Assembly (NCBI RefSeq): GCF_016904955.1
Contig: NZ_JADIKE010000035.1
Location: 248,001-312,000 of the forward strand
Direction: 5' to 3'
DNA length: 64,000 nt
From: Dyella flava
Lineage (GTDB): Bacteria; Pseudomonadota; Gammaproteobacteria; Xanthomonadales; Rhodanobacteraceae
The notes under the pieces were generated by a model, which was given only the letters and a program-made list of their open reading frames with translations, made no database searches and was not told the DNA's origin. This document shows, in pieces, positions 1 to 64,000 of the stretch. The translations under genes and the position numbers were made by a program. Position 1 is the first letter of the stretch, and every line of letters starts with the position of its first letter.

Positions 1-1388
1 GTCCCATGCACATCGAAAGCCCCTGTGCCACCTGGGTTTCGGTCATGTTCGATCAAGGGAAAAGAGGCTACATCGACATCCATCACCCCAGCATCCAGAA
101 GCTTTCCGACGCGGATTTCCCGTGCTTCAAAGGCTGGCAAAAACTCAGCGAAGGAAACGGCCCCTTCAACGGCGACGGCCTGTGCGACATCGACTCGCTG
201 AAAAAGCTCGTCAAAGATGTCGCCGATCATCAGACCGCGCAAGAAATCGCCCAGAAACAGGAATACAAGAAAGAAGACATCCTTGCCCGCTATATCAAGT
301 TCAACGACAAGGTCCGCCAACAACTACACGGATTCGTATGCCAAGCGCCCAGCGAATGGGACAGCTCCAGCAACCACGCGCGATATCAAAAGCTCATGGC
401 CGAAGGGGAGTTCTACCACGGCGACGAGCCGGGCTACGACGCATTCATCAAGCTGCTGTCGTCGTTTCAGTTTTGGGATAAGACGGGCTTCAAACCGGGG
501 GAGAAGTTTTGGTTCTTTCATCCGCTCGCGTTCATTCGACACTTCAGGAAGTGTGGGTGGTTGAGTACTGACGAAATAGCGTCAACGTTCCCCAAATACG
601 CATATTACAAGTTAGCGCAAAACACCTATAGCGCCATAACAAACAGCGTGAACGCAACAATAACAAAGCAGATCGCAACAGAACGAGTCGGCAAGTACAA
701 AACCGCTCTAAATATAGCTATGCGCAAATACGGGATAGCAAACAACCGCAACCGCCAAGTCCAATTCTTAGGGCAGGTTTTTCTTGAAACTGATCGATGG
801 AATACCATTAAGGAATATGGCGAGGGTAGATATAACCCAACGCAACCTGCGACGGAATATTACGCGGCATTCTATGGCAGAGGAGTCCTACAGTTAACGT
901 GGGCAGATTTATACGATGCCTATGGTGCGTTTATGCATTTGGCCAATAACGCTTCTGAAATCTACGCCGACCCAAGGATCTCAAAGACATCAGCTCATTG
1001 GTTTGGCGATCCCAGGCAGAAAGATGCACAAGGAAAAGTAGTTATTGCCGGGCGTAAGCAAACCTGGTGTCCACGCTACGATCCACAGACAATCTGCGAA
1101 TCCCTCGACTTGACTTGTGATAGCGGAGGGTTCTTTTGGATTTACAAGCATCATGATGGGGTTAGAAACATTAATCGTGTAGCAGACTTACCTGTAAACC
1201 AGGCTTCCATTGCCCGTGTTTCTATATTGGTAAATGGTGGCGGCAATGGCTTCTATGAAAGACAAGCATTTAGCTTGTTTGTCGCGAAGCGCCTAACAGA
1301 TATGACCAATGTAGATCAAATGTGCACATTTACGCCACCCAAGTGCAGCAAAAGCATCACGATTAATTATTCAAACATTGAGGAATAA
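1..1388 (+). CDS. T6SS-associated GH19-like peptidoglycan hydrolase effector, 5' partial
   Basis: The frame is open to the left edge, so the first visible ATG (position 6) is probably internal and the N-terminus is missing. The visible 460 residues fall in two parts. Residues 1 to about 180 are polar with an EF-hand-like Asp-rich stretch near 54-64. Residues about 235-440 resemble lysozyme-like GH19 enzymes: an FLGQVFLET helix with candidate catalytic Glu261, then GEGRY and a GRGVLQLTW substrate-cleft motif near 291-299. Such proteins cut cell-wall glycan in the periplasm of rival cells after T6SS delivery. The neighbours (secreted small protein, PAAR, tss genes) support this. Base composition drops sharply near nucleotide 560, so the toxic domain looks swapped in. 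Enzyme class is inferred from motifs only. Confidence 0.7.
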   Translation, partial: PMHIESPCATWVSVMFDQGKRGYIDIHHPSIQKLSDADFPCFKGWQKLSEGNGPFNGDGLCDIDSLKKLVKDVADHQTAQEIAQKQEYKKEDILARYIKFNDKVRQQLHGFVCQAPSEWDSSSNHARYQKLMAEGEFYHGDEPGYDAFIKLLSSFQFWDKTGFKPGEKFWFFHPLAFIRHFRKCGWLSTDEIASTFPKYAYYKLAQNTYSAITNSVNATITKQIATERVGKYKTALNIAMRKYGIANNRNRQVQFLGQVFLETDRWNTIKEYGEGRYNPTQPATEYYAAFYGRGVLQLTWADLYDAYGAFMHLANNASEIYADPRISKTSAHWFGDPRQKDAQGKVVIAGRKQTWCPRYDPQTICESLDLTCDSGGFFWIYKHHDGVRNINRVADLPVNQASIARVSILVNGGGNGFYERQAFSLFVAKRLTDMTNVDQMCTFTPPKCSKSITINYSNIEE

Positions 1389-1394
1389 CAGGCC

Positions 1395-1931
1395 ATGAAA
1401 AAATCAGCAATATTCATTCTATTTATATCAATGACCTACAGCATAACTTCATACTCTCAGGCAGTTACCCTTAAACCACCACTCTCCGCCCCGGAAACAA
1501 TTCCCAATAACATCCGCTCTTTACTTGTGGAATTTGGAACTATCAAGTCAGACGCAAATAAATCGCTTACTTGGAATCAAAATGGAGAGCACCACTACTT
1601 CCTTCAGATTCAGGATGAAGGTGGAGGGTGTGCGATCGTGGACGTCAATAGCAAAACATCGACTTACCGTACGTTAGATTCTTACGGACAATGCCAAGTC
1701 ATCCTTGCCCCAAAAGTCGTGGATCTGACTGGCAATGGGTCAGCTGGCATCGTAATCACTTTGCGCCTTCAATCAAATGGCACGGAGGATACCTACACCG
1801 AACAAACCAATGCCTATATATACGTCCGAGAAAAGTCAGAATTCTGTAAGAACGACGATGCTGGAAGTTTTGCCAATGGGACGCGGGTCGCGAATTCAGT
1901 ACTTAAATTCGGCCCCTCCGACTGTAGGTAA
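1395..1931 (+). CDS. Putative periplasmic immunity protein for the GH19-like effector
   Basis: A 178-residue protein starting 6 nt after the effector stop, with a Sec signal peptide (MKKSAIFILFISMTYS..., cleavage expected near residue 22). The mature part is rich in beta-forming residues and has a VVDLTGNGSAGIVI segment like calcium-binding or VCBS-type turns, and several Cys residues that could form disulfides. I do not recognise a named family. Position, export signal and the same AT-rich composition as the effector C-terminus argue that it blocks the effector in the periplasm. Alternative: an unrelated secreted protein. Confidence 0.55.
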   Translation: MKKSAIFILFISMTYSITSYSQAVTLKPPLSAPETIPNNIRSLLVEFGTIKSDANKSLTWNQNGEHHYFLQIQDEGGGCAIVDVNSKTSTYRTLDSYGQCQVILAPKVVDLTGNGSAGIVITLRLQSNGTEDTYTEQTNAYIYVREKSEFCKNDDAGSFANGTRVANSVLKFGPSDCR

Positions 1932-2175
1932 CTGAAGCGAACGTATTTGCCACGCGCAGCGAATCGCAGAGATTGCAATGGATTCGACATGAAACATATG
2001 AATGAAATCACGGCACTTACCTTCACTCCGGGAGCTTTCCTGCGCCTGATGCAATTAAGTAGTCCCAATAATCAACAACGCGCAATCCGCTTCCGACATG
2101 CACCGCCGAAATATGCCGCCATTTTTTAACTGACGAATGACGATAAGCCCTTCATAGAATGCACGGAAACCGACA
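1932..2175. other. Intergenic stretch between immunity gene and PAAR gene
   Basis: This 244-nt gap contains no convincing gene. A 46-codon open frame from about 1989 to 2129 has no clear ribosome-binding site or recognisable family. The stretch may be a remnant left by exchange of effector modules. Confidence 0.4.
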
Positions 2176-2439
2176 ATGAAATCCCCCATTCGCAAAGGCG
2201 ATCCACTGGAACACGGCGGTGAAGTCACCATCGCCTCGCCATACACCATCTTTATGGGCAAGGCATTGGCCCGTCAGGGCGACGAGGCCGTGTGCGCCCT
2301 GCATGGAAAAACGATGATTGACGAAGGCAATCCGTCCTTTCGTGACCGGGATGGCAAGCCATTCGCGATACATCAGCATCGTTGCGCCTGCGGCTGCCGT
2401 GTGATGTCGTCGCTCCCCAACGTGCATATCGCCTCCTGA
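2176..2439 (+). CDS. PAAR-domain T6SS spike-tip protein
   Basis: An 87-residue single-domain PAAR protein: it opens with a polar GDPLEHGGEV segment, has the ALARQGDEAVC turn and ends with a Cys/His-rich CACGCRV segment typical of the metal-binding point of the PAAR cone. PAAR proteins cap the VgrG trimer, sharpen the spike and connect effectors to it. No toxic extension is fused. It lies between the effector-immunity pair and a membrane-protein gene whose ATG follows its stop by 2 nt. Confidence 0.8.
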   Translation: MKSPIRKGDPLEHGGEVTIASPYTIFMGKALARQGDEAVCALHGKTMIDEGNPSFRDRDGKPFAIHQHRCACGCRVMSSLPNVHIAS

Positions 2440-2441
2440 CG

Positions 2442-3761
2442 ATGCCGGTTGATCTGTCCGCCGCGGGTCGGCCGAGTGCCTACCCCACTCATAAGCCACG
2501 CTTCATGCCGTGGTTGGTGGGGTGGCTACTGTGTTGTGCCACAGGTGTCGTTCTCACGTTGCTGCTGTGGCCTGCCCATACGCCAACGCAAACCCCGCTG
2601 TTCTGGTTCTGCCTTGTTGGCGTGCCGAATGTGGTGTTTTGTTTTGCGCTGGGTGTTACCCGCTCGGTGTATGAGGCCGCCTATAGGCAAGCGTGGTACC
2701 GCCATCAGCATCGGAAAACCTGGCTTGATGACCGCGTACGTTATGCGCAGCGACCGCTACGAGTGCTAGGCGTGGGGTACTGTTTGCCGGTTAAGCAGCC
2801 CAGCCTCGCCACCGTCGTGGCAGGAGCCACACCCTTGATCACGTCGCAGCCGCCACGCAGCGGCTCAGGCCTTTTAACGCATAGTCGTTTCGCCGACGAC
2901 GATCCACGCATCGATGCGTCTGTGGACGCATGGCGAGAGTCCGCGTCCGATTCTGCCCTGGATGACGTCACGCATCCGCCAACTCCCGCGCACGCACCGC
3001 CGGGTGATCAGGTGCCTCCAGTTGTGCGAATCATAGAGCACGCGCTCGCCCCACTCGCGTCAGTCTTGCACGCGTTGTCGCAACAAGATTCGGCACGTGC
3101 GCCAGCCGTGCGGGTGCTGCCTTCACTCGATAAGGCAGACGAACGCGTGCAGCAAGTACGTCAGGCCCTGCAACGCGCTAGCTTGCCTGAGTGGGAATGT
3201 CACGCCGTTCCCGCCGATGATGGCCTGATGCTCGCCGATACGTGGCTCGATCTTGATGAGAATCGTCCGCTTTTGATGATCGCTGCCGAGTGGTACGACA
3301 CACCACTTCCTGACAGCACAGAAGGGGCCGTGGCAGTGCTGCTGGCTCCTGAGGCGTTGCCACTACCTGAGTCGGTGGTTGCTTGCGGAACGTTGCATCG
3401 CCCGGTCAACGGCGCCCTTGATGTATTAAGCGATGTCCTTGCAAACGCCGCACTCTGGGGCCATGCCGATGCGACATCCGTTTCCCATACATGGATCAGC
3501 GGACTGGATGCCTCGCATGATTCGGCGTTTCTTGCGGCGCTCGAAGCGGCTTCATTCACCGCAGTCAAAACATCCGACGCGCAACAGCGCCTCGATCCCG
3601 TGGTGGGTCGCTCCGGCGCGATGGGCGGCTGGCTGTCCATCGCCGCGGCGGTCGAATCCGGCGCGACCGCACCACAGCTGATCTTTCATATTGCGCAGGC
3701 CGCACAGGCCGCCATCCTTTACGTGAATCCGCCTGCTTCCCATGACAACTCCCACGAATAA
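2442..3761 (+). CDS. T6SS-linked two-helix membrane protein of unknown function
   Basis: I chose the ATG at 2442, just after the PAAR stop; a longer frame from 2382 would overlap PAAR. The 439-residue product has two N-terminal transmembrane helices (about 22-43 and 54-72) separated by a WPAHTPTQT loop, then a long, probably cytoplasmic part. The C-terminal half (from about residue 210) is alternating alpha/beta. Its segment around EGAVAVLLAPE faintly recalls thiolase-fold proteins, but I see no catalytic set. It overlaps tssM by 20 nt and is surely co-transcribed. A truncated paralogue sits behind vgrG at 63457. Possibly an adaptor for loading effectors onto PAAR/VgrG; this is inference. Confidence 0.6.
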   Translation: MPVDLSAAGRPSAYPTHKPRFMPWLVGWLLCCATGVVLTLLLWPAHTPTQTPLFWFCLVGVPNVVFCFALGVTRSVYEAAYRQAWYRHQHRKTWLDDRVRYAQRPLRVLGVGYCLPVKQPSLATVVAGATPLITSQPPRSGSGLLTHSRFADDDPRIDASVDAWRESASDSALDDVTHPPTPAHAPPGDQVPPVVRIIEHALAPLASVLHALSQQDSARAPAVRVLPSLDKADERVQQVRQALQRASLPEWECHAVPADDGLMLADTWLDLDENRPLLMIAAEWYDTPLPDSTEGAVAVLLAPEALPLPESVVACGTLHRPVNGALDVLSDVLANAALWGHADATSVSHTWISGLDASHDSAFLAALEAASFTAVKTSDAQQRLDPVVGRSGAMGGWLSIAAAVESGATAPQLIFHIAQAAQAAILYVNPPASHDNSHE

Positions 3762-6700
3762 CCTCAAGGCCCTCGCTGCAAGCGAATCGACACCACCGGT
3801 GACCAACGCCCCTGGCATGCTGGGGTCGGCGCTGATCGCCGTGGCGCTTGCCACGGCAGCTCTCGCGTTAGTTTGGCTGGGGGGCGATGTTGTTCACACG
3901 CCCACGACGCATGCGAAACAAACGGCCTCGATAGGGATATTGAGTACGCTCGCCGCAGTGTTGATGATCCACTTACTCGCCTTTGGCAGCGTCGCTTATC
4001 ATTTGGCTGGGCGGCTGTTTCGATGGGAAACCCGCCACGCTGATGCCGCTACTCCTAACAGCGCCAAACACGACACCCCGTTCGCGCTGTTGTGCGACGC
4101 CCTTCGTGACCGCTACGGCTGGCGCTGGCGTTATCGTGATCGCTGGTTGCTGGTGTGCGGCGATGACGCGGTGGTCGATGCGGTGGCACCTGCACTGCGT
4201 AAGGAAGGTTATGCCGTTCACCCCGGCATGGTATTGCTGCACGCTGGCTCCGGCGACAAGTTAGACGCGGCGCGACTGCGCGCCATCGCCAGCCTGCGCC
4301 GCCTTCGTCCGGTCGATGCGATGGTTCTGGTGTTGGCCAACCAAGACGAGAAGGCCGCTTCATGCAAGGCGGATGCGCTTTCCAAGCCATGGTTGGCACA
4401 AACCACCGCCTTGCACTGGGCCGCTCCGACCTATGTGTTGAATGTCGTGAACGTGGATGGCGCCATGCCCGAGCATGGCGAAGCGATCGCGTGTACGTGG
4501 CAAGGCCGTGTCGATGCGGAGCGGGAAACCACGGCGCTGGCCGAGCTTTCCCGCCTGCTGGCGGATACCGCCGTACAACGCATGAGCGAACAGCGCCAGG
4601 TACGTTACCTCGCGCAACTGTCGAGCTACATCGCCCTGCAGGGTGCCGCGTGGGTGGAGTGTCTCGCACAAATCGGCCGCGGTTATCGCCGGCAGGCGTT
4701 CATCGCGGGCGTGTTTTTTTCGCCGGCCTTCAAACCGAAGCCGGATCACGTGGCGGGTTTCGACAACGCCGCCCCATCCCATCAAGCCACCTGGGAAGCC
4801 ATCGCCGCCCACAGCCGCCGTGTGCACGAACATCGCGTGGGTTTCTCGTGGTCGAGCCTATTGGCCTGGGCCGTTACTGCCGGTGTGATGGCGTGCATGC
4901 TCGGCACACTGACCTCATTCACGCTCAATCGCAACGCCATCGTGCGCGCACAAACCGCCTTGCAGACGGTTCAGGCCGCCAAGACGCGTACACAGTCGCT
5001 GCAGGCGCTGGATGGGGTGCAAAAGGAGCTGAATACGCTGGAGTCGTATCAGCAGCACGGCGCGCCGTGGCGCATGCGCTTTGGCTTGAATCGGGACAAA
5101 GCGCTACAGGAGGCGTTGTGGCCACCGTATGCCGCGGCAAGCCATCGCGTTTTGGTGCAGCCGTTGCGCGCAGGGCTGGAGCAGCAGTTGCAACAGCTTG
5201 GCACCCTGTCCGACCAAGTGCTGGCGAGCCGCGGCGATGACACCGTGAAAGGGGCTTATGCGGATCTGAAGGCGTATTTGATGCTGGCCGAACCCAGCCA
5301 TGTGGAGGTGCCCTTCCTCACGCAGCAGTGGCTGGCCACGTCGGCCGCACAACGTCCGCCGGATGCGTCGCTGAGCGTGGGGGCGTGGAACGACCTGATG
5401 CAGCACCTGGTGACCTTCCAGGTGAATCACCTGGCCCAAGCACATCTGCCCACCGGTGTATCGCTGGCCGTGCCGGTCGATCCGGCTCTGGTGAACGCGG
5501 CGCGTCAGACGCTGGTCGGCGTGATCGGCCTGCAAAACTCGACCGATACGGTGTATCAGCAGATCCTGGCGGAGAACCGCGACAAGTATCCTCCGCTGTC
5601 CCTGCAGACCCTGCTGGGGGACAGCAGCAGCCGCGGCGTGTTCGCCACCTCCGAAACCGTAGCCGGTGTGTTTACCCGCAGTGCCTGGGACGAACGCATC
5701 GGCAAGGCGATTGACGAGGCCGGCACTACCCGCACGGTGGCGGGCGATTGGGTGCTGAGTGATACCAAGGCCTCTTCCACGGCGCCGTCAGCTGATGCCT
5801 TGCGCACGGCGCTGCGCGCACGTTATTTCAACGATTACGCACGCGCCTGGCAGCAGTTTCTCAACAGCGTGCGCTGGCAGCCGGAGGAGTCGCTCTCTGG
5901 TACCGTCGATCAGATGAACCTGCTGGCCGATCCGCAACGCTCGCCGTTGTTGGCGCTGTTCAAGGTAATCGTGTATCAGGCTGGCGCGGGTACGGAGGCG
6001 GCGTCGCTGTCCGATGCGCTGGTGAACAAGGCGAAACAGCTGGTGCACCGCGACGAAGCCGATCCCTCCAAGCACGCCGCGCCAACCAGTGCTTCGCCGC
6101 TGGCCAACGCGTTCGGGCCGCTACTGCAACTGGCGGGTGGCGACAATGCGGACGCATCGCAGAGGGGGGCGCTCGGCACTACCGGGACCGACATCAGCCT
6201 GTCGCGTTATCTGGAGCGTGTGACGGCGGTGCGGCTGAAGCTGCAGCAGATCATGATGAGCCCCGATCCGGATGCGATGTCGCGCGTGACCGCGCAAGCC
6301 ATCCTGCAAGGCAGGACGTCCGAGTTGGCCGAGAGCCGCGACTACGCCAGCCGGGTGGCAGCCAGCCTAGGCCAAGCCTGGGGTGGCTTGGGTGATGCGC
6401 TGCTCCAGCGTCCGCTGGACCAGGCCTGGGATGCGGTGCTGAAACCCGCAGCGACCAGCCTCAATGAGACGTGGCGCAGCACCCTGGTGTCGGACTGGCA
6501 CGCCAGCTTTGATGGACGTTACCCCTTTGCCGATAGCGACAACGATGCGTCGCTGCCGGAACTCGCGCGTTTCCTGGCGGCGAACAACGGCCTCCTGGTC
6601 CAGTTTGTGCAAACCCAACTGGGCGGGATCCTCGAACGCCAGGGTGATCATTGGGTGGAAGTGCAAGGCACAGGGCGCCAGACCCTGCATGTCGACCCCG

Positions 6701-7284
6701 CTTTTCTGGAAGCGCTCAATCGCCTGCAACACATCGCCCATGTGCTGTTTCCCTCGGGCGACTCACGCTTGCGCTATGAACTGCGCGCCGTGCCCACGCC
6801 TGACGTGACTGATCTGTCCATCGTGCTGTCCGGCCGCGAATTGCATTACTTCAACCAGCGCGAAGCCTGGATGCCGTTCGAATGGCCGGGCGATGCCTTG
6901 GACAACACCACCCGCATCGATTGGCAGACCCAGCAAGGGGGCTTGCGCTCGTCGCTGGAATTCGAAGGCCGCTTCGGCCTGATCCGTTTGCTGGAACGCG
7001 CCACGGTCACGCCACAGGACAGCGCGCGTTATCTGCTGACCTGGAAACCCTCGCCGAGCGCCATGCCGGATCTGCGCGTGCAGTTGCGCAGCGAAACCGG
7101 CAAAGGGCCGTTGGAGGTGTTGGCGCTGCGGCATTTTGTGTTGCCGACGCGCATTTTTGTGGGTCATGGCAATAGCACACCGCGACGCGTCGCAGGCGGC
7201 CCCTTCCCACCCGACGGCGTCGCCGCATCGGGCGACGCGCCCTCCTCCCTGTTGCCGCGCATTGCGCTGCCGGAAAGAGACTGA
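3742..7284 (+). CDS. tssM: T6SS inner-membrane complex protein TssM (IcmF)
   Basis: At 1180 residues this has the normal IcmF length and topology: two N-terminal helices (about 29-48 and 65-86), a cytoplasmic domain, a third helix (about 371-392) and a large periplasmic part that binds TssJ. It forms the TssJLM trans-envelope complex. The place where many homologues have a Walker A loop reads VCGDDAVVDAV (138-148), with no GKS/T, so ATP binding at this site is unlikely. The gene overlaps its upstream neighbour and is followed after 2 nt by tssA. No tssL is visible in the window. Confidence 0.93.
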   Translation: MTTPTNNLKALAASESTPPVTNAPGMLGSALIAVALATAALALVWLGGDVVHTPTTHAKQTASIGILSTLAAVLMIHLLAFGSVAYHLAGRLFRWETRHADAATPNSAKHDTPFALLCDALRDRYGWRWRYRDRWLLVCGDDAVVDAVAPALRKEGYAVHPGMVLLHAGSGDKLDAARLRAIASLRRLRPVDAMVLVLANQDEKAASCKADALSKPWLAQTTALHWAAPTYVLNVVNVDGAMPEHGEAIACTWQGRVDAERETTALAELSRLLADTAVQRMSEQRQVRYLAQLSSYIALQGAAWVECLAQIGRGYRRQAFIAGVFFSPAFKPKPDHVAGFDNAAPSHQATWEAIAAHSRRVHEHRVGFSWSSLLAWAVTAGVMACMLGTLTSFTLNRNAIVRAQTALQTVQAAKTRTQSLQALDGVQKELNTLESYQQHGAPWRMRFGLNRDKALQEALWPPYAAASHRVLVQPLRAGLEQQLQQLGTLSDQVLASRGDDTVKGAYADLKAYLMLAEPSHVEVPFLTQQWLATSAAQRPPDASLSVGAWNDLMQHLVTFQVNHLAQAHLPTGVSLAVPVDPALVNAARQTLVGVIGLQNSTDTVYQQILAENRDKYPPLSLQTLLGDSSSRGVFATSETVAGVFTRSAWDERIGKAIDEAGTTRTVAGDWVLSDTKASSTAPSADALRTALRARYFNDYARAWQQFLNSVRWQPEESLSGTVDQMNLLADPQRSPLLALFKVIVYQAGAGTEAASLSDALVNKAKQLVHRDEADPSKHAAPTSASPLANAFGPLLQLAGGDNADASQRGALGTTGTDISLSRYLERVTAVRLKLQQIMMSPDPDAMSRVTAQAILQGRTSELAESRDYASRVAASLGQAWGGLGDALLQRPLDQAWDAVLKPAATSLNETWRSTLVSDWHASFDGRYPFADSDNDASLPELARFLAANNGLLVQFVQTQLGGILERQGDHWVEVQGTGRQTLHVDPAFLEALNRLQHIAHVLFPSGDSRLRYELRAVPTPDVTDLSIVLSGRELHYFNQREAWMPFEWPGDALDNTTRIDWQTQQGGLRSSLEFEGRFGLIRLLERATVTPQDSARYLLTWKPSPSAMPDLRVQLRSETGKGPLEVLALRHFVLPTRIFVGHGNSTPRRVAGGPFPPDGVAASGDAPSSLLPRIALPERD

Positions 7285-7286
7285 GC

Positions 7287-8864
7287 ATGTTCACTAATCT
7301 GCTGAAAAAAATGCTTGGCGCACGCAGTCCGGAAGCACTGCTACAAGAACGGTTGGCGGTATGGGCCGACTGGGTGTCGCCATTGCCAGGCACGGATGGA
7401 GTGGGCCGCGATGTCGCCTACGAAGATGCCTTCCTGGCCATTCGCGATGAAGTTGCCAAGCTTTCGGATATCGACGACGCGCTGATCGCACGCTCCTGCG
7501 AACAACTGCTGAAGGAAGTCGGAAAGGATCTTCGTCTGGCCGGCTACTACGCTTTCGCACGCTTGCGTCAACACGGCACAGCGGGTTTTGCCGATGGCCT
7601 GGAACTGACGACTGCCCTGGTGGAGCGTTACGACACCACCATGCAACCCTCCCGCCAGGAGCCCAAGAAAGGAGCATTGGAATGGCTGGCCGCCACGCGC
7701 ATGATGGATCTGCTCGCTACGCGCGGCGCGTTCGAACCTACCGACCTGGAGCGTGCCATCGCGGCGCTGGATCTGTTGGTCAGGCGCACCCAGACCTGGC
7801 CCGAAGGCATGCGTCCCAACCTACAGCCATTGGTGTCGCGCTTCGAGGCCGATGATACGCCCGCGCCTGCCTGCGCATCCTCCGTCGCGCAAGTGCACCC
7901 CGCCGCCAAAGCGCATCCTGCACCAAGTGAAGTTTCCTCCACACGCGATTTGATCGAGCGCGCACGTGTTATGGCCACCTATCTGCGCAATCAGGACAAT
8001 GGTTATTTGCCTTCGGCACGCTTGGTGCGCTGCGTGCGTTGGGATACGGTGCATGAAGTGCCACCCGCAGACAATAAGTCGCGCACGCGCCTGATGGCGC
8101 CGCGCAGCGAGCTTCGCCAGCAGCTGAAGCGGCTGGTTCTGCAAAAGCAGTGGCACGAACTGCTGGAACGGGTGGAAGGCGCCTTTATGGAAGGCGCGAA
8201 TCATCTGTGGCTGGATCTGCAGTATTTCCAGCACGTGGCGCTGGACCATGCCGGCTCGCCCTATCGCGAATGGCGCGACCTGCTGCATACGGATTTCTCA
8301 TTGCTGCTGTCGCGGCTGCCGGGCGTGGAACGGCTGGCCTTCAGCGACGGCACGCCGTTCGCCGACGATGCCACGCTGGAATGGATCGCACGCAACACCG
8401 TGGTACACGAACTCGATCCCGTTCATGGCCGGCCCGCTGCCATGCCGACCGGCGAAACGGAGGAAGGGGGCATTGACTGGCCGGAAATCGAGGCGCAATC
8501 ACGTAGTCTGCTCGATAGCGAAGGACTCGATGCCACGCTGGCATGGCTGACCCAACTGCCCGGCCCCATGTCAGCGCGCCAACGCTTTCTGCAACGTTGG
8601 CTGATGGCTCGCCTAACCGATCAAGCTGGCCGCGCCGATCTGGCGCAACACCTGCTGCATGAGTTGGATGCATCGGTATGCGAGTTGAACGTGCTCGATT
8701 GGGAGCCTTCGCTCGCATTCGAGGTAAAACAGCATTTATTGCATGTGCTGCGGCAGGGCCTGAACCGTAAGCACGCGGACAAGACTGTGCTGGCCGAGCG
8801 CATGGAACAACTGCTTGGCGACCTGACCCGGCTTGACCCCGCACGCGCCGTCACGCTGAGCTGA
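7287..8864 (+). CDS. tssA: T6SS baseplate/cap protein TssA (ImpA-N domain)
   Basis: This 525-residue protein has an N-terminal ImpA-type domain (about 20-140, with the RDVAYEDAFLAIRDEV helix and a DLRLAGYYAFARL stretch). A low-complexity Ala/Pro linker near 195-220 and an alpha-helical C-terminal region follow. TssA proteins organise baseplate docking and sheath polymerisation. The C-terminal half resembles the VasJ-type group, but subclass cannot be settled by eye. It starts 2 nt after the tssM stop and precedes tssF by 25 nt. Confidence 0.85.
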   Translation: MFTNLLKKMLGARSPEALLQERLAVWADWVSPLPGTDGVGRDVAYEDAFLAIRDEVAKLSDIDDALIARSCEQLLKEVGKDLRLAGYYAFARLRQHGTAGFADGLELTTALVERYDTTMQPSRQEPKKGALEWLAATRMMDLLATRGAFEPTDLERAIAALDLLVRRTQTWPEGMRPNLQPLVSRFEADDTPAPACASSVAQVHPAAKAHPAPSEVSSTRDLIERARVMATYLRNQDNGYLPSARLVRCVRWDTVHEVPPADNKSRTRLMAPRSELRQQLKRLVLQKQWHELLERVEGAFMEGANHLWLDLQYFQHVALDHAGSPYREWRDLLHTDFSLLLSRLPGVERLAFSDGTPFADDATLEWIARNTVVHELDPVHGRPAAMPTGETEEGGIDWPEIEAQSRSLLDSEGLDATLAWLTQLPGPMSARQRFLQRWLMARLTDQAGRADLAQHLLHELDASVCELNVLDWEPSLAFEVKQHLLHVLRQGLNRKHADKTVLAERMEQLLGDLTRLDPARAVTLS

Positions 8865-8889
8865 CACTCTTTACTCACGGATATCCTCC

Positions 8890-10665
8890 ATGGACGACCC
8901 CATTCTGCGTTACTACGAAGCCGAGATGCGCTACCTGCGTGAAGCAGGCAAGGAATTTGCACAACGGTACCCGGACCGTGCGCGCATGCTTAACATCGAT
9001 CGGGTTGGCGATCGTGACCCTTATGTGGAACGGCTGCACGAAGGCTTTGCGTTCCTTACCGCGCGTCTGCGCCAGAAGCTCGATGATGAATTGCCGGAAT
9101 TGACCGAAGGCTTGGTGAGCCTTTTGTGGCCACACTACTTGCGCATGATTCCGTCCCTGTCGATTCTGGAGCTCCTGCCTTCGCGCGAAACCCTGCAGCG
9201 GACGGAAGTGTTGGATGCTGGTGTGGCCGTGCGTTCAGACGTGATCGGCACCACCGGGGTGTGCTGTCTGTATCGCACCACACAGCCTGTAACCCTGCAG
9301 CCCATCAGCCTGACCGAGGCAATGCCCGCGGTGCGACACGATGGCCGCTCGGTGATTCGACTGCGCTTTGAGCTGGATCATTCCGCCCGGCGCGAATCGG
9401 TGGACCTTTCCACCATTCGCCTGTACTTGAATGCGGATCTGCCCGTAGCAGCCGCGATGCATCTCGCGCTGACGCGTCACGTCAACGCGGTGGCCTGGCG
9501 TATTCCGCAAGTGCGCGATGGCGAGGCAGTACCGTTGCGCGACGTGCGCTTTCTGCCTGGCGGCTTTGCAGCGCAAGACCGCCTGTGGCCCAAGGCAGAA
9601 ACCGCTTTCTCCGGCTATCAGCTGTTGCTGGAGTATTTCACCTTTCGCGAGAAATTCCTGTTCGTGGACCTGTGCGGCCTGGACATCTCGCAGTTGCCCG
9701 AGCAGGCCAGCAGCTTCGAGGTGGAAGCGTTGCTGGACCACGACTATCCACTCGATAGGCGCTTCAGTGCGGAGAACGTAAGGCTATTCTGCACGCCCAT
9801 AATAAATCTGTTTGAACTGGACGCCGAACCGATCCATGTCAACCATCACGATACGGAATATCGCGTGGTGCCCGCTCACCATCATGGCGAATACGTGGAA
9901 ACTTATTCGGTGGAAGCGGTGGAAGCGTTCGATCACGCCACCGCCGAACGCCACGCCTACGTGCCATTTTCAAGTTTTCGTCACCGTGGCGGCATGCTTC
10001 GGCATGAAGCACCGGAGCGCTACTTCCATACGCGGGTGAGGCAAGGCGTGAATGGTTTGTACGTCACCTCGCTCATCCTTGGCGGCCATGCGTGGTCGTC
10101 GATGCAGAATCTTCCGGAAGAAACGCTTTCACTGCGCGTGACGGGAACCAACGGCATGCTGCCGCGCAAAAGTCTGCGCGAAGCCGGTATCGACCAAATG
10201 GTTGGCGACGCGCCGAATGTCGCACGCGTACGCCACCTGTGCACGCCTACGTTACCGGTCTACCCCCCGATGAATGATCGTTTCCAGTGGCGGGTGCTGT
10301 CGCATCTGGCGCCAAACTTTCTTTCACTGATGGATGCGGAGGTCTTGCGCGGCGCACTGGCCTTGTATGACTGGACGGATGACGAACTCAACCGACGCCG
10401 CCTCGCCGGCATCCACCAGGTGACGCAGACCCTGCAAGAGCACGTTTCCGGCGGAAGCATCGTGCGTGGTGTGTTGATCCAGATAACGCTGGACAGCCAT
10501 GCTTTCGCAGGCGAGGGTGACATGCATCTGTTCGGCGAACTGCTGCACCGCTTCTTTACGCAGTACGCCGAAATGAATCTGTACACCCAGCTAAGGATCG
10601 TAAGCCTGCCCGACGGGCAACGCATCACCTGGCCGCGCAGCTTTGCAGAGCGGTCTCCGCTGTGA
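8890..10665 (+). CDS. tssF: T6SS baseplate protein TssF (VasA/ImpG)
   Basis: A 591-residue TssF: it opens with the family signature MDDPILRYYEAEMRYLREAG, followed by the AQRYPDRARML and DPYVERLHEGFAFLTARL segments. It closes with the FGELLHRFFTQYAEMNLYTQL region that contacts TssG. TssF forms the (TssF)2-TssG wedge of the baseplate. The start ATG has a weak purine-rich upstream signal (GGATATCCTCC-ATG). It overlaps tssG by 4 nt (GTGA), which indicates translational coupling. Confidence 0.95.
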   Translation: MDDPILRYYEAEMRYLREAGKEFAQRYPDRARMLNIDRVGDRDPYVERLHEGFAFLTARLRQKLDDELPELTEGLVSLLWPHYLRMIPSLSILELLPSRETLQRTEVLDAGVAVRSDVIGTTGVCCLYRTTQPVTLQPISLTEAMPAVRHDGRSVIRLRFELDHSARRESVDLSTIRLYLNADLPVAAAMHLALTRHVNAVAWRIPQVRDGEAVPLRDVRFLPGGFAAQDRLWPKAETAFSGYQLLLEYFTFREKFLFVDLCGLDISQLPEQASSFEVEALLDHDYPLDRRFSAENVRLFCTPIINLFELDAEPIHVNHHDTEYRVVPAHHHGEYVETYSVEAVEAFDHATAERHAYVPFSSFRHRGGMLRHEAPERYFHTRVRQGVNGLYVTSLILGGHAWSSMQNLPEETLSLRVTGTNGMLPRKSLREAGIDQMVGDAPNVARVRHLCTPTLPVYPPMNDRFQWRVLSHLAPNFLSLMDAEVLRGALALYDWTDDELNRRRLAGIHQVTQTLQEHVSGGSIVRGVLIQITLDSHAFAGEGDMHLFGELLHRFFTQYAEMNLYTQLRIVSLPDGQRITWPRSFAERSPL

Positions 10666-11747
10666 GCGCAGATACCGTGACCACCATGACACCCTTGCTA
10701 CCGGCGTTGATGGACCGTGCGCCGCACATGCAATTTTTTCAGCTTTGCCGGTTGCTGGAATTGCAAGCACCGGAACGCCCCGGCCTGGGCACACAGGATC
10801 ATGCTGACCACGAGCCCGTCCGCTTCCGCCCTTGGCCACGCATGGGCTTTCCGGCATCGGAAGTCTGCGCCGTCGAGCAGGACGACGAGCACCCGCACCG
10901 TCCTCCCGATGTACGCACCACCTTCATGGGGCTGTACGGCGTGGATGCGGCCATGCCTTCGCATCTGATCAACAATATTGCGCTACGACGCGAAGGCCAC
11001 GAAGCGGTGATGGCCTTTCTGGATACCTATCACCATCGGCTTGTAACGCTGCTGCATCGCGCTTGGTCCAAGTACCGCTACCCGGTGGGCTTTGCGCCGG
11101 GTGGCAGCGATGAACGCTCGCGCGATCTGCTGGCCTTGGTCGGTTTCGGCCTGGGCAACAAACCGGCACAGGCCGGTTTGCCCGAAGCACGCGTACTTGC
11201 CTTGCTTGGCCTGCTCAATCAGCGCACGCGCACCGCGGGAGGATTGGCTGGCGTGGTGGCGTTGGCGGTGCCTGGCATTGACGTGGATGTGGAGGAATTC
11301 CATCCGGTGTGGATCAAGGTGGATGCACCTGCATGCCTCGGTAGGCCAACTCGCGGAGAAGATCCATTCGTCACACGCGGCCTGGGCCAGGGCGATGTGA
11401 TCGGTCGCCGCATTCGCTGCCGCACCAAGACGGTTCGCATCACCTTGCGTCCCCGCTCGGCGGAGCAGGTCGAGGCCCTGTTGCCGGGTTCCATCCCGTA
11501 TCGCGATCTGATGGGTTTTTTGCGCGCCTACATCGGAGTGAAAGCCGACGCGGTGCTGCGTATGCGGGTGGACTCCACGCTGCTACCCGCTCCCCGCCTG
11601 GGTGAACCACGCTCGCGCCTGGCCTGGACGACTCTGCTGAGGCCGAGGACACCGCAAACGCTCGATATATCGCTGGGACGCTATGAGGCGTTTCCCTCGC
11701 CTGCCATGACTGACGCACAGACCTATGCGGCCGGCGCCGCCGCATAA
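10662..11747 (+). CDS. tssG: T6SS baseplate protein TssG (VasB/ImpH)
   Basis: A 361-residue TssG beginning at a GTG codon that overlaps the tssF stop. Family hallmarks are the FFQLCRLLEL helix, the VRFRPWPRMGFP segment, TTFMGLYGVDAAMPSHL and a C-terminal LDISLGRYEAF. It bridges two TssF copies in the baseplate wedge. Translation from GTG inside the tssF stop codon fits stoichiometric coupling of the two subunits. Confidence 0.94.
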   Translation: MSADTVTTMTPLLPALMDRAPHMQFFQLCRLLELQAPERPGLGTQDHADHEPVRFRPWPRMGFPASEVCAVEQDDEHPHRPPDVRTTFMGLYGVDAAMPSHLINNIALRREGHEAVMAFLDTYHHRLVTLLHRAWSKYRYPVGFAPGGSDERSRDLLALVGFGLGNKPAQAGLPEARVLALLGLLNQRTRTAGGLAGVVALAVPGIDVDVEEFHPVWIKVDAPACLGRPTRGEDPFVTRGLGQGDVIGRRIRCRTKTVRITLRPRSAEQVEALLPGSIPYRDLMGFLRAYIGVKADAVLRMRVDSTLLPAPRLGEPRSRLAWTTLLRPRTPQTLDISLGRYEAFPSPAMTDAQTYAAGAAA

Positions 11748-11762
11748 AAACGGGAGCTTCCT

Positions 11763-12305
11763 ATGCGCACCACCACCCCACCCCTGATGCTTGCCGTTAT
11801 GTCCCTGCTGCTGTCCGCATGCGGCGCATGGCAGACCGTGTCTACCAGTACCAGCAACGTGTATCACGCTACTTTTTACAAAAAATTAACAACCTTGGAC
11901 GTGGATATGAAGGCACGCGCCATGCTCAACCCTGACGAACTTGGCCGCGCATATTCCGTGACAGTGCGTATATACCAGCTGAAGGATCCGAAGCGCTTTC
12001 AGAACGCGACGTACGATGAGCTGCTGACCAACGACAGGACCATTCTGGCGCAGGATCTACAAGATAACCGTGCCGTCGTGATCTATCCAGGCGCTAGTGC
12101 AAGCCTGTCGCAGGCGCTGAAGGCTGAGACCCAGTACATCGGTATCGTTGCCTTCTACCGTGAGGCCAATCCCGGCGGCGGCTGGCGACTGGTCGTGCCG
12201 AAGAAAGAACTGTCGGCGGATACCCCGCTCATGCTGGAGCTTGTAGGTGATGCCATCATGCCGTCGAAAGATACGCCGCCCGACCTGCCGGCAGCGTCGG
12301 GCTGA
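11763..12305 (+). CDS. tssJ: T6SS outer-membrane lipoprotein TssJ (VasD/SciN)
   Basis: A 180-residue lipoprotein: a short signal peptide ends in the lipobox LSAC with acylation expected on Cys20. The mature domain has the beta-sandwich pattern of TssJ (VTVRIYQLKDPKRFQNATYDELL, then AQYIGIVAFYRE-like strands). It anchors the periplasmic part of TssM to the outer membrane. It ends the operon: two overlapping hairpins at and after its stop precede a convergent gene. Confidence 0.9.
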   Translation: MRTTTPPLMLAVMSLLLSACGAWQTVSTSTSNVYHATFYKKLTTLDVDMKARAMLNPDELGRAYSVTVRIYQLKDPKRFQNATYDELLTNDRTILAQDLQDNRAVVIYPGASASLSQALKAETQYIGIVAFYREANPGGGWRLVVPKKELSADTPLMLELVGDAIMPSKDTPPDLPAASG

Positions 12306-12344
12306 GATTCTGCTCAGCCCGGTTGCCGTCAAAGCATCCGGGCT
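12298..12344 (+). terminator. Hairpin pair at the end of the T6SS operon
   Basis: Two mutually exclusive hairpins are visible. CGGGCTGAG pairs with CTCAGCCCG (12298-12321, 6-nt loop) across the tssJ stop codon. AGCCCGG pairs with CCGGGCT (12316-12344), followed by a weak TCTTTC tract. The T-tract is poor, so this is a plausible but not strong intrinsic terminator between convergent genes. Confidence 0.5.
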
Positions 12345-12353
12345 TCTTTCGGA

Positions 12354-12749
12354 TTAGGCTCGGTAGTCCTGATAGGACTTCTCTTCCACCAGTTGCGAAC
12401 CCAGTTTCAGGTTGATTTCGCGCTTCACTGCCGCACGCTCGTCATTCTGGAAATACACCGAACGGGCCAGTTCGATAAATTCGGAATCAAACGCCTGCGC
12501 CTTTTCCTTCAGGCGGATGCGGTCCTCGATATCCCACAGTGCTTCGTTGACAGCAAGCAGACGTGCACGCTCCTTGTCGATATCTGTCTGCGAGGCGTGA
12601 TGATTGGCCCAGGTGGCGTTGAGCAGGTTGAGCTCGTTATGCACATTGGCCAGCTTGGACGGATCAGACATGTGGCGCGACTTGATCTCAAGGATCGTGA
12701 TCTTGTCGATCAGCTCGCCAAAAGATACCGGTACCTGGATCAGGCTCAT
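12354..12749 (-). CDS. DUF6165 family protein
   Basis: A 131-residue, largely helical, charged cytoplasmic protein (MSLIQVPVSFGELIDKITIL..., with a KSRHMSDPSKLANV and later NDERAAVKREINLKLGS segment). I recognise it as DUF6165, a family without assigned activity. It follows lpxK by about 60 nt on the same strand, so it may belong to the lipid A transport/synthesis operon, which would suggest an envelope or LPS-related role. That role is inference. Confidence 0.75.
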   Translation of the reverse strand: MSLIQVPVSFGELIDKITILEIKSRHMSDPSKLANVHNELNLLNATWANHHASQTDIDKERARLLAVNEALWDIEDRIRLKEKAQAFDSEFIELARSVYFQNDERAAVKREINLKLGSQLVEEKSYQDYRA

Positions 12750-12809
12750 GAAAACCTCATACGGAAAAAGGCCGGCACCCGCCGGAAACGGCGCCCATGA
12801 TACCGCCGG

Positions 12810-13787
12810 TTATGCCTTCGAGCCCAAACGCGCGCAAAGCGCATCGTAAAAGGCCGTTGGCAGCTCCGCTTTCACGGGCACGCTCCACCAATCCGGCTGG
12901 GCAAAGGCACGGCATTTCACGGCGTCTTTCTCGGTCATCAGCACCGGCAAACCGTCGGCAAAAGCAAGATCCGACGGTGCAAAGGCATGGTGATCGGGGA
13001 ATGGGTGGGGGATGACTTCGATGCCTTGCGCGACCAGGCTAGCGAAAAAACGCTGTGGATGGCCAATCGCGGCGACCGCATGCACGCGAGCGCCGGAAAA
13101 GCGGCTCACCGGCTGCTCATGCCCATCGAGCAGGGCACGCGCCATGCCTCCGTGCAAATGCATCGGTATTTCACCGTTTTTGGCGTCGCCACCGTTGCAG
13201 ACGCGGAAATCGACGTTATTCAACCGACGCAGCGGTTCACGCAATGGCCCTGCCGGCAACAACTTCGCGTTGCCAAAACGGCGTTCGCCGTCGATCACAC
13301 AGATCTCGACATCACGCGCCAGACGGTAGTGCTGCAAACCATCGTCTGCGATCAGTACGTCGCAACCGGCATCCAATAACAATTGCGCGGCAGCGGGCCG
13401 GTCGCGACCAATCGCCACGGGAACACCGGTCGCGCGGATCAAGGCGGGTTCGTCACCGACCTCAACGGGATTCGGTGCATCGCCGAGCAGCATGGGCTCA
13501 CGCTGTGTACCGCCATAGCCGCGACTGACAACGCCAGGTCGATAACCGCGTTGACGCAGCACTCCGATCAAAGCCAGCGTAAGCGGCGTCTTGCCGGTAC
13601 CACCCGTGGTGAGGTTGCCAACCACGATCACCGGACAAGGCAGCCGCACCGACCGCAACCAGCCGCGCTGATACCCGCCTCGGCGCACTGCCACCACCAA
13701 ACCGTAAAGCGCAGCCAACGGATAACTCCACCAGGGCAAACGCCCCCCGCCGTACCAGCCGCGCTGAAGCGTCTCGGCCAGGCTCAT
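12810..13787 (-). CDS. lpxK: Tetraacyldisaccharide 4'-kinase LpxK
   Basis: LpxK phosphorylates the 4' position of the lipid A disaccharide at the inner membrane, using ATP. The 325-residue product has the normal N-terminal hydrophobic helix (about 21-35) and the family P-loop GNLTTGGTGKTP (57-68). DDGLQHYRLARD follows near the middle and DHHAF-type residues towards the C-terminus. It starts 4 nt after the msbA stop, so the kinase and the flippase of its product are co-translated. Confidence 0.96.
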   Translation of the reverse strand: MSLAETLQRGWYGGGRLPWWSYPLAALYGLVVAVRRGGYQRGWLRSVRLPCPVIVVGNLTTGGTGKTPLTLALIGVLRQRGYRPGVVSRGYGGTQREPMLLGDAPNPVEVGDEPALIRATGVPVAIGRDRPAAAQLLLDAGCDVLIADDGLQHYRLARDVEICVIDGERRFGNAKLLPAGPLREPLRRLNNVDFRVCNGGDAKNGEIPMHLHGGMARALLDGHEQPVSRFSGARVHAVAAIGHPQRFFASLVAQGIEVIPHPFPDHHAFAPSDLAFADGLPVLMTEKDAVKCRAFAQPDWWSVPVKAELPTAFYDALCARLGSKA

Positions 13788-13791
13788 CGTG

Positions 13792-15582
13792 TCAATTGGC
13801 CGCTACGGCAACGGACGGCTCGTTGAACTGCATGCGATGCAACGCCGCGTAATGACCGCTCATGGCAATCAATTCCGCGTGCGTACCACGCTCGATGACA
13901 TGCCCGTGATCCATCACCGCAATCTGGTCGGCATGCTCGATGGTGGACAGGCGATGCGCGATCACCAGCGTGGTTCGATCACGCATCAGCCGCTGCAAGG
14001 CCTGCTGGATCAAGCGTTCCGACTCGGTATCAAGTGCGCTGGTTGCTTCATCGAGCACCAGGATCGGTGCGTTCTTGAGGATGGCGCGCGCGATCGCGAT
14101 GCGCTGACGCTGTCCGCCCGACAGCATGTTGCCGCCCTCGCCGATCTGGTTGTGGATGCCATTCGGCAGTTTGGCGATGAATTCCATCGCGTTGGCGGCC
14201 TCGGCCGCGGCAATGATTTCCTGTTCGGTAGCGCCGGCCAGTTCGCCGTAGGCGATGTTCTCGGCCACGGTGCCGTCGAACAACACCACCTGCTGCCCCA
14301 CCCAGGCGATCTGCTTGCGCAGCGAAGCCAGCGTATAGCTTTCGTAATCGGCCCCGTCGAGCAGGATTCGGCCGTTTGTCGGCTCGTTGAAGCGTGGCAG
14401 CAGGCTTACCAGACTGCTCTTGCCGCTGCCCGATCGCCCCACCAACGCAGTGACCGTACCGGGCGCGCAATGCAGGTCCACGCCCGACAGCGCTTCAAAC
14501 TCGCCGCGTGGATAGATAAGACGCACGTTCTCGAAACGCAGGTCACCGCGAGTGCGTTGCAACACCGCGGTCCCGTTATCCACTTCTGATGGTGTATCGA
14601 TCAGCGCGAACAGGTTCTCCGCCGCCGAGATCCCGGTCTGAATGGTCGATTGCACATTGGACAGCCGCTTCAGCGAGGACAGCATGCCACCCATCGCGCC
14701 GATCACCGCGATGAATACGCCTGGCGAAATGCTGTCGATCACCGACGGCCGTGAAGCCAGGAACACCATCCCGGCCAGCGAGAACGAAGCCACCGATTGC
14801 ACGGTCGAGCCGGAGAGTGCGCTGGTCGCCACGATCTTGAGGTTCAGATAGCGTGCGCGCCCCGATACTTGCTTGAAGCGTTCAGCCGCCTGCTCCTGGC
14901 CGGCATAAATGCGCACCTCACGATGCGCCTGCAACATTTCTTCCACCGTGCCGGTAACCGAGCCCATCATGCCCTGGATGCGGCGACTGATGACGCGGTA
15001 GCGGCGACTGACCGCGGTCGTGATCAACACGATCGCCGGCACCAGCACCAGCAACGCCGTGGAGAGGTAGACACTCTCCTGCAGCATCACGATGAACATG
15101 CCGATGACGGTGACGCCTTCAGTAATGGCAATCTTCAACGCATCGGTCGAGGCACCGGCAATCTGTTCGCTGGTAAAGGTAATGCGCGAAACCTGATGAC
15201 CGGAATGCTCGTTGCCAAAATACGTTACCGGCAGACGCAGATAGGCCCCGAACACGTCGCGCTGCATGGTCTGCACCACATTGCGCCCGACGTAGCCCAT
15301 GCCGTAGTTGCTGATGTAGATCGCAACGCCGCGCACCAGGAAAATGCAGATAATCCAGATCGGCATCCAGTGGATGAGATAAGGATCCTTCTTGGTCAGA
15401 AGGTTATCCATGATCGGCTGCAACTTCTTGGTGAACAGCGCAATGGCGCCGCCATCCACCACGAAGCCGATGATCGAGATAAGGAGTATCGGCCAATAGC
15501 GGGCCGAATAGCCGAGCAATCGCTTGTAGACCTGCCGGCTTTCGGCGTCCCAGAGCGCGACTTTCTTTTTACCTTCGCTCAT
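13792..15582 (-). CDS. msbA: Lipid A export ATP-binding/permease protein MsbA
   Basis: A 596-residue half-transporter that flips lipid A-core across the inner membrane. The N-terminal part holds six helices. The nucleotide-binding domain shows Walker A (GRSGSGKSS), the ABC signature LSGGQRQRIAIARA, Walker B with LDEATSALD and an IAHRLSTI switch. It overlaps exbD by 4 nt and is followed by lpxK. The exbB-exbD-msbA-lpxK order is a known arrangement in Xanthomonadales. Confidence 0.96.
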   Translation of the reverse strand: MSEGKKKVALWDAESRQVYKRLLGYSARYWPILLISIIGFVVDGGAIALFTKKLQPIMDNLLTKKDPYLIHWMPIWIICIFLVRGVAIYISNYGMGYVGRNVVQTMQRDVFGAYLRLPVTYFGNEHSGHQVSRITFTSEQIAGASTDALKIAITEGVTVIGMFIVMLQESVYLSTALLVLVPAIVLITTAVSRRYRVISRRIQGMMGSVTGTVEEMLQAHREVRIYAGQEQAAERFKQVSGRARYLNLKIVATSALSGSTVQSVASFSLAGMVFLASRPSVIDSISPGVFIAVIGAMGGMLSSLKRLSNVQSTIQTGISAAENLFALIDTPSEVDNGTAVLQRTRGDLRFENVRLIYPRGEFEALSGVDLHCAPGTVTALVGRSGSGKSSLVSLLPRFNEPTNGRILLDGADYESYTLASLRKQIAWVGQQVVLFDGTVAENIAYGELAGATEQEIIAAAEAANAMEFIAKLPNGIHNQIGEGGNMLSGGQRQRIAIARAILKNAPILVLDEATSALDTESERLIQQALQRLMRDRTTLVIAHRLSTIEHADQIAVMDHGHVIERGTHAELIAMSGHYAALHRMQFNEPSVAVAAN

Positions 15583-16010
15583 TGACCTGCTTCCGACTGC
15601 GTCGGCGTGGTAGCGATGGAAAGATGGGTAAAACCAAGCTGACCGAGCGCATCCATCGCCGTCACGACATTCTGATGCGCCGTCATGCCATCCGCACGGA
15701 TGGTGACGGTCTGGTTGCGGTCATCGCCGGCCACGCCTGCGATGGCTGCCTTCAGCGGATCCACGCCCTGCCCCACCACTTCGTCACTGCCTACGTAGAA
15801 ATGCCCGTCACGATCGATCATCACGGTAATTGCGGGCGGCTGCATGTCGCGATCTTCCGCACTGGCCTGCGGCAGGTTCACTTTCAGGCGCGAGTGCTGT
15901 ACGAACGTGGTCGTGAGCACGAAGAACATCAACAAGGTCAGCAGCACGTCGATCAACGAAACAACATTGATCTCGAAATCGTCGCTGCGGCGGTCGTTAC
16001 CAATACGCAT
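15579..16010 (-). CDS. exbD: Biopolymer transport protein ExbD/TolR
   Basis: A 143-residue single-pass protein with a cytoplasmic DDFEINVVSLIDVLLTLLMFF segment: the Asp in the membrane helix (SLIDVLL) is the proton-conducting residue of the family. The rest is periplasmic. With ExbB it makes a proton-driven motor that energises TonB or Tol-type partners; no tonB is visible here. ATGA overlap with msbA. Confidence 0.93.
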   Translation of the reverse strand: MRIGNDRRSDDFEINVVSLIDVLLTLLMFFVLTTTFVQHSRLKVNLPQASAEDRDMQPPAITVMIDRDGHFYVGSDEVVGQGVDPLKAAIAGVAGDDRNQTVTIRADGMTAHQNVVTAMDALGQLGFTHLSIATTPTQSEAGQ

Positions 16011-16013
16011 GGA

Positions 16014-16688
16014 TCAAACTGAGGCCTTGTCGCTGGAGGTCACCGCAGTGCGGCGCGGACGCGGTGTGACAGCCAGTGCGGAAAGTGTCAGATCGTCCAG
16101 CAGCAAGGTCGCCTGCTTTTCCATCTCCACGCAGTAACCGGCAACTTTCGAACGGAAGTAGCGATGCAGCACATAGGCCGGGATTGCCACGGTAAGGCCC
16201 GCCGCCGTGCAGATCAGCGCTTCGCCAATACCGCCGGCCATCTTGGTCGGATCGGCCATGCCACCGACCATCACTTCCATGAACATGCGAATCAAGCCGA
16301 CCACGGTACCAAACAGGCCGAGCAGCGGACCGATCAGGGCGATCGTGCCCAGCGTATTCAGATAGCGCTCCATCCGGTGCACCACATGACGGCCGGTATC
16401 TTCGATGCGCTCCTTGATCAGCTCGCGCGGGCGATTGCGCACGGCCAGCGCGGCAGCCAGCAGCTCACCCAGCGGCGAGCCGGTGGAAAGCTTTTCCAGA
16501 TGCGCCGGATCGAGCTGATCGGAGCGCGCCCATTCGCGAACTTCCTGAGCGAGTCCGGGTGGGAGTACCGAGCCGCGGCGCAAGGTCCAGCACCGCTCCA
16601 GCACGATCGCCAGTGCTACCGCCGAGCAGATCAGGATGGGCGCCATCGCCCAGCCGCCAGCCATCAGAATCTGACCCAAATCACCCAC
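16014..16688 (-). CDS. exbB: MotA/TolQ/ExbB proton channel protein
   Basis: I placed the start at a GTG (16688) because GGGAG lies 6 nt upstream and the protein then begins VGDLGQILMAGGWAMAPILICS. An upstream ATG at 16766 would add an unlikely 26-residue leader that overlaps comEC. The 224-residue product has three helices and the conserved IGPLLGLFGTVVGLI and GEALICTAAGLTVAIP segments that line the channel around ExbD. It is 3 nt from exbD. Confidence 0.93.
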   Translation of the reverse strand: MGDLGQILMAGGWAMAPILICSAVALAIVLERCWTLRRGSVLPPGLAQEVREWARSDQLDPAHLEKLSTGSPLGELLAAALAVRNRPRELIKERIEDTGRHVVHRMERYLNTLGTIALIGPLLGLFGTVVGLIRMFMEVMVGGMADPTKMAGGIGEALICTAAGLTVAIPAYVLHRYFRSKVAGYCVEMEKQATLLLDDLTLSALAVTPRPRRTAVTSSDKASV

Positions 16689-16762
16689 AACAAACTCCCG
16701 GCCCTGCCGTCTGCTTGAAGCGGGCATCATAGCAGCGTCAACAAGGCATACCGTGCAGCGGT

Positions 16763-19081
16763 TCACTCCCGCCAGTAACGCCGCTCCCGCAAACGCCAGC
16801 GCGCGGCGACAAAGGCTGGCCCGGCCGCCGGAAAATCAATCTGAACCGCCCCCTCGATGGCGGTATTGAAGACGGGCACGCCAGCCTGCGCATAACGCTG
16901 CAGCACCTCCGGCCTGGGGTGGCCAAAACGGTTCAACCAGCCGGCCGAAACAACCGTCAGCCCAGGTTTGACCGCGGTAATGAATGCCGGGCTGGACGAT
17001 GTCTTGCTGCCATGGTGCGGCATCTGAAGTACTGGCGGCGGTCCAGGCCCCAAGCCTGCCGCAACGCGCGGCTCGACATTGGAGGCGATGTCACCGGTCA
17101 ATACCAGACGGCCACCGCGCCCCTCCACCAGTAAGACGCAGGATCGATCGTTATCGGATGCGGTCGCCCCCGCTCCGGCCGGGCTCAGCACGCGGAATCG
17201 CACCTGATCCCATTCCCACTGCTGGCCCGCGACGCACTGTTCCACCGGGATAGGCATACGATCAGGCTCACCGCCATAAAGGCGCGCTGCCGGAAAAGCC
17301 GCAGCCACGGCTGGTGAGCCGCCAGCATGATCATTGTCGGCGTGGCTCACCATCAGCACATCCAGCACGTCGATGCCGAGCGCATGCAAGGAAGGGATGA
17401 CTACGGCCTCGCCCAGATCAAATTCAGACGGATAGCGCGCTCCGGCGTCATAAACCAAGGCGTGATGACCCGTTCGCACGATCACCGACAAGCCCTGTCC
17501 CACATCCAGCACCCATGCCTGAAATGCTCCGTCTTCCGGCGTATGGCGCATCGGCCACAGCAAGGGCAGAAACAGCAACAAACCAAAAACCCTCAGCGGC
17601 ACGCCACGCGGCATGAATAGCCAGGCTGCGCCTAGCATGGCCAACACCAGTGCCCAAGGTTGCACGGCAGGCAAAAATCCATGCGCTCCCGGCCAGGTTG
17701 CCGTTTGCTCCAGCAGCCACCATTGCGCATGCGTGAGCCACGCTGCCAGCCAAAGTGGCGGTGTCGCCAGCGGTGGGCACACCAGCAGCAACAGCAAACC
17801 GATCAGGGCACACGGCACGATCACAAAGCTCACAAAAGGCACCGCAACCAGATTGGACAAAGCACCCACCAAGGAAGCTTCGCCGAAGAACCATAAGCCG
17901 AGTGGTAGCAAGGCTACGGCCATCACGATCTGGCCCAGCGTGAGCTCGTGCAGAAAAGCACGAATGCCGCGCCCTTGCGTCTGCAGGCACAGGATCAGAA
18001 AGCCGACGCCGACGAACGACAACCAAAATCCCGCTTCGAGCACAGCCAAAGGATCGGCCAGCAAAATGGCCATCAGCGCGAGCGCCAAGGCCTGTGCCGC
18101 GCCAGTAGCGCGACGAACGCATCGCGCCAGCGCAACCGCCGCGATCATCAACACCGTGCGCACAGTTGGCATGCCGAAGCCCGCCAAACCCGCGTAAGCG
18201 AACGCAACAGCCAGTGCAGCCACGGCCTGCGCTTGCGCGCGCGGCCAGCGCAAGGCAATCGATGGCCAGAGCCAATAGCTGAACCCGCACAGCCATACGC
18301 CGAAGACGGCCGCAACGCCGACATGGAAGCCGGAAATGGCGATCAAATGCGAAATGCCGTTTGCACGCGCAACGTCCCAGTCATGGGCACTGAGGCCGCT
18401 GGTATCACCCACGGTAAAGGCGCGCAGAAGCGCGGCATCGTGCGCGTCTTTAACTCGCGCCTGGATGTCGCCGGCCAACGAAGCCCGCAATCGATCCAGG
18501 CACACGAGTGCCGCAGCTTGCAGCTGGTTGGATGAATCATCACGCACATAGCCGACCGCAGCGATGCCACGCGCCAGTGCACTCCGCTCTCCATCGGCGC
18601 CACCGGGATTGAGCATGCCGCGCGGACGACGCAGGCGAAGAAGTAGTTGCCAGCGCGAACAAGATTCCAGTTTCGGTGGCGGATGGCCATACCAACTCAG
18701 GCGCGCAAGACCTTGCCAGGGTAAAAGCTGGTCACCACGCTTTGCCTGTTCGATGCGGAAGAGAAAACTGGTGGCGCCGGCACGAGTCTGGGGCAAACCT
18801 TCGACGCGGCCTGTCGCGCTGAAGTCCTGCCCTTCCCAGGCAACAGGCAAACGTGTCTCCATGGCGAGACTGCCCTGCCAGGATGCCCATACAAAACCAA
18901 GCAACACGACCGTTAACCAACGCCAGCGCGGAGCACGCCACGCAATGATCCATGCGAAGACAGACAGCGCGATCATCGGCACGCGCGATGGCAATACCGG
19001 CAACCACTGCACCGAAAGCACGCCCGCCAGCAGCGCCAACGCCGCAACGGCCGCACCCGGCCATGTTCCTGTCTGCTGCAT
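16763..19081 (-). CDS. comEC: DNA internalisation competence protein ComEC/Rec2
   Basis: A 772-residue inner-membrane channel that takes up single-stranded DNA during natural transformation. The order of domains is N-terminal helices with an OB-like DUF4131 part, the competence multi-helix domain (around SHLIAISGFHVGVAAVFG), then a C-terminal metallo-beta-lactamase-like domain with SHADNDHAGG and MPHHGSKTSSS metal-ligand motifs. The length is normal and no break is seen, so transformation machinery is probably intact. Confidence 0.95.
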   Translation of the reverse strand: MQQTGTWPGAAVAALALLAGVLSVQWLPVLPSRVPMIALSVFAWIIAWRAPRWRWLTVVLLGFVWASWQGSLAMETRLPVAWEGQDFSATGRVEGLPQTRAGATSFLFRIEQAKRGDQLLPWQGLARLSWYGHPPPKLESCSRWQLLLRLRRPRGMLNPGGADGERSALARGIAAVGYVRDDSSNQLQAAALVCLDRLRASLAGDIQARVKDAHDAALLRAFTVGDTSGLSAHDWDVARANGISHLIAISGFHVGVAAVFGVWLCGFSYWLWPSIALRWPRAQAQAVAALAVAFAYAGLAGFGMPTVRTVLMIAAVALARCVRRATGAAQALALALMAILLADPLAVLEAGFWLSFVGVGFLILCLQTQGRGIRAFLHELTLGQIVMAVALLPLGLWFFGEASLVGALSNLVAVPFVSFVIVPCALIGLLLLLVCPPLATPPLWLAAWLTHAQWWLLEQTATWPGAHGFLPAVQPWALVLAMLGAAWLFMPRGVPLRVFGLLLFLPLLWPMRHTPEDGAFQAWVLDVGQGLSVIVRTGHHALVYDAGARYPSEFDLGEAVVIPSLHALGIDVLDVLMVSHADNDHAGGSPAVAAAFPAARLYGGEPDRMPIPVEQCVAGQQWEWDQVRFRVLSPAGAGATASDNDRSCVLLVEGRGGRLVLTGDIASNVEPRVAAGLGPGPPPVLQMPHHGSKTSSSPAFITAVKPGLTVVSAGWLNRFGHPRPEVLQRYAQAGVPVFNTAIEGAVQIDFPAAGPAFVAARWRLRERRYWRE

Positions 19082-19184
19082 ATCCCTGCCGTTTCGCCTC
19101 TCGACAAGGCAAAACTAGCGCAGGTTGGAACGTTCTTCTGTAGGACTTAGCCTTCCTTCTTGCCGGAATGCTTCGCTTCGCGAA

Positions 19185-19898
19185 TCAGTTGCCGGGTTTC
19201 TCGCGCAACTCGCCGTTATGCAGCTCCAGCGTGCGGTCCATGCGCGCGGCAAGGCGACTGTCATGCGTCACCAGGATAAAGCTGGTGCCAATCTCGCGAT
19301 TCAACTCCAGCATCAACGCATAGACCTGCGCGGCATTGTCTTCATCCAGATTGCCGGTGGGCTCATCGCCCAGCACGCAGGACGGACGCGTCACCAGCGC
19401 ACGCGCGACCGCGCAACGCTGACGTTCGCCACCCGAGAGTTCCGACGGCTTGTGCTCCAGACGCTGGCCCAGCCCCACCCGTTCAAGCAACACCCTGGCC
19501 TGCTTTTGCGCCTCGGCGACACGGGTGCCGCGAATCAGCAACGGCATGCATACGTTTTCCAGCGCGGTGAATTCCGGCAACAGGTGATGGAACTGGTAGA
19601 TGAAGCCCATCGAGCGGTTGCGTACCCGGCCGCGTTCGGCGTCGGAAAGCTTGGAAAGCATGCGGCCCTCCACTTCCACCTCACCGCCGGTGAGCGTATC
19701 CAGGCCACCGATGATATGCAGCAGTGTGCTTTTGCCGGAGCCGGAGGCACCCACGATCGACAGCGTTTCGCCACGCTTGAGGGTAAAGCTCACATCGGTG
19801 AGCACCTTGGTGCGCAGATCGCCCTCTTCATAGGTTTTGGCGATATGGCTGGCACGCAGCACGATGTCTGAAGATCCGTTGGTCATGGCTTTATTCAT
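19185..19898 (-). CDS. lolD: Lipoprotein-releasing ABC transporter ATPase LolD
   Basis: LolD powers extraction of lipoproteins from the inner membrane to the carrier LolA. I chose the ATG at 19898, which overlaps the lolC/E stop by 8 nt and gives 237 residues. A second ATG 4 codons in is also possible, and an upstream frame adds a non-conserved Arg/Pro leader. Walker [14 protein letters not shown], signature [15 protein letters not shown] and Walker [13 protein letters not shown] are all intact. Confidence 0.95.
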
Positions 19899-21135
19899 AG
19901 CGCAGCGCCTGCGCCGGCTGGGTACGCGATGCACGCCATGCGGGATACAGCGTGGCAAGCAGGGAGAAGGCGAAGGTGACCAGCGCCACCCACGTGACAT
20001 CGTGCCAGTCAAGTTTGCTGGGCACTTCGCTGATGTAATAAACGTCGGGCGAAAGGAAGGTTACGCCAGTGACGTGTTCGATCCACTTCGCAATGACCGG
20101 CAAGCGCCAGGACAGCAGCGAACCGAAGGCCACGCCGAATCCGATCCCGAAAATACCGACCAGCACACCCTGCACCATGAACATGCCCATGATGCTGGCC
20201 GGCGTGGAACCCAGCGTGCGAAGGATGGCGATATCGGCCTGCTTGTCGGTGACCAGCATCATCAGCATGGAGATCAAATTGATGACGGCCACCAGAATGA
20301 TCAGCGAGAGGATGATGAACATCACCTTCTTCTCCATCGAGATGGCGGAGAAGAAGTTGGAATGACTATCCATCCAGGTAGTCACCTGATAGATCTGACC
20401 CAGGTTGTCGGCCAGTTCACGCGCTACGGGAGCGGCGTTGTAGATATCGTCGAGTTTCAGGCGAATGCCGGTGGGGCCATCGATGCTTTTCAGCTTCTCC
20501 GCATCCTGCATGTCGACCAGGCCAAGCCCGGAATCGAATTCCTCCATGCCCATTTCGAAGATGCCGCTGACCCGGAAGCCGCGCAGGCGAGGTACCGCAC
20601 CCAACGGAGTGGCGCGCAGCTCCGGCACGATCATCGTGACGCGATCGCCGACGTTTACGCCCAGCTGAATGGCGAGATCCTTGCCGAGAATGATGTTCCA
20701 GCTACCCGGTGTCAGCGAATCGAACGAGCCCTCGATCATGTGCTTGTTGATGTCTGAGACATCCGGCTCCTGCGCGGTATCAATGCCACGCACGATGGCG
20801 CCGCTGGATCGCTGCGCCTGCAGGAACGACTGAATCTCCACATAAGGGGCCGCCCCCTTCACATGCGGATTGTCCCGCACCACTTTCATCGCGTACTGCC
20901 AGTTCTGCACGCTCTCGCCCGGCAATCCGGACACCGTAGCGTCGGAGATCGCACCGAGGATGCGCGAACGCAACTGGTCGTCGAACCCGTTCATCACCGA
21001 CATCACCGTGATCAGCGCCATCACGCTGACCGTGATGCAGACGATGGAAACGGTTGAGATGAAGGAGATGAACTGGTTGCGCCGTTTGGCGCGGGTGTAG
21101 CGCAGGCCGATGAAAAGCTCGAGCGGTCGGAACAT
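19891..21135 (-). CDS. Lipoprotein-releasing ABC transporter permease LolC/LolE family
   Basis: The start at 21135 ([20 protein letters not shown]) is the family's usual beginning; the upstream extension to 21189 is not conserved. The 414-residue product has one N-terminal helix, a large periplasmic domain and three C-terminal helices (FtsX-like), ending [10 protein letters not shown]. Only one permease gene accompanies lolD here. Either the partner lies elsewhere or this works as a homodimeric LolF-type subunit, so I give no C or E letter. Confidence 0.93.
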
Positions 21136-21400
21136 GTAGGGGTCACTTGTGGGGTCGGGTGACAGGCCTTCCGATTGCCTGATGATCAAAGATCATCCTG
21201 GAAATCCTTGGACCATGCCGCGCGCGCAGAGTGCCCGAAGCCGAGGGAAGCAGCAACCGCTCAGGCGGTATCTCCCGCGATGCCTCTTCCACGAGGAACC
21301 ATCTTCGGGCCCCGGGGAGGCCGGCAAGGGCGTGCAGGGCAAATGCCTCACCGTCGTCGGCGAGGGCAGATCGGTCCCCGAGCAGGGGGCCTCGTAACGC
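21136..21400. other. Structured leader/intergenic region between ygfX and lolC/E
   Basis: No gene is supported here. It holds a perfect hairpin GATGATC-AAA-GATCATC (21181-21197), a long-range pair CCCGAAG/CTTCGGG (about 21234-21240 with 21304-21310) enclosing CCGC-TCAG-GCGG, and further GC-rich inverted repeats. It could be the promoter and 5' leader of lolC/E-lolD or carry a small RNA. I could not match it to a known riboswitch. Confidence 0.35.
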
Positions 21401-21823
21401 TCACTCCTCCCTGGCCATCTGCCGTATGGCCAAACGCATGCGCAAACGCCGGCGGATATCGGCATCGCTGTTATCAGGCATCAGCCAGAGGGTGAGCTTG
21501 CCGTAGCGCTGGCTGGCCAGGCGGAGCAGGACCAGATGCCCCATGACGCGGGATGAAAGCAGTAGCGCCGAGTCGTCCGCACCATCCAGACCGTGCAGCG
21601 TCCAGCCACCCTTGGCCCAGCCCACGGCGCAGATCGGCAACCGCAAGCGGCGAATGGCATATCGGCCGGCGAGGATGACTGCGATCGCCCCGATCACTTG
21701 CAGCATCCACGGCATGCCCGATAGCGCCATGGCCAGCAGGGCAGACAGCGTAACGAGCGCAAAGAGACGAGATACCCGGCGCGAGGGCCGGTATTCAAAG
21801 CCGATGGCGGGCGCGGATGTCAT
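21401..21823 (-). CDS. YgfX/CptA-like membrane protein
   Basis: A 140-residue protein from the ATG at 21823, overlapping sdhE by 29 nt. Two hydrophobic helices (about 20-55) are followed by a soluble basic part (WTLHGLDGADDSALLL..., LTLWLMPDNSDADIRRRLRMRL) as in the YgfX family. In enterobacteria YgfX pairs with SdhE (YgfY) and was described as a cytoskeleton-inhibiting toxin or as an SdhE interactor. The toxin role is disputed. Sequence similarity is weak by eye, but position, size and topology fit. Confidence 0.65.
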   Translation of the reverse strand: MTSAPAIGFEYRPSRRVSRLFALVTLSALLAMALSGMPWMLQVIGAIAVILAGRYAIRRLRLPICAVGWAKGGWTLHGLDGADDSALLLSSRVMGHLVLLRLASQRYGKLTLWLMPDNSDADIRRRLRMRLAIRQMAREE

Positions 21824-22043
21824 CGATGATCGCCTGCCAGTCCGCCCGCGGCGGACGGGCATGGCCCATGACCCAGTCCCAGAGGTCCGGGTCTTGCACG
21901 TCGAGCAATTCATCGAATGCTTGGCGCTGGGCTTCAGCCGCTGTCGGGAACGAGGTTTCCAGCCAACCACCGAACAACGCATCGAGCTCGCGGGTGCCGC
22001 GGCGGGTGCGCCATTGCAATCGTTTGATGCGGGCTTCGTCCAT
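21795..22043 (-). CDS. sdhE: FAD assembly factor SdhE
   Basis: An 82-residue helical protein with the diagnostic RRGTRELDALFGGW motif (canonical RRGM.ELD), preceded by RIKRLQW. SdhE promotes covalent attachment of FAD to SdhA. It sits about 190 nt downstream of sdhB on the same strand, so it probably belongs to the sdh operon. The CCCTCTCCCC palindrome lies in between and might alter its expression. The Met of RRGM is Thr here. Confidence 0.9.
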   Translation of the reverse strand: MDEARIKRLQWRTRRGTRELDALFGGWLETSFPTAAEAQRQAFDELLDVQDPDLWDWVMGHARPPRADWQAIIDDIRARHRL

Positions 22044-22186
22044 AAAAATCAAAACGCGCGTAACGCCTCGTTGGGTTCCTCTCCTTTATGGACTACGTGA
22101 AGGTAGTTCTCAGGAAAAGAGGATCTGTGGCTTGCCCCGAACATCAATTGAAGCACGTTCCAATTCGACAACGACGCAAGGTTGCC

Positions 22187-22219
22187 CCCTCACCCTACCC
22201 TCTCCCCGAGGGGAGAGGG
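22187..22219. repeat. Dispersed CCCTCTCCCC palindrome, copy 1
   Basis: CCCTCTCCCC-GA-GGGGAGAGGG (22198-22219) is a perfect 10-bp stem preceded by CCCTCACCC. Two further copies occur near 47.2 kb. It lies between sdhB and sdhE, where it can form a stable hairpin in the sdh transcript. Confidence 0.85.
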
Positions 22220-22231
22220 AAAAGCGAGGGA

Positions 22232-23014
22232 TCAGGCCGAACGGCGCGCAACGATCAGTTTCTTGATCTCCGCAATCGCCTTGGCCGGATTCAGGCCTTT
22301 CGGGCAGGTGCGGGCGCAGTTCATGATGGTGTGGCAGCGATACAGCTTGAACGGATCTTCCAGATCGTCCAGACGCGCACCTGTGTCTTCATCGCGCGAA
22401 TCCACAATCCAGCGATAGGCCTGCAGCAGAATCGCCGGACCGAGGTAACGATCGCCGTTCCACCAGTAGCTCGGACAGCTGGTGGAGCAGCAGGCGCACA
22501 GGATGCACTCGTAAAGCCCATCGAGCTTCTTGCGGTCTTCCGGCGACTGCAGGCGCTCGCGATCCGGCGCCGCGCTCTGCGTACGCAGCCACGGCTTGAT
22601 CGAGGCGAACTGAGCGTAGAAATGCGTGAGATCGGGCACCAGATCCTTCACCACCGGCATGTGCGGCAGCGGGTAGATCTTCACATCACCCGACGGGCAC
22701 TCATCAATGGCCTTGGTGCAAGCCAAGGTATTGGTGCCGTCGATGTTCATCGCACACGAACCGCAAATACCTTCACGGCAGGAGCGGCGCAGGGTGAGGG
22801 TGGGATCGATCTCGTTCTTGATCTTCAGCAGTGCGTCCAGAACCATCGGGCCGCACGCGGCCAGATCGACTTCGTAAGTGTCGATACGCGGGTTCTGGCC
22901 ATCATCCGGCGACCAGCGGTAGATGCGGAACGTACGCGGTTTCTTTGCGCCTTTCGCCGGATAGTGCTTGCCCGGCTGGATCTTGGAATTCTTGGGTAGC
23001 GAGAACTCGGCCAC
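22232..23014 (-). CDS. sdhB: Succinate dehydrogenase iron-sulfur subunit
   Basis: A 260-residue SdhB carrying three Fe-S clusters from succinate to quinone. The [2Fe-2S] ligands are in [16 protein letters not shown] with a later NTLAC. The [4Fe-4S] and [3Fe-4S] ligands are in [16 protein letters not shown] and [17 protein letters not shown]. It starts 21 nt after the sdhA stop. All Cys ligands are present. Confidence 0.97.
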
Positions 23015-23035
23015 GATTGCCTCTCCAGTCGGTAC

Positions 23036-24823
23036 TTAGTAAACGCGCTTCTTCGGCGGCACAACCTCGACCTCATTGGTCAAGGTGTACATGTGCACCG
23101 GACGGAAGTCGAAGCTGGTCTTGCCGCTTTCGTCGACCTTAACCAGTGTGTGCTTCATCCAGTTGTGGTCGTCGCGATCGGGGAAATCCTCGCGGGCATG
23201 CGCACCGCGGCTTTCCTGGCGCTGCTCGGCCGAATGCATGGTGGCCACGGCCTGCCCCAGCAGGTTGGACAGCTCCAGCGTTTCGATCAGGTCGGAGTTC
23301 CACACCATCGAACGGTCGCTCACGCGCACGTCCTTGAAGGAGTCGAAGACGTCGGAGATCTTCTTGGAGCCGGCCTTGAGCGTCTCGCCGGTACGGAACA
23401 CCGCAGCATCGTCCTGCATGGTGCGCTGCATGTTCTGGCGAATCTTCGCGGTGGGCGTGCCGCCGTTGGCATTGCGCAACCCGTCGAAGCGGGACAGCGC
23501 CTTGTCCAGCGCACTCGCCGGAAGATCCTTGTGCGCAGTACCGGGTTTGACGATTTCGGCGCAGCGATGCGACACCGCGCGCCCAAATACCACCAGGTCA
23601 AGCAACGAGTTGGAGCCCAGCCGGTTGGCGCCATGCACGGACACGCAAGCCGCTTCGCCGATAGCGAACAGGCCAGGCACCACCGAATCCACGTCCTCGC
23701 CCCGCTTCTGCACGACTTCGCCGTGGTAATTGGTGGGGATGCCGCCCATGTTGTAGTGCACGGTCGGCAGCACCGGGATCGGTTCCTTGGTGACGTCCAC
23801 GCCCGCGAAAATGCGCGCGGATTCGGCGATACCCGGCAGGCGCTCGTGAATCACTTCCGGGCCGAGATGCATCAGGTTCAGATGCACATGGTCCTTGTGT
23901 TCGCCAACGCCGCGACCTTCGCGAATCTCGACAGTCATCGCGCGACTGACCACGTCGCGCGAAGCAAGGTCCTTCGCGCTCGGCGCATAGCGCTCCATGA
24001 AGCGCTCGCCCTTGGAATTGGTGAGATAGCCACCCTCGCCGCGCACGCCTTCGGTAATCAGGCAGCCGGCGCCGTAAATGCCGGTGGGATGGAACTGCAC
24101 GAACTCCATATCCTGCAAGGCAAGACCGGCACGCAGCACCATGCCGCCACCATCACCGGTGCAGGTATGCGCAGACGTGGCGCTGAAGTACGCGCGGCCG
24201 TAACCACCCGTAGCCAGCACCACGGACTGGCCGCGGAACAGGTGCAAGGTGCCCTCATTCATGTCGAGCGCCAGCACGCCGCGGCACACGCCTTCGTCGT
24301 CGAAGATCAGGTCGATCGCAAAGTATTCAACAAAGAAGGTGGCGTCATGCGCCAGCGCCTGCTGGTACAGCGTATGCAGAATCGCATGGCCGGTACGGTC
24401 GGCGGCGGCGCACGTACGCTGCGCGGTGCCTTTGCCGTAATGCGTGGTCATGCCACCGAACGGACGCTGGTAAATGCGGCCGTCATCGGTACGGGAGAAC
24501 GGAACGCCATAGTGTTCCAGTTCGAGGATCGAAGGAATGGCCTCGCGGCACATATATTCGATCGAGTCCTGGTCGCCCAGCCAGTCCGAACCCTTGATGG
24601 TGTCGTAGAAGTGGAAGCGCCAGTCGTCTTCGCCCATGTTGCCGAGCGCGGCGGCGATACCACCCTGCGCCGCCACGGTATGCGAACGGGTCGGAAATAC
24701 CTTGGTAATGCACGCGGCCTTGAGGCCCTTTTCGGCCAGACCGAAGGTGGCGCGCAGGCCCGCGCCACCGGCGCCGACCACGACTACGTCGTATTTGTGC
24801 TGCTGAATCTTATAGGCTTCCAT
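23036..24823 (-). CDS. sdhA: Succinate dehydrogenase flavoprotein subunit
   Basis: A 595-residue flavoprotein oxidising succinate to fumarate. The FAD-binding [15 protein letters not shown] fold is at the N-terminus. The His that carries covalent FAD lies in [16 protein letters not shown]. Active-site elements include [11 protein letters not shown] and [19 protein letters not shown]. It follows sdhD by 5 nt. Its flavinylation is probably assisted by SdhE and possibly by the SDHAF4-like protein encoded at either end of the operon. Confidence 0.98.
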
Positions 24824-24828
24824 CGGCC

Positions 24829-25224
24829 TCAGGCTCCCAATGCGATGCGCAGCACAGCCAGCGTGCCGGCGAGCACGCTCAGCACCGCGAGGAACTTAAT
24901 CGCCACCAGAAGGACGATCTCCTTCCAGCGGGTGTGCACGTAATCTTCAATCACCACTTGCAGGCCGAGCACGGCATGCCAGAACGCAGTGATCAGAAAG
25001 GCGACCAGTAGCACCGCATTCCACGGCTTCGCCACCGCCGCGCGGGCCGTCGCGTAATCGGAATGCACCAGGCCGAGCACCAGCAGCACCAGCCACAGCC
25101 CCAGGATGACCAGGCCAACGGCGGTCACGCGCTGGGTCCACCAGTGGCTCACACCGGACTGGGCGGAACCAAGTCCACGTGCGCGCTTGAGCGGATTGCG
25201 CAAATCTTTTGCATTCGTGCTCAT
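24829..25224 (-). CDS. sdhD: Succinate dehydrogenase membrane anchor subunit SdhD
   Basis: I set the start at 25224 (GGAGG 5 nt upstream; ATGA overlap with sdhC), giving 131 residues. Three helices are visible (about 33-53, 67-90, 103-127). [17 protein letters not shown] holds the His and the following Asp-Tyr that belong to the heme b/quinone site of the family. It pairs with SdhC to hold SdhAB at the membrane. Confidence 0.93.
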
Positions 25225-25616
25225 GCGGCACCTCCAGCGGTCAGCACATAGGCCCAGACCAGCAGGGTCAGTACGACACTGCCGATCACCGACATCCAGC
25301 TGGAGCGCACGAATTGCGGAATGGCATAACCGGCGCCGGTGTCCTGGATCAGGTGACGGATGCCGTTGCACAGGTGATAGAACAGCGACCAGCTCCAACC
25401 GATCAGGAGGATGATGCCCAGCGGGCTGCCCATGCAGATCTTGAACTGGTTGAACGCGTCTTCGCCGGCGGCCAGCGAGAGAATGCCCCACACGATCATC
25501 AGTATGCCCACGGCGAGGGCGATGCCGGTGGCACGATGCAGGATGGAGGTCATCATCTGCACTTGCCACTTATATATCTGTAAGTGGGGTGAAACCGGTC
25601 GTTGTGTATCTGCCAT
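25221..25616 (-). CDS. sdhC: Succinate dehydrogenase cytochrome b556 subunit SdhC
   Basis: From the ATG at 25616 the product is 131 residues: RPVSPHLQIYKWQ (the quinone-site SPHL-Y motif), SILHRATG (conserved Ser/Arg) and YHLCNGIRHLIQD with the heme-ligand His in three membrane helices. The longer frame to 25697 adds an implausible leader. It is the first of the four subunit genes and lies 103 nt behind the SDHAF4-like gene. Confidence 0.94.
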   Translation of the reverse strand: MADTQRPVSPHLQIYKWQVQMMTSILHRATGIALAVGILMIVWGILSLAAGEDAFNQFKICMGSPLGIILLIGWSWSLFYHLCNGIRHLIQDTGAGYAIPQFVRSSWMSVIGSVVLTLLVWAYVLTAGGAA

Positions 25617-25719
25617 GGCGGCTATCCTGGGGTGGAATCGCTGTAAACAGCCAATGCCCGCACCGCCACCTGTTCCCCTGTCCATCGCCGCGTCCACAAC
25701 GCAGCCAATGCCCGGTGGA

Positions 25720-25887
25720 TCAGAAGTCGATGCAGCGCCCGTTCTTTTCCCAATCGCCGTAGCGTGTGGGATCCGGCGCCGGTCGCCCGGCCTGTTCCTG
25801 TTCCTGCGCGGGCGAAGCAGGCGTGACAGCGCGCTCCGTCTGTGCGGGTTCGGGACTGGGTGCGGGTTTGGAGGATGTGTGGGACAT
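25720..25887 (-). CDS. SDHAF4-like (DUF1674) succinate dehydrogenase assembly factor
   Basis: A 55-residue protein with a Pro/Ala-rich low-complexity N-terminus and the C-terminal DPTRYGDWEKNGRCIDF motif that defines DUF1674/SDHAF4. In eukaryotes SDHAF4 binds flavinylated SdhA and guards it before assembly with SdhB. The gene lies upstream of sdhC in the same direction. The start at 25887 is the ATG nearest a normal family length; 25932 would add a hydrophobic leader. Confidence 0.82.
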   Translation of the reverse strand: MSHTSSKPAPSPEPAQTERAVTPASPAQEQEQAGRPAPDPTRYGDWEKNGRCIDF

Positions 25888-26013
25888 GGTTCGTATCGCT
25901 AAAAGCGTAATACTTGCGGCATAGCGGCACAACCAGTTGACGTATAGCCCCTACCGTGCAGACACCCGCCTGCGGCCTTGCACCATACGCTCATTGCCCC
26001 CATCACACCGCGC

Positions 26014-26817
26014 ATGCCGACATCCAACCTCGCTCAAGCCGTCTTCCTCGAAGGTCCGGACGCCACCGCCTTCGCGCACACTCAATTTACCAGCCAGGTC
26101 ACGGCCCTGCCCCAAGGCCAGTGGCAATTCAGCAGTTGGCTCGATGCACAAGGTCGCGTACGCAACCTGTTCCATCTTGCACGACTGAGCGATGAGCAAC
26201 TACTGGTGATTTTGCGTGGCGGCAATGCAGCAGATTTTGTTGAAGCATTGCGTCGTTTCGTATTCCGTTCGCGCGTCAAGCTGCGCGTGGTGGAAGAAAA
26301 AAAGCTGGGCGTAAGCACTGCCCTTCCCGTGCACCTTGTCGACGTAACAGGCGATGTCATTCGATTAGGCTGCGGCTCGCATTCATTGCAACTCGGCGGC
26401 GATGTTGTGGATGACGATACATCGCAACTTGCACAACTACGCGCAGGCTGGCCGTGGCTGCCAGACACCGCATTGAACGAACTGCTTCCGCCTTCTTTGT
26501 CATTGCATCGACTCGGCGCTGTTGCTTTGGACAAAGGCTGCTACCCGGGCCAGGAGCTTGTTGCACGTTTGCATTATCGCGGCGGCAACAAGCGTCATCT
26601 GCATCGCATTCAACTTTCGAAAGCCGTTGCAGAGGGAATCGAGTTGCGTCGTGATGATCGCGAGTTCGTACGATTGCTTACTGTAATTTCACACAATGAC
26701 ATCATCGAAGCACTTGCAGTGATGACCGATGAGACAGCGAACAACATCACGCAAGGTACGGAAAACATTAGTGATGATGGTGTCGCGATTCAGCTGTTGC
26801 AGCGCTGGTCAGATTGA
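26014..26817 (+). CDS. ygfZ: Folate-binding Fe-S cluster maintenance protein YgfZ
   Basis: A 267-residue GcvT-like protein with the YgfZ signature KGCYPGQELVARLHYRG, whose Cys is the essential residue. YgfZ uses a tetrahydrofolate derivative to help repair or assemble Fe-S enzymes. It is divergent from the SDHAF4/sdh operon, whose SdhB is itself an Fe-S protein. Start could also be the ATG at 25978; both lack a strong ribosome-binding site. Confidence 0.88.
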   Translation: MPTSNLAQAVFLEGPDATAFAHTQFTSQVTALPQGQWQFSSWLDAQGRVRNLFHLARLSDEQLLVILRGGNAADFVEALRRFVFRSRVKLRVVEEKKLGVSTALPVHLVDVTGDVIRLGCGSHSLQLGGDVVDDDTSQLAQLRAGWPWLPDTALNELLPPSLSLHRLGAVALDKGCYPGQELVARLHYRGGNKRHLHRIQLSKAVAEGIELRRDDREFVRLLTVISHNDIIEALAVMTDETANNITQGTENISDDGVAIQLLQRWSD

Positions 26818-27257
26818 TTTCGGCAACATGGAACCCATGTTTGCAATGTGAGCAATTTGTGAATTGAACTCGCCAGGCACTTGCAAAGACGGAAAAGGAC
26901 CACTAGATTCCGCCAACACTTTTTTAGGCACCCACCAGCCCGCAGGGTGCCCACATACGCGACGAACCGGAGGGGTCCGGATCGGCGCGACCCGGCAGAA
27001 GCCTTGCCGGTGGACAACTCGCCGTATGCGCGAACGCGCTGCATGTATGGCTTCAAGCCCGCAGCGTAATTGCCAACTAGATGGCGGTCGACATCGGACA
27101 TGTCGATCGATTTCGCCACGTGATCGTGGCTAACCGTTAGCGCCACAAGTTTCGGTGCTGGCGATATATCCAGGTGGAACGGTCTGCCCGCCCGTCCACC
27201 GCAATCGCGTCAAGGCATGCATGTGCTGCCTTTACGTGCTGCAAACTGGAGGCAGGT
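26818..27257. ncRNA. Hairpin-dense intergenic region, possible structured RNA
   Basis: This 440-nt gap has no supportable gene but holds a run of short perfect hairpins. They are 26927-26951 (GGCACCC/GGGTGCC), 26967-26980 (CCGGA/TCCGG), 26992-27010 (CCGGCA/TGCCGG), 27028-27039 (GCGCG/CGCGC), 27049-27059 (GGCTT/AAGCC), 27089-27105 (CGACAT/ATGTCG), 27115-27130 (GCCACG/CGTGGC) and a palindrome at 27129-27141. Such density in about 215 nt suggests a folded RNA. Strand and ends are unknown. I considered 6S RNA but could not assemble its long bulged rod. Confidence 0.35.
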
Positions 27258-27692
27258 ATGAAACTTTCCATGTTGTTGTGGCTGATGTCCGTACTGCCCC
27301 AACCGCTCGCGGACCAGACTTGTCTGGCGACCACCGTCTATCTGGAAGCACGTAGCCAGTCGACGGTCGGTCAGATGGCTGTGGCAGAAGTTGCCATGCG
27401 TCGACGCGAACGCGGTCAATGGGGCGGCACCGTATGTGATGTGGTGAAGTCACCGCATCAGTTTGCGCTCACCACAACCCCTCTCACCCAAGAGATCGAT
27501 AATCTCGCTGCTTTCCAGAAAGCGTGGGATATTGCAGGCAAATCGATCACCAACTGGGATCTTCCCGCCGACGAGCGTCGCTTTTTCGTGCCGCATGCAG
27601 ATCACTTCGCTACCGTGTCGGTCGCGCCCGCGTGGTCGCGCAACCACAGCGCCGTCACCATCGGCGACCACAAGTTCTACTCGATCAATTGA
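27258..27692 (+). CDS. Secreted SleB-like cell wall hydrolase
   Basis: The ATG at 27258 has GGAGG upstream. The 144-residue product begins with a signal peptide (MKLSMLLWLMSVLPQPLA). A Hydrolase_2/SleB-type domain follows: CLATTVYLEARSQSTVGQMAVAEV contains the catalytic Glu of the family, then CDVVKSPHQFALT. Such enzymes act as lytic transglycosylase-type peptidoglycan hydrolases in the periplasm. Two Cys (CLATTV and VCDVV) are placed as in homologues. A strong terminator follows. Confidence 0.85.
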   Translation: MKLSMLLWLMSVLPQPLADQTCLATTVYLEARSQSTVGQMAVAEVAMRRRERGQWGGTVCDVVKSPHQFALTTTPLTQEIDNLAAFQKAWDIAGKSITNWDLPADERRFFVPHADHFATVSVAPAWSRNHSAVTIGDHKFYSIN

Positions 27693-27708
27693 CGCATAAA
27701 TTTTCGAC

Positions 27709-27738
27709 AAAAAAAGGCCCTCGATCGAGGGCCTTTTT
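27709..27738. terminator. Bidirectional intrinsic terminator
   Basis: GGCCCTC-GATC-GAGGGCC (27716-27733) flanked by an A-run on the left and a T-run on the right gives a canonical terminator on both strands. It serves the SleB-like gene and the convergent glycine-zipper gene at 27795. Confidence 0.92.
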
Positions 27739-27794
27739 ATTTCCAACGCATTCTCTAAATAGACGTCTAAACATCTATTCAATAGAACCGAAAA

Positions 27795-28262
27795 TCAACG
27801 CGGATACACCAGATTGTTGCTGATCACGACATAGTCGCCGGGACGCACGCCAGGATTGGGTACTTGCGTAACCGTCGCGTACTGACCATTGTCGAGACGA
27901 ATCACGATCTGCCACGCCGGCACCGTGCCGCCCGGCTGGCTGTTCTGCGAGCCGATCGCATTACCGACTGCGCCACCCGCCACTACACCAACCACGGTGG
28001 TCGCCGTATTGCCACGACCATGGCCCATGGTGCTGCCGAGCAGACCACCCGCCACCGCGCCGATCACCGTACCGAGCGCAGCGTTATTGGTGCCCTGCTG
28101 CTGGATATAAATCTGCTGCACCTGCTGCACCACGCCGCAACTCTGGCAGCCCTGGTAACCGTAGGTCGTCTGACCCCGATAAACCGGCTGAGTCTGGCAA
28201 CCGGTGAGGGCCGCGATACCCACCAGCAATGCCGCCATCACACCGAACTTGCCTGATTTCAT
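27795..28262 (-). CDS. Glycine-zipper 2TM lipoprotein (SlyB-like)
   Basis: The ATG at 28262 starts a 155-residue lipoprotein: signal peptide with lipobox LTGC near residue 22, then a glycine-zipper stretch (GTVIGAVAGGLLGSTMGHGRG and VVGVVAGGAVGNAIG). The C-terminal part (VIRLDNGQYATVTQ, GVRPGDYVVISNN) resembles outer-membrane lipoproteins of the SlyB/PcP group, which support envelope integrity. It lies 28 nt behind another glycine-zipper gene, probably co-transcribed. Confidence 0.85.
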   Translation of the reverse strand: MKSGKFGVMAALLVGIAALTGCQTQPVYRGQTTYGYQGCQSCGVVQQVQQIYIQQQGTNNAALGTVIGAVAGGLLGSTMGHGRGNTATTVVGVVAGGAVGNAIGSQNSQPGGTVPAWQIVIRLDNGQYATVTQVPNPGVRPGDYVVISNNLVYPR

Positions 28263-28290
28263 TTTCACGACGATCTCCTTGGGCAGTGGA

Positions 28291-28932
28291 TCATTGGGCA
28301 TCGGAGACAACACTCACACTTTGTTCCACCTTCACGCGATTACCGGGATCGTGATCCATGCGGGTGGTACGCGTCACTCCGTTGTAGACGTAGGTCACGT
28401 CATACCCGACGATGTTACTGCTGGTATTCGCAACGGTACTGCAACGGTGAACTACCTCGGATCGAACGTTTGACTGCTGGTGGCTTTCCTCGATTTTCTT
28501 GCCGGCATAGCCGCCGCCGACCGCACCGGCCGCCGTCGCCAGGGCATTGCCCTTGCCGCCGCCGATCAAGTGGCCGAGCAGGCCACCCGTCACGGCGCCG
28601 ATCACCGTACCGGCAATCTGGTGCTGATCCTTGGGCGGCACGGTGTGATTGACCACCACGTCATGACAAACCTGCTGCGGCGTACTCACGTCCTGGGTGA
28701 CCGGCACCACGCTGACCACCTGGGCATAATCACCGTCGTCACCGCCCTGTGGTGGCGCCTGAACCGGCTGGCCGACCGAGGTGGCCTGGGCAGTCCCGGC
28801 AGCGCTGGCTGAGGCGGCCACGCCGGCGACACTGTTCGCATCGGCGCTCGCCTGCCGATTGCAGGCGGCCAAGCCCAACGCAAACGACGCCGTCAGCCCC
28901 ATGCACAATGCATTGACTACCAACTTACTCAT
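28291..28932 (-). CDS. Glycine-zipper 2TM domain envelope protein
   Basis: The ATG at 28932 has AGGAGA at good spacing. The 213-residue product has a signal with a LAAC lipobox near residue 24, an Ala/Ser-rich linker, then IAGTVIGAVTGGLLGHLIGGGKG (glycine zipper). The C-terminal part (GYDVTYVYNGVTRTTRMDHDPGNRVKVEQ) resembles UmoD/RickA-type surface-antigen domains. Likely an outer-membrane lipoprotein; specific role unknown. Confidence 0.82.
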   Translation of the reverse strand: MSKLVVNALCMGLTASFALGLAACNRQASADANSVAGVAASASAAGTAQATSVGQPVQAPPQGGDDGDYAQVVSVVPVTQDVSTPQQVCHDVVVNHTVPPKDQHQIAGTVIGAVTGGLLGHLIGGGKGNALATAAGAVGGGYAGKKIEESHQQSNVRSEVVHRCSTVANTSSNIVGYDVTYVYNGVTRTTRMDHDPGNRVKVEQSVSVVSDAQ

Positions 28933-29121
28933 TGCTGAATCTCCTGTACCTAAAAACAGCTGCAGTACGCGCTGCACCCCCGCCATATCTTGCATTGAGC
29001 ATTGAAACGCCGGGATGCTGAATAGGTCTGGACCGAAATGCCAAACTGTCGACTTATTCGCAAGACGATCGAACGCAGCGGTTCAAACACCGGAATTCGG
29101 AATAAATAGCGGCCAAGAACC

Positions 29122-29895
29122 ATGCCAAAACTCGCCGATAGCCATGTTCATCTGGACGACGCACGTTTTGACGGCGAGCGTGACGCCGTGCTCGAACGCG
29201 CACGCGCGGTGGGCGTAAGCATGCAGGTCATTCCCGGCACTCATGCCGCAAGCTGGCCCCGCATCCACGCGCTATGTGGGCCGGGCAGCGGGCTGTTCCC
29301 GGCGTATGGCATGCACCCCATGTTCATGCACCAGCACCAGGCCGGAGACATCAAAGTCCTGCCCCATTGGCTGGAAACGGGCCATCCCGTCGCCGTTGGC
29401 GAAATCGGCCTCGACTTTTATCAGGAAGGCCACGATGCCGAAGGACAACGCGATATTTTTCGGCAGCAACTTGCCCTGGCCCGCGAATTCGATCTGCCGG
29501 TGATCCTGCACGCCCGCGCCGCCCTTGACGAAGTCACCAGCGCCTTGCGACGGACAAGTGGATTGCGCGGCGTCGTGCACAGCTTCTCCGGTAGTCAGGA
29601 ACAAGCCGAGCAACTGTGGAAGATCGGCTTTCATCTCGGTATCGGCGGCCCGGTCACTTACGAACGCGCACAGCGTTTGCGCCGGATCGTCAGCAGCATG
29701 CCGGTCGAGTACCTACTGCTCGAAAGCGATGCGCCGGATCAGCCCGGCGCCGCGCATCGTGGCGAACGCAATGAACCGTCCTACCTGCCCGACGTTCTGC
29801 ACTGCATCGCTGAACTGCGCAGCATGGACCCCCAGGACCTTGCCGCAGCCACTACCGCCAACGTAACCCGCCTGTTCGGCCTTCCCTCCAGGTAA
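29122..29895 (+). CDS. TatD family metal-dependent hydrolase
   Basis: A 257-residue TIM-barrel hydrolase. Metal ligands are visible in order: DSHVHLDD (HxH), GEIGLDFY (Glu), ILHAR (His), HSFSG (His) and ESDAP (Asp). TatD-family enzymes act as 3'-5' exonucleases or D-aminoacyl-hydrolase-like enzymes in DNA repair and quality control. By length and motifs it may be the YjjV or TatD branch; I cannot separate these by eye. Confidence 0.9.
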   Translation: MPKLADSHVHLDDARFDGERDAVLERARAVGVSMQVIPGTHAASWPRIHALCGPGSGLFPAYGMHPMFMHQHQAGDIKVLPHWLETGHPVAVGEIGLDFYQEGHDAEGQRDIFRQQLALAREFDLPVILHARAALDEVTSALRRTSGLRGVVHSFSGSQEQAEQLWKIGFHLGIGGPVTYERAQRLRRIVSSMPVEYLLLESDAPDQPGAAHRGERNEPSYLPDVLHCIAELRSMDPQDLAAATTANVTRLFGLPSR

Positions 29896-29949
29896 GCGCC
29901 TGTTTTGACAAGTCCGCGGCGGCGGCACTTGCGCGTACTGGAGTCACTC

Positions 29950-29979
29950 TGCATATTTATTCCACCAGTGAAATATGCA
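29950..29979. promoter_or_regulatory. Palindromic operator candidate before marR
   Basis: TGCATATTT and AAATATGCA form a perfect 9-bp inverted repeat with a 12-nt spacer, ending 8 nt before the marR ATG. A direct repeat CAGTGAAAT (29966-29974 and 29981-29989) overlaps it. This is a typical place for MarR autoregulation of the downstream efflux operon. Confidence 0.6.
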
Positions 29980-29987
29980 TCAGTGAA

Positions 29988-30512
29988 ATGTCTCTAATCG
30001 ATCACTTAAAACGGCTGGACGAAGGCATTGCCGGCATCCGGAAAGTCATCCCGGACATGCCCGAAGACGCCGCGCTATGCCGCACCCTGTTGTTGCTGGC
30101 CGAGTACATGCAGGCGGAGTTCGAGCAACAGCTCAGGCCTTATAAGCTCAACGACAGTGAATTTCGCACACTGGCCATCCTGCTTTCCCGGCCGGATGGC
30201 ACGTCCACGCCCGGCGAGTTGTGCGTGTACACCTCGCAAGGCGCCACCAACATGACGCGCATCGCCAACGCGCTGGTCAAACGCGGGCTGATCACGCGCG
30301 GCCCCAGCGCCGAGGATCGGCGACAAGTGGTCATGCAAATCACCGCCACTGGCCGGCGCTTCGTGCAAAAGATGCTGCCCGGCATGTTTCCGAGTCTGCA
30401 AAGCATCTTCTCGGGCTTCACTCCGACAGACCGTCGTCACCTAAAGCGCCTGCTGCGCAAGCTCGCCCAAAACCTCACTCAACTCGAACACGAAGCGGGT
30501 GATCCGCCATGA
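29988..30512 (+). CDS. MarR family transcriptional regulator of efflux operon
   Basis: A 174-residue winged-helix regulator. The core DSEFRTLAILL...TPGELCVYTSQGATNMTRIANALVKRGLITRGPSAEDRRQVVMQIT shows the recognition helix and the wing with the conserved D-RR motif. It is the first gene of an operon encoding an outer-membrane factor, membrane fusion protein and MFS pump and overlaps the next gene by 4 nt (ATGA). It probably represses this operon until a small phenolic or drug-like ligand binds, as EmrR does. Confidence 0.9.
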   Translation: MSLIDHLKRLDEGIAGIRKVIPDMPEDAALCRTLLLLAEYMQAEFEQQLRPYKLNDSEFRTLAILLSRPDGTSTPGELCVYTSQGATNMTRIANALVKRGLITRGPSAEDRRQVVMQITATGRRFVQKMLPGMFPSLQSIFSGFTPTDRRHLKRLLRKLAQNLTQLEHEAGDPP

Positions 30513-32074
30513 ACGTCGTTCCCTGCCTTGCCGCTGTGCGTCTTCGTCCACTTGCCTTGGTCACACTGCTGGCAATGGCACTGCCCGGCTGCATGATTCC
30601 GGCGAAATTGCCGCACCCTGCGCTGCGCGACGATGTGCCGCTGGCCGGATTGCAAGCGCCGACACGCGCCGGCTGGCCCGCCGCCGATTGGTGGAGGGTG
30701 TACAACGATCCACAACTGGATGCGCTGATTGCGCTCGCCATGAAGCAATCACCGGATCTTGCGCAAGCGCATGCACGCGTACAGACCGCCGAACAATCGG
30801 TGCGCGTTGCCGCCGCGCAAGCTGGCCTGAATATCAACGGCAATGCCCAGTTCACGCGCCAGCGCATGAGCGACCATGGCCTGTTTCCACCCGCGCTGCT
30901 CGGCTTCGACTGGTACGACCAGGCCGATCTTGGCGTGCAGCTCGAATACGATTTCGATTGGTGGGGCAAGAAACGCAAGTCGATCGAGGCGGCGCTGGAT
31001 CAGGCGCATGCCGCCGAAGCTCAACACAGCGCTGCCGCGCTGACGCTGCAGAACGCGGTCGCGGATACCTATTTCGGCTGGCTGGCGGATGAAAGCCGGC
31101 TCACGCTCGCCAAGCAATCGGTCGCCGTACAACAACGCCTGCTGCAAATCGCCCAGCTACGCGTGCGGCAAGGTGTGGATCTGCCCGATACCGCACAGCA
31201 GGAACGCGCACAGCTGGCCGCCGCGCAGCAGGCGCAAGTCACGCTGGAAGGGTCGATCGAGCTGCGCAAAGTCGTGCTGGCGGCGCTGGCCAATGTCTCG
31301 CCCTCGGAACTGCCTCCACTCAAGCCGCATACGCTGCCGCAAGTGCAAGGCGCCCTGCCCGACGATGTTCGGCTGGATCTGATCGCGCGCCGTCCCGACA
31401 TTGCCGCCAGCCGCTGGCAGGTCGAGGCCGCATTGAAACAAATCGACGTGGCACGCGCCGACTACTTCCCGGATATCAGCATCAATGCGATGGCCGGCCT
31501 GTCCAGCACCAATCAGGGCTCCCCGAGTTTTTCTGGCCTGATTGCCGGCAGCAAAGGTGATCTCGGCAATCTGTTCACGGCCGGCAGTCGCGTGTTCGGC
31601 ATCACGCCTGCGGTGCATCTGCCCATCTTCGAAGGCGGACGTCTAAAAGCGAATTACGGCGCCAGTCGTGCGCAGCTCGATGCAGCCGTCGCGCAATACA
31701 ACGTGACCGTGACGGATGCAGCACGCGATGTCGCCACCCAGGCCGTAACGGCGCAACAGATCGACGCACGCCGTGTGAAGCAGGACATAGAGGTGAAGGC
31801 CAACCAGGCGTTGCTGGCCTCGGCGGAAGCACGCCAGGCCCATGGCACCAAGGATGCCCGCGAAAGCCTCACCGCCGAAGCACAGTTGCTGCAACAACGC
31901 GATGCGGCCGTGAGCCTGCATGCGCAGGCGCTCAGTACCGATCTGGCGCTAATCAAGGCACTGGGTGGCGGCTACCGCTCGGATCTCGACAACACCACCG
32001 CCACTCCCGCTGCCACCTCTTCCACCGCATCCACTTCGAATCTCGCCGGAGCCCCCGAACATGAGCGCCTCTGA
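30509..32074 (+). CDS. Efflux outer-membrane lipoprotein (NodT/OprM family)
   Basis: A 521-residue TolC-like channel with a lipobox near residue 30 (MALPGC). Two outer-efflux-protein repeats follow, with typical DWWRVYNDPQLDALIALAM at the start, VQLEYDFDWWGKKRKSIEAA and RRPDIAASRWQVEAA. The C-terminus is a Ser/Thr/Pro-rich tail that overlaps the next gene by 14 nt. It provides the exit duct for the EmrAB-type pump encoded behind it. Confidence 0.92.
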   Translation: MNVVPCLAAVRLRPLALVTLLAMALPGCMIPAKLPHPALRDDVPLAGLQAPTRAGWPAADWWRVYNDPQLDALIALAMKQSPDLAQAHARVQTAEQSVRVAAAQAGLNINGNAQFTRQRMSDHGLFPPALLGFDWYDQADLGVQLEYDFDWWGKKRKSIEAALDQAHAAEAQHSAAALTLQNAVADTYFGWLADESRLTLAKQSVAVQQRLLQIAQLRVRQGVDLPDTAQQERAQLAAAQQAQVTLEGSIELRKVVLAALANVSPSELPPLKPHTLPQVQGALPDDVRLDLIARRPDIAASRWQVEAALKQIDVARADYFPDISINAMAGLSSTNQGSPSFSGLIAGSKGDLGNLFTAGSRVFGITPAVHLPIFEGGRLKANYGASRAQLDAAVAQYNVTVTDAARDVATQAVTAQQIDARRVKQDIEVKANQALLASAEARQAHGTKDARESLTAEAQLLQQRDAAVSLHAQALSTDLALIKALGGGYRSDLDNTTATPAATSSTASTSNLAGAPEHERL

Positions 32075-33248
32075 CATCTCCAAGGACGCCAACGATAGCG
32101 GTCTTGCCGCGAAGGATCCCGCCAAGCGCAGTCGTGCCCTGTTGATCGTGGCCGCCGTGTTCCTGCTTGCTGCGTTGACCTGGGCCCTGTTGTGGTTCTT
32201 CGTTTTTTCCCGCCGTGAGAGCACCGACAACGCCTATGTAGGCGGCAATCAGGTCGCCCTGTCTTCGCAAGTGGCCGGAATCGTCGTCGGCATCTTCACC
32301 GATGACACGCAACACGTAACGGCCGGACAAGTACTGGTGAAGCTGGACGATACCGATGCTGATGTACGTCTGCGCCAAACCAGCAGCGCACTGGCTGAGG
32401 CGGTACGCCAGGTGCGCCAGCAAACGGACACTGTCAGCAGCGCCGATGCCACCGTTGCTGCGCGCGAAGTGGATTTGCGCAAAGCGCAGGCCGACCTCAA
32501 GCGCCACCTGCCGCTGATTGCAGCGCAAGCCGAATCGCCGGAGACCGTGCAGCACATGCGCGATGCGGTGGCGCAGGCACAGGCCGCCCTGGATACCGCC
32601 AAGGCGCAGGCCAATGCCTCGCGCGCTTCGGTGGAAGGCGTCGATATCCCCGACAACCCGACGGTGCGGCAGGCACGCGCCAATTTCCGCGCCGCCTGGA
32701 TCGCCGCCCAGCGCAACACCATCCTTGCACCGGTCAGCGGCTATGTCGCGCAGCGCAGCGTGCAGCTCGGCGACAGCATCACGCCAGGTCAGCAGTTGAT
32801 GACCATCGTGCCGCTGCACGATCTATGGATCGACGCCAACTTCAAGGAAAACCAGCTGCGCCATATCCGCATCGGCCAGCCGGTGAAGATCACCACCGAT
32901 ATCTACGGCGGCGGCGTGGTGTACCACGGCAAGGTCATCGGCCTCGGCGCCGGTACCGGCAGCGTGTTCTCGTTGCTCCCGGCGCAAAACGCCACCGGCA
33001 ACTGGATCAAGGTGGTGCAGCGCGTGCCGGTGCGCATTGCGCTCAATAACGATGAACTCGACCAGCATCCGCTGCGCGTGGGCCTTTCGACCGACGTGAC
33101 CGTGGATATCACCAACGACCAGGGGCCGGTGCTTGCCGCCACCCCGCAACAGCCGCCGTTAAAGACTTCCGTCTACGACCAGGTTGCCGCACAGGCTGAT
33201 GCAGAAGCCGAGAAGATCATCCGCGCCAATCTCGGTGCCTCCCACTGA
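32061..33248 (+). CDS. EmrA/HlyD family membrane fusion protein
   Basis: I start at the ATG at 32061, giving 395 residues; the frame open from 31965 is Pro-rich overlap with the channel gene. One N-terminal helix (about 29-52), the ESTDNAYVGGNQVALSSQVAG biotinyl/lipoyl motif, a coiled-coil hairpin rich in Ala/Gln/Glu, a second lipoyl half (TILAPVSGYVAQRSVQLGD) and a beta-barrel domain follow. It connects the MFS pump to the outer-membrane channel. Confidence 0.92.
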   Translation: MSASDISKDANDSGLAAKDPAKRSRALLIVAAVFLLAALTWALLWFFVFSRRESTDNAYVGGNQVALSSQVAGIVVGIFTDDTQHVTAGQVLVKLDDTDADVRLRQTSSALAEAVRQVRQQTDTVSSADATVAAREVDLRKAQADLKRHLPLIAAQAESPETVQHMRDAVAQAQAALDTAKAQANASRASVEGVDIPDNPTVRQARANFRAAWIAAQRNTILAPVSGYVAQRSVQLGDSITPGQQLMTIVPLHDLWIDANFKENQLRHIRIGQPVKITTDIYGGGVVYHGKVIGLGAGTGSVFSLLPAQNATGNWIKVVQRVPVRIALNNDELDQHPLRVGLSTDVTVDITNDQGPVLAATPQQPPLKTSVYDQVAAQADAEAEKIIRANLGASH

Positions 33249-33269
33249 TATCTGCCCAGCGAGTCCGTC

Positions 33270-34823
33270 ATGGCTGCCACACCCGACAACGCAGCGCCGC
33301 CCAAGCCGTTACACGGTGCGCCGCTGGTACTGTTGACCATCGCCGTTGCGTTCAGCACCTTCATGGAGGTGCTGGACATGACCATCGTCAACGTTGCCGT
33401 GCCGCACATCTCAGGCAGCCTTGGGGTCAGCGCCAGCGAAGGTACCTGGACTATCAGTTCCTATTCACTGGCCAGCGCCATCATGCAGCCGCTTACCGGC
33501 TTTGTGGCGCGGCGTTTTGGTGAAGTACGCACCTTCGTTACGTCGGTGATGCTGTTCGTGGTGTTCTCCATGCTGTGCGGCCTGGCAACCAGCATGCCGA
33601 TGCTGGTGTTCGCCCGCCTGATGCAGGGTGCGGGCTCGGGTCCGATGGTGGCGCTGTCGCTGACCTTGCTGCTTTCCAGTTATCCCAAGGAACGGCAAGG
33701 CATCGCCTTGGCGCTATGGGCCATGACCGTGGTGGTAGCGCCGATTTTCGGCCCGATTCTCGGCGGCTGGATCACCGACAACCTGTCCTGGCCGTGGATC
33801 TTCTACATCAACCTGCCGATCGGCATTCTCGCCGCGATCATCACCTGGATCTTGCTGCACAAGCGCGAAACCAGGACCTTCAAGACACCCATCGACGTGG
33901 TCGGCCTGGTGCTGCTGGTGGCGGGTGTCGGCTGCCTGCAATTCATGCTGGACAACGGCAATGACCACGACTGGTTCAATTCAACGCTGATCCTCGTGCT
34001 GGGCATCATCGCGCTGGTCTGCCTCACCTTCCTCGTGGTGTGGGAGATCCATGCCAAGCATCCGGTCATCGACCTGACGCTGTTCAAGAAACGCAATTTC
34101 ACCGTCGGCGTGATCAGCCTGTCGCTGGGCATGTTCGCCTTCTTCGGCATCAACGTGGTATTTCCGCTGTGGCTACAGACCACGCTGGGCTATACCGCCA
34201 CCTGGGCCGGCATGGCCAGCGCACCGGTCGGCGTGCTGGCGTTCCTGCTATCACCCCTCATTGGGCGCAACCTGCAGAAATTTGACCTGCGCATGCTGGT
34301 GAGCTTTGCGTTCATCGTGTTCGCCATCACGTCGTATTGGTTCTCGACCTTCGACAGCGGCGCCTCGTTTGCCACGCTGGTGGTACCACGCTTCGTGATG
34401 GGCCTGGCCATCCCCTGCTTCTTTATTCCGCTCAACCAGATCTACCTGTCGGGATTGCCTGCATCGGAAATCGCCAGCGCGTCCGGTCTTTCCAACTTCT
34501 TCCGTACGCTGGGCTCCAGCGTGTCGACCGCGGTGACGGTCACGCTCTGGCAGCATCGCGGCATCTACCACCACGCCACCCTGACCGAATACGTGAACCA
34601 GGGTGACCCGGCCACCGGCCAATACATCCAGCAACTGTCGCACCTGCCCCTGAGCGCGAGCCAGCGCCTGGGCTACATCGACCAGATCGTGAACCGGGAA
34701 GGCCTGACCCTGGCGGTCAACGATGTCTTCTACCTCTGCGCCATCCTGTTCGTGCTGCTGATCCCGGTGCTCTGGTTCTCCCGGCCGCCGTTTGGCACCG
34801 GGGGTGGCGTGCGGGGCCATTGA
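33270..34823 (+). CDS. DHA2 family MFS drug exporter (EmrB-like)
   Basis: A 517-residue, 14-helix proton-drug antiporter of the DHA2 group. Family motifs are visible: the FMEVLDMTIVNVAVPHI motif (D1-type) in helix 1, GFVARRFGEVRTF (motif A) and GAGSGPMVALSLTLL (motif B region). It works with the preceding fusion protein and channel to export hydrophobic compounds out of the cell. Substrate is unknown. Confidence 0.92.
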   Translation: MAATPDNAAPPKPLHGAPLVLLTIAVAFSTFMEVLDMTIVNVAVPHISGSLGVSASEGTWTISSYSLASAIMQPLTGFVARRFGEVRTFVTSVMLFVVFSMLCGLATSMPMLVFARLMQGAGSGPMVALSLTLLLSSYPKERQGIALALWAMTVVVAPIFGPILGGWITDNLSWPWIFYINLPIGILAAIITWILLHKRETRTFKTPIDVVGLVLLVAGVGCLQFMLDNGNDHDWFNSTLILVLGIIALVCLTFLVVWEIHAKHPVIDLTLFKKRNFTVGVISLSLGMFAFFGINVVFPLWLQTTLGYTATWAGMASAPVGVLAFLLSPLIGRNLQKFDLRMLVSFAFIVFAITSYWFSTFDSGASFATLVVPRFVMGLAIPCFFIPLNQIYLSGLPASEIASASGLSNFFRTLGSSVSTAVTVTLWQHRGIYHHATLTEYVNQGDPATGQYIQQLSHLPLSASQRLGYIDQIVNREGLTLAVNDVFYLCAILFVLLIPVLWFSRPPFGTGGGVRGH

Positions 34824-34926
34824 CCGCCCGCCGTCCGCCGGCCCCTCCTTTGCTGCACCCCGGGGCGCAGCATAAAAACTGAATGCCAGCTGGTGCGGCG
34901 CAATACCTTCTGCTAGTTTGTGCCGC

Positions 34927-35430
34927 ATGGCACAAACAAATCGCATCATCAAGAAGTACCCGAACCGTCGGCTCTACGACACGGAGATCTCCAGCTACAT
35001 CACGCTGGAAGAAGTCCGTCAGCTGGTTCTGGATGGCGAACACTTTCAGGTTCTCGACGCCAAGTCGGGCGAGGATCTGACCCGCTCCGTGCTGCTGCAG
35101 ATCATTTCTGAGCACGAGGAGAAAGGGCAGCCGATGTTGTCGCCCCAGCTGCTGAGCCAGATCATCCGTTTCTACGGCGACTCCCTGCAAGGATTCATGG
35201 GCCCCTATCTGGAGCGCAGCCTGCAGGTCTTCCTCGACCAGCAGCAGCAGTTCCGCACCCAGCTCAACAGCCTGATGGGCCAGACCCCCTGGTCGCTGCT
35301 GAACGAGTTGACGGAACGCAATCTGGATGCGTGGAAGTCGATGCAGCGAGGCTTCCTGGATGCCGCCTCACAGGCAGCACCCAGCCCGGGCCAGCCCGCT
35401 CGCCCAGGCACCACTACCAAGAAACCCTGA
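34927..35430 (+). CDS. phaR: Polyhydroxyalkanoate synthesis repressor PhaR
   Basis: From the ATG at 34927 the protein has 167 residues. It starts with the PHB/PHA accumulation DNA-binding domain (RIIKKYPNRRLYDTEISSYITLEEVRQLV), followed by the PhaR core (SEDLTRSVLLQIISEHEEKGQPMLS-type segment) and a Gln-rich helical tail. PhaR represses PHA granule genes and binds PHB. The next gene encodes a PhbB-like reductase, but no PHA synthase is in view. Confidence 0.93.
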   Translation: MAQTNRIIKKYPNRRLYDTEISSYITLEEVRQLVLDGEHFQVLDAKSGEDLTRSVLLQIISEHEEKGQPMLSPQLLSQIIRFYGDSLQGFMGPYLERSLQVFLDQQQQFRTQLNSLMGQTPWSLLNELTERNLDAWKSMQRGFLDAASQAAPSPGQPARPGTTTKKP

Positions 35431-35512
35431 TCTCCGCACGTTCAGCGTTCGTGTTCATGTCCCCGCTGCAGCACAACACGTGCTGCCGCGCGGCATGCCT
35501 GGAGAGCCATAC

Positions 35513-36277
35513 GTGACAACTCCGTTAAGAGCCGCTTCGCGCCTGGCCATTGTGACAGGCGGTATCGGCGGCATCGGCACTGAAATCTGCCTGCGGTTGG
35601 CGGACGCCGGACGCCAGGTCATCGCCGTCGACCTGGCCACGCGAGGCGAGCGTATCGAAGCCTTTCTCGAGCAGGTTTCCCCCTACCGCGGCGCCATTCG
35701 TTTCGAACCCTGCGATGTCAGCGACTTCAAGGCCTGCAGCGGCCTGATCGAACACATCGAGCGCAGCATCGGCCATCCCGACATCCTGGTGAATGCCGCC
35801 GGCATCACGCGCGATACCAGCCTGCGCAAGATGGACCCGCAACACTGGCACGACCTGATGCGCGTCAATCTCGATGGCGTGTTCAACATGTGCCGCCAGG
35901 TGGTCGAGGGCATGACCTCGCGCAGTTTTGGCCGCATCGTCAACCTCAGCTCGGTAAACGGCCAGACCGGTCAATTCGGCCAGACCAACTACTCCGCCGC
36001 CAAGGCCGGCGTACATGGTTTCAGCATGGCGCTGGCGCGGGAGACCGCGCGCAAAGGCGTCACCGTCAACACGGTCTCTCCCGGCTACTGCGACACGCCG
36101 ATGGTGGCCGCCGTGCCCCACGAGATCCGCCAGCAGATCATTGCCGACATCCCGGTGGGCCGACTGGGCACGCCGTCGGATATCGCCCGTGCCGTGATCT
36201 TTCTCACGGCGGATGATGCCAGCTACATCACCGGCGCCAACCTGCCGGTGAATGGCGGGTATTTCATGAGTTTCTGA
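35513..36277 (+). CDS. phbB: Acetoacetyl-CoA reductase (PhbB-like SDR)
   Basis: A GTG at 35513 with GGAGAG six nt upstream gives 254 residues; an ATG at 35495 is an alternative. The Rossmann motif is VTGGIGGIG. The Ser-Tyr-Lys triad lies in NLSSVNGQTGQFGQTNYSAAKAG, a stretch nearly diagnostic of NADPH-dependent acetoacetyl-CoA reductases. FabG-like enzymes share the fold, but the GQxGQFGQTNY segment favours PhbB. Placement behind phaR supports a role in polyhydroxybutyrate formation. Confidence 0.85.
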   Translation: MTTPLRAASRLAIVTGGIGGIGTEICLRLADAGRQVIAVDLATRGERIEAFLEQVSPYRGAIRFEPCDVSDFKACSGLIEHIERSIGHPDILVNAAGITRDTSLRKMDPQHWHDLMRVNLDGVFNMCRQVVEGMTSRSFGRIVNLSSVNGQTGQFGQTNYSAAKAGVHGFSMALARETARKGVTVNTVSPGYCDTPMVAAVPHEIRQQIIADIPVGRLGTPSDIARAVIFLTADDASYITGANLPVNGGYFMSF

Positions 36278-36364
36278 GCGCGCCTCACCGTCACTCCAAG
36301 CGCAACCCTTGCAGTCCAAGCCCAGTTGCGGAACAGTGATCAACTTCCTCCCACGGGCTGCAGC

Positions 36365-37735
36365 ATGACTCGGCAAGCTATCACCCTGATCGGCGGCGGT
36401 TTGGTCGGCGCCCTGCTCGCCCAACTGCTGGCCAGGCGTGGTTTTGAGGTCGACGTCTTCGAGAAGCGCCCCGACCCGCGCCAAGTCGGTTTTGTCGGCG
36501 GCCGCTCGATCAACCTCGCCCTCGCCGAGCGTGGCTTGCAGGCGCTGCGCACCGCCGGACTGTCCGACGATGTGCTGCCGCGCGCGGTGATGATGCGCGG
36601 CCGGATGGTGCACCCGCTCGAAGGTACGTCCGGTTTGCAGCGTTATGGCGTGGACGACAGCGAAGTGATCTGGTCGGTGTCGCGCGGCGGCCTGAACATG
36701 CTGCTGCTGGATGCCGCCGAGGCTGCCGGCGTCAGGCTGCATTTCGGCCAGTCGCTGGTCAACGCCGATCTTGATGCGCGGCGCATGGTGCTCGCTGATG
36801 AAGAGGGCACGATGCGTCCGCACGACGCACCGGTGCTGATCGGCGCCGATGGCGCAGGCTCGGCCCTGCGCACGGTCATGGACCACTATCGGCCGCTGGG
36901 CATCCGCGTCGAGCCGCTGGGCCATGGCTACAAGGAACTGGAAATTCCGCCCGCAGCAGGCGCCAACCGGTTTGCGATCGAACCGAACGCGCTGCATATC
37001 TGGCCGCGCGGCGGCTACATGTGCATAGCGTTGCCAAACACCGAAGGCAGTTTCACGGTCACCCTGTTCCTCCCGGCGCAAGGCCCGCACCCGAGCTTCG
37101 ACACCGTGCCCGATTCTGCCGCTGCGGCAGCCTTCTTCCGCCAAGATTTCCCCGACCTGTTGCCGCTGATCCCGCGCTTTGCCGAGGACTACGACAGCCA
37201 CCCGGTCGGCGGCCTGTCCACGCTCTATCTCGACCGCTGGCATATCGACGGCCGCGCGCTGCTGATTGGTGATGCGGCGCATGCCATCGTGCCGTTCCAC
37301 GGCCAGGGCATGAATTGCGGTTTCGAAGACACCGTGGTGCTCGCCGACCTGCTGGCCGAGTCCGGACGCGATACCGGCGATGCCTTCGCCGAGTTCCAGC
37401 GCATCCGCCAACCCAACGCCAACGCCATTGCCGCGATGGCGGTGGAGAACTACATCGAGATGCGCGATTCGGTCGCCGATCCGCGCTATCTCGCCAAACG
37501 CGAGCTGGGGGCGCGGCTCGCCGAACGTGCGCCCAAACACTTCATGGCACGTTATCGCATGGTCACGTTTACGCACCTGCCCTACGCCTATGCGTATGAA
37601 CGCGGCCGCGCCCAGGACCAACTCCTCGAACAATTGCTGCGTGGTTCGACCAGCGCCAACGACGTGCAACTCGATGCCGCCGTCAACACGCTGCAGGCTA
37701 CGCTGCCCCCGCTACCCCAATTACGCCATGGATAA
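36365..37735 (+). CDS. kmo: Kynurenine 3-monooxygenase
   Basis: A 456-residue FAD monooxygenase (start 36365, MTRQAITLIGGGLVG). The dinucleotide motif GGGLVGALLAQLLARRG, the KMO-type GRSINLALAERGLQAL segment and FAD-binding LLIGDAAHAIVPFHGQGMNCGFEDT are intact. A C-terminal hydrophobic, basic part is present as in the family. It hydroxylates L-kynurenine in tryptophan breakdown or eukaryote-type NAD synthesis. Other pathway genes (kynureninase, haao) are not in this window. Confidence 0.94.
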   Translation: MTRQAITLIGGGLVGALLAQLLARRGFEVDVFEKRPDPRQVGFVGGRSINLALAERGLQALRTAGLSDDVLPRAVMMRGRMVHPLEGTSGLQRYGVDDSEVIWSVSRGGLNMLLLDAAEAAGVRLHFGQSLVNADLDARRMVLADEEGTMRPHDAPVLIGADGAGSALRTVMDHYRPLGIRVEPLGHGYKELEIPPAAGANRFAIEPNALHIWPRGGYMCIALPNTEGSFTVTLFLPAQGPHPSFDTVPDSAAAAAFFRQDFPDLLPLIPRFAEDYDSHPVGGLSTLYLDRWHIDGRALLIGDAAHAIVPFHGQGMNCGFEDTVVLADLLAESGRDTGDAFAEFQRIRQPNANAIAAMAVENYIEMRDSVADPRYLAKRELGARLAERAPKHFMARYRMVTFTHLPYAYAYERGRAQDQLLEQLLRGSTSANDVQLDAAVNTLQATLPPLPQLRHG

Positions 37736-38162
37736 CTCACTGATCGACACCTATCGGACCACCGACTACCGCGTGCGACTCGCACAAGGCGGGTGGGTTT
37801 CCATCCAGGTGGATGCTGCACTGCCAGCGTCATTGCATTCGCTTATCGGCGAACGCAACTGGGCCTTCATTACCGCCTGGAACCCCGGCTCGCAGGCACA
37901 ACCGCTGGCCCAGAACCGCGCCGCGCAGCAAGCCCTGCTGATCGCCCTGCGCAAGCTGCCACGAACCACCTGCATACGTCCCGGCCTCGGCGTCGGCGAC
38001 GCCTGGCGTGAAGCCAGTCTTTTCGTGGTCGGCCCCAGCCTTGCCGATATCGACGAGCTGGCGCAGCAATTCCAGCAGAACGCCTATGTGCACGGTCTTG
38101 GCCATGGTTATGCGCGCCTGCGCCTGAGCAGCGACAGACCGCCGCATGCACAAGCTGGATAG
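37728..38162 (+). CDS. DUF3293 domain-containing protein
   Basis: A 144-residue cytoplasmic protein whose ATG overlaps the kmo stop by 8 nt. The pattern FITAWNPGSQAQPLAQNRAAQQAL and GLGVGDAWREASLFVVG is that of DUF3293, a small family of unknown function. Translational coupling to kmo is clear, but a biochemical link to kynurenine metabolism is not established. Confidence 0.8.
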   Translation: MDNSLIDTYRTTDYRVRLAQGGWVSIQVDAALPASLHSLIGERNWAFITAWNPGSQAQPLAQNRAAQQALLIALRKLPRTTCIRPGLGVGDAWREASLFVVGPSLADIDELAQQFQQNAYVHGLGHGYARLRLSSDRPPHAQAG

Positions 38163-38177
38163 GCCCAATTCCCGATA

Positions 38178-38822
38178 ATGCCTGGAATGAGTGCCAGCCC
38201 TTCCGCTACGCCACTGCTAGAGGCCCGCGCCCTGAGCTTTCACCGTCAGGACGAGCCCGTGTTCGGGCCGCTGGATTTCTGTCTCGACGCCGGCGAACTC
38301 ACCCTGATCGAAGGCGACAACGGCAGCGGCAAGACCACCTTGATGCGCATCCTCACCGGTTTGCTGCACCCGGAGGAAGGCGAATTGTTCTGGCGCGGCC
38401 AGCCGCTGACCTGGGATCGATGCAGCGGCGAAGTGGTGTTTCTCGGTCACCAGCTGGGACTGAAGGCCGAACTCAGTCCGCGCGAAAACCTGCGCTTTGC
38501 GATCGGGCTGCACGGCCACCGCGAACACAGCCACATCGACGACGCGCTTGCCCGGGTTGGCCTGGCCGGTTACGAAGAAGAACCGGTGCGCAAGCTTTCT
38601 GCGGGGCAGAAAAAGCGCGTCGCGCTCGCTCGCCTGCTGCTGATCCCGGCCGCCCTCTGGCTGCTGGATGAGCCCTACGCCAATCTGGATCGCACCGGCA
38701 TTGAACTGGTCAATGGCCTGCTGGAAGCGCATATCGCGCACGGCGGCGCGGCCCTGGTCACCAGTCACGGCGCCGTGCAATTCCACGGTGGCGAGCCGCA
38801 ACGGATCCGTCTGCATGACTGA
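38178..38822 (+). CDS. ccmA: Heme exporter ATP-binding protein CcmA
   Basis: A 214-residue ABC ATPase (a second ATG at 38187 is also possible). Walker A EGDNGSGKTTLMRIL, signature LSAGQKKRVALARLL and Walker B LWLLDEPYANLD are intact. CcmAB with CcmC-CcmD drives release of holo-CcmE in System I cytochrome c maturation. It overlaps ccmB by 8 nt. Confidence 0.95.
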   Translation: MPGMSASPSATPLLEARALSFHRQDEPVFGPLDFCLDAGELTLIEGDNGSGKTTLMRILTGLLHPEEGELFWRGQPLTWDRCSGEVVFLGHQLGLKAELSPRENLRFAIGLHGHREHSHIDDALARVGLAGYEEEPVRKLSAGQKKRVALARLLLIPAALWLLDEPYANLDRTGIELVNGLLEAHIAHGGAALVTSHGAVQFHGGEPQRIRLHD

Positions 38823-39510
38823 TACGCGGCGTCCGGGCCTGGGTCATGCCTGCATGGCTGTACTACGTCGCGATCTCACCCTAGCCTGGCGCCAGCGCGG
38901 CGACATGGTGCTGCCGGTGCTGTATGCGCTGATCGTCACCTCGCTGTTTCCGTTTGCATTGGGTCCGGAAGAAGCCTTGCTGCGCCGCATTGCCGCAGGC
39001 GCCGTGCTGGTCACGGTGCTGTTGGCGATGCTGCTGGCACTCGATGCGATGTTCCGCAGCGATATCGAAGACGGCTCGCTGGAACAGCTGATGCTCGCCC
39101 CGCAACCGCTGGCGCTGATGCTGGGCATGAAAATCCTGGCGCATTGGCTGGCAACCGCCGTACCGCTGATCGTGATCGCGCCGCTGCTGGCCGGCATGCT
39201 GCACCTGCCGCCACCGGTCATACCCGTACTACTGCTGGCCCTGCTGCTGGCGACGCCGCTGCTCAGCCTGCTTGGCGGCGTGCTGGTCGCGCTGACGGCG
39301 GGGACAAGACGCTCTGGTATGCTCCTTGCGCTGATGCTGCTGCCGCTGTGCGTGCCGGTGGTGATCTTTGCCGCCGGGGCTCTGGCAGCCGCCCAAGAGG
39401 GGCTGCCGTGGATCGCCCCCATCGCATGGTTAGGCGCCGCCCTGGTCTTGGCTGTCGTGCTTGCCCCGCTGGCTTGCGCGGCCGCACTTCGTATTGCGCT
39501 GGACTCATGA
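38815..39510 (+). CDS. ccmB: Heme exporter membrane protein CcmB
   Basis: The ATG at 38815 lies inside the end of ccmA. The 231-residue product has six predicted helices, beginning with the soluble RRDLTLAWRQRGD stretch and the FPFALGPEE loop typical of CcmB. It forms the membrane part of the CcmAB ABC complex. A 210-nt gap separates it from ccmC. Confidence 0.94.
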   Translation: MTDTRRPGLGHACMAVLRRDLTLAWRQRGDMVLPVLYALIVTSLFPFALGPEEALLRRIAAGAVLVTVLLAMLLALDAMFRSDIEDGSLEQLMLAPQPLALMLGMKILAHWLATAVPLIVIAPLLAGMLHLPPPVIPVLLLALLLATPLLSLLGGVLVALTAGTRRSGMLLALMLLPLCVPVVIFAAGALAAAQEGLPWIAPIAWLGAALVLAVVLAPLACAAALRIALDS

Positions 39511-39720
39511 GGAACGATCCATGTCCGTGTATCGCCCGCATCGTGCCTGCATCACCTTATGACAGCCGCAAAGCTGCAACCTTCCGTGCCGAATGTGCGA
39601 CACACGGGTTTGTGGCGTCGCCGCTCCTTGTATCGGCATACACTCCCTATCTGCTGCGCCGGTGCTCGCGTCACGCGCTGCCTGCGCGGGCTAGACGGTC
39701 ACCTGGATTAAGCCGCTGAT
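39511..39720. other. Intergenic gap inside the ccm cluster
   Basis: A 210-nt spacer breaks an otherwise tightly overlapping operon. Only a 13-codon frame (from about 39521) and short GC-rich repeats are visible. It may hold an internal promoter for ccmC onwards; no clear -35/-10 pair stands out. Confidence 0.4.
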
Positions 39721-40479
39721 ATGGCCAACTGGATCCCACTGTGGTTGCACAAATTGAGCTCGCCACCGGTGTTCTACCGCTTCGCCGGTACGCTGCGGCC
39801 GTGGGCCATCGCGCTGGCGCTGGTGCTCGGCATCGTCGCCATGTATGGCGGCCTGGTGTTGGCTCCGCCGGATTATCAGCAAGGCAATGACTACCGCATC
39901 ATCTTCATCCACGTACCCAGTGCGTGGATGAGCCTGTTCATCTACGCCGTCATGGGCATCGCTGCGTTCATCGCACTGGTCTGGCGCATCAAGCTGGCCG
40001 AAGTGGTGGCGATGGCGTCGGCGCCGATCGGCGCCGCCTTTACCTTCATCACGCTGGTGACCGGATCACTGTGGGGCGCGCGCATGTGGGGCACCTGGTG
40101 GACCTGGGATGCACGACTCACCTCGGAACTCGTGCTGCTGTTCCTGTACCTGGGCGTCATCGCGCTGTATCACTCCTTCGAAGACCGCCGGCAAGGTGCA
40201 CGCACCGCCGGCTTCCTTGCGCTGATCGGTGTCGTCAACGTGCCGATCGTGCATTTCTCGGTGAACTGGTGGAACACCCTGCACCAGGGCTCGACCATTC
40301 GCCTGCTCGGTCCGTCGACGATCGCGTCATCGATGCTCTGGCCGCTGCTGACCATGATGGCGGCCACCAAGTTTTATTACTTCGCCAGCCTGTTCGGCCG
40401 CGTGCGCGCCGATCTGCTGGCGCTGGAAAGCGGCAAGGACTGGGTGCGCCAGATTGCCGAGAACGAGGTGCGCCGATGA
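39721..40479 (+). CDS. ccmC: Heme handling protein CcmC
   Basis: A 252-residue, six-helix protein. The tryptophan-rich WWD motif reads MWGTWWTWDARLTSELVLLF, and the flanking His residues in IFIHVPSAW and FSVNWWNTLHQG are the external heme ligands of the family. CcmC loads heme on CcmE in the periplasm. ATGA overlap with ccmD. Confidence 0.96.
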   Translation: MANWIPLWLHKLSSPPVFYRFAGTLRPWAIALALVLGIVAMYGGLVLAPPDYQQGNDYRIIFIHVPSAWMSLFIYAVMGIAAFIALVWRIKLAEVVAMASAPIGAAFTFITLVTGSLWGARMWGTWWTWDARLTSELVLLFLYLGVIALYHSFEDRRQGARTAGFLALIGVVNVPIVHFSVNWWNTLHQGSTIRLLGPSTIASSMLWPLLTMMAATKFYYFASLFGRVRADLLALESGKDWVRQIAENEVRR

Positions 40480-40685
40480 GCGGTTCGCTGCAATCGTTCT
40501 TCGCCATGGGCGGTTATGCCGCCTATGTGTGGCCGGCGTACGGCGTGTTCTTTACGGTGCTGCTGATCGACTGGCTGGCCCCGCAATTCCGCCGCCGCCG
40601 ATTGCTGCGCGACCTGCGCGGGCGCATGGCGCGCCAGAACGCACGCAACGAACGCACTGGCCGAAAATCCACGGCATCGACCTGA
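40476..40685 (+). CDS. ccmD: Heme exporter small protein CcmD
   Basis: A 69-residue one-helix protein: [16 protein letters not shown] is the CcmD signature, followed by the membrane segment and an Arg-rich cytoplasmic tail. It helps release holo-CcmE from CcmABC. It is 4 nt overlapped with ccmC and precedes ccmE by 25 nt. Confidence 0.92.
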
Positions 40686-40710
40686 GCGACTGGAAACCTG
40701 TAAAGCAACC

Positions 40711-41181
40711 ATGAATCCCACGCGCCAACGCCGACTCACCATCATCATTGCCGTACTTGCCGCCGTAATCATTGCCTCGGCGCTGACCGTGTATGCCCTG
40801 CAGCAAAACATGAGTTACCTGTTCACGCCGAGCCAGGTGCAGGCCGGTGATGCAACGAGCTACAAAACATTCCGGCTCGGCGGCATGGTGAAACAAGGCT
40901 CGATCGAGCGCAGCAATGATTCGCTGAAGGTCACCTTCACCGTCGTCGATGCCGCCGGCGCGATGCCCGTGGAATACACCGGCATCCTGCCCGACCTGTT
41001 CCGCGAGAACCAATCGGTGATCGCGACCGGCCATATGGCCGGCGCCCGTTTCGTCGCGACCGAAGTGCTGGCCAAGCACGATGAAACCTACATGCCCAAA
41101 GAGCTGAAGGACGCGATGGCCAAGGCCCACGCGGGCAAGCACATCGATGAAAGCGCCAACCAGGACAAGCAGCAACTATGA
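40711..41181 (+). CDS. ccmE: Cytochrome c maturation heme chaperone CcmE
   Basis: A 156-residue protein with an N-terminal membrane anchor and an OB-fold domain. The heme-binding motif H-x3-Y is present in [13 protein letters not shown], whose His forms the covalent bond to heme. [20 protein letters not shown] is the usual strand region. ATGA overlap with ccmF. Confidence 0.96.
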
Positions 41182-43151
41182 CACCTGAACTCGGCCAACT
41201 CGCGTTGATCCTGGCGCTGATGCTGGCGCTGGCGCAAAGCATCCTGCCGCTGGTCGGCGCCTGGCGCGGCAACCGCGCGCTGATGGCGGTGGCACGGCCG
41301 GCCGCTACCGGGCAGGCGGTGTTCGTCGCGCTGGCCTTTGTCATCCTGGTGTGGGCGTTCCTGCATTTCGATTTTTCGGTGCAGTACGTCGCGGACAATT
41401 CCAACCTGCAACTGCCGTGGTACTACCGCATTGCCGCCGTGTGGGGCGCACACGAAGGTTCGATGTTGCTGTGGGTGCTGATCCTCAATGTGTGGACGGT
41501 GGCGCTGGCCTTGCTGAGCCGGCAATTGCCGGAAGTATTTTTGTCGCGCGTGCTCAGTGTGCTCGGCATCATCTCGGTCGGCTTCCTCTGCTTCATCCTG
41601 TTTACCTCCAATCCATTCGGCCGCCTGCTGCCGATGCCGCCTGACGGCGCGGATCTGAATCCGGTGCTGCAAGATCCGGGCATGACCTTCCACCCGCCCG
41701 TGCTGTACATGGGTTACGTGGGTTTCTCGGTAGCGTTTGCGTTTTCCATTGCCGCCTTGCTCGGCGGTTCGATGGAACAGGCGTGGGTGCGCTGGGCGCG
41801 GCCATGGACCAACGCGGCCTGGGGTTTTCTTTCCTGCGGCATCGTCGCCGGTAGCTGGTGGGCCTATGCGGAACTGGGCTGGGGCGGCTGGTGGTTCTGG
41901 GACCCGGTGGAAAACGCCAGCTTCATGCCGTGGCTGGTCGGTGTCGCGCTGATTCACGCGCAAGCCGTCACCGAGAAACGCGGCTCGCTGCGCGCCTGGA
42001 CCATCCTGCTTTCGCTGTTCGCGTTCTCGCTATCGTTGCTGGGCACCTTCCTGGTGCGCTCGGGCATTCTTACTTCGGTGCATGCGTTTGCGTCGGATCC
42101 ACGTCGCGGCACGTTTATTCTTTGCTTCCTCGCCGTCGTGGTGGGCGGGTCGCTGCTGCTGTATGCGTTGCGCGCGCCGAAGGTCGCCGGCGGCAAGGCC
42201 TTTGCCCTGATTTCACGTGAAAGCGCGATCCTGATCGGCAACCTGATGTTCACCGTGGCCGCGGCGATGGTGCTGCTCGGCACGCTGTTCCCGCTGCTCG
42301 GCGACGCCTTGAACATGGGCAAGATCTCGGTGGGCCCGCCCTATTTCGGCCTGCTGTTTCCGTTGCTGATGTCGCCGGTGGTGCTGCTGCTGCCCTTCGG
42401 CCCGTATCTGCGCTGGGGCAACAGCGATGTACCGGTGCTCAAGCAGGTCCTGGTGCGCGCCGGCATCGCGGCCGCGGCTTGCGCCGTGCTGGCGGCATTC
42501 TTCGTGCAGGGACAACTCAAGGCCATTGCCGGTGTCGCCACCGCGGTGTGGGTGGGCGTCGGCGTGGTGTTGTATGTGATCAAGCGCTGGCGCGAGATGC
42601 CGCCTGGCCGCCGCTATCCGGCCGAGATGGCCGGCATGCTGCTGGCGCATGTCGGCGTGGCGATCTTCTTGATCGGCGTGCTGTTGTCCGAATCGCTTAG
42701 CGTGACGCGCGATGTACGCATGGCGCCAGGACAAGTCGCCGTCGTCGGCGGTTACGAATTCCGCTTTGATGGCGTCACGCAAACCGTCGGCCCGAATTGG
42801 CACGCCGAACAAGGCGTGGTCACCGTGACGCGCAACGGCGCGGCGGTGGCCGTGATGCATCCGCAGAAACGCACTTACGCGCACGAGCAGGTGCAGACCG
42901 AGTCATCGGTCGACCCCGGCATCACCCGCGACCTGTACGTCGCGCTGGGCGAGCCGATGGATCCGAGCCACATCGAAGGCGCCTGGGCGCTGCGCCTGTA
43001 TACCAAGCCGTTTATCCGCTGGATCTGGGGTGGCGGCCTGTTCATGATGCTGGGCGGTTTTGTCAGCGCAGCGGATCGCCGCTTCCGCGTGAAGCGTGAG
43101 GCCGATGCCCCGCAGACCATCGCCACGCCGGTGCAGGAGTCACAGGCATGA
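41178..43151 (+). CDS. ccmF: Cytochrome c heme lyase subunit CcmF
   Basis: A 657-residue multi-helix protein. The WWD domain reads [35 protein letters not shown] and [13 protein letters not shown] carry conserved His residues. It joins heme from CcmE to apocytochrome c together with CcmH/I. ATGA overlap with the thioredoxin-like gene. Confidence 0.97.
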
Positions 43152-43690
43152 GCCGGCTGTTGCCCTTTTTCGCTTTCGTATTGCTGGCCGCCCTGCTCGG
43201 CTTTGGTATCTGGTGGAACAGCTCGCACGATCCCACCGCCGTCCCCTCGCCGCTGATCAACAAACCCGCACCGTCGTTTGCGCTGCCGATGCTGGATCAA
43301 CCCACGCACTCGGTGAGCAAGGAGTCGATGCTGGGCAAGCCCTACCTGGTGAATGTGTTCGCCAGCTGGTGCTTCGCCTGTGGTGAAGAGCATCCGGTGC
43401 TGATGGCCGAATCCAAAAGCCTGGGCATTCCGGTGATCGGCTACGACTACAAGGATGATCCCAACGACGCGAAAGCGTGGCTGGCGCAGCACGGCAATCC
43501 CTATGACACGGTGATCACCGACGAATCCGGTCATACCGCCATCGACTTCGGCGTGTATGGCGCGCCGGAAACCTTTTTGATCGACGGCAAAGGCGTGATC
43601 CGCTACAAGCGCATCGGCCCGCTGACGCCGGATGTCATCACGCAGCAGCTCAAGCCGGCGATCGCGGCGCTGGAAAAGGAAGCGCCGTGA
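43148..43690 (+). CDS. ccmG: Thiol:disulfide interchange protein CcmG/DsbE
   Basis: A 180-residue membrane-anchored thioredoxin-fold protein. The active site is WCFAC in VNVFASWCFACGEEHPVL, and the conserved Glu and GAPETFLID cis-Pro region follow. It keeps apocytochrome or CcmH cysteines reduced in the periplasm. It overlaps ccmH by 4 nt. Confidence 0.95.
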   Translation: MSRLLPFFAFVLLAALLGFGIWWNSSHDPTAVPSPLINKPAPSFALPMLDQPTHSVSKESMLGKPYLVNVFASWCFACGEEHPVLMAESKSLGIPVIGYDYKDDPNDAKAWLAQHGNPYDTVITDESGHTAIDFGVYGAPETFLIDGKGVIRYKRIGPLTPDVITQQLKPAIAALEKEAP

Positions 43691-44133
43691 TGAGCAAGGC
43701 TTTACGCGCCTGGCTGTTGCTTATGCTGATCGCCTTCACCGCCGTGGTATCGGCGCAGGCGATCGACCCCCTGCCGTTCCGCGATCACGCGGAAGAACTG
43801 CGCTTCCAGCACCTCACCAGCGAACTGCGCTGCCTGGTCTGCCAGGATGAAAACCTGGCCGACTCCAACGCCGACTTCGCGCGCGATCTGCGTCACAAGG
43901 TGTTCGAGCTGATGCAGCAAGGCAAAAGCGACGCCCAGATCAAGCAGTATCTGGTGGATCGCTACTCCGACTTCGTGCTTTACGACCCGCCGCTGAATAT
44001 CCGCACCTGGCTGCTGTGGTTCGGGCCACTGCTGATCCTGATCGCGGGCGGTTTCACCGTGGGCTACACCATCCGCAAGCGCAGCCGCGCCGGCACGCCT
44101 GCCGCACCGACCGACAATGGGGACGATTGGTGA
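43687..44133 (+). CDS. ccmH: Cytochrome c maturation protein CcmH
   Basis: A 148-residue protein with signal peptide, the redox motif LRCLVCQDENLADSNADFARDLR (LRCxxC) and a C-terminal helix (WLLWFGPLLILIAGGF). It passes disulfide exchange to apocytochrome c. Two adjacent ATGs (43687 and 43690) could start it. Confidence 0.95.
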   Translation: MMSKALRAWLLLMLIAFTAVVSAQAIDPLPFRDHAEELRFQHLTSELRCLVCQDENLADSNADFARDLRHKVFELMQQGKSDAQIKQYLVDRYSDFVLYDPPLNIRTWLLWFGPLLILIAGGFTVGYTIRKRSRAGTPAAPTDNGDDW

Positions 44134-45194
44134 AATCAGTTTTCTATCTAGCCGCCGCAGTGATGATCGCTGTGGCGTTGGCATTGCTGCTGCTCCCGTT
44201 GCTCAAGCATGGCCGGCAAGCGGGACGCCCGCGCAGCGTGTTCGTCGTGATGCTGCTTATCGCGCTGGTGCTGCCCGTCGGCACGGCGCTGCTGTATCTG
44301 AAAATCGGCACGCCTGCCACGCTGGATGGCGTGCAGACCCAGGCGCAGACGATCACCAACATCGACCAGGCGATGGCCGAATTGCATGCGCATCTGGCCA
44401 GCAACCCCAATGACGCACAAGGTTGGGGACTGCTCGCGCAAGCCGACATGCAGATGCAGAAACCCGATGAAGCGCGCGACGCCTTCGACCACGTGCTGAA
44501 ACTGACCCCCAACGACACCACCGCCATGGTGGGCTGGGCCGAGGCAAATGCCGCCGCGCGCGACGACCATGCCATCCAGGGCCGCGCCCGTGACTTGCTG
44601 CTACAGGCCCTCAAACTGGAGCCCAACAATCAGCGCGCCATGTGGCTGCTCGGCATCAGCGATTACCAGCAAGGCCAATACGCCGACGCCGCCGCCACCT
44701 GGCGCTTACTGCAACCGCAACTGCAACCCGGCTCCAGCGTGGCGCAGGCTGTGGCCCAACAGATCGCGCTGGCCGATGCGCGCGCCAGCGGGGCGCCTGC
44801 TTCAGCCGCGAGCAGCAGCCAGCCATCGTCGCCCGCCAACGCACCGGAACCTGCCTTGCGGGTGAAGGTCGCCCTGGCGCCGGCACTCAAGGCAAAACTT
44901 GCCGCAGGTGACACCGTGTTCGTCTACGCACGCGCGCAAAACGGTCCACCGATGCCGCTTGCCGTGGCGCGGCTGGATGCCCGCCAATTGCCGACCACGG
45001 TTATTCTCACCGACGCCATGAGCATGTTGCCGTCGATGAAGCTGTCGTCCATGCAACAGGTTTTTGTCGGCGCGCGCATCAGCCATAGCGGCGAAGCGGT
45101 CGCCCAGTCGGGGGATCTGGAAGGCGATGCCGGCGTCGTTGCAGTGGACAGCAAGACGCCGATCAAGATACTGATCGACAAAGTGCATCCCTAA
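44130..45194 (+). CDS. ccmI: TPR cytochrome c biogenesis protein CcmI
   Basis: A GTG start at 44130 overlaps the ccmH stop (GTGA) and gives 354 residues. Two N-terminal helices, tetratricopeptide repeats (around DAQGWGLLAQADMQMQKPDEARDAF-type segments, 95-200) and a C-terminal beta-rich periplasmic domain (VKVALAPALKAKLA to the end) are the CcmI layout. It presents the apocytochrome tail to CcmFH. It closes the ccm operon. Confidence 0.9.
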   Translation: MKSVFYLAAAVMIAVALALLLLPLLKHGRQAGRPRSVFVVMLLIALVLPVGTALLYLKIGTPATLDGVQTQAQTITNIDQAMAELHAHLASNPNDAQGWGLLAQADMQMQKPDEARDAFDHVLKLTPNDTTAMVGWAEANAAARDDHAIQGRARDLLLQALKLEPNNQRAMWLLGISDYQQGQYADAAATWRLLQPQLQPGSSVAQAVAQQIALADARASGAPASAASSSQPSSPANAPEPALRVKVALAPALKAKLAAGDTVFVYARAQNGPPMPLAVARLDARQLPTTVILTDAMSMLPSMKLSSMQQVFVGARISHSGEAVAQSGDLEGDAGVVAVDSKTPIKILIDKVHP

Positions 45195-45208
45195 GCAAAG
45201 GACTGGTC

Positions 45209-46309
45209 ATGAGCGACGCCCGCCAATACTTCAAGCTGCCCTCGCCGTTCGCGATGAAACGCGGCGGCGCGCTGCATGGCGCACATGTCGCTTACGAAAC
45301 CTGGGGTACGTTGAATGCGGCGCGTGACAACGCCGTGCTGATTCTTACCGGCCTCTCGCCCAGCGCCCACGCCGCCGCCAACGACATCGACCCTGCGCCG
45401 GGCTGGTGGGAGGGCATGCTGGGGCCGGGCAAGGCGATCGACACTACACGCTGGTTCGCCATCTGCGTGAACTCGCTCGGCAGCGACAAAGGCTCCACCT
45501 GCCCCGCGTCGATCGATCCTGCCACCGGTGAACCCTATCGCCTGACGTTTCCCGATCTGTCGCTGGAAGATGTCGCCAACGCCGCGCAGGGCGTGGTCGC
45601 CAGCCTGGGCATCGACAAGCTGGCCTGCCTGATCGGCTGCTCGATGGGTGGCATGAGTGCGCTGGCCTACATGGTGCTGCACCCCGGTAGCGTGCATGCG
45701 CACATCAGCGTGGATACCGCGCCGCAGGCGCAGCCCTTTGCCATCGCCATCCGTTCCTTGCAACGCGAAGCCATCCGCCTCGATGCGCACTGGAACGACG
45801 GCCAGTACGACAACACACGCTATCCCGATATCGGCATGAGCATCGCGCGCAAGCTCGGCGTGATCACCTATCGCTCGGCGATGGAATGGAACGGCCGCTT
45901 CGCCCGTATCCGGCTCGACCCCGAACAACGCGAAGGCCAACCCTTCGGCTTCGAATTCCAGGTGGAGTCGTATCTCGAAGGCCACGCGCAACGCTTCGTC
46001 CGCACCTTCGATCCCAACAGTTATCTGTACCTGTCACGCGCCAGCGATTGGTTCGACATCGCCGAATATGGCAACGGCAGCATCATGGAAGGCTTGAAAC
46101 GCATCCACATCGAACAGGCGCTGGTCATCGGCGTCAGCACCGACATCCTGTTTCCGCTGGAGCAGCAGGAGCAGATCGCGGAAGGTCTGGAGGCCGCTGG
46201 CGCGAACGTAGAATTCGTAGCGCTGGATTCTCCGCAAGGCCACGATGCGTTTCTGGTGGATATCGAGAACTACAGCCGCGCCATCGGCGGCTTTCTCTCA
46301 CGCATCTAA
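45209..46309 (+). CDS. metX: MetX-family O-acyltransferase (homoserine or serine)
   Basis: A 366-residue alpha/beta hydrolase-fold acyltransferase. The catalytic triad is Ser145 in GCSMGGMSA, Asp312 in STDILFP and His345 in GHDAFLVD. Homologues activate homoserine with acetyl- or succinyl-CoA for methionine synthesis. Xanthomonadales also have members that succinylate serine for cysteine synthesis. The CVNSLGSDKGSTCPAS stretch departs from the usual GGCYGSTGP, so specificity is left open. It follows ccmI by 14 nt. Confidence 0.88.
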   Translation: MSDARQYFKLPSPFAMKRGGALHGAHVAYETWGTLNAARDNAVLILTGLSPSAHAAANDIDPAPGWWEGMLGPGKAIDTTRWFAICVNSLGSDKGSTCPASIDPATGEPYRLTFPDLSLEDVANAAQGVVASLGIDKLACLIGCSMGGMSALAYMVLHPGSVHAHISVDTAPQAQPFAIAIRSLQREAIRLDAHWNDGQYDNTRYPDIGMSIARKLGVITYRSAMEWNGRFARIRLDPEQREGQPFGFEFQVESYLEGHAQRFVRTFDPNSYLYLSRASDWFDIAEYGNGSIMEGLKRIHIEQALVIGVSTDILFPLEQQEQIAEGLEAAGANVEFVALDSPQGHDAFLVDIENYSRAIGGFLSRI

Positions 46310-46343
46310 CGATGCTCGCGTATGTTGCCCGATTGGGTAGCTT

Positions 46344-46433
46344 GGGTAGGTTGGGTTAGCGCAGCGTAACCCAACGGAATTCCATCGAAGCGACAAACAT
46401 CGTTGGGTTACGCTCCGCTAACCCAACCTACCT
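46344..46433. repeat. Large hairpin repeat (GGGTTAGCG..CGTAACCCAACG family)
   Basis: The left arm (about 46345-46375) and right arm (46401-46431) are inverted copies of a 30-nt unit with a single C/G mismatch, around a 25-nt spacer. Each arm is itself palindromic (TTGGGTTA..TAACCCAA), and TTGGGTAGG-like heptamers border them. This resembles dispersed repeats in Xanthomonadales. It follows metX and may act as a terminator-like or mRNA-stabilising structure. Confidence 0.85.
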
Positions 46434-46471
46434 AACCTACCCAACCTACGCCAATGCATTGAAGCCTCTGA

Positions 46472-46744
46472 TCATTGCAATGTCTGGCCGCGAGGCTCGA
46501 TGCGGTGACGCTTCTCCAAATGTTCCAAGGCCTCACCAATCAGTCTGCTGATCAGCTGAAAGGTGAGTTGCATTTCCCAGCGGGGAATCATCACCGTCCC
46601 GTCTTCGCCGGTGGGCGCGTCCTCGTCGCTACCGATGTTCGCCATGATCAACAGCAGTTGCTGGAGGTTTTTCAGTTCGTCGTACTCTTTGGCGGACAGC
46701 AGATAGTGTCGCGACCCGGTCGGGTCATCGTAGGTGTCTTGCAT
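46472..46744 (-). CDS. XAC0095-like small protein
   Basis: A 90-residue cytoplasmic protein (start at 46744, MQDTYDDPTGSRHYLLSAKEYDELKNL-type opening). The SRHYLLSAKEYDELKNLQQLL stretch is like the XAC0095 family of Xanthomonadales, which has no known function; I hold the match loosely. The longer frame to 46837 would add a non-conserved leader. Confidence 0.6.
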   Translation of the reverse strand: MQDTYDDPTGSRHYLLSAKEYDELKNLQQLLLIMANIGSDEDAPTGEDGTVMIPRWEMQLTFQLISRLIGEALEHLEKRHRIEPRGQTLQ

Positions 46745-47041
46745 CGGTATGCTCCACGGGTTTAGGTCGCCCGCGCATTGCGCGCGGGCGAAGGGACTGC
46801 AGGAAAAAAATCCTGCTCGTTTCAGCGGAATGGCCAACTTCCGCTGGAACGATTACCCACTTGGGCCCGACGCCGCGCAGTCTGAGCGGCGGTGAAGTAG
46901 CGCAAATGTCGGCGTGGCGGGGTCACGCGTAGGCGTGCGTGCCGTAAAATCGGGGATAACCATGGCTAACTGCCTCTGAGTTGGTTGTGGCCAGCGGATC
47001 GTTTTGGGGCGCAATCCCAGGCGATCCGCGCTACTTCTCTA

Positions 47042-47087
47042 GTGTCGGGCGTGTCGTTGTCATCACTCGGATGGGCACGCCCGACAC
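47042..47087. repeat. Perfect 12-bp inverted repeat
   Basis: GTGTCGGGCGTG (47042-47053) is exactly inverted as CACGCCCGACAC (47076-47087) around a 22-nt spacer. It could be a hairpin or a protein-binding palindrome; no flanking gene explains it. Confidence 0.75.
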
Positions 47088-47171
47088 GCATACGATTGCA
47101 TAAGCAAGATCGATGTTGTTCAAGAAGAGGCGAATTTTTCGCAACGGAAAATCCGCCGCCTTTGCTTTGCT

Positions 47172-47207
47172 CCCTCTCCCCTCCGGGGAGAGGGCTGGGG
47201 TGAGGGG
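47172..47207. repeat. Dispersed CCCTCTCCCC palindrome, copy 2
   Basis: CCCTCTCCCC-TCC-GGGGAGAGGG followed by CTGGGGTGAGGGG. Inverted relative to the copy at 47269. Confidence 0.85.
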
Positions 47208-47268
47208 CCGCGCTTGCGGGGAAGCTCACATAGCGTCGATGTTTCTTTGGGGCTCAACGCGAGGTTGA

Positions 47269-47304
47269 CCCCTCACCTCAGTCCTCTCCCCGGAGGGGAG
47301 AGGA
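47269..47304. repeat. Dispersed CCCTCTCCCC palindrome, copy 3
   Basis: CCCCTCACCTCAG followed by TCCTCTCCCC-GGA-GGGGAGAGGA. With copy 2 it makes an inverted pair 62 nt apart, as seen in miniature mobile repeats. It lies just behind the small monooxygenase-like gene. Confidence 0.85.
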
Positions 47305-47326
47305 AGAAAAGCAACAAGCCACGCAG

Positions 47327-47644
47327 CTACAGCGCAATAGGCTCAAACTCCGCAAACATCGCCTCCGCCTCCGGCAACTCGCGCAGCGGCACATAATCGC
47401 AAGCATTGGCAAAGCGCTCCCACAACTCCGCCACACGCGCACTGTTGTGCGCCGCCTCAATCCCGCCCTGCTTCCATTCGAACACCTCGACAATGGTGCC
47501 GTCTTTCGCACGCATCGCCTGGGCAGGACGCTCGGTCACCAGCCCCAGGGTGCGCAGACAGGGCACGTGCTCGCGCACCAGCGCCTCCAGCTCCCATTCG
47601 CACCCCGGCTTGGGACGGTAAGCTACAATCACCATCGCACCCAT
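47327..47644 (-). CDS. Small dimeric alpha-beta barrel (ABM-like) protein
   Basis: A 105-residue protein from the ATG at 47644 (MGAMVIVAYRPKPGCEWELEALVREH). The beta-alpha-beta pattern, GTIVEVFEWKQGGIEAAHNSARVAELWERF and short length match ferredoxin-like dimeric barrel proteins such as antibiotic biosynthesis monooxygenases. No catalytic residues identify a reaction. A further in-frame ATG at M4 is possible. Confidence 0.6.
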   Translation of the reverse strand: MGAMVIVAYRPKPGCEWELEALVREHVPCLRTLGLVTERPAQAMRAKDGTIVEVFEWKQGGIEAAHNSARVAELWERFANACDYVPLRELPEAEAMFAEFEPIAL

Positions 47645-47776
47645 GGACCCCCCTGACAAAGGCTTGATCAAGTACCGATCCCGGCAAGGCTAGCAGAGAT
47701 GCCTTCCCCAGGCTTCAGCCGGTTTGTTCTTCCATCAGAGGTTATCTGCTAACCCTGGATTTACCCGAGACCGCCC

Positions 47777-48358
47777 ATGCTCACTACGGAATTTCCCGGC
47801 TCTCAGAAGCTCATCAGCGCCATCGACGAAGCCGTTTCCAAGGGCTCAACGCCCGCCATCACCGACAGCTTGCGCAATAGCCTGTGCAAACTGTTCCGCG
47901 ACAAGGAAATCGCGCTGCCCGAATGCGTGTTCGAAACCGCCAACGATCACTACGCCCGCCGCGAGCTTTATCACAGCGACCAGCACGGCTACTGCGTAGT
48001 GGCCATGACCTGGGGCCCCGGCCAGGGCACCCCCATCCACGACCACTGCGGCATGTGGTGCGTGGAAGGCGTGTGGAGCGGCGCCCTGGAAGTGGTGCAG
48101 TACGAGCGCCTGACCGACGAGGGTGAGCTTTGCCGGTTCCAGCCGGTCGGCTCCGTCCAGGCCGGCCCCGGCTCCGCCGGCAGCCTGATCCCGCCCCACG
48201 AATACCACACCATCCGCAACCCCAGCGACGACACGGTAGCGGTCAGCCTGCACGTCTACTCCGGCAACATGACCCACTGCGCCGTATTCCAGCCCAAGGG
48301 CGAGGACCACTGCTACGAGCGCTCCGACCGCCAACTAAGTCTCGACCCGGTCCACTGA
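47777..48358 (+). CDS. cdo: Cysteine dioxygenase
   Basis: A 193-residue cupin enzyme oxidising cysteine to cysteine sulfinate with O2 and Fe(II). The iron-binding His residues are in TPIHDHCGMWCVEG (HxH) and SLHVYSG; HEYHTIRNP holds another conserved His. The Cys93-Tyr157 type cross-link of mammals cannot be confirmed by eye. The gene stands alone, 28 nt ahead of the tRNA gene. Confidence 0.88.
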   Translation: MLTTEFPGSQKLISAIDEAVSKGSTPAITDSLRNSLCKLFRDKEIALPECVFETANDHYARRELYHSDQHGYCVVAMTWGPGQGTPIHDHCGMWCVEGVWSGALEVVQYERLTDEGELCRFQPVGSVQAGPGSAGSLIPPHEYHTIRNPSDDTVAVSLHVYSGNMTHCAVFQPKGEDHCYERSDRQLSLDPVH

Positions 48359-48386
48359 AACCGGCATAATAGGCGTTCGCTCACGG

Positions 48387-48472
48387 GCCGGTGTGGCGGA
48401 ATGGTAGACGCGGTGGACTCAAAATCCACTGGCAGCGATGTCGTGTAGGTTCGAGTCCTATCACCGGTACCA
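48387..48472 (+). tRNA. tRNA-Leu (anticodon CAA)
   Basis: The 86-nt sequence folds as a class II tRNA: acceptor arms GCCGGTG and CACCGGT pair (first pair G-U). The anticodon stem GTGGA/TCCAC holds the loop CTCAAAA with anticodon CAA (UUG codon), a long variable arm is present, the T-loop reads GGTTCGAGTCC and the CCA end is encoded. An accessory region starts directly behind it. Confidence 0.97.
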
Positions 48473-48516
48473 ACAGCGCGTTTCAAGCAGTATCAACATA
48501 GCTTTGGAACAACGAT

Positions 48517-48541
48517 AAGCCCGCACTTTGCGGGCTTTTTC
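48517..48541 (+). terminator. Intrinsic terminator after tRNA-Leu
   Basis: AAGCCCGCA-CTT-TGCGGGCTT followed by a T-run. A canonical terminator for the tRNA transcript and perhaps cdo. Confidence 0.92.
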
Positions 48542-48575
48542 GTGTCTGATAGGCCCGCCCCGGGTTGAAAGCAAA

Positions 48576-48980
48576 CTAGGCGTCCCGACGCCCCTGCGTT
48601 GATTGAAGTAAATCGGCCATTCGCTGATGAACGAGATTGATTGCCTTCAGCGGCCTAAGCATTACCTTGAATTCGACAATTTTCCCGGCGTCGTTCCACT
48701 TAATAAGATCGACTCCGTTGACGAGTATTCCATCAATTTCGGTCTCGAATTCCAGCATCGCGTCCGACGTACCCACAATCTCGCGCACATAACGGAACGT
48801 TGAATTGAAGAATACGGTGAATGCCGCACTCAGATAAGCGGCAGCTAGTGCCTTGCCACGTTGTGGCGCGTGGACGACAGGCGAGTAGAAAACCGCATCC
48901 TCTCCGAGCACCGATTGGAGGCCTGAAGGGTCTTGGGTGCGCACCAAGCGGTGCCAGGTTTCGAGCGGGTGTTCGTTCAC
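48576..48980 (-). CDS. NTF2-like (SnoaL) family protein
   Basis: A GTG at 48980 with GGGGAG 7 nt upstream gives 134 residues (VNEHPLETWHRLVRTQDPSGLQ). The pattern of a cone-shaped NTF2 fold is clear: LQSVLGEDAVFYSPVVHAPQRGKALAAAYL, then ILVNGVDLIKWNDAGKIVEFKVMLRP. Members include small isomerases and binding proteins; the activity here is unknown. First gene of the lower-G+C patch behind the tRNA. Confidence 0.75.
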   Translation of the reverse strand: MNEHPLETWHRLVRTQDPSGLQSVLGEDAVFYSPVVHAPQRGKALAAAYLSAAFTVFFNSTFRYVREIVGTSDAMLEFETEIDGILVNGVDLIKWNDAGKIVEFKVMLRPLKAINLVHQRMADLLQSTQGRRDA

Positions 48981-49025
48981 TTCGTGGCTCCCCTTACATC
49001 CGTCGTGAATAAGGCCCCCGCAAAA

Positions 49026-49071
49026 GGTACCAGGTGGACTTATCAAGAAAACTCAGCCTGGAACCGTTTCT
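49026..49071. repeat. 46-nt inverted-repeat element, copy A
   Basis: Reads GGTACCAGGTGGACTTATCA onwards and ends ACCGTTTCT; 42 of 46 positions match copy B at 50461. Its ends (GGTACCAGG.. and ..CCTGGAACC) are inverted repeats, so it can form a hairpin. Confidence 0.88.
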
Positions 49072-49076
49072 AGAGT

Positions 49077-49496
49077 TCATAGTGAGACATAACTCGCATA
49101 GACAAGCGTGAACGAAGCTGCGAGCGAAGCGATAGAGCCGAGCATGTTGCCGGCAAAAATGAGTTTTGCGGTGAGCGGACCGCCGGTAGAAAGGCCACGG
49201 TAACCAGTCATTGCAGCGAGCGGAAGGGAAAAACAAAAGGCATAAGCGGAAACCATGAGCGTGATTGCAATGAACCATTTGAGTTGAGCCGCAATGGCAA
49301 AGGACGACAGCAATGCCGCCACTGCGAACATGAGTATTGCGCCGATGGGAAGGCTTGCGTGAACAACCCGCCAAGAGTGAATGATGTGAGCGGGTGCGTT
49401 GCGATTGATGGCACGCCCATAGGGAGCACCGCAAAGCAGCCCAAATAACAAAACGATGCTTCCGTGAAACGCGAGATGACGTGCTGAAAGGTCCAT
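49077..49496 (-). CDS. Four-helix membrane protein of unknown function
   Basis: A 139-residue protein from the ATG at 49496 (MDLSARHLAFHGSIVLLFGLLCG). Four hydrophobic helices are visible, with conserved-looking polar spots HGS in helix 1, GAPYGRAINR after it and HSWRVVHASLPIG at the start of helix 2. The size and His-bearing helix recall styrene oxide isomerase-like proteins, but I cannot claim that family. It lies between the two 46-nt repeats. Confidence 0.55.
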   Translation of the reverse strand: MDLSARHLAFHGSIVLLFGLLCGAPYGRAINRNAPAHIIHSWRVVHASLPIGAILMFAVAALLSSFAIAAQLKWFIAITLMVSAYAFCFSLPLAAMTGYRGLSTGGPLTAKLIFAGNMLGSIASLAASFTLVYASYVSL

Positions 49497-49512
49497 GGGG
49501 ATCCACGATGGG

Positions 49513-49577
49513 GCTAAAACCAATGCTCAGCGGCGTGACCTCGAAGCGGGCACATCAGCTAGAGCGCCTTGTTATGC
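49513..49577 (-). other. attC-like cassette recombination site (degenerate)
   Basis: On the minus strand, GCATAAC directly overlaps the pfpI-like stop, followed by AAGGCGCTCTAGC, a spacer, then CGCTGAGCATTG and GGTTTTAGC. This is the layout R''-L''-spacer-L'-R' of an integron attC, with a poor R' (GTTRRRY expected). A matching GTTAGGC lies 17 nt before the gene's start codon (50323-50329 on the plus strand reads GCCTAAC). Confidence 0.45.
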
Positions 49578-50306
49578 ACTGTTGCGAGCGAGGCCTAGCC
49601 TGCTGCGGATTTTGTTCAACGCGTTGCGCCACAGAATGACGGGAACAGATAACGTGTTGCGTGGATTTTTAGCGCGGTCCAGCATCTCCGCCCGCGCCGC
49701 TTCAAAGACTGCCTTGGATGCTTTGGAGGGATGACCCGATTGGAAGGATGGCTGCGGATCGTACTCGAGTAAAAGTTGAACAATCTCCGCGCGTTGACGC
49801 CCGCATAATTCACCAACCACGAATAAGGCGAGATCGATTCCAGCCGACACGCCAGCTGCCGTGACAATTTTTCCCGATTGGACGACACGCTTTTCGCGCT
49901 GTGGCTCTGCTCCAAATTGCGGCAGCATGCTTTGTGCAATCCAATGAGTGGTAGCAGGATGTCCTTTGAGGATTCCGGCGGCACCCAAAATCAATGCACC
50001 CGAGCATACCGACAAGGTGTAACGACTGGTTTGGTGAACTTTAGTCAACCACTGAAGCAACCGCCCATCTGCCATTGCGGTAGTTGTGTTCGCTTCCGAT
50101 CCCGGCACGAGGACGATGTCGGGTGCCGACGTTTCTTCGTAAGAGTGCGTTGCGCCCAACACTAGAACGCCACTGTCCGTCACGATGGGGCCCGGTTTAT
50201 GACTAACGAATCTCAGCTCGCAATCCGGAATGTTTCGCAGCACTTCATACGGCCCGATCGCATCGAGTGTGGTCAGCCCCGGATACAGCACTATCGCAAT
50301 CTGCAC
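49572..50306 (-). CDS. DJ-1/PfpI family protein (isonitrile hydratase-like)
   Basis: A 244-residue class I glutamine-amidotransferase-like protein starting at GTG (50306) with AAGGGACA upstream. The nucleophile elbow is Cys101 in SVCSGALILGAAGIL, followed by HPATTHW; the acidic residue of the family is in PYEVL. Close relatives hydrate isonitriles or act as the sensor half of AraC regulators, but there is no HTH domain here. Its ends carry cassette-like GTTAGGC and GCATAAC sequences. Confidence 0.85.
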   Translation of the reverse strand: MQIAIVLYPGLTTLDAIGPYEVLRNIPDCELRFVSHKPGPIVTDSGVLVLGATHSYEETSAPDIVLVPGSEANTTTAMADGRLLQWLTKVHQTSRYTLSVCSGALILGAAGILKGHPATTHWIAQSMLPQFGAEPQREKRVVQSGKIVTAAGVSAGIDLALFVVGELCGRQRAEIVQLLLEYDPQPSFQSGHPSKASKAVFEAARAEMLDRAKNPRNTLSVPVILWRNALNKIRSRLGLARNSA

Positions 50307-50636
50307 GACTTGTCCCTTGAATGCCTAACTACCTAATAGATAGATATGCTTGCCCGGTTATATATCTCCGAAAACTCGCCGAACGCAGCCGTTAAAGCAC
50401 AGAACGTTTAGAACTTTACCGGGCCTACGCCCGGCTAACAAACGAAAAGTTGGCAAAAAAGGTACCAGGTTGACTTATCAAGGAAACTCAACCTGGGACC
50501 GTTTCTGCTGCAGTGTGGCCCAAATTAAGCGCCCCATTGGGCCACCCGCAACCGGCCGATTGACCCCACCCACTCGGCCCGTAAAGCTTTTTGGTCTGGA
50601 GCGGACACTTCCAACCTCGCCCCTCGAACACCTCCC
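50307..50636. other. Gene-free stretch with the second repeat copy
   Basis: Between the PfpI-like gene and the peptidase remnant there is no gene. The stretch holds the GCCTAAC core (50323-50329), a GC-rich inverted repeat around 50420-50435 (CCGGGC/GCCCGG) and repeat copy B. A plus-strand frame through 50350-50742 shows no family features. Confidence 0.5.
50461..50506. repeat. 46-nt inverted-repeat element, copy B
   Basis: GGTACCAGGTTGA at the left end pairs with TCAACCTGGGACC (one unpaired mismatch), giving a 13-bp stem, followed by GTTTCT. Direct-orientation copy of the element at 49026, with four differences. Confidence 0.9.
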
Positions 50637-50825
50637 CTACTGGCAAAGCTCCACCACCCGACTCAATACCACGTCGCGACCGGCACGGATGTCTTGCAAG
50701 CTAGGCGTGACGATGACGTCCGGCGTCACACCCTGCAGGTGAAACACAGTAACGCCATCGTGATGCGTCACGCGCATGCTGGTGAAGCTGATGCGATAGC
50801 CAGAGGGCGTATCGAAAAATGGACC
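50637..50825 (-). pseudogene. 3' remnant of an S41 family peptidase gene
   Basis: Read on the minus strand, about 62 codons end at a TAG (50637-50639). The translation begins GPFFDTPSGYRISF and continues through MRVTHHDG, GVTPDVIVTPS and DIRAGRDVVLSR. This matches the C-terminal end of tail-specific (S41/CtpA) peptidases, where a Y.i.y..mrv...dG motif is followed by GV.PDv.v.pt...i..GrD. The rest of the gene is missing: homology stops at a 13-bp palindrome at 50825-50856. It is therefore a truncated relic. Confidence 0.7.
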
Positions 50826-50856
50826 GGAGGTAGTTAAACGCCCTTAACTACCTCCG
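50825..50856. repeat. Perfect palindrome at the pseudogene breakpoint
   Basis: CGGAGGTAGTTAA and TTAACTACCTCCG are exact inverted copies around ACGCCC, a 13-bp stem. It marks the point where the S41 fragment stops. Confidence 0.9.
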
Positions 50857-50857
50857 A

Positions 50858-50886
50858 TCCACTTTCGGCGTGGTCCACTTTCGGCG
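50858..50886. repeat. Short tandem repeat TCCACTTTCGGCG
   Basis: TCCACTTTCGGCG occurs twice with a 16-nt period, ending 4 nt from the yhcG-like stop codon. It may be a remnant of an insertion end. Confidence 0.8.
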
Positions 50887-50889
50887 GCG

Positions 50890-52227
50890 TCACCGCATAC
50901 CTCGAAGTTCTGCCAAAAATGCCGTGCCGATCTCCACGGCCCGCTCCGCCCCCACCGGATCTACATCGACGCCATGAACGGCCTCATTCATGACCCGGAG
51001 GGATTCAAGAAACCGTTCCGTGCTGGCCGGTGCGAGGCCATGTTGATGCAGTTCGCGCAGCATATTTCCAATGCCGGCTGGCACCTTCAGAGGAAGTCCG
51101 TTGCCGGACAGAAGATCCCGCAGGACCCGCTCGATCTCGATCCGCAACTTGACGACGGACATCAGCGGAAACTCGCGTGCGAATTCTTCGGCAGTCGGCA
51201 ATGCTTGCTGCAACTGTGGCGGCAGCGCTGGTGAGAGCCGGTATTGGGCGACACCCATCGGCTTGCCGGAATCGCGCAAGGCATATTCGACGATCACCTC
51301 GTTACGGCCTTTGCACAGAATGATGCCGATGGTTGGTTGATCGTCCTTGTGTCGAAGCTGGTCGTCAACGGCGGAGAGGTAGAAGTTCATCTTGCCCGCG
51401 AACTCGGGTTTGAAGTCCTCGATCTTCAGCTCGATCACGACGAAGCAACGCAACCGCAGGTGATAGAAGAGAAGATCGAGATAGTAATCCTGGCCGCCGA
51501 CTTCGAGATGGTATTGGCTACCGACGAAGGCAAAGCCCTTGCCAAGCTCTAGGATCAAGGCGCGCAGATGCTCGATCAGACCACGTTCGAGATCGCGCTC
51601 CAGCATATCGGGACCGAGCGCGAGAAAGTCGAAGGTATAGGGGTCTTTGAGGATTTGCTGGGCCAAGTCGGACTGTTCGGCTGGCAGCGTCCGCGAGAAA
51701 TTGGTGAGCGCGTTTCCCTGGCGTGCGAACAGCTTGCTCTCGATCTGGTGAACAAGGACAGCACGGCTCCAGCCGTGTTCGATAGCCTGCTGGGCGTACC
51801 ATGCACGCTCCTCGGTCGCCTTAACGGTATCGAGAAGGCTGACGTTATGCCCCCAGGGCAATTGTGCAACGACCCGTTGCACAAATTCGCCATCAGGCCA
51901 TGCCCCGGCAAAGGCACGCATATATTTGAGATTTCGGGCTGAAAGGCCCGTCATCTCAGGGAAGGCCTGGCCCAGATCGACAGCCAACCGGTCGATAACC
52001 TTGGCGCCCCAACCTTCACGCTCCTGTCGAACCAAAATGTCGCGGCCAATGCCCCAATAGAGCAGGATCAATTCACGATTGACTGACAGGCTAGCGCGGT
52101 GACGGGCCTCAGCAATCTTCCTCTTCAAGTCACCGACGAAGGCTGCGTAGCTCGGTACGGCAATCTCAGCGGTCGATTTCGCCGCCTTGGCACGACTCGA
52201 TGCTGGTTTGGATGATCGGGGATTCAA
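50890..52227 (-). CDS. YhcG/DUF1016 PDDEXK nuclease with C-terminal extension
   Basis: A 445-residue protein. Residues about 25-170 are the DUF1016 N-terminal domain (LILLYWGIGRDILVRQE, GLSARNLKYMRAFA, LPWGHNVSLLD). Residues about 190-350 form a PDDEXK nuclease: YYLDLLFYHLRLRCFVVIELK supplies Asp251 and the Glu266-x-Lys268 pair. The usual family ends near there. An extra helical part of about 90 residues follows, with LRVMNEAVHGVDVDPVGAERAVEIG resembling DUF4145-like tails. YhcG proteins are linked to phage defence and mobile DNA, but the function is unproven. Confidence 0.88.
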   Translation of the reverse strand: MNPRSSKPASSRAKAAKSTAEIAVPSYAAFVGDLKRKIAEARHRASLSVNRELILLYWGIGRDILVRQEREGWGAKVIDRLAVDLGQAFPEMTGLSARNLKYMRAFAGAWPDGEFVQRVVAQLPWGHNVSLLDTVKATEERAWYAQQAIEHGWSRAVLVHQIESKLFARQGNALTNFSRTLPAEQSDLAQQILKDPYTFDFLALGPDMLERDLERGLIEHLRALILELGKGFAFVGSQYHLEVGGQDYYLDLLFYHLRLRCFVVIELKIEDFKPEFAGKMNFYLSAVDDQLRHKDDQPTIGIILCKGRNEVIVEYALRDSGKPMGVAQYRLSPALPPQLQQALPTAEEFAREFPLMSVVKLRIEIERVLRDLLSGNGLPLKVPAGIGNMLRELHQHGLAPASTERFLESLRVMNEAVHGVDVDPVGAERAVEIGTAFLAELRGMR

Positions 52228-52583
52228 GTGGCTACCTCCTCAGATGAAAATTTCGTTCGTTTGCTTCCTGGCGGCACGTTGCGGCCATTTCCCTTGTGGT
52301 GCCGATAGGGTGGTAGTTGCTCTGACTGGCGGCCCCCTTCCCGCCTCGCCGAATAAAAGCTGCGACATCGATACAAGCCCCGCTCCCGCTTAGCCCACCC
52401 TAATTCGGGCCTAATTCTCCGCGAGGAAGCTATATCCAACCACTCGCCAATCCGCGTAATCCAGATTGCGGAACCGGCGGGAAATACAGGTCGCAACCCA
52501 TTAATCAGGTGATGAAGGTATCTGCATTCAGGCGGAGACCTCATCCGCCAGCCTCACGCTGACGCTTTTACGGAGACGGTTAC
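52228..52583. other. Gene-free stretch between yhcG-like and araC-like genes
   Basis: This 356-nt stretch lies between divergent genes and should hold both promoters. I see no recognisable coding or RNA feature; a minus-strand frame (52224-52544) shows no family pattern. Confidence 0.6.
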
Positions 52584-53525
52584 ATGCTGCAAATTGTCAC
52601 TCAACCTTTGCTGGACAATTCTGCCGCAGCTCGCTCGGCCGCGCGCGCCGCTTTTGCCAAATCCACCACTCGCGGTGAAAAAGTGTGGCAGAAGTCAGTG
52701 CCGCAGGAGACCCGCTCTGAATGCGCCGTCGTTTCCAAGCGCACAGATCCGCTCAAGACCGAATGCTCTGCATTGAGCCTGAAAGACAAGCTGGTAATCA
52801 GCGTTTTCCCGCAATCGGTACGCGCGACAATCGGCATAGATGGAACGATCCTGCACGATGGCGTCATTCCCGCCGGCTCGGCACTGGTGACCTTGCCAGG
52901 ACAGGTGACTACAGGGATGTTTGCGGCGGGCGCCGATGCCACACAGCTTCATATCAGCTGGGATTTTGTCGTCAAACACGCCGGGCAGAATGCTTCTGAA
53001 GCGCTCAAGAGTTTTTGCGGGTTGTTTCAGGATGGCGCCATCGGAAATCTTGCGCTTGCACTTGATTACTGCAACGCGAATGGATGTGCGCCTGGCTGGG
53101 CTGAGCGACTGGGTGCGTTTATGGTTGCCCGACTTTTTCATCTGCACTGCCATAAGGTGGGCAGCCACACGGCACAGGCCAAAATAGCCATGCCGCTTTG
53201 GCGCATCAAGCGGGTCAATGATTATCTGGAAGCGCATTTGAGCGAGCCGATCTCGCTTGCGGATCTCGCCAAGGTGGCTTCCCTTTCACCCATGCATTTT
53301 GCTGCGCGCTTCAGGCAGGCCACTGGCCATCGTCCCCATGAATACCTACTGCTCCGCCGTATCGAGCGAGCCAAGAATCTCCTGCTGTGTCCCAGTGTGT
53401 CGTTGATCGACATCGCGCTGGAGGTTGGTTTTCGCACCCAGTCGCACTTCACTACCGTATTTAAACGGTATGTGGGTCAGGCACCGAGCTATTGGCGCAA
53501 TCAGCAGCTCATGAACGTCGCCTAG
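52584..53525 (+). CDS. AraC family transcriptional regulator
   Basis: A 313-residue regulator with GGAGA upstream of the ATG. The C-terminal 100 residues hold two helix-turn-helix units: EPISLADLAKVASLSPMHFAARFRQATGHRPHEYLL and LIDIALEVGFRTQSHFTTVFKRYVGQAPSYWR. The N-terminal part (about 60-200) is a variable sensor region without a recognisable cupin motif. Its target is unknown. The next gene is convergent. Confidence 0.92.
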   Translation: MLQIVTQPLLDNSAAARSAARAAFAKSTTRGEKVWQKSVPQETRSECAVVSKRTDPLKTECSALSLKDKLVISVFPQSVRATIGIDGTILHDGVIPAGSALVTLPGQVTTGMFAAGADATQLHISWDFVVKHAGQNASEALKSFCGLFQDGAIGNLALALDYCNANGCAPGWAERLGAFMVARLFHLHCHKVGSHTAQAKIAMPLWRIKRVNDYLEAHLSEPISLADLAKVASLSPMHFAARFRQATGHRPHEYLLLRRIERAKNLLLCPSVSLIDIALEVGFRTQSHFTTVFKRYVGQAPSYWRNQQLMNVA

Positions 53526-53575
53526 CCCACTCTGCGGCCAGACTTTGGACTTGCTCACGGCAGCCGACACGGCTG

Positions 53576-54289
53576 TTACATGTTCGGCGCAGGCGTGCCA
53601 TCCGACCATTTGCCCACCGTGATCATCAACACGTTGACCGGCTCGGGCGCGCCGTGAAATTGTGGATTCAACATAACCGGTGAGCCCGGCAGATCGGCGC
53701 CCCAATCCACGTTGGTGCTGGTGTAGAACATCAGGTGCGGCATCCAATGGCCGTACTGCTCATCGAGAAAGCCCTGCTTGGACATCATGTAGGACATGGC
53801 ACCCGGTTCCAGCGCCGGTAGCTGCTTGTTCGCCAAGGCGGCTTCGATGGCTTTTTTGATTTGCTCTCTGGATCGTCCCGCCAGCACGAGTTCGGTCCTT
53901 TTGTAGGTCATGGGCAGGATCGACTTGGCGGCCGGCGGATTGAAGCAGATCGGTCCGCGCAGTTTTGGATCCCAGAACAGGGGAGCGTCGAAGGGAGACA
54001 TCCATCCCCGCTCGACCACACAGACAAATCCATTGGTGCCTTTGACGGCGGTGACATAGCCATGCGCTTGAAGCACCAGGACGGTGGCGTGGTCGGAAAT
54101 CGACGCCGGTGCGGCACTGCGCGCCATGGCTATTTCCGTGGCGCGGTCGGCGATCAGGTATTGGGAAAGCGGCGCCATGCTTGGGTAGCTGGGTGGCGGT
54201 TGCTGGGCCGGCGCGGCGGCGCCGGGGAGCAGCGAGGCAAGCGCGTACAAGATGATCAGATAGCCGAAACGGCGGAGGTGCTTGTTCAT
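53576..54289 (-). CDS. Secreted protein of unknown function
   Basis: A 237-residue protein from the ATG at 54289 with a signal peptide (about 1-28, ending AAAPAQ). The mature chain holds the stretches NGFVCVVERGW, GPICFNPPAAKSILPMTY and GHWMPHLMFYTS and ends with TVGKWSDGTPAPNM. I do not recognise a domain; two Cys residues could pair. It stands alone between the AraC gene (convergent) and the pga operon. Confidence 0.75.
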   Translation of the reverse strand: MNKHLRRFGYLIILYALASLLPGAAAPAQQPPPSYPSMAPLSQYLIADRATEIAMARSAAPASISDHATVLVLQAHGYVTAVKGTNGFVCVVERGWMSPFDAPLFWDPKLRGPICFNPPAAKSILPMTYKRTELVLAGRSREQIKKAIEAALANKQLPALEPGAMSYMMSKQGFLDEQYGHWMPHLMFYTSTNVDWGADLPGSPVMLNPQFHGAPEPVNVLMITVGKWSDGTPAPNM

Positions 54290-54476
54290 CGTTGGACTCC
54301 CTTTTCCGGTCTCACGCAGTGGGCCAGAGGCACGCAAGGACTTCCGGGCCCGACCCTATGTCGGGCCCGGAAGTCGCCATGCTTCTGAATGACGATTGGG
54401 CGGCGGCCAAATCGACATCCCCCTTGCCGAGCCCGATGACGGCATCGGGCAACCTGAGCCAACGCAAGCAAGCCGG

Positions 54477-54932
54477 TCAGGCGTCCTCAACGGTCAGGTA
54501 CATGCTGCCCTGGTCGTTGAAATGCACCACGGAGCGGCGGCTTGAACGCAGCTGTTGCGCGGTACCGAAGGAGGCATCGAGTGCCGGCGCCATTTCCGCC
54601 AGTTCGATAAATCGATTGGCGCGACGCTTCTGCTTCCCTGCAAAACGCATGCGGTTGTAGAACGCCCAGGCGCTCAGCGACAACGCGGCGATCACGGCTA
54701 CCTGCAGCACCATGCCCAGATCGTTGGCTGCACGGAAGGGATGATCCAAGCCCAGCTTGACGTAGACATCCTGCAGGCCCAGCAACCACGCGACCAGCGT
54801 GATCAGCGGCAGCCACAGCGATACCCACAGCGTCCACGCCAGCATGGTGATGATGGTAAAGATCGCGCGCTGTAGCGGCTTCTGACGTTCCGGGTGATGA
54901 ATAATGGGATCGGCTTTGGGATCGGCTTTCAT
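54477..54932 (-). CDS. pgaD: Poly-N-acetylglucosamine synthase accessory subunit PgaD
   Basis: A 151-residue protein with two membrane helices (about 27-52 and 72-95) and a cytoplasmic tail, as in PgaD. Together with PgaC it polymerises PNAG; in E. coli c-di-GMP binding by the pair activates synthesis. It overlaps pgaC by 4 nt and ends the operon. Sequence is divergent, so the call rests mostly on topology and position. Confidence 0.85.
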   Translation of the reverse strand: MKADPKADPIIHHPERQKPLQRAIFTIITMLAWTLWVSLWLPLITLVAWLLGLQDVYVKLGLDHPFRAANDLGMVLQVAVIAALSLSAWAFYNRMRFAGKQKRRANRFIELAEMAPALDASFGTAQQLRSSRRSVVHFNDQGSMYLTVEDA

Positions 54933-56179
54933 CGCACACCTCGATCAGGACTGGTCCATACGGCGCGCGTCCCACGGCGTTTGAGCACGGCCCTGGGCAA
55001 CGCAAAAATAGATGTGGTGGTGGTAAGCATCCAGTAGGCAATCGGATACCAGATCATCCAGTAGAAATTGCGGCCAATACGCTTCTCGTAGCGCCGGTCG
55101 ATCAGCAGGCTGATCAGGAACTGCAGCATGCAAACAATGCCCAGCACCACGCCGTTCCATTGCGGCAGCAAAGTCGGCACATGCATGGAAGGTGGCAGTG
55201 TGATCACCAGCCCCAGCAGCCAGAGCAGCACCATCGCGCCCATCACGTAGGACCACACCAGGCTGATCAGGTATTCGATCGCCACCATCCACATACGGCG
55301 TTGGCGCCAGTGCAGCAGCTTGGCCCAATAGCGCAGCAATACTTCCGATCCGCCCTGGGCCCAGCGCAAGCGCTGCTTCCACAGTCCACGCAAGGTTTCC
55401 GGCATCAGAATCCAGCACAGCGCATTCGGCTCGTAGCGGATTTCCCAGTGCCGCATCTGCAAGCGCCAGCTGACGTCGATGTCTTCGGTCACCATGTCGG
55501 TATTCCAGTAACCGACATCGTGCAGCGCGACTTTGCGAAATGCGGCGATCACGCCGGACACCGTGAAGATGCGCCCATAGACGCGCTGCGCGCGCTTGAT
55601 CAAACCGATGATCGAAGAGAACTCGCCGACCTGGAGCCTGCCCAGCAAGGTGGACCGATTGCGGATACGCGGATTGCCGGTGACCGCACCCACGCGTGCG
55701 CTCGACAGCAAATGGATCATCAGCCAGTGCACGGCATAGCGATCAAGCAGGGCATCGCCATCCACGCACACCAGATAATCGCCCTTCGCCGCCAGCGTGG
55801 CGGCGCGCAGCCCCATCGCCTTGCCCTGATTGCTGGCCAGATGCAGCACGCGCAGTTGCGGATGTTCGGTCATCAACTGGTCGAGCTGTGCGCCGGTGTC
55901 GTCGGTCGAGCCGTCGTTGACGGCGATGATCTCGAAGTCCGGCCAGCTCTGGTCGGCCAGCTGCGAGATGGTTTCGCGGACATGCTCACTCTCGTTGTGG
56001 CACGGCACGATGATCGAGACCATCGGGTACGACACCAGTCCGGGCGGCCTGACCCGCGAGGGCTCGCGACGCTCCCAGCGCAGGAAGTAGATGATTCCCC
56101 CGCTCATCCAGACCAGCGACATCGCCAGCGGATAGAAGAAGGCGAACTCAAGCAGGATATGGACTATGCCCCCGTTCAT
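54929..56179 (-). CDS. pgaC: PNAG synthase PgaC (GT2 glycosyltransferase)
   Basis: A 416-residue membrane glycosyltransferase that builds poly-beta-1,6-GlcNAc from UDP-GlcNAc and passes it to the periplasm. GT2 motifs are complete: AVNDGSTDDTG, DxD in CVDGDALLD, TED in VTEDIDVSW and the QxxRW-type QRLRWAQGG. Helices occur at the N-terminus and in a C-terminal block. ATGA overlaps exist with pgaB and pgaD. Confidence 0.95.
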   Translation of the reverse strand: MNGGIVHILLEFAFFYPLAMSLVWMSGGIIYFLRWERREPSRVRPPGLVSYPMVSIIVPCHNESEHVRETISQLADQSWPDFEIIAVNDGSTDDTGAQLDQLMTEHPQLRVLHLASNQGKAMGLRAATLAAKGDYLVCVDGDALLDRYAVHWLMIHLLSSARVGAVTGNPRIRNRSTLLGRLQVGEFSSIIGLIKRAQRVYGRIFTVSGVIAAFRKVALHDVGYWNTDMVTEDIDVSWRLQMRHWEIRYEPNALCWILMPETLRGLWKQRLRWAQGGSEVLLRYWAKLLHWRQRRMWMVAIEYLISLVWSYVMGAMVLLWLLGLVITLPPSMHVPTLLPQWNGVVLGIVCMLQFLISLLIDRRYEKRIGRNFYWMIWYPIAYWMLTTTTSIFALPRAVLKRRGTRAVWTSPDRGVR

Positions 56180-58053
56180 CGCGATGGCTCCGGATAGGGA
56201 TAGTCGGCTATCGAAATGGACGGCCGAATGACTTCCAGCCGAGGCTGGTTCTTGATGAAGTCGTCGGGGTAGTACCCGAGGTGACGTGCCCCCTCCACTT
56301 GCAGCAACTCGATGCGCTTGTTCATCTGCGCTTCGCTGATCGGCTGATCGCTGCGCCAGTCGTGTGATGCCAGTTCGAACAGCGTGTGATCCATCGCACC
56401 CGGAATGGCTTTTACGTGCGCCACCAGGTCGCGATACCAGGAGGCGCTATCGCCCTGCTCGTCCAGCTGCGGCATCGCCATGATGGCGGTCATGTCGTAG
56501 CCGGCCAGGAAGGCAGGCAGGCTTTGTGCAAACCATGCCTCGGCAGCGGGATCAAAGATCGGGCGCGTGTAGATGTTGCGCACGGTCTTCACCAGCGGCC
56601 GCCAGCGGCGCACGCGATCGGTCAGCGCATGGGTGAAACCAATCAGTTCAGCCGTGCGCTGTGCGGGCGTCAGGTTGGCCCACGGGCCGAGGTTGTCGGT
56701 ATCGCGCAGATAGGCGTCGTCGGAAAACAACAGGCCCGCGGCGTCGGCATGCATGGCGAGGTCTTCATAGACATCGCCGATCCATTGCTGCACACGCGGA
56801 TCCCATGGCGCCAGCCGATAGTGATCGCCACCCGGCTTGGGCTCGCCAGCCAATGACGGCAGATTCGGCGCATCCGGAAAACGGAAGGCCAGCACCGGCA
56901 TCCATGCGTAGACACGCACCCCGGCGCGTGTGCGCAGCTGCCACTCCACCCGCGAGAACAGATCGGCGCGCATCGGCAGGTGACGATTGGGGAAGTACAC
57001 GGACTCGGCTACGCCGTCGCCCTTCGGATCGGCATACGCCTGCAGCCACACCTGGCTGGGCTGCATCCGCTTGATGCGATCCAGCAACACGGACAGGTTG
57101 CGTTCCTGCTGCTTCGGATCGGGATCGTAGACATAGTCGAGATCGACCTGGACCGCGCGCACGGGAGGGTTACGGTCCTGATGGCGGATCAACCAGCCAA
57201 GGCGGTTGGCGTTGATGTTGCCGCTGATCAGCAAGCGCGGAATGGTGTTGTCGATCTGCACGTCCGGCAGCTTGTCGTCCAGGCTGAAGGACAGCGTCAG
57301 GCCTTCGCTGGCGGCGATCTGCGCGGCGATCTTGTTGTACGAGCCGTACGGCCAGATGATGGCGCGCGGGCGATGGCCGGTTTCCTGGAAAATCTCGTCG
57401 GAGCTGTGGCGAAGATCCGCGCGCAGACGCTCGATATAAGCCGCTTCGCTTTCATAGCTGTGCGTGGCCATGTCGTAGCGCAGGGTGGTCACGGACGGCA
57501 TCTGGTTGTTCTGCGGATTGCCCGGAATACCCATGTGCATCTGCCAGGTATGCGAGGCGAATTCGACCAGGCCGGACTTCTGCACGTCGCGAATCTGATC
57601 CCAGCTCATGAAGCAGTCGCGCGTGCACTGCTCGCCGTTGTAGGCCATCTTCTGGCCCGGCGGCATATCAATCCACGAACCGACCAAGGCTGACACGGCG
57701 GGATAGTTGTACGCACGCAGCAAGGGATAGACGCGCGTGTAGAAGCTTTCCAGGCCGTCATCGAAGGTCAGCAGCACCGCATGCGCGGGCAACGCCGGAC
57801 CGCCACGCGATGCCTGCACGACCTGTTCCAGACTGACCACGTGATAGCCATTGGCCTTGAGCCAATCGAAGTGCGAAATCAGGTGATCGGTACTGATGGC
57901 GTCCGGATCACGGTCGCCCAGCGCACCCACATCGTCGCGAACATCGTGGTAGGTCAGCACGATAAAGGCGGGCCGCGGCGCCAGCACGGCAGCCTGGGCG
58001 ACGCTGGCGATCATGATCAATAACAGGGCGAGAATTAGCCGACGCATCATCAT
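56176..58053 (-). CDS. pgaB: PNAG N-deacetylase PgaB
   Basis: A 625-residue protein with signal peptide. The N-terminal NodB-type deacetylase shows TYHDV (His36), the LLTFDDG metal pair (Asp98, Asp99) and EFASHTWQMH (His168, His173). The C-terminal TIM-barrel (about 300-600) is the glycan-binding/hydrolase part. Partial deacetylation allows export through PgaA. Three ATGs in a row start it; the third (58047) has the best GGGGAG spacing. It overlaps pgaA by 4 nt. Confidence 0.95.
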   Translation of the reverse strand: MMMRRLILALLLIMIASVAQAAVLAPRPAFIVLTYHDVRDDVGALGDRDPDAISTDHLISHFDWLKANGYHVVSLEQVVQASRGGPALPAHAVLLTFDDGLESFYTRVYPLLRAYNYPAVSALVGSWIDMPPGQKMAYNGEQCTRDCFMSWDQIRDVQKSGLVEFASHTWQMHMGIPGNPQNNQMPSVTTLRYDMATHSYESEAAYIERLRADLRHSSDEIFQETGHRPRAIIWPYGSYNKIAAQIAASEGLTLSFSLDDKLPDVQIDNTIPRLLISGNINANRLGWLIRHQDRNPPVRAVQVDLDYVYDPDPKQQERNLSVLLDRIKRMQPSQVWLQAYADPKGDGVAESVYFPNRHLPMRADLFSRVEWQLRTRAGVRVYAWMPVLAFRFPDAPNLPSLAGEPKPGGDHYRLAPWDPRVQQWIGDVYEDLAMHADAAGLLFSDDAYLRDTDNLGPWANLTPAQRTAELIGFTHALTDRVRRWRPLVKTVRNIYTRPIFDPAAEAWFAQSLPAFLAGYDMTAIMAMPQLDEQGDSASWYRDLVAHVKAIPGAMDHTLFELASHDWRSDQPISEAQMNKRIELLQVEGARHLGYYPDDFIKNQPRLEVIRPSISIADYPYPEPSR

Positions 58054-60131
58054 TCTCCCCAGTGCATGCTGAGGTCGAGCACGACACGTTGCTCATGCCG
58101 ACCGTCGTAAGGCTGGTAATGCCAGCTCACGCCCCAGCCAAAGCGCAAACCGAGACGCGGCTGGAAAATCTGTCCGTAACGCGCGCTGACCATCACGCCC
58201 GTTCCGTAATTGAGTTCCTGGTACCCGCCGACGGCCACATCGATGCGCTGGTTCCAGCTGCGGTCCTCGTATTGGCTGAGCAGGTTCTGCAAGCTGCCGG
58301 TCAGCGCGTACGAATGGTCGTCGCGCGGATTGAAATACGGGCGATCGGTTTCGCTGTTGTGCGAACCGCCGATTTCGACGCCGCCATCCAGGGTCAGGTT
58401 GGGTGCGGTATGCAGCCGCTGCACGAAGTCGGCCAGCCAGCCTTCGCGCAAATTGCCATCGGTGAAGCGATCGCGATAAAGCGCCAGGCGCGCCGACGTC
58501 AACTCGCTGGGTCGCCATTGCACGGCGGTGCTGACCGAGTTGCCGGTAATGCCGTAGTACTGCGCGCGCAGCGGCACGTCGTTGCTCGCGCTGCTCCAAT
58601 CGGTGGACCACGTCCATTGGTCGCTGATCGCCCAATTGAAACCCGCCGCGACATCGGTGCGGTGCACGAAGCGATCCGCCGAGGGCAAGGCTTCGACATA
58701 GAACATCAGCCCATGCAGATAGGTTTGCAGCCCCAGGCCGGCGCGCTCGCGCGCCACCTCGCCTTCGGGCAAGGACGCGGTGGCGTATTGGGCCAAGGCG
58801 AGCACGCGCCAGTGGTTGTCGATCAGCGGGCTGGCCAGGGTGGCCTCGGTTTCCTCGTCGCGATCGCCGTAATCGGGGCTGTTGCCCCAACCATTGTCGT
58901 GGGTGAGATCGAATTGCCAGCCGCGATACTGATCCCAGGCACTCAGGGCATCCTGCACGCGCCCGCTGCGCCCGGCTTCCTGCTGAGCCTGGGCCAGATC
59001 GGCCTCCTCGTCGGCGTAGTCATACAACGCCTGGTGTGCCGCGGCCTGATCGAGCGCCGCGTTGGCGTCGCGTTCGTCCCAGTTATCGGCGATCTTGAGC
59101 GTATCCAGCGCACGGCGCGGCCAACCGCGAGCCAGTTCGGCCATCGCCAATTCGCGGCGGATATCGGCATTACCGGGCGCCTCGGCGCTCATGGCGGCAA
59201 GACGGTCGTAGGCGGTTTTCAGCAGGCCTTCGTCCATCTCGACCGAGGCTGCGCTGGTATCGGCGTCGACCTTGCGCTGGTTCTGCGTGTTGCCGCGTAC
59301 ATTCGGCAGATGCAGCCAGCGCGCTTCGCTGTCGGCGAGTTTATGGATGGTCGACAACGCATCCTGCATGCGCCCTGCTTGCAGATACGCATAAGCCAGG
59401 CCGATGCGTGGATCGGTTTCGGTGGGATCGTACGGGCCGGGATCACGACGGATGCTGTCTTCGTAAAGCACGATGGCGTCGCGCGAGTCGTGTTTTTGCA
59501 TCATCGCGTCGGCGACGGCTTGCTCGGCATAGGGCGGCAATTGGACGCCCTGCTGTTTCAGCTGCGCGTAATTGGCCAGCACGTCACCGGCCCGGTCCGC
59601 CTGGTCGAGCACGGCCAGCATGTCCATGCGCGCACGCAGGCGGATGTCCGCAGGGGCGCTGGGATCGTTGGCCAGGCGTTCAATCGCGGCAGCGGCCTGG
59701 TCGGCCTCGGCATAGGGATGGTGCGCATCGGCGGGTTCGCCATGCGCCCAGCGCACCAGGTGTGCGTCGTAGTCGGCAAGCAGGCGGTAGCGCTGGGCAG
59801 TGTTGGAAGGGAGTTCCGCCCCCAGCTCCTGCGCGCGCGCCGCTGCGCCCAATTCGGAAAGCAGCGTGACGTTGAGTTGCCGCGCCTCCGGGTTATCCGG
59901 CCAGCGCGCCAGTACTTCCTGGCAATAGGCCAGCGCCTCGACCCGCTTTCCGGCTGCCTGGGAGGCACGCGCCTGCGCCAGCAGGCTGCCCGCATCGGCC
60001 GTGGCCTGGACTGACTCCTGCGCGCACACGATCTCGGCCGCGCCGTAAAGCGTGATCATCACCAGCAAAGCGATGGCTGTGCGTCGCACGTGCACCTTGC
60101 GCTTCTTCCATGATGTGATTTCGAAGGACAT
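58050..60131 (-). CDS. pgaA: PNAG outer-membrane porin PgaA
   Basis: I take the ATG at 60131 (MSFEITSWKKRKVHVRRT), giving 693 residues; the frame to 60266 adds a leader with no conserved features and would run over the CRP-like site. A signal peptide (ending near residue 37) is followed by a TPR domain (about 45-400) and a C-terminal 16-strand beta-barrel (from about residue 430). PgaA exports deacetylated PNAG. The GWGNSPDYGDRDEE segment at the barrel start and GVSWHYQPYDG at the end fit the family. Confidence 0.92.
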   Translation of the reverse strand: MSFEITSWKKRKVHVRRTAIALLVMITLYGAAEIVCAQESVQATADAGSLLAQARASQAAGKRVEALAYCQEVLARWPDNPEARQLNVTLLSELGAAARAQELGAELPSNTAQRYRLLADYDAHLVRWAHGEPADAHHPYAEADQAAAAIERLANDPSAPADIRLRARMDMLAVLDQADRAGDVLANYAQLKQQGVQLPPYAEQAVADAMMQKHDSRDAIVLYEDSIRRDPGPYDPTETDPRIGLAYAYLQAGRMQDALSTIHKLADSEARWLHLPNVRGNTQNQRKVDADTSAASVEMDEGLLKTAYDRLAAMSAEAPGNADIRRELAMAELARGWPRRALDTLKIADNWDERDANAALDQAAAHQALYDYADEEADLAQAQQEAGRSGRVQDALSAWDQYRGWQFDLTHDNGWGNSPDYGDRDEETEATLASPLIDNHWRVLALAQYATASLPEGEVARERAGLGLQTYLHGLMFYVEALPSADRFVHRTDVAAGFNWAISDQWTWSTDWSSASNDVPLRAQYYGITGNSVSTAVQWRPSELTSARLALYRDRFTDGNLREGWLADFVQRLHTAPNLTLDGGVEIGGSHNSETDRPYFNPRDDHSYALTGSLQNLLSQYEDRSWNQRIDVAVGGYQELNYGTGVMVSARYGQIFQPRLGLRFGWGVSWHYQPYDGRHEQRVVLDLSMHWGE

Positions 60132-60927
60132 GCGAGCCCCTGCATCGGCGATGCATGAAGTCAGTCGAGGGACCCCCCCGTTTGGCGCGTAACGAGTCGA
60201 CCGAATAGACCGGCCGCTCACTCGCTCCTGGTCTTTGTTGCAGGCGAGGCAAGAACTACGCCACATGTGATGCAGTTCACATTTTTAAAGCCAATCTCTT
60301 AGCTGGTAATGAGCTTGTTGCCGCAAGTGGCTGAAAAGGCCCCTGGCCCTCATTACTGGTAACCCGAGCACCTTCGGCTTTGCCGGACAGTCGGCCGGGC
60401 GAACCGTCAACAGGTTTCGCATGCGCCAAGGCGGATTGCCCGTATGCGTCCTATTGCGACCTAAAGTGCCCGATCAAGACTCCGAATCAGGACCGGCGCG
60501 TTCATATAAACACCTATTTCAAATCACATTTGGGTGCACCAACAGGTGTCCGAGGCGGCGCGCCCCCCTATTGGTCCCCCGACCATCGCGCTTGGATTCG
60601 CGCTGCCCGATTATGCGGGCGCCCCGAAGAGCCTCTCCGTGCGCGGCATTCCGGCGGCCTGCATTCACGCATTACTTGAACTGACATAAGCAAGTGCCAT
60701 GCGCGCCAGCACCCACCCTGGTAGAACACCTACACGTCACGCATAAAAACCCTACGAAAAACGCGCCATTCGCCTGATGTGCGCGCCCATGGAGCAGCCA
60801 CATCATTCAACCACCCGCGGCCATATCTCGGCCTGCTTATGGGTACAGGAGCGCACCTGCGCACACCGCACCGTCCGACATGCGCGACGCGTGTGCCGTG
60901 ACTTGGGCTTTTCAAAGGGACTTCCGC
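60132..60927. other. Long intergenic region between pgaA and vgrG
   Basis: Nearly 800 nt between divergent operons. It holds the CRP-like palindrome at 60266 and an inverted repeat TAATGAG/CTCATTA near 60307 and 60350. No credible gene is seen (small frames at 60380-60684 lack family features). It must contain the pga promoter and that of vgrG. Confidence 0.6.
60266..60281. promoter_or_regulatory. CRP/Clp-type binding palindrome upstream of pgaABCD
   Basis: TGTGA-TGCAGT-TCACA is a perfect match to the CRP consensus TGTGA-N6-TCACA, 135 nt before the pgaA start. In Xanthomonadales the homologue Clp binds this motif and loses DNA binding when loaded with c-di-GMP. The site could therefore couple exopolysaccharide expression to that signal. 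Confidence 0.65.
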
Positions 60928-63411
60928 GTGACATCGCTTGCACAGATCAGCCAGGCCTATCATTTGCACATCGCCGGCACCCAGGCACTGTTTTCTGTCC
61001 AGAGTTTCAAGGGCAAGGAAGCACTCAGCACGCCCTATCGTTTCGAGATCGACGTCACCTGCGCAGCGGCGGACCTGGCCACCGCCTCCGTGCTCGGCAA
61101 AACGGCGAGCTTCACCATCCAGCCCATCGATACCGCCGCCGCGTCGCTGCGTCGCCTCGTCGGCGAGCTGGCCGATACACTCGCCGCCCCGGCGCCTGCG
61201 CGCCTCTTCCGCGGCCTGATCACCCAGTTCGACCAGCTCGACACCTCCGCCGACCAGACCCACTACCGCCTGGTCCTCGAACCGCGCCTCGCCGACCTAT
61301 CGCGCGAGGTCACCAGTCGCCTGTTTCAGAAGCGCAGCGCACCGGAGATCCTCGAAGACGTGCTGCGCCACGCCGGCTTCACCGCCAACGATTTCCAGTT
61401 CACGCTGCGCGCCGGTTATCCCACGCGGGAATACACCACCCAGTACGACGAAACCACCCTCGCCTTTCTCCAACGCATCGCCGCCGACGAAGGGATCTGG
61501 TTTCGCGTTATCCCGACCGATGACCGCGACGTCATCGTCTTCGGTGACGATATCGACGCCTACCAGCGCAGCGGCCTCAGCGTGCCCCTGCGCGCCGACG
61601 CCGGCCTGGAAAGCGCGGGCGCCGAAGCGATCACCTCGCTCACTCAGCAGCGCCGCCGCGTCACCCAAGCGGTGCGCCTGCATGACAACAACCCCCGCAC
61701 CACCGGTGTCTCGCTGCTCACCGACGCCAACGTTGCCCGCGACGACCGCACCACCGCCGGCACCGACTACCGCTGGGGCGAGCATCCAACCGACCCCGAG
61801 GATGCCCAGCGCCTCGCCCGGCTGCGCCATCAGGCGCACCTCACCCAGCAGATCGTCTACGACGGCACCGGCAACGTGCTCGCCCTCGCGCCGGGCAGCG
61901 TGCTGCGGCTGCGCGACAAGCCCCTGCCCGATGCCTCGCACGGCCTGATGATCACCGCCGTCACCCACACCGCCGCCCGCGATCAGCCCTACATCAACAC
62001 CTTTACCGCCATCCCCGCCGATCGCCCCTATCGCAGCCAACCCCTGCCCTGGCCCAGCATCAACGGCCTGCTGCCCGCGCGCATCGTCTCGCCGGGCAAC
62101 TATAAGTACGCCTATCTCACCCAGGACGGCGAGTACCGCGTGCAGCTGCCCTTCGACCTGGACAGCTGGAGCCCCGGCGGCAGCAGCCGCCCGGTACGTC
62201 TGGCCAAACCCTACAGCGGCCGCGACTACGGCCATCACTTCCCGCTGATCGACGGCGCGGAAGTCATCCTGGGCTTTACCCAGGGCGATCCGGATCGCCC
62301 CACCATCGTCGGCGCCGTGCACAACAGCCAGCGCACGGATCTGGTCACCCACCAGAACAACACCCGCAACCTGATCCGCACCGCCGCCGGTAACGAGCTA
62401 CGCATGGAGGATTACCAGGGCGTTGAACACATCCATCTCAGTACGCCCACCCAGACCAGCGAACTCAACCTGGGGCATATGGTGGATGGGCAGAACACGC
62501 CGCGCGGCATCGGGGCGGAGCTGCGTACCGATGGGCATGCCAGTGTGCGGGCGGCCAAAGGCGTGTTCGTCAGTGCCGATGCGCAGCCGGGGGCCCATGG
62601 CCAGCAATTGGAGATGCAGGCGGCCATCGGGCAACTGCAACAGGCGCTCGCACAGACCCAGGCGCTGACGGAGGCGGCCCAGGCCGCCCAAGCCATCGCC
62701 GCCGATTACCGCAAGCAAAAAGACTTGTTCGAGCAATCACTCGATCAGCTGAAAAAGGCGGGCATCCTGATCAGTGCGCCCGATGGCATCGGCCTCACCA
62801 CCGGCGGCTCGCTGCAACTCAACGCCGCGCAAAACCTCATCGCCAGCGCTGGCGGCCATCTCGATGTCGGGGTCATGAAGCGCATCACCGTGGCAGCAGG
62901 CGAGTTGGTCTCGGTGTTCGCGCAGAAGCTCGGCATCAAATTATTTGCCGCCAAGGGCAAGGTGGAGATTCAGGCGCAGAGCGATGCGATGCAACTGCTG
63001 GCGGACCAGAACATGACCATCACCAGCGTCAACGGCCGGGTCACGATCGAGGCCAAGGACGAATTGCTGCTCAAATGCGGCGGCTCCTATTTCCGCATGT
63101 CCGCCACCGGCATCGAGGAAGGTACGCGTGGTGATCGCACGATCAAGTCGGCGGCGTTCGCCCGGCAAGGGCCTTCATTCGTGGCACAACACATGAACAG
63201 TCTTCCGAGCACGGCCTTCAATGATCCCTACGTGCTCCGCAGCAAGATCACCGGCGAAGTGCTCAAACAGCAGCCATACGAAATCGTTCGCGCAGATGGC
63301 ACGCGCATCAAAGGCACTACCGATGACTTAGGGCGAACGAGCATACAGAAAAGCCACGATGTGGAAGATGTTGTGATCCGTGTGCCACCCCATCACGGAG
63401 GCTCGACATGA
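60928..63411 (+). CDS. vgrG: T6SS spike protein VgrG (TssI) with transthyretin-like tail
   Basis: A GTG at 60928 with AAGGGA seven nt upstream is the likely start (827 residues); an ATG at 60880 is in frame but less well supplied. The order is the gp27-like part (about 10-380), gp5-like OB-fold and needle (INGLLPARIVSPGNYKYAYLTQDGEYRVQLPFD to FPLIDGAEVILGFTQGDPDRP), a DUF2345-type beta-helix with a Gln/Ala coiled segment (about 555-620), and a C-terminal domain from about 755. That tail (DPYVLRSKITGEVL..., GTTDDLGRTSIQ) resembles transthyretin-like effector-binding domains. Confidence 0.93.
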   Translation: MTSLAQISQAYHLHIAGTQALFSVQSFKGKEALSTPYRFEIDVTCAAADLATASVLGKTASFTIQPIDTAAASLRRLVGELADTLAAPAPARLFRGLITQFDQLDTSADQTHYRLVLEPRLADLSREVTSRLFQKRSAPEILEDVLRHAGFTANDFQFTLRAGYPTREYTTQYDETTLAFLQRIAADEGIWFRVIPTDDRDVIVFGDDIDAYQRSGLSVPLRADAGLESAGAEAITSLTQQRRRVTQAVRLHDNNPRTTGVSLLTDANVARDDRTTAGTDYRWGEHPTDPEDAQRLARLRHQAHLTQQIVYDGTGNVLALAPGSVLRLRDKPLPDASHGLMITAVTHTAARDQPYINTFTAIPADRPYRSQPLPWPSINGLLPARIVSPGNYKYAYLTQDGEYRVQLPFDLDSWSPGGSSRPVRLAKPYSGRDYGHHFPLIDGAEVILGFTQGDPDRPTIVGAVHNSQRTDLVTHQNNTRNLIRTAAGNELRMEDYQGVEHIHLSTPTQTSELNLGHMVDGQNTPRGIGAELRTDGHASVRAAKGVFVSADAQPGAHGQQLEMQAAIGQLQQALAQTQALTEAAQAAQAIAADYRKQKDLFEQSLDQLKKAGILISAPDGIGLTTGGSLQLNAAQNLIASAGGHLDVGVMKRITVAAGELVSVFAQKLGIKLFAAKGKVEIQAQSDAMQLLADQNMTITSVNGRVTIEAKDELLLKCGGSYFRMSATGIEEGTRGDRTIKSAAFARQGPSFVAQHMNSLPSTAFNDPYVLRSKITGEVLKQQPYEIVRADGTRIKGTTDDLGRTSIQKSHDVEDVVIRVPPHHGGST

Positions 63412-63456
63412 GCCTACGACAGCACGCACTTCCCCCCATCCCAACAGAGGTACGTT

Positions 63457-64000
63457 ATGGCGGTTGATTTCTCACTACTACCCTCCGAAGAACCTGCACA
63501 GATCAGCGCACCATCACGACCCGTCTGGACCATTGCCTTCTTCCTGATGGTGCTTGCCGGTGTTTTTGCCGTGCTGCTTTTCTGGCCGAAAGACATGCCA
63601 ACCCAAACATGGAAGTTTTGGACCAGCCTGGTGCTTTTTCCGATAGGCATCCCTGCGCTCATCGTGCTGCGCCGATACAGCATTTACGAAGGAGACCAAC
63701 TGGATGCTTCGTTACACAACGAAGCCGTGCGTGACTTCAACACTCGTGTTTTTGAAGCGGCAAGCACTCCGCTCGTGCTGATGGACGCGGCCCACCGCTT
63801 TTCTGCGGAGCCCGACAAGAACACCGCCAAGGCCGTCCGGGACGGCGCCGTAACCCTGACGTCTCAAGATCCCATCGCCAAGAAGGGGGAGCCCGTCAAA
63901 GCCCGTTGGCTGATAGTGCCTGGCATGCGCATCACGGCGGGTAAAGCTGAAGATGACCGCCATCGTCGCCAACAAGTGACAGTATGGCTGTTCAACGAAT
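63457..64000 (+). CDS. Two-helix T6SS membrane protein, 3' partial (paralogue of the 2442 gene)
   Basis: The frame from the ATG at 63457 (AGAGG upstream) runs to the window edge without a stop, 181 codons. It begins MAVDFSLLPSEEP, with two helices (about 24-45 and 53-71) around WPKDMPTQTWKFW. The protein at 2442 has WPAHTPTQTPLFWF at the same place and a like start (MPVDLS). It directly follows vgrG, as the other follows PAAR. The rest is soluble with no family I know. A 19-codon frame at 63408 overlapping the vgrG stop is probably not a gene. Confidence 0.65.
   Translation, partial: MAVDFSLLPSEEPAQISAPSRPVWTIAFFLMVLAGVFAVLLFWPKDMPTQTWKFWTSLVLFPIGIPALIVLRRYSIYEGDQLDASLHNEAVRDFNTRVFEAASTPLVLMDAAHRFSAEPDKNTAKAVRDGAVTLTSQDPIAKKGEPVKARWLIVPGMRITAGKAEDDRHRRQQVTVWLFNE

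Follow-up and report, generated by a model that had tools for sequence, protein, structure and literature searches.

In a 64,000-nt stretch of Dyella flava DNA (the window), a run of short hairpins at positions 26927–27141 lies between two genes, which raises the question of what these hairpins form and what they do there. According to sequence and Pfam comparisons, the gap at 26818–27257 separates a YgfZ-like gene (25978–26817, Pfam GCV_T) from a SleB-like cell wall hydrolase gene (27258–27692, Pfam PF07486 Hydrolase_2, E 2e-13), both on the + strand. The latter is the presumed regulated gene, and its product looks like a peptidoglycan hydrolase that by appearance is exported. Dyella is a member of the Rhodanobacteraceae, with which family f1 of the compared genomes was equated by inference.

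Hairpin excess and conservation of the gap

The original prediction counted eight perfect stems in the interval. We counted non-overlapping perfect stems with loops of 3–20 nt by a greedy procedure in 26927–27141 and in 500 shuffled sequences of equal composition. The interval contained nine stems of 4 bp or longer, where the shuffles averaged 6.4 (10/500 shuffles reached nine), six of 5 bp or longer (average 2.9; 5/500), and five of 6 bp or longer (average 0.9), a count that no shuffle reproduced (0/500). The claimed excess is therefore real, whereas the figure of eight varies with the definition of a stem. Folding of both strands gave a similar picture. The + strand folded at −91.2 kcal/mol (z −2.29), with 2 of 200 dinucleotide shuffles equally stable, and the − strand showed a somewhat weaker excess of stability (z −1.98; 7 of 200 shuffles).

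Open reading frames of 62–118 aa overlap the interval. In a rough test that ignores indels the + frame was open in 9 of 61 homologues and the − frame in 19 of 61, and the 118-aa ORF on the − strand was without a Pfam match. A protein-coding explanation of the interval was rejected on these grounds. The earlier statement that no coding frame explains the stems is thus good in substance, although overlapping frames do exist.

The gap itself is conserved. Using blastn with its 440 nt, matches were obtained in 32 of 61 genomes: all 16 of the genus, among them that of the window, 16 of 21 from other genera of the family, and 0 of 24 from other families. The gap measured 433–490 nt in 27 of 32 loci, those with both flanking genes placed, even though the flanking proteins drop to 36–59% identity outside the genus. 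Conservation extends from about 26881 into the first sleB codons, and the promoter-like site, the ribosome binding site and these codons form one conserved block with the hairpins. The interval 26927–27141 is therefore too narrow and covers only the central part of a larger element. Two outcomes that would have refuted the original prediction, as many stems in shuffled sequences and a gap without conservation, were checked and did not occur.

Helices and covariation of the predicted leader

The element is predicted to be a structured 5′ leader RNA of sleB of about 340 nt (26916–27257, + strand), as judged from conservation, covariation and synteny. The analysis of covariation began with 100 leaders, of which 75 were left after redundancy was reduced at 90% identity. 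Ten Luteibacter-type sequences were then left out because the register of hairpin H2 differs there (when they are retained H2 shows 44 A–C cells), which gave 65 sequences for tree counts. Columns absent from the window's own sequence were removed. Since column mutual information in the 75 sequences mainly reflected differences between lineages, with helix pairs making up 4 of the top 50, changes were counted on a tree. Tool-made alignments A1, A2 and A3 took in 28 of 31, 28 of 30 and 31 of 31 sequences, respectively.

On the tree of 65 sequences the structure collected 93 compensatory double changes, compared to 3, 5, 6, 6, 7 and 9 for versions with the 3′ partners slid by 1–3 positions, a comparison in which the structure has an advantage because it was predicted from the same alignment. 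Breaking events were also more numerous, 274 against 143–212 for the slid versions, because more pairing exists to break. In a 28-sequence alignment of the 3′ half 96.4% of the cells pair, and 90 two-sided cells stand against 4–18 in slid versions (0/500 shuffles). The secondary structure is thus backed by covariation, and the folded RNA that was one option of the original prediction is supported; its role as the leader of the downstream gene had been missed. The other option, a chain of DNA binding sites, received no support, since the gap contains short repeats that do not resemble each other and the stems conserve pairing rather than sequence.

All 93 double changes fall within H1, H3, H4, H5, H6, H7, P8 and P10, and none in H2, the promoter region or the Shine-Dalgarno pairings. 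All of these elements are on the + strand. H1 (26927–26951) is a hairpin of variable sequence with 12 double changes, located at 26931–26950, 26934–26947 and 26936–26945, and its pairs often break as well. H2 (26958–26989; CGCG-A-CGA-A-CCGGA-GGGG-TCCGG-A-TCG-G-CGCG) is the most conserved block and is nearly invariant except in Luteibacter-type sequences. Its support is conservation, since the 65 sequences show 0 double changes against 7 breaks. In L031 and other Luteibacter-type leaders H2 occurs in another register while the P8 pairing is kept (GGTAG/CTACC in L031). The next hairpin, H3 (CCGGC/GCCGG, 26992–27010), has 9 double changes and 7 breaks. The variable hairpin H4 (27037–27066) has a perfect 6-bp stem in the window's sequence and is weak among relatives, with 2 double changes versus 42 breaks. 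H5 (27085–27109), which carries a GGA loop in 37 of 65 sequences, shows 8 double changes, 45 one-sided changes that keep the pair and 28 breaks.

Two helices, H6 (GCCAC/GTGGC, 27115–27130; 6 double changes) and P8 (GGTGG-ACGG/CCGT-CCACC, 27173–27200; 8 double changes), together have 14 double changes and no breaks in 65 sequences; in the 28-sequence alignment 100% of the P8 cells are paired. Between them lies H7 (27135–27163), which has 29 double changes and 38 breaks and reaches beyond the 3′ end of the original interval; its loop is of the CACAAGTTTC type in most members. P8 is followed by P9/P10 (27201–27242), consisting of GC/GC closing pairs that are invariant in the 28 sequences and a variable stem, P10, with 19 double changes and 48 breaks. 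The Shine-Dalgarno sequence of sleB, GGAGG at 27248–27252, is invariant in 31/31 aligned sequences. Two candidate anti-Shine-Dalgarno strands were found. The upstream one, UCCA at 27169–27172, pairs with UGGA at 27247–27250 in 98.2% of the cells of the 28-sequence alignment, without covariation. The second one, UUUCCA at 27265–27270, spans codons 3–5 of sleB and appears in the consensus fold, again without covariation; UCCA within these codons is present in 52 of 75 leaders and absent in 23.

The strand of the RNA can be judged from mismatch types. H6 and P8 together contain 10 G–U and 0 A–C cells in the 65 sequences, a bias consistent with a + strand RNA. For all counted helices the numbers are 209 G–U versus 100 A–C cells, which is weaker evidence because of the 100 A–C cells and because one constant G–U pair supplies 64 G–U cells in the 75-sequence count. 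Taken together, both the RNA structure and its + strand orientation are well supported.

Distribution and relation to known RNAs

Two covariance models were used to search the 299 genomes of the order, R2 for the 3′ part of the leader and R1 for H2–H3. R2 matched 63 genomes, which were 62 of the 76 family members and one weak case outside (E 0.0045), and each matching genome had a single match; nothing was found by R2 in the remaining 14 family members. Strong R1 hits were almost confined to the family. At E 0.1 R1 matched 192 of 299 genomes, including many weak matches in other families, and hits above about 1e-6 were treated as chance. One outside hit was below that value (G275:C17:35513–35569, E 5e-7), and the same genome has at least two weaker ones. 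R1 missed the family members G016 and G021, and its best match in G117 was far from sleB. Relatives of sleB occur in 60 of 121 genomes of the order and in 16/16 of the family members with weak or missing model hits, i.e. the 14 without an R2 match plus G016 and G021. Three genomes of the family in which R2 found nothing (L150, L151 and L152) carry an identical hairpin, GAGCGACTGCCGGGGTGGCAGACGC, upstream of sleB, with outer stems that differ yet can pair. This hairpin may be a diverged H2.

A pattern based on the P8 block retrieved 85 stretches from GTDB 220, and the 80 of these that were listed belong to Dyella, Rhodanobacter, Luteibacter, Frateuria and metagenome bins. Wherever enough DNA was available, a sleB start followed 60–140 nt downstream of the block (79/79 loci), so that the leader has one constant, same-strand location upstream of one gene. 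The upstream gene was ygfZ in 74 of 77 loci with enough DNA; the three exceptions, L086, L104 and L136, are all Frateuria records. The Frateuria-type locus L027, on a contig as long as that of L104, has the leader and sleB with no ygfZ match beside them, unlike the other genera. Since leader and sleB stay together at loci that lack ygfZ, the leader keeps company with sleB and not with ygfZ.

Rfam searches gave no match up to E 1 for 26800–27300 and only tRNA in the whole window. Among 17 relatives there were four sub-threshold hits, none within the leader, and 20 further loci, mostly of other sleB groups, gave one, outside the leader. The lack of a match to 6S, SRP, RNase P or tmRNA noted in the original prediction was confirmed, and these families, ydaO-yuaA and the rest of Rfam were rejected as identities of the leader. 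Literature searches, mostly outside subscription journals, gave no paper that appeared to concern this leader among the matches listed. As many soil bacteria related to Dyella conserve the leader and Rfam lacks it, it is probably an RNA control element that has not been described before, and we place it as a new family among the structured cis-regulatory leader RNAs, which are a known kind.

Riboswitch-type cis-regulatory leaders are the general kind to which such an RNA can be compared. Like them, the sleB leader is a long, conserved and structured 5′ leader of one gene that ends at the ribosome binding site and for which alternative Shine-Dalgarno pairings are possible. Unlike them, it is without a known ligand or Rfam match and was found in one bacterial family and with one target gene. 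The c-di-AMP riboswitch (ydaO-yuaA, RF00379) likewise precedes cell-wall hydrolase genes, but none of the leaders compared with Rfam matched it. Orthologues of sleB in the order's other families are also preceded by long gaps, yet these leaders could not be aligned with that of Dyella. For one of these families, f2, 18 leaders were examined, of which 14 were placed by a start pattern and aligned. They resemble the Dyella leader in having a long gap, a conserved hairpin block and a ribosome binding site, whereas they cannot be aligned with it by eye, its sequence was not found in the leaders examined, and R1 and R2 gave no convincing match. In 9 of the 14 aligned f2 leaders the hairpin is followed by GCCTCCCCATGACGCC, and in a tenth by a version with one change (carriers L173, L180, L184–L187 and L189–L192); L165, L171, L175 and L177 differ at this position.

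Predicted transcription and possible control of sleB

A promoter-like site on the + strand consists of TTGCAA (26881–26886), a 17-nt spacer and TAGATT (26904–26909). It was read from the sequence and is conserved in the alignment, and would place the transcription start near 26916. Most of the 80 further loci, 72 in number, show a promoter-like pattern at a similar distance, the pattern being drawn from these same sequences. A generic scan for sigma-70 promoters and terminators reported none in 26400–27800; the same scan missed the intrinsic terminator downstream of sleB at 27716–27738 (+ strand), which has a 7-bp GC-rich stem followed by a T-run and which our own script located at 27716–27733. 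Directly upstream of the promoter-like site, at 26848–26863, there is a direct repeat GTGAGCAATTTGTGAA with two GTGA elements 11 bp apart. A strict pattern for it matched 41 of 70 relatives, and a response regulator may bind there.

A search of 71 leaders for an intrinsic terminator ahead of sleB gave nothing, and one was present after sleB in 56 of 62 cases. With a terminator directly behind it sleB looks monocistronic, and we infer from the sequence that the leader is co-transcribed with it. Conservation at the nucleotide level passes the ribosome binding site into the first sleB codons. Codons 2 and 3 are Lys AAA in 72 of 74 and Leu CTT in 73 of 74 sequences, both minority codons in three genes of the window (AAA 8/34 Lys, CTT 17/111 Leu). 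Because codons 17, 20 and 23 equal them in uniformity, the conservation of codons 2–3 is suggestive only.

These observations led to a working model for the leader. An RNA would start at the conserved promoter-like site just past ygfZ on the + strand, run into sleB without meeting an intrinsic terminator, and stop at the terminator after sleB. The leader helices would fold largely independently of each other, with P8 to P10 forming a junction beside the Shine-Dalgarno sequence. GGAGG could then pair with the UCCA that directly precedes P8 or, in those many members that have it, with UUUCCA within sleB codons 3–5. The two pairings would be mutually exclusive and either would hide the ribosome binding site, with some trigger acting on the upstream hairpins; a metabolite, a protein, temperature or a small RNA are candidates. 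Because of these two possible pairings, the most likely role of the leader is to set or switch translation of the hydrolase. Overall, we think it likely that the hairpins make up the core of a structured 5′ leader RNA that acts in cis and has this function. The dose of a peptidoglycan hydrolase needs careful control by the cell.

The energetics of the gating step were lukewarm. Forcing the upstream UCCA pairing had a median cost of 3.9 kcal/mol and was free in 7 of 75 leaders, whereas the coding-region pairing cost 1.6 kcal/mol and was free in 10 of 52. The accessibility of the Shine-Dalgarno sequence was 0.20 compared to 0.26 in 157 control genes (p 0.03), a slight difference among related sequences, and a smaller control of 9 genes gave p 0.08. 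The pairing with the upstream strand is kept but invariant, and its effect on the energy is small. In view of these tests, gating of the ribosome binding site by the leader is our best guess and not a result.

Other explanations would give the hairpins a different meaning. GC-rich DNA readily folds and open frames overlap the interval, as for chance hairpins or a decayed gene, but the stem excess in shuffle tests, covariation beyond slid and shuffled controls and the loss of the frames among homologues make this hardly credible. It is also quite improbable that the RNA is a stand-alone, trans-acting small RNA that lies beside sleB by chance while sleB uses another promoter. Independent hairpin modules, the high conservation of H2 and a promoter-like site of its own would suit such an RNA, whereas the lack of a detected terminator before sleB, conservation that continues into the first codons, the 79/79 linkage to sleB and the single R2 match per matching genome argue for a leader.

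The remaining alternatives keep the leader and differ in how it would work. Binding of a protein such as RsmA/CsrA to GGA motifs, both those in hairpins and the one at the Shine-Dalgarno sequence, appears unlikely. GGA is present at the Shine-Dalgarno sequence in 65/65, in P8 in 64/65 and after H3 in 47/65 sequences, and RsmA is reported to act on the hrpG 5′ UTR of Xanthomonas, a long 5′ UTR with GGA motifs in the same order of bacteria (PMC3937308). RsmA may act on the sleB leader too, but a hairpin loop (H5) presents GGA in just 37 of 65 sequences there and the GGA of P8 lies mostly within the stem. We regard as very improbable an RNA thermometer, in which an imperfect Shine-Dalgarno helix would melt on warming: UGGAGG/UUUCCA with two G–U pairs could form, but the pairing energies are marginal, and the roughly 250 nt of structure conserved upstream would be superfluous for such a device.

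Peptidoglycan hydrolases may damage the very cell by which they are made, and how their level is restrained is a standing question. The sleB leader, being large and without an Rfam family, may also be a candidate for a new ligand-binding RNA. A wider reading, possible though rather unlikely, is that it represents a new class of large riboswitch-like sensor RNA of about 340 nt with at least seven helices, which would read an envelope or peptidoglycan signal and control a lytic hydrolase in the Rhodanobacteraceae, and which would have diverged counterparts upstream of sleB in further families of the order. A strongly conserved leader tied to one hydrolase would offer a direct handle on the control of hydrolase output.
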